From Nostocaceae cyanobacterium CSSed10_463m (GTDB taxonomy: Bacteria; Cyanobacteriota; Cyanobacteriia; Cyanobacteriales; Nostocaceae): 8,666 nt of DNA. Position numbers and translations under genes: made by a program. This document shows positions 1-8,666 of the stretch, piece by piece (the first letter of the stretch is position 1; every line of letters starts with the position of its first letter). The stretch is from contig PWQB01000729.1 of assembly GCA_003556955.1 (NCBI GenBank), forward strand, positions 1 through 8,666. Reading direction: 5' to 3'. The notes under the pieces were generated by a model. The model saw only the letters and a program-made list of their open reading frames with translations. It made no database searches and had not been told where the DNA came from.

Positions 1-30
1 CTAAAGCTAGTATGCCCACTAGCAGTAACA

Positions 31-65
31 GCAGTAAACTTTTAAAGTAGTACTGCACGTTTTTT
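31..65 (+). terminator. Candidate rho-independent terminator of a gene left of the window
   Basis: GCAGTA (31-36) pairs with TACTGC (51-56). Inside this stem, ACTTT (38-42) and AAAGT (44-48) are also complementary, so most of 31-56 folds into one hairpin. Six T residues follow at 60-65, with more T-rich sequence after them. This is the arrangement of an intrinsic terminator for rightward transcription. The upstream gene is not in the window, so the assignment is inferred. The stem is only moderately GC-rich. Confidence 0.45.
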
Positions 66-217
66 CTTTTTCTCCTGAATTTTTGGGTTATGGAAAAAAG
101 CCGTGCATTATGTCTCATAAGATATCGGAGAATAGAGGTAATTTTTACAAAATTCAATATTTTGTCTTTTGCATCTTGGCAATAAGTATAGCTGTCCTAT
201 TTGATTTATGAATTTAT

Positions 218-311
218 CGTTCGCGTAGCGTGCGCGAAGCGCATACCGCCAAGTCGCCTAAAGCCTTCGGCATAGCTTCGCTTACCGCGTAGCGTCTCCC
301 CTTGGGAGAAG
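218..311. repeat. GC-rich palindromic intergenic repeat, copy 1
   Basis: This 94-base element matches a second copy at 1165-1242 in the same orientation. Its first 36 bases match with one difference and its last 26 bases match exactly, while the middle differs in length and sequence. It contains an inverted repeat TTCGCG (220-225)/CGCGAA (233-238) and a hairpin TCTCCC-CTT-GGGAGA (295-309). It is much richer in GC than its surroundings. This is the appearance of the dispersed, MITE- or REP-like intergenic repeats common in Nostoc genomes. No protein is encoded. Confidence 0.75.
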
Positions 312-336
312 TTCGCCAAGAGAGGAGGTAAAGAGG

Positions 337-364
337 TTCACAACTGATTTAGTATTGCTATATA
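337..364 (+). promoter_or_regulatory. Possible sigma-70-type promoter of yebC
   Basis: TTCACA (337-342) differs by one base from the -35 consensus and is followed after 16 bases by TATATA (359-364). The element lies between repeat copy 1 and the yebC start codon, leaving a leader of about 30 bases. TATACA at 363-368 is an alternative -10. The assignment rests on pattern alone. Confidence 0.3.
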
Positions 365-402
365 TACAGAAGTGTTGAAGGAAGAGTTAATCATTTGAGA
401 TT

Positions 403-1158
403 ATGGCAGGACACAGTAAATGGGCAAATATTAAGCGTCAGAAGGCGGTAGTAGATGCCAAAAAGGGTAAGACTTTCGCACAGTTGTCTAGAGCAATTAT
501 TATTGCTGCTAGAAGTGGTGTACCAGACCCCAGCTTAAATTTTCAGCTACGGACAGCCATTGATAAGGCTAAGGCGGCTGATATTCCTAATGATAATATT
601 GAACGGGCGATCGCTAAAGGGGCAGGAACTTTTTGCGGTGATGGTGCTAGTTTTGAGGCGATTCGCTATGAGGGTTATGGTCCGGGTGGTGTAGCGATTT
701 TAATTGAAGCCCTGACTGATAATCGTAATCGCACGGCGGCTGATTTACGTGGTGCTTTTAGTAAATGTGGTGGAAATCTCGGTGAAACGGGTTGCGTTAG
801 CTGGATGTTTGACCAAAAGGGTGTATGTCTGGTTTCTGGGGTGGAGGATGAAGACCTGCTTTTGGAAGCTTCTCTGGAAGGTGGGGCTGAGTTTTATGAG
901 ATGACTGAGGATGACATGGCTGAGGTGTTTACTCAGGTGTCAAATTTGGAGGTTCTCGGTCAGAGGTTGAGGGATACGGGTTTTCAGGTGGATGATGTGG
1001 AGTTACGCTGGATTCCTAGTAATTATATTGAGGTTGTTGATTTTGAGCAAGGGCGATCGCTTGTTAAGTTAATTGATACTCTTGAAGGGTTGGGTGATGT
1101 GCAGAATGTGACTGCTAATTTTGATATGGCGGAGAGTGTTTTGGAGTTGTTGGTTTAA
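403..1158 (+). CDS. yebC: YebC/TACO1 family protein (transcriptional regulator / translation factor)
   Basis: The 251-residue product has the full length usual for the YebC/PmpR/TACO1 family. The family signature MAGHSKWANIKRQK opens the protein (residues 1-14). The conserved core around YEGYGPGG (89-96), the TDNRNRT stretch (105-111) and GGNLGETGCVSWMF (123-136) are all present, and the C-terminal domain ends with a typical LGDVQNVTANFD block (230-241). Members are cytoplasmic. They have been described both as DNA-binding regulators and, more recently, as factors that relieve ribosome stalling in bacteria and mitochondria, so the exact role here is not fixed by sequence. The ATG at 403 is chosen because the signature begins there. 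A purine-rich GAAGGAAGAG at 377-386 is rather far upstream to be the ribosome site. HIP1 octamers lie inside the gene at 607-614 and 1053-1060, as in resident cyanobacterial genes. The gene stands alone, flanked on both sides by copies of the same intergenic repeat. Confidence 0.96.
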   Translation: MAGHSKWANIKRQKAVVDAKKGKTFAQLSRAIIIAARSGVPDPSLNFQLRTAIDKAKAADIPNDNIERAIAKGAGTFCGDGASFEAIRYEGYGPGGVAILIEALTDNRNRTAADLRGAFSKCGGNLGETGCVSWMFDQKGVCLVSGVEDEDLLLEASLEGGAEFYEMTEDDMAEVFTQVSNLEVLGQRLRDTGFQVDDVELRWIPSNYIEVVDFEQGRSLVKLIDTLEGLGDVQNVTANFDMAESVLELLV

Positions 1159-1164
1159 GAGGAA

Positions 1165-1242
1165 CGTTCGCGTAGCGTGCGCGCAGCGCATACCGCCAAG
1201 GCGCAAAGTACGCCTTCGCGTAGCGTCTCCCCTTGGGAGAAG
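1165..1242. repeat. GC-rich palindromic intergenic repeat, copy 2
   Basis: This is the second copy of the element at 218-311, in direct orientation and starting 6 bases after the yebC stop codon. Bases 1165-1200 match 218-253 with one difference (C at 1184 for A at 237), and 1217-1242 match 286-311 exactly. The middle is 16 bases here against 32 in copy 1. The one difference breaks the TTCGCG/CGCGAA stem of copy 1, while the hairpin TCTCCC-CTT-GGGAGA (1226-1240) is kept. In this position the hairpin could help to end yebC transcription, but no T tract follows it. Confidence 0.75.
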
Positions 1243-1265
1243 GAAGAGGGGAAAAGGAAGGTAAT

Positions 1266-1312
1266 ATTACGAATTACGAATTACGAATTACGAACTACGA
1301 ATTACGAATTAC
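1266..1312. repeat. Heptameric short tandem repeat (ATTACGA)n
   Basis: There are six complete 7-base units starting at 1266, followed by a partial seventh. All are ATTACGA except the fifth, which reads ACTACGA (1294-1300). This is a short tandemly repeated repetitive sequence of the type described in heterocystous cyanobacteria. The array fills the space between two convergent genes, and its right end runs through the ABC transporter stop codon (TAA on the minus strand, 1311-1309). Confidence 0.9.
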
Positions 1313-3120
1313 TTGTAGCCGGCAGCTTGCAGGTAAAATAATTTGGCGTAACGTCCTCCGGTTTGTAATAATTCTTCGTGGGTTCCCTGTTCTGCAACTT
1401 TACCTTCTTCGATAACTGCAATTTTATCAGCCATTCTCACTGTGGAGAAACGATGAGAAATTAAAAATACCATCTGATTTTGCGTCAGTGTGCGAAAATG
1501 ATTGAATATATCAAATTCGGCTTGAGCATCCATTGCTGATGTTGGTTCATCTAAGACTAAAATATCTGCTTTTGTTCGCATAAATGCACGGGCTAAGGCG
1601 ATTTTTTGCCACTGTCCCCCGGAAAGTTCTTGTCCACTTTTGAACCAACGCCCTAGTTGGGTTTGGAAGGTTTGCGGTAGTTTTTCAATGAAGGGTTGCG
1701 CCATACCTTTCTCGGCGGCTATTTCCCAGCGATGTTTGTCTTCTAAATGTTCTACGTCGCCAACACCAATATTTTCGCCGACGGTGAATTGATAACGCAC
1801 AAAGTTCTGAAATATTACTCCAATACGTTGACGCAATACATCAACATCCCATTCTTGCAAGTCTAAGCCATCTAAATAAATTCGTCCCGAATCTGGGGTG
1901 TAAAGTCGGGTGAGTAATTTAATTAAGGTGGTTTTACCTGAACCGTTTTCACCGACAATGGCTAATTTTTCTCCCGGTTTTAAATGTAGGGAAATATCTG
2001 TTAATGCAGGTTGAGAACTTCCTGGATAAGTAAATGATACGTTCTCAAAGCGAACTCCATCTTCCGGGTTTATCCCTCTGGTTGCATTACCCCAAGATTT
2101 GGGAACCTCTTCTTCTAGGAAATCGTAGAGATTTGATAAATATAAGTTGTCTTCATACATTCCGCCAATTGATGTTAAAGCATTAGAAAATGTAGATTGT
2201 CCTTGGCGAAACACGGTGAGATACATTGTCATGTCTCCTAAAGAAATCCTCCCCATTGCTGTTTCCACGACAATCCAAGCGTAAGCTAAATAAAAAGCAG
2301 ATGTACTCACTAAACTCAGGAGATATCCCCACAAACCCCGGCGCAGAGTTAAATCTCTATCTTCGCCATATAATTGATGAAATAGGTTGCGGTAACGTTC
2401 TAGCAGGGTTTCCCCTAGTTGGTAAAGTTTGACCTCTGTGGCATAGTCTTCTCTGGCTAATAGATTTTCTATGTAGTGCTGTTGACGGGTTTCTGGCGCA
2501 CGCCAAGTAAATAAACGAAAAGCTTGCCCAGCAAATTTGGTTTCAGCAATGAAGGAAGGCATTGCTGCTAAAATTAAGACTATGACTGCCCAAGCTGAGA
2601 AGTTTATTAATAAAATTCCGTAGGTAACTAGAGACAGGGCGTTTTGTACTAAGCCAAAGGTACGATTTACTAAGGAAAGTGGACGCACTGAGGCTTCGCG
2701 CCGGGCGTTTGTGAGTTTGTCATAAAATTCCGAATCTTCAAATTGGCGTAAATCTAAGGTCAAGGCTTTTTCTAATATCAGTACATTTACTTTTTGTCCT
2801 AGTAGCACCCGTAACAAGGATTGGCAAATAGAAATGCCTCGTTGACTACCTGCGAGGAGGGCGATCGCCACTGCTTCTAAGCCCACATATAATAAAGGTG
2901 GGGTAATATTGCCATCATTGACTTGTGCCGCCAAAACCACTGCATCCACAATTAATTTGCCAATGTAGGCGATCGCAGCTGGTAAAAGACCCGCCACTAA
3001 AGTTAAAGTAGCAAGAATAATGGTCAAAATCTGGCTAGTATTCCAAACTAAGCTAATAGCCCGTCCGCTATAGCGAAAAACAGCCAATGATTGGCGCAGA
3101 GTGGTTCTTATTTTTGTCAT
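1309..3120 (-). CDS. ABC transporter, fused permease and ATPase (exporter type)
   Basis: The 603-residue half-transporter has an N-terminal membrane domain with hydrophobic segments near residues 31-61, 73-92, 160-192 and 263-290, followed by a complete nucleotide-binding domain from about 360. Visible ATPase motifs are the Walker A GENGSGKT (390-397), Q-loop IFQNF (Q438), signature LSGGQ (499-503), Walker B ILVLDE (520-525) and switch histidine H556 in ISHRFSTV. This is the layout of MsbA/LmrA-type exporters that work as dimers in the cytoplasmic membrane. The substrate cannot be told from sequence, and lipids, peptides and drugs are all possible. The frame stays open up to 3207, but the start at 3120 (MTKIRTT) is preferred because the extra 29 residues would run deep into the divergent tab2 gene and add no recognisable domain. 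HIP1 sites occur at 2861-2868 and 2969-2976. The gene ends inside the heptamer repeat and converges on yebC. Confidence 0.93.
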   Translation of the reverse strand: MTKIRTTLRQSLAVFRYSGRAISLVWNTSQILTIILATLTLVAGLLPAAIAYIGKLIVDAVVLAAQVNDGNITPPLLYVGLEAVAIALLAGSQRGISICQSLLRVLLGQKVNVLILEKALTLDLRQFEDSEFYDKLTNARREASVRPLSLVNRTFGLVQNALSLVTYGILLINFSAWAVIVLILAAMPSFIAETKFAGQAFRLFTWRAPETRQQHYIENLLAREDYATEVKLYQLGETLLERYRNLFHQLYGEDRDLTLRRGLWGYLLSLVSTSAFYLAYAWIVVETAMGRISLGDMTMYLTVFRQGQSTFSNALTSIGGMYEDNLYLSNLYDFLEEEVPKSWGNATRGINPEDGVRFENVSFTYPGSSQPALTDISLHLKPGEKLAIVGENGSGKTTLIKLLTRLYTPDSGRIYLDGLDLQEWDVDVLRQRIGVIFQNFVRYQFTVGENIGVGDVEHLEDKHRWEIAAEKGMAQPFIEKLPQTFQTQLGRWFKSGQELSGGQWQKIALARAFMRTKADILVLDEPTSAMDAQAEFDIFNHFRTLTQNQMVFLISHRFSTVRMADKIAVIEEGKVAEQGTHEELLQTGGRYAKLFYLQAAGYK

Positions 3121-3147
3121 GCTTATATTTATACTGATTCTTATAAA

Positions 3148-3945
3148 ATGATCAAAATTTGGCAAGTTGATTTTTATCGTCGTCCGGTGCAGGATAAATC
3201 TGGGCAAATTCTCTGGGAATTGCTGATTTGTGACGCAACACGTAGCTTTGAATATACAGCCACCTGTCCCCAGTCAGCAGCCAACTCTCATTGGCTTGCG
3301 ACTCAAATTCAGTTAGCAGATAATGACAACTTACCAGATACTATTCAGGTATTTCGTCCCCAGTCTTTGAGTTTAATTCAAGCAGCTGCCAACAACTTAG
3401 ATATTGATGTCGAACCTACCCGCTACACTGAGGCGTTAAAACAGTGGTTAGAAGAAAAGCAATATCCCTTAGCCCTGGATAAACCACCCCCAACACCATT
3501 ACCCGAAAACCTCTGGGGTGAAGAGTGGCGGTTTGCTACACTCTCAGCCGGCGAACTCGCGGATGTGTTTGCACAACGCCCGATACCGATTGTATCTATA
3601 CCAGAGTTTTTGAAACCGATAAATCTGGGTTTAGCATCCACAGTCCCAGTTCCTGGTGTCATTATCTATGGTGGCAGAAAATCGATGTATTTGGCGCGGT
3701 GGTTAGAAGAGGCACAGCCAGTAGCGTTAAATTACATAGCTGGCGAGCCAAATGGTTTAATATTAGAAGCTGGTTTAGTTGATAGATGGATTGTGGCGAC
3801 GTTTGAAGATGCAGAGGTGGAAGCTGCTGCAAAGCTTTATCAACAACGTCAACAACAAAGCCAAGGATTGCATTTTTTATTAGTCCAACCAGATGATTCT
3901 GGGATGACTTATACAGGCTTTTGGTTATTAAGGACAGAAAAATAA
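3148..3945 (+). CDS. Tab2/Atab2 family RNA-binding protein
   Basis: The 265-residue product resembles the cyanobacterial homologues of Chlamydomonas Tab2 and Arabidopsis Atab2. Those proteins bind RNA and promote translation of photosystem proteins (psaB mRNA in Chlamydomonas). Recognisable blocks are the start IWQVDFYRRPV (residues 4-14) with ILWELLICD (21-29), the central LPENLWGEEWRFATLSAGEL (118-137), PIPIVSIPEFLKP (146-158), and the C-terminal WLL tripeptide (259-261) that is conserved in the family. No signal peptide or membrane segment is seen, so a cytosolic location is expected. The ATG at 3148 is chosen because the family N-terminus starts there; an upstream ATG at 3091 would overlap the divergent ABC gene. 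No Shine-Dalgarno sequence precedes it. Only 27 bp separate it from the ABC transporter start. The role in photosystem biogenesis is inferred from the family. Confidence 0.9.
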   Translation: MIKIWQVDFYRRPVQDKSGQILWELLICDATRSFEYTATCPQSAANSHWLATQIQLADNDNLPDTIQVFRPQSLSLIQAAANNLDIDVEPTRYTEALKQWLEEKQYPLALDKPPPTPLPENLWGEEWRFATLSAGELADVFAQRPIPIVSIPEFLKPINLGLASTVPVPGVIIYGGRKSMYLARWLEEAQPVALNYIAGEPNGLILEAGLVDRWIVATFEDAEVEAAAKLYQQRQQQSQGLHFLLVQPDDSGMTYTGFWLLRTEK

Positions 3946-3949
3946 ACAA

Positions 3950-3979
3950 TTATAGTAAGATAATAAAGTCATACTATAA
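3950..3979. promoter_or_regulatory. Palindromic operator candidate of the toxin-antitoxin operon
   Basis: TTATAGTA (3950-3957) and TACTATAA (3972-3979) form a perfect 8-bp inverted repeat with a 14-base spacer, so the half-sites lie 22 bp apart, about two helical turns. TACTAT (3972-3977) could also serve as a -10 element 13 bases before the antitoxin start. AGTAAGA is repeated directly at 3954-3960 and 3980-3986. Ribbon-helix-helix antitoxins usually repress their own operon through such sites, so autoregulation is a reasonable inference. Confidence 0.5.
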
Positions 3980-3989
3980 AGTAAGACTG

Positions 3990-4220
3990 ATGATCAAAGT
4001 TACAATTACCTTAGAAGAAGATATTCTCAGATTTGTAGACCAGTATGCACAGGGAAACCGCAGTGGATACGTTAATGCACTGTTAGCAGAACACCGTCGC
4101 CAAATTTTAGCAGCAGAAATGATTGCAGCCCTGAAGCAAGATGCTGAAGATCAGGATTATCAAGCTGAAATAGCTGCTTGGGATAATGTTGTTGGAGATG
4201 GCATTAATGCCAAGGAATAA
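3990..4220 (+). CDS. Ribbon-helix-helix antitoxin (MazE/CopG type)
   Basis: This is a small acidic protein of 76 residues. The N-terminus has the ribbon-helix-helix pattern: a beta strand IKVTITL (residues 2-8), helix EEDILRFVDQYA (9-20), and a turn followed by helix SGYVNALLAEHRR (25-37). This fold binds operator DNA as a dimer. The remaining half is a helical, acidic tail (about 40-76, including W64) of the kind that wraps and neutralises a MazF/PemK toxin. The start at 3990 is chosen because the beta strand begins there; the frame is open further upstream into the end of tab2 but shows no domain. The gene overlaps the toxin gene by 14 bases, so the two are almost certainly co-translated. 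The toxin partner makes the antitoxin role well supported, although the exact antitoxin subfamily is not certain. Confidence 0.87.
   Translation: MIKVTITLEEDILRFVDQYAQGNRSGYVNALLAEHRRQILAAEMIAALKQDAEDQDYQAEIAAWDNVVGDGINAKE
4194..4197 (+). promoter_or_regulatory. Shine-Dalgarno site that sets the toxin start
   Basis: GGAG at 4194-4197 lies 9 bases before the ATG at 4207 and inside the antitoxin coding sequence. In-frame ATGs at 4186 and 4198 lie before or directly against it and are therefore less likely starts. Confidence 0.55.
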
Positions 4221-4566
4221 CTTAACTTATCGACGGGGAGAAATCCGTTGGGTGAATCTTGATCCTACATTCGGGGCTGAAGCACAAAAAACTCGTCCTT
4301 GTTTGATTGTACAAAATGACATTATGAATCAGTATGGATTACTGACGATTGTTATGCCATTTCGACGAGGAAATAAGCAAGCCCCCTATATTGTGAATGT
4401 GACAGCAACAGCAAAGAATGGATTAGACCAAGACCGTTTTATTGATGTTGGACAAATCCGCGCTGTTGATCACAGTCGTATTTTGGGCTTGGTAGGTGTA
4501 CTAGAAACAGAATATTGGGAACTCATTCACACATCTGTAAATGTAGTTCTGGGATTTGCTTTTTAA
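4207..4566 (+). CDS. MazF/PemK family endoribonuclease toxin
   Basis: The 119-residue product has the normal length of a MazF/PemK toxin, a cytoplasmic ribonuclease that cuts mRNA at short sequence motifs to arrest growth. Family hallmarks are RRGEIRWVNLDPTFGAEAQ (residues 9-27), KTRPCLIVQND (28-38), the TIVMPF strand (47-52), and DVGQIRAVDHSRI in the second half. R30 and T47 fall where the catalytic arginine and threonine of the family are expected. The start at 4207 is chosen for its Shine-Dalgarno spacing and because the protein then starts close to the conserved RRGE. It overlaps the antitoxin gene by 14 bases, the usual antitoxin-first order. Nothing is truncated, so the pair looks functional. 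The RNA sequence cleaved cannot be predicted. Confidence 0.92.
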   Translation: MPRNNLTYRRGEIRWVNLDPTFGAEAQKTRPCLIVQNDIMNQYGLLTIVMPFRRGNKQAPYIVNVTATAKNGLDQDRFIDVGQIRAVDHSRILGLVGVLETEYWELIHTSVNVVLGFAF

Positions 4567-4635
4567 ATAAATAGACTGAGTCGAAGGCATAGCTTGTCTG
4601 TAATTAGCCTATGTAAATAGAATAAATGGCAGTGT

Positions 4636-4715
4636 AACTATATAGCTTAAATACTTTTTATTAGTTGCGTATTTTCTTCAAACTATATATAGTATATTTA
4701 TTTACTATGTATAAT
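4636..4715 (+). promoter_or_regulatory. AT-rich promoter/operator region of tcmP
   Basis: A perfect -10 hexamer TATAAT lies at 4710-4715, 17 bases before the tcmP ATG, with no good -35 match at the usual distance. Upstream are a 12-bp perfect palindrome ACTATATATAGT (4682-4693) and an inverted pair ATAGTA (4689-4694)/TACTAT (4703-4708). AACTATATA occurs at both 4636-4644 and 4681-4689. The half-site resembles that of the toxin-antitoxin operator at 3950-3979. The sequence is so rich in A and T that chance similarity is possible. Confidence 0.4.
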
Positions 4716-4719
4716 TGCT

Positions 4720-4723
4720 GGAG
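4720..4723 (+). promoter_or_regulatory. Shine-Dalgarno site of tcmP
   Basis: GGAG lies 9 bases before the ATG at 4733. This decides the start against the in-frame TTG at 4715, which would put the ribosome site inside the coding sequence. Confidence 0.6.
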
Positions 4724-4732
4724 ATATTAAAA

Positions 4733-6022
4733 ATGAGTAAAGCACAAGCAAGCTGGAGTGCCGATGGAAGTCAGCTTCCCTCAATAGATCCTCATACTAA
4801 AGCCAAGCATCAAATACTTGAAACATATCTTGAAAACCTAATTTTTACACTTTATGGAAAAGGTAGATATGGAGAAACAATATTTACTTTCATAGATGGT
4901 TTTTGTGGTGGTGGAATGTACGATGATAAAGATAATAATATTGAATGGGAAGGCTCTCCCATTAGGATCATAAAAGCTATTCGAGAAGGGTATAAGAAAT
5001 CCAAGCGCAAGTATGATTTAAATGTAAAATTTATTTTTATAGACAATAATCAAGAGCATTTAGATTGTTTAAAAAATTATTCAATGCCAAAAGCAGGTTT
5101 AGGAGAGTTAGTTAATCAGCAATCACATGAATATAATGGTGAATTTGGAAAGCTAGTAGAAGAATGTGAATTCAGTTGCAGTGAATTTGAAAATTTAGTA
5201 AATGAGTGTGTTTGGAAAGTAGATATTCGTAAAGGTCACTCATTCTTTTTTTTAGACCCTTTTGGATGGACTGATGTTTCCATGAAAAGCATTAGGAAAA
5301 TACAATCTTTAAAAGGTTCTGAAATTCTATATACATATATGATTGATTATTTGAAAAGATTTATTATTGGCAAACAAGGACAAGATGAAATTACATTTAA
5401 TAAATTACTTGAAGCTGAAGGATATTATGAATCAGCCGATTTGAGTAGATTAGACAAAATTGGAGAACAATGTTATCTTAGAAATGAGTCTATGAGATTA
5501 TTTAGAGATAAAGGAAAAAGTAAATATGTATTTACTTTTTCACTAATTCCAAAAGGAGATGTAAGAGTTTTATATTACCTGATGCATCTATCAAAAAATC
5601 TCACTGCATTAGAAGTCATAAAAGAAAGCTTTTGGCAAGAAAATAATTTAGGTTTTCAATATTATTTTGATTTGTACGGATATGGATTTAAAACTTCTGA
5701 TTTTTATGAAGAAAAACAATTATCTTTGATGTTTGATATTACCAAGAACAGTTATGATTTTTGTATAGAAAAATTAGATAAAGAATTACGAGAATTAATA
5801 CATAATAATGGAGAAGGTATTGAATTTCGTGAGATTTGTCATGAAACAATGGAACGTAATCCTGCTAGTAGAGAGCATTATACAAGATATATAAATATAC
5901 TTAGAAATGATAAAGAAATAGAAGTTTGGAGAAAAGGTAAAATAGTAACAGGATCTAAAATCATTTTACAAAGAAATGATATAATAAAAGAGACTGGAAT
6001 TAAACAGCTTTCATTTTTTTAG
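4733..6022 (+). CDS. tcmP: Three-Cys-motif partner protein (TcmP family), methyltransferase-like
   Basis: The 429-residue product matches my knowledge of the TcmP family, named because its genes sit beside genes for proteins with a three-cysteine motif; that arrangement is seen here. The N-terminal DPHTKAKHQILETYLENL (residues 19-36) is a family hallmark. Three blocks look like a Rossmann methyltransferase: FTFIDGFCGGGMY (51-63) as the glycine-rich SAM loop, FIFIDNNQEHL (100-110) as the acidic strand, and FFFLDPFG (171-178) as the catalytic DPxx motif. The DPFG form resembles the motif of Trm1-type tRNA guanine methyltransferases. The C-terminal region (about 360-415) has a charged, winged-helix-like pattern. 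No membrane segment is visible. The gene is far more AT-rich than yebC or the O-methyltransferase gene and has no HIP1 site, which suggests transfer. Its substrate is unknown, and methyltransferase activity is inferred only from motifs. Confidence 0.82.
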   Translation: MSKAQASWSADGSQLPSIDPHTKAKHQILETYLENLIFTLYGKGRYGETIFTFIDGFCGGGMYDDKDNNIEWEGSPIRIIKAIREGYKKSKRKYDLNVKFIFIDNNQEHLDCLKNYSMPKAGLGELVNQQSHEYNGEFGKLVEECEFSCSEFENLVNECVWKVDIRKGHSFFFLDPFGWTDVSMKSIRKIQSLKGSEILYTYMIDYLKRFIIGKQGQDEITFNKLLEAEGYYESADLSRLDKIGEQCYLRNESMRLFRDKGKSKYVFTFSLIPKGDVRVLYYLMHLSKNLTALEVIKESFWQENNLGFQYYFDLYGYGFKTSDFYEEKQLSLMFDITKNSYDFCIEKLDKELRELIHNNGEGIEFREICHETMERNPASREHYTRYINILRNDKEIEVWRKGKIVTGSKIILQRNDIIKETGIKQLSFF

Positions 6023-6103
6023 AAACTTATGTTTTCCATAAATAGCTTCAGAGGTGAGGGCTAAAATACTAATTAACCTCTAAATAATATAAAAATTTAC
6101 ACT

Positions 6104-7114
6104 ATGTCCATCATCAAAGGCACTGAAAAAATTGCGAACCCTTTACAAAAAAGCGCCCTTAATAAAAAAGGTTTATGTGATTATGTAGTTAACGTAGCAT
6201 CAGGGTGTTTACATGGCTGTACATTTTGTTATGTACCTTCAACTCCAGCAATTCGTACAAAGCAAGCGGAATTAAGAGAACATGGAGTAAGCGATCCTCA
6301 AATGGATTGGGGAAAATATCTCTTTGTTCGTGAAGAAATACCTGAGCAATTAGAAAAAAACCTCAGCCGTAAGAAAACTTGGCATGAAACACCAGAAGGT
6401 AAAGGTGTAGTTCTTCTTTGTTCGGGAACTGATCCTTATCAAAACAAGCAAACTGCTGATGTTACCCGTGGTGCTGTTAAAGCGTTATTAAAAAACAATA
6501 AACGAGTCAGAATTTTGACTCGCAGCCCGTTATGGGTAAATGACGTTGATATTCTCAATAATCGCAACGTCATTATTGGTATGAGTTTGCCATACTTAAA
6601 TGATGAACTAAGTCGAGAGATTGAACCTCATGCACCTTTGCCTTCTGAACGTTATAAAGCTTTAATGAAAGGTCATGAAGCTGGGTGTAGATTATATGTT
6701 GCAGTTGCTCCTACACCTCCTAGTATGACTTTAGATGATTTTAAAAAACATTTGTATGCAGTAATGAAATTTAACCCAGAGGTAATCTTTTGGGAACCAA
6801 TCAACGCTCGTGGAACTAATGGAAAGCGAATGTTAGCGGCAGGATTAGAGTTTACGACTGCCATTATGACTAGAAATTCATGGGCAGAATACTTCAAACG
6901 GCAATGGGACGATATGGAAGAAGCTGCAAGAGAAATAGGGTGTTTAGATCGCCTTCATATTTGGCCTGATCCAGAATTAAGAGGTTATGTTGATGATGCT
7001 AAATTAGATTATTGGTTATACAAGCCTACGGTAGAAAAGTGGGAAAACCTAACAGCATCACCAACTAAACTGAAATCTCATAAAGTATCAAGAAAACAAG
7101 CAGTAAGAGCTTAA
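6104..7114 (+). CDS. Radical SAM protein of the spore photoproduct lyase-like (SplB/COG1533) type
   Basis: The 336-residue product carries the radical SAM cluster motif C35-x3-C39-x2-C42 (CLHGCTFC), which binds a 4Fe-4S cluster for reductive cleavage of S-adenosylmethionine. Downstream blocks match the SplB-like 'DNA repair photolyase' group: LLCSGTDPYQ (104-113), ILTRSPL (137-143), a MSLPY strand (160-164), IEPHAPLPSERYKAL (173-187) and VAPTPPSMTLDDF (201-213). True SplB repairs thymine dimers in spores. This organism type makes no such spores, so the substrate is probably different and unknown. The gene follows tcmP after 81 bases on the same strand, and the pair probably forms one unit. 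No Shine-Dalgarno sequence is seen before the ATG at 6104, unlike tcmP. Base composition lies between that of tcmP and the flanking core genes. It converges on the DUF2470 gene with 12 bases between stop codons. Confidence 0.86.
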   Translation: MSIIKGTEKIANPLQKSALNKKGLCDYVVNVASGCLHGCTFCYVPSTPAIRTKQAELREHGVSDPQMDWGKYLFVREEIPEQLEKNLSRKKTWHETPEGKGVVLLCSGTDPYQNKQTADVTRGAVKALLKNNKRVRILTRSPLWVNDVDILNNRNVIIGMSLPYLNDELSREIEPHAPLPSERYKALMKGHEAGCRLYVAVAPTPPSMTLDDFKKHLYAVMKFNPEVIFWEPINARGTNGKRMLAAGLEFTTAIMTRNSWAEYFKRQWDDMEEAAREIGCLDRLHIWPDPELRGYVDDAKLDYWLYKPTVEKWENLTASPTKLKSHKVSRKQAVRA

Positions 7115-7126
7115 CTAACACAATTC

Positions 7127-7411
7127 CTATTTTGCCTGAACTCGTGCTTGTTTTACCATTGCAATCAAAGTTTGGTGAGCATCTTCTGAGTCTACTAAAA
7201 CATGATCAAATTCAATCCGCACTGGGAAAGTTTCTGCATTTACTTGGGTGTTCAAGTTCATTCCTTGAGCATCAATTGATAGCATTTCTGCGGTTGTTGC
7301 ATCTGTAACACCCCCAAAAGCTTGGGCATAAAGAAGTACCGCATTAGCATGATCTTCGTTCATGTGCTTGCAAATGCGTGAGCTAATTTCAGCAGAGAAG
7401 TTATCAGACAT
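7127..7411 (-). CDS. Small DUF2470 domain protein
   Basis: The 94-residue protein is essentially a single DUF2470 domain. It contains the typical RICKHMNEDHANAVLLYAQAFGG segment (residues 12-34, with the HMNEDH core), a central EMLSIDAQGMNL block (42-53) and a C-terminal DSEDAHQTLIAMV helix. DUF2470 is found at the C-terminus of HugZ-like heme-handling proteins and of the plastid glutamyl-tRNA reductase-binding protein. It also occurs as a free-standing small protein in cyanobacteria. A link to heme or tetrapyrrole metabolism is therefore possible but not shown here. The ATG at 7411 is the only sensible start. No Shine-Dalgarno sequence is visible. The gene lies 92 bases after the ArsR gene on the same strand, with a strong inverted repeat between them, so it may have its own regulated promoter. 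Confidence 0.9.
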   Translation of the reverse strand: MSDNFSAEISSRICKHMNEDHANAVLLYAQAFGGVTDATTAEMLSIDAQGMNLNTQVNAETFPVRIEFDHVLVDSEDAHQTLIAMVKQARVQAK

Positions 7412-7440
7412 GGTGTTTTGGGGAGTGGTTAATACAAATA

Positions 7441-7469
7441 TTGTCTAAATTCTACGCTAATTTAGACAA
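7441..7469. promoter_or_regulatory. 11-bp perfect inverted repeat upstream of the DUF2470 gene
   Basis: TTGTCTAAATT (7441-7451) and AATTTAGACAA (7459-7469) are exact reverse complements separated by CTACGCT. The element starts 29 bases upstream of the DUF2470 start codon and 34 bases after the end of the ArsR gene. An operator for a dimeric repressor is the favoured reading, with the adjacent ArsR protein a candidate binder. The stem is poor in GC and no T run follows on the minus strand, so a terminator is less likely. Confidence 0.55.
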
Positions 7470-7503
7470 ATTTCACAAATGCCTGTGATATCCACCATTG
7501 AGT

Positions 7504-7848
7504 TTATCTACTACGTAAAGCTTCTAATTGTTTTAACTGCTGTGACTGCTGTTCTAAACGAATTGAGAGGCGATCGCATACCAGTTCGCAAATTTCAAAG
7601 ATTAACGGATCGATGATTTCATAATAAACACTCACTCCTTGGGGTTGCCGCTTCACAATCCCAGCCTGTGCGAGAATTTTTAAATGCTTGGAGACATTTG
7701 CCTGTCCAAGTCCGGTTTCTGCCATAATTTCTGTAACATTTTTGCTACTTAGCTTTAAACAGCACAGAACCTGAAGTCTGCTAACTTCGGAAATAACTTT
7801 AAAATAATCAGCAATTGGCCCAAGACAGGCAGGTGAAGTTTTTAACAT
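7504..7848 (-). CDS. ArsR/SmtB family transcriptional repressor, cysteine-rich
   Basis: The 114-residue winged-helix regulator shows the ArsR pattern: LGPIADYFKVISEVSRLQVLCCL (residues 9-31) as the first helices, the helix-turn-helix NVTEIMAETGLGQANVSKHLKIL (37-59), and the beta wing IVKRQPQGVSVYYEI (64-78). Such proteins act as dimers that leave DNA when a metal or reactive species binds. The usual alpha-3 metal motif (ELCVCDL-like) is absent, because no cysteine lies in 31-86. Cysteines at 8, 29, 30, 87 and 91 instead place thiols in the second and last helices, recalling the BigR/SqrR-type thiol or persulfide sensors. A HIP1 site lies at 7570-7577. The start at 7848 has no Shine-Dalgarno sequence but is the only good start before the fold. 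Target genes are not known; its own promoter and the palindrome at 7441-7469 are the nearest candidates. Confidence 0.92.
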   Translation of the reverse strand: MLKTSPACLGPIADYFKVISEVSRLQVLCCLKLSSKNVTEIMAETGLGQANVSKHLKILAQAGIVKRQPQGVSVYYEIIDPLIFEICELVCDRLSIRLEQQSQQLKQLEALRSR

Positions 7849-7968
7849 AATTTTTTATCACAATTTTAAATTATTATTATATTATTATATAGTGCTAAAA
7901 AAATCATTCCTTCACCACAAAGATAAATTCTGGTCTTCTCCCCAGCCCCATGTACCCTGCTTTCTTTG
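7849..7968. promoter_or_regulatory. AT-rich probable promoter region of the ArsR gene
   Basis: The 120 bases between the O-methyltransferase stop and the ArsR start contain an unusually pure A/T stretch at about 7863-7892 made of repeated ATT and TATA steps. Read on the minus strand it offers several overlapping TATAAT-like -10 hexamers (for example TATAAT at 7889-7884) roughly 35-45 bases before the ArsR start codon. No clear -35 element and no classical SmtB-type 12-2-12 operator could be made out. Confidence 0.35.
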
Positions 7969-8631
7969 CTATTTTTTGTGAGCCAAAGTTAAACCATCGG
8001 CGATGGGAACTAAACTCAGATTAATGCGCTGATCTTGATGCAGTTTTTGATTGAGGGCGCGAATTTTGGTGGTGCGATTGTCTTGAACGGCGCTATCTGC
8101 AACTTTTCCTGACCAAAGAACATTGTCAATCACGATTAAGCCACCCGGACGGACTAATTGCAGCGATCGCTCATAATAACCATCATAATTACTTTTGTCA
8201 GCATCAATAAAAGCGAAGTCAAAGGTTTCTGCTTCACCTGCGGCTAGTAACTGATCTAATGTCTCCATTGCTGGGGCTATATGTAAGTCAATTTTATCTG
8301 CTACCCCGGCTTTTTGCCAATAACGACGTGCGATCGCTGTAAATTCCTCACTCACATCACAGGCTACCACCCGACCATCCGCAGGTAACGCTAACGACAC
8401 CACCAATGCACTATAACCAGTAAATACCCCTACCTCTAAAGTTTTTTTTGCTCCCATTAACTGCACCAACAAAGCCATAAATTGACCCTGTTCTGGTGCA
8501 ATTTGCATTCTCCCCATAGGATGCTGTGCAGTTTCTGAGCGCAATTGAGATAAAATTTCTGGTTCCCGTAAAGATACAGAAAGTAAGTAGTTATATAATT
8601 GCGGTTCCATTCCTAATGTTTGATTCGCCAT
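7969..8631 (-). CDS. Cation-dependent SAM O-methyltransferase (CCoAOMT-like)
   Basis: The 220-residue product is a full-length member of the small class I O-methyltransferases related to caffeoyl-CoA O-methyltransferase (COG4122), which transfer a methyl group from S-adenosylmethionine to a catechol-type hydroxyl. Motif [11 protein letters not shown] (residues 65-74) forms the SAM loop. [10 protein letters not shown] (137-146) and [19 protein letters not shown] (159-177) carry D143, D169 and N170, the expected divalent metal ligands. Cyanobacterial homologues methylate hydroxycinnamate-like phenols in vitro, but the natural substrate is uncertain. No membrane segment or signal peptide is seen, so it should be cytosolic. 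The ATG at 8631 gives the usual N-terminus. Two HIP1 sites (8163-8170 and 8330-8337) fit a resident gene. The ArsR gene lies downstream on the same strand after 120 bases. A 10-bp palindrome TTTACGTAAA (8634-8643) lies just before the start. Confidence 0.95.
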
Positions 8632-8654
8632 AATTTACGTAAAAATTACATCCT

Positions 8655-8666
8655 AGATCGGAAGAG
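8655..8666. other. Probable Illumina adapter residue at the window end
   Basis: The last 12 bases, AGATCGGAAGAG, are identical to the first 12 bases of the common Illumina TruSeq adapter. Their position at the very end points to untrimmed adapter at a contig edge rather than genomic sequence. Confidence 0.8.

Follow-up and report, generated by a model that had tools for sequence, protein, structure and literature searches.

Do a TcmP-type protein and the radical SAM protein encoded beside it in a cyanobacterial genome form one functional unit and, if so, on what substrate might they act? The question is raised by a stretch of 8,666 nucleotides from a Nostocaceae cyanobacterium (contig PWQB01000729.1; this whole stretch is called the window below), for which a preliminary description had proposed an uncharacterised two-gene system with a joint action on a nucleic acid.

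Results

TcmP and its radical SAM neighbor

The features of the window are listed in Table 1. Open reading frame calls bear out the proposed arrangement of TcmP followed by the radical SAM gene, both on the + strand and separated by 81 bases (6023-6103), and a GGAG sequence starts 13 bases 5' of the TcmP start codon at 4733. The assignment of 4733-6022 to TcmP depended on a profile match, which was found: TIGR04474 is matched by 4733-6019 with 140.6 bits (E 8.4e-41) against a curated cut-off of 53. The three-cysteine-motif protein expected to adjoin a member of this family (an expectation taken from the family name) is the radical SAM protein with C35, C39 and C42, 81 bases downstream.

Table 1. 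Position, strand and supporting evidence of features in the window.
Feature	Position	Strand	Evidence
MazE antitoxin	3990..4220	+	NF050104, 113.1 bits, cut-off 65; outside the unit
MazF/PemK toxin	4186..4566	+	PF02452, 91.4 bits, cut-off 23.1; outside the unit
Variable unit, missing from three close relatives	4567..7111	.	blastn breaks
TcmP, RlmJ-like methyltransferase-fold protein (predicted), 429 aa	4733..6022	+	ORF 4715-6022, ATG at 4733
D55-G-F-C-G-G-G61 motif of TcmP	4895..4915	+	D55, F57, G59, G60 and G61 invariant in 96 rows of A3
D175-P-F-G178 motif of TcmP	5255..5266	+	96 rows of A3: D175 invariant, G178 at least 90%
GMT-like winged helix-turn-helix, TcmP C-terminus	5714..5926	+	PF22560, 32.3 bits, cut-off 27
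SPL-type radical SAM partner, 336 aa	6104..7114	+	ORF with ATG
C25, fourth invariant cysteine (LCD motif)	6176..6178	+	23/23 rows of A8
C35-x3-C39-x2-C42, 4Fe-4S/SAM-type motif	6206..6229	+	Invariant in A4 (63 rows) and A8 (23 rows)
E231-P-I-N234 signature	6794..6805	+	23/23 rows of A8

By structure prediction, the window TcmP adopts the fold of RlmJ, the housekeeping enzyme that methylates 23S rRNA (m6A2030), and a gene read as RlmJ is itself weakly matched by the TcmP profile (32.6 bits). Motif IV of RlmJ is DPPY, whereas TcmP reads DPFG at residues 175-178 and carries an added winged helix, which places it in the subfamily with a C-terminal GMT-like domain (PF22560). We take the D55-G-F-C-G-G-G61 stretch to be a SAM-binding-type motif, and D175-P-F-G178 is presumably of the motif IV type. 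Variation at the latter position was seen in two Burkholderiales loci, L048 (7209-10234) and L060 (8079-11272), each of which encodes DUF5131 and two TcmP proteins; one TcmP of each locus reads D-Q-Y-G, the other D-P-Y-N (L048) or D-P-F-N (L060). In locus L116 (1495-1749), a lone TcmP C-terminal winged-helix fragment lies beside putative transposase-like ORFs.

The product of 6104-7111 matches Radical_SAM (PF04055) with 41.3 bits (cut-off 29.5) and, with its CxxxCxxC motif, belongs to that superfamily; the three cysteines named in the preliminary description proved to be invariant. The resemblance to spore photoproduct lyase (SPL) that had also been claimed holds for the predicted fold and for CxxxCxxC, but the SPL Pfam model PF20903 scores 11.9 bits against a cut-off of 27, and the sequences can be aligned in the motif region only. 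The catalytic cysteine of SPL is C140; the window protein differs from SPL further in being paired with TcmP. It has a fourth conserved cysteine, C25, in an alignment of cyanobacterial and haloarchaeal sequences (A8, 23 rows), and this residue is missing from the TcmP-less viral relative L182. The nearest NCBIfam models are the PA0069 and Rv2578c families and radical SAM mobile pair proteins A and B, all far below their cut-offs (PA0069, NF033668: 87.2 bits against 360; mobile pair B, TIGR04470: 47.1 bits against 410). Within that mobile pair, protein A resembles DUF5131 and protein B resembles the window protein. On the predicted structures, both TcmP and its partner have kin that act on nucleic acids; a PDB sequence search with both proteins and their profiles gave no convincing relative, and an Rfam scan of the window gave no match. 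Two homologs, L013 (3151-5124) and L019 (about 2197-3225; short), carry inserts immediately 5' of the C42 equivalent that look intein-like in sequence.

An SPL-type protein in the place of DUF5131

The pair cannot be called a new class as such, since TcmP with DUF5131 is already represented by the PADLOC candidates PDC-M30 and PDC-M41, which share with the window pair a TcmP gene, an adjoining three-cysteine partner gene and a patchy distribution. Judged by which models match which proteins, PDC-M30 would correspond to winged-helix TcmP with DUF5131, and PDC-M41 to classic TcmP with DUF5131. The window TcmP matches PDC-M30A (78.6 bits, E 1.1e-22), so that component A of PDC-M30 is present in the window and component B (DUF5131) is not. 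The proposed search of the radical SAM protein 6104-7111 with the DUF5131 model (PF07505) gave no match at E up to 1, nor did any PADLOC family match it at this threshold. What is new here is the SPL-type radical SAM protein with CxxxCxxC in the place of DUF5131.

All four combinations of the two TcmP subfamilies and the two partner types occur: winged-helix TcmP with the SPL type (the window, L001-L008 and others) or with DUF5131 (L010, L011, L015, L017 and Pseudomonadota), and classic TcmP with the SPL type (L096, L097, L117) or with DUF5131 (e.g. L203, L205, L206). On a quick TcmP tree the partner type needs four changes, at least two of them forced by starred branches, and placing the 24 SPL-partnered TcmPs in one clade gave p 0.051 in the AU test. 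The partner has thus likely been exchanged within the winged-helix subfamily, but the AU test does not prove it. The first spacing of the DUF5131 cysteine motif is mostly longer than in CxxxCxxC, yet DUF5131 proteins with the canonical spacing exist (L026 from Limnothrix, and L110). When the SPL-type alignment and DUF5131 were compared as profiles, the probability was 69.9% (E 4.1e-5) over 113 columns in the N-terminal half, a suggestive likeness. The partner gene follows TcmP on the same strand in some lineages and lies upstream in divergent orientation in others, and one transcript is therefore not essential.

Recurrence of the pair across genomes

The preliminary description had made its reading depend on recurrent linkage of the two families in other genomes, and such linkage was found. 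Among 386 cyanobacterial genomes, 12 carried the SPL-type radical SAM gene (A2, E 1e-60), and a TcmP gene adjoined it in 12/12. Ten of these TcmP neighbors were found with A1, and in one of the ten (G037) both genes are truncated remnants; in two genomes (G098, G262) the SPL-type gene lies beside a TcmP of the classic, shorter subfamily (TIGR04474 about 216 bits). At most five (A2) and four (A1) candidates were scored per genome. Conversely, TIGR04474 exceeded its cut-off at 55 loci, spread over 54 genomes of the 386 (56 rows, two of which are pieces of one broken gene in G319), and a three-cysteine partner lay beside 54 of these 55 TcmP loci, 43 of the DUF5131 and 11 of the SPL type (partner assignment for nine loci taken from separate locus and profile readings). 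The single partnerless locus, in G392, has a broken TcmP; the TcmP genes of G327, G094 and G319 contain stops yet have kept the partner.

TcmP exceeded the cut-off in 19 of 299 Pseudomonadota genomes (21 rows; 19 loci examined, one per genome), with DUF5131 adjacent in 19/19. The centre genomes of both draws (G003, G494) were known beforehand to be positive and are included in the counts. No SPL-type protein was detected in the 299 Pseudomonadota at E 1e-40, in a search that held no positive; the related A2 search matched in cyanobacteria. In a separate tally of 81 of the loci L001-L091 (10 of the 91, with a short or split TcmP, were left out), 23 partners were of the SPL type, 56 were DUF5131 and two loci were without a partner: in L071 the DUF5131 gene is cut by the contig start, and in L087 TcmP reaches the contig end. 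DUF5131 was labelled by motif patterns in this tally, and by the A7 profile in the 19-locus and 55-locus counts. These counts place the pairing far beyond chance and make TcmP with its SPL-like radical SAM partner a recurring two-gene unit.

The loci L029, L032, L047 and L049 are remnants that lack the end of TcmP along with the start, or most, of the radical SAM gene.

A variable site beside MazEF

In the window, a Tab2-like gene and MazEF lie upstream of the pair and a DUF2470 gene downstream. Three close relatives (L175, L177, L178) keep YebC, the ABC transporter, Tab2, MazEF and DUF2470, and are without the interval from 4567 to about 7111: blastn alignments with the window break off at 4566 and begin again at 7112 in two of the loci and at 7128 in L178. 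DNA identity to the window is 91-96% over most of 359-4566 and 83-84% past the gap. In G291 (L176, 7074-9456), the Tab2-DUF2470 interval encodes a C5-cytosine methylase and a restriction enzyme of the BanI type (488 bits) instead of MazEF and the pair. The gene order Tab2, MazEF, TcmP-radical SAM pair recurs in Nostoc LEGE 12450 (L008), but the TcmP of this other pair falls in a different subclade from that of the window. GC content is 27-30% across TcmP against 41-46% at 1-3600. The empty sites, the exchange for a restriction-modification system, the L008 pair and the drop in GC together indicate that whole cassettes vary at this site. The toxin-antitoxin genes noted at the outset do adjoin the pair, but they are not part of the unit, because the three relatives keep MazEF without it.

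Among the repeats listed, no terminal repeats join the 4567 end of the unit with its 7111 end, and the window ORFs read or scanned include no other mobile gene. A short ORF at 1233-1415, between YebC and the ABC transporter gene, has the translation NYELRITNYELRI, which suggests putative short tandem repeats.

Plasmids, archaea and viruses

A plasmid search with the radical SAM query returned 58 records, 11 of them covering at least 80% of it, and TcmP lies beside the gene in nine of these 11 (eight haloarchaeal plasmids and Nostoc C052). The two others are L118 (Gloeothece) and L125 (Halorussus); the annotation of two weaker records among the 58 (L123, L129) likewise holds no TcmP. The C052 plasmid (L117), which is typed as conjugative, carries brxA, brxL and pglZ of BREX beside its SPL-type pair. 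In five haloarchaeal plasmid loci (L120, L124, L126, L127, L128), a single TcmP is accompanied by two SPL-type radical SAM genes. Among cyanobacteria, 6 of the 12 SPL-type loci are on contigs above 5 Mb, that is, of chromosome size. IMG/VR contigs contain TcmP-DUF5131 pairs and, in three cases, an SPL-type gene without TcmP; five Gordonia phage records have TcmP homologs annotated as methyltransferase. On the virus contig L180 (3748-5954), a TcmP-less SPL-type gene is divergent from a putative PAPS reductase/DndC-type gene.

Evidence bearing on defence

The neighborhoods of 17 loci of both partner types were compared by PADLOC with control genes of the same 17 genomes (132 focal and 135 control proteins). 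Defence genes were not enriched near these loci (22 single-member families, against 85 families), although the PADLOC models are too broad for a fair comparison, and the pair is without a nuclease; defence is therefore held with moderate confidence only. Single loci point to defence. The passages of PMC10855318 consulted term PDC systems nonexperimentally validated and report that, in a panel of 100 P. aeruginosa strains, PDC-M30 was predicted for 32, of which 68.8% were phage-resistant. A table of upregulated Sinorhizobium meliloti genes lists TcmP SMa2243 directly below the defence gene hna (SMa2245) (table in PMC12445080), and TcmP appears in a table of prophage genes (table in PMC12429752); the passages of PMC10853773 consulted hold no link to the TcmP-radical SAM pair.

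A literature search covering few subscription papers and no preprints found no paper that characterises a TcmP-radical SAM unit or a TcmP reaction. At the same coverage, DUF5131, TIGR04474, GMT-wHTH, radical SAM mobile pair and Gp37 Gp68 were not found, and no paper joined at least three of RlmJ, radical SAM, defense, DUF5131, PF07505 and tcmP.

Discussion

The data are best explained by a horizontally variable two-enzyme module that would modify nucleic acid, either of invaders or of the cell itself, during conflicts with phages or other mobile elements, a reading that we hold to be somewhat better than evenly supported. TcmP would be an RlmJ-fold, SAM-dependent methyltransferase-type protein whose C-terminal winged helix probably engages nucleic acid. 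The SPL-fold enzyme probably binds a 4Fe-4S cluster and cleaves SAM, as its motif suggests, to generate a 5'-deoxyadenosyl radical; both proteins would thus bind SAM. The radical enzyme would probably perform a second, C-H-type step on the substrate of TcmP, filling the role that DUF5131 has in the PDC-M30/M41 pairs. The conflict context counted for this reading comprises the BanI-type restriction-modification system of G291, BREX on the Nostoc plasmid, the PADLOC candidate status, the listing of SMa2243 directly below hna and the PDC-M30 panel. As regards the joint action on nucleic acid proposed at the outset, the recurrent unit and the predicted structural kin speak for it, but its extension to repair or defence stays conjectural, with no enrichment among the neighbors.

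Other readings account for parts of these data. Mobile elements could use the pair to mark their own DNA and thereby protect it from host nucleases, which would suit the SPL-type pair on the conjugative-typed L117 plasmid and on eight haloarchaeal plasmids, the TcmP-DUF5131 pairs in IMG/VR contigs and the homologs in Gordonia phage records; with half of the 12 cyanobacterial loci on chromosome-sized contigs and no mobile gene besides the pair among the window ORFs read or scanned, however, we consider such anti-restriction a minority possibility. A module for UV damage, in which the SPL-like enzyme reverses a photolesion that TcmP helps to find or mark, is rather unlikely given that only 12/386 cyanobacteria have the pair, that TcmP proteins of this family have DUF5131 as their partner in Pseudomonadota (19/19 loci) and that the radical SAM protein falls short of the SPL Pfam model.

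The partners might instead make a small molecule, e.g. an antiviral modified nucleotide in the manner of viperin. This is improbable, because SPL ranks well above (19.8) in the fold comparison, and TcmP, with its winged helix and RlmJ-like fold, looks suited to a polymer as substrate. Finally, adjacency could be a by-product of packing in accessory islands, two genes without joint function lying side by side, as might be argued from the lineage-dependent orientation and from the existence of orphans; the pairing in 12/12 and 54/55 cases of the cyanobacterial draw, and the joint truncation of both genes in L047/G037 and in L049, already make this very unlikely.

A broader form of the conflict-module reading is possible but tentative: defence systems across bacteria and archaea may write a two-step mark on nucleic acid, polar methyl transfer by the RlmJ-like TcmP being combined with a radical C-H step whose enzyme can be exchanged between DUF5131 and the SPL type. 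This would make DUF5131 a radical SAM enzyme that has gone unrecognised; the SPL-type variant described here argues in the same direction. TcmP loci are common (54 of 386 cyanobacterial and 19 of 299 Pseudomonadota genomes), and since the fold and the probable cofactor of the SPL-type partner can be named, the function of TcmP becomes directly testable. Should the substrate prove to be a nucleic acid, the constant pairing of a methyltransferase with a radical enzyme that can be exchanged would represent new chemistry in prokaryotic conflict systems.
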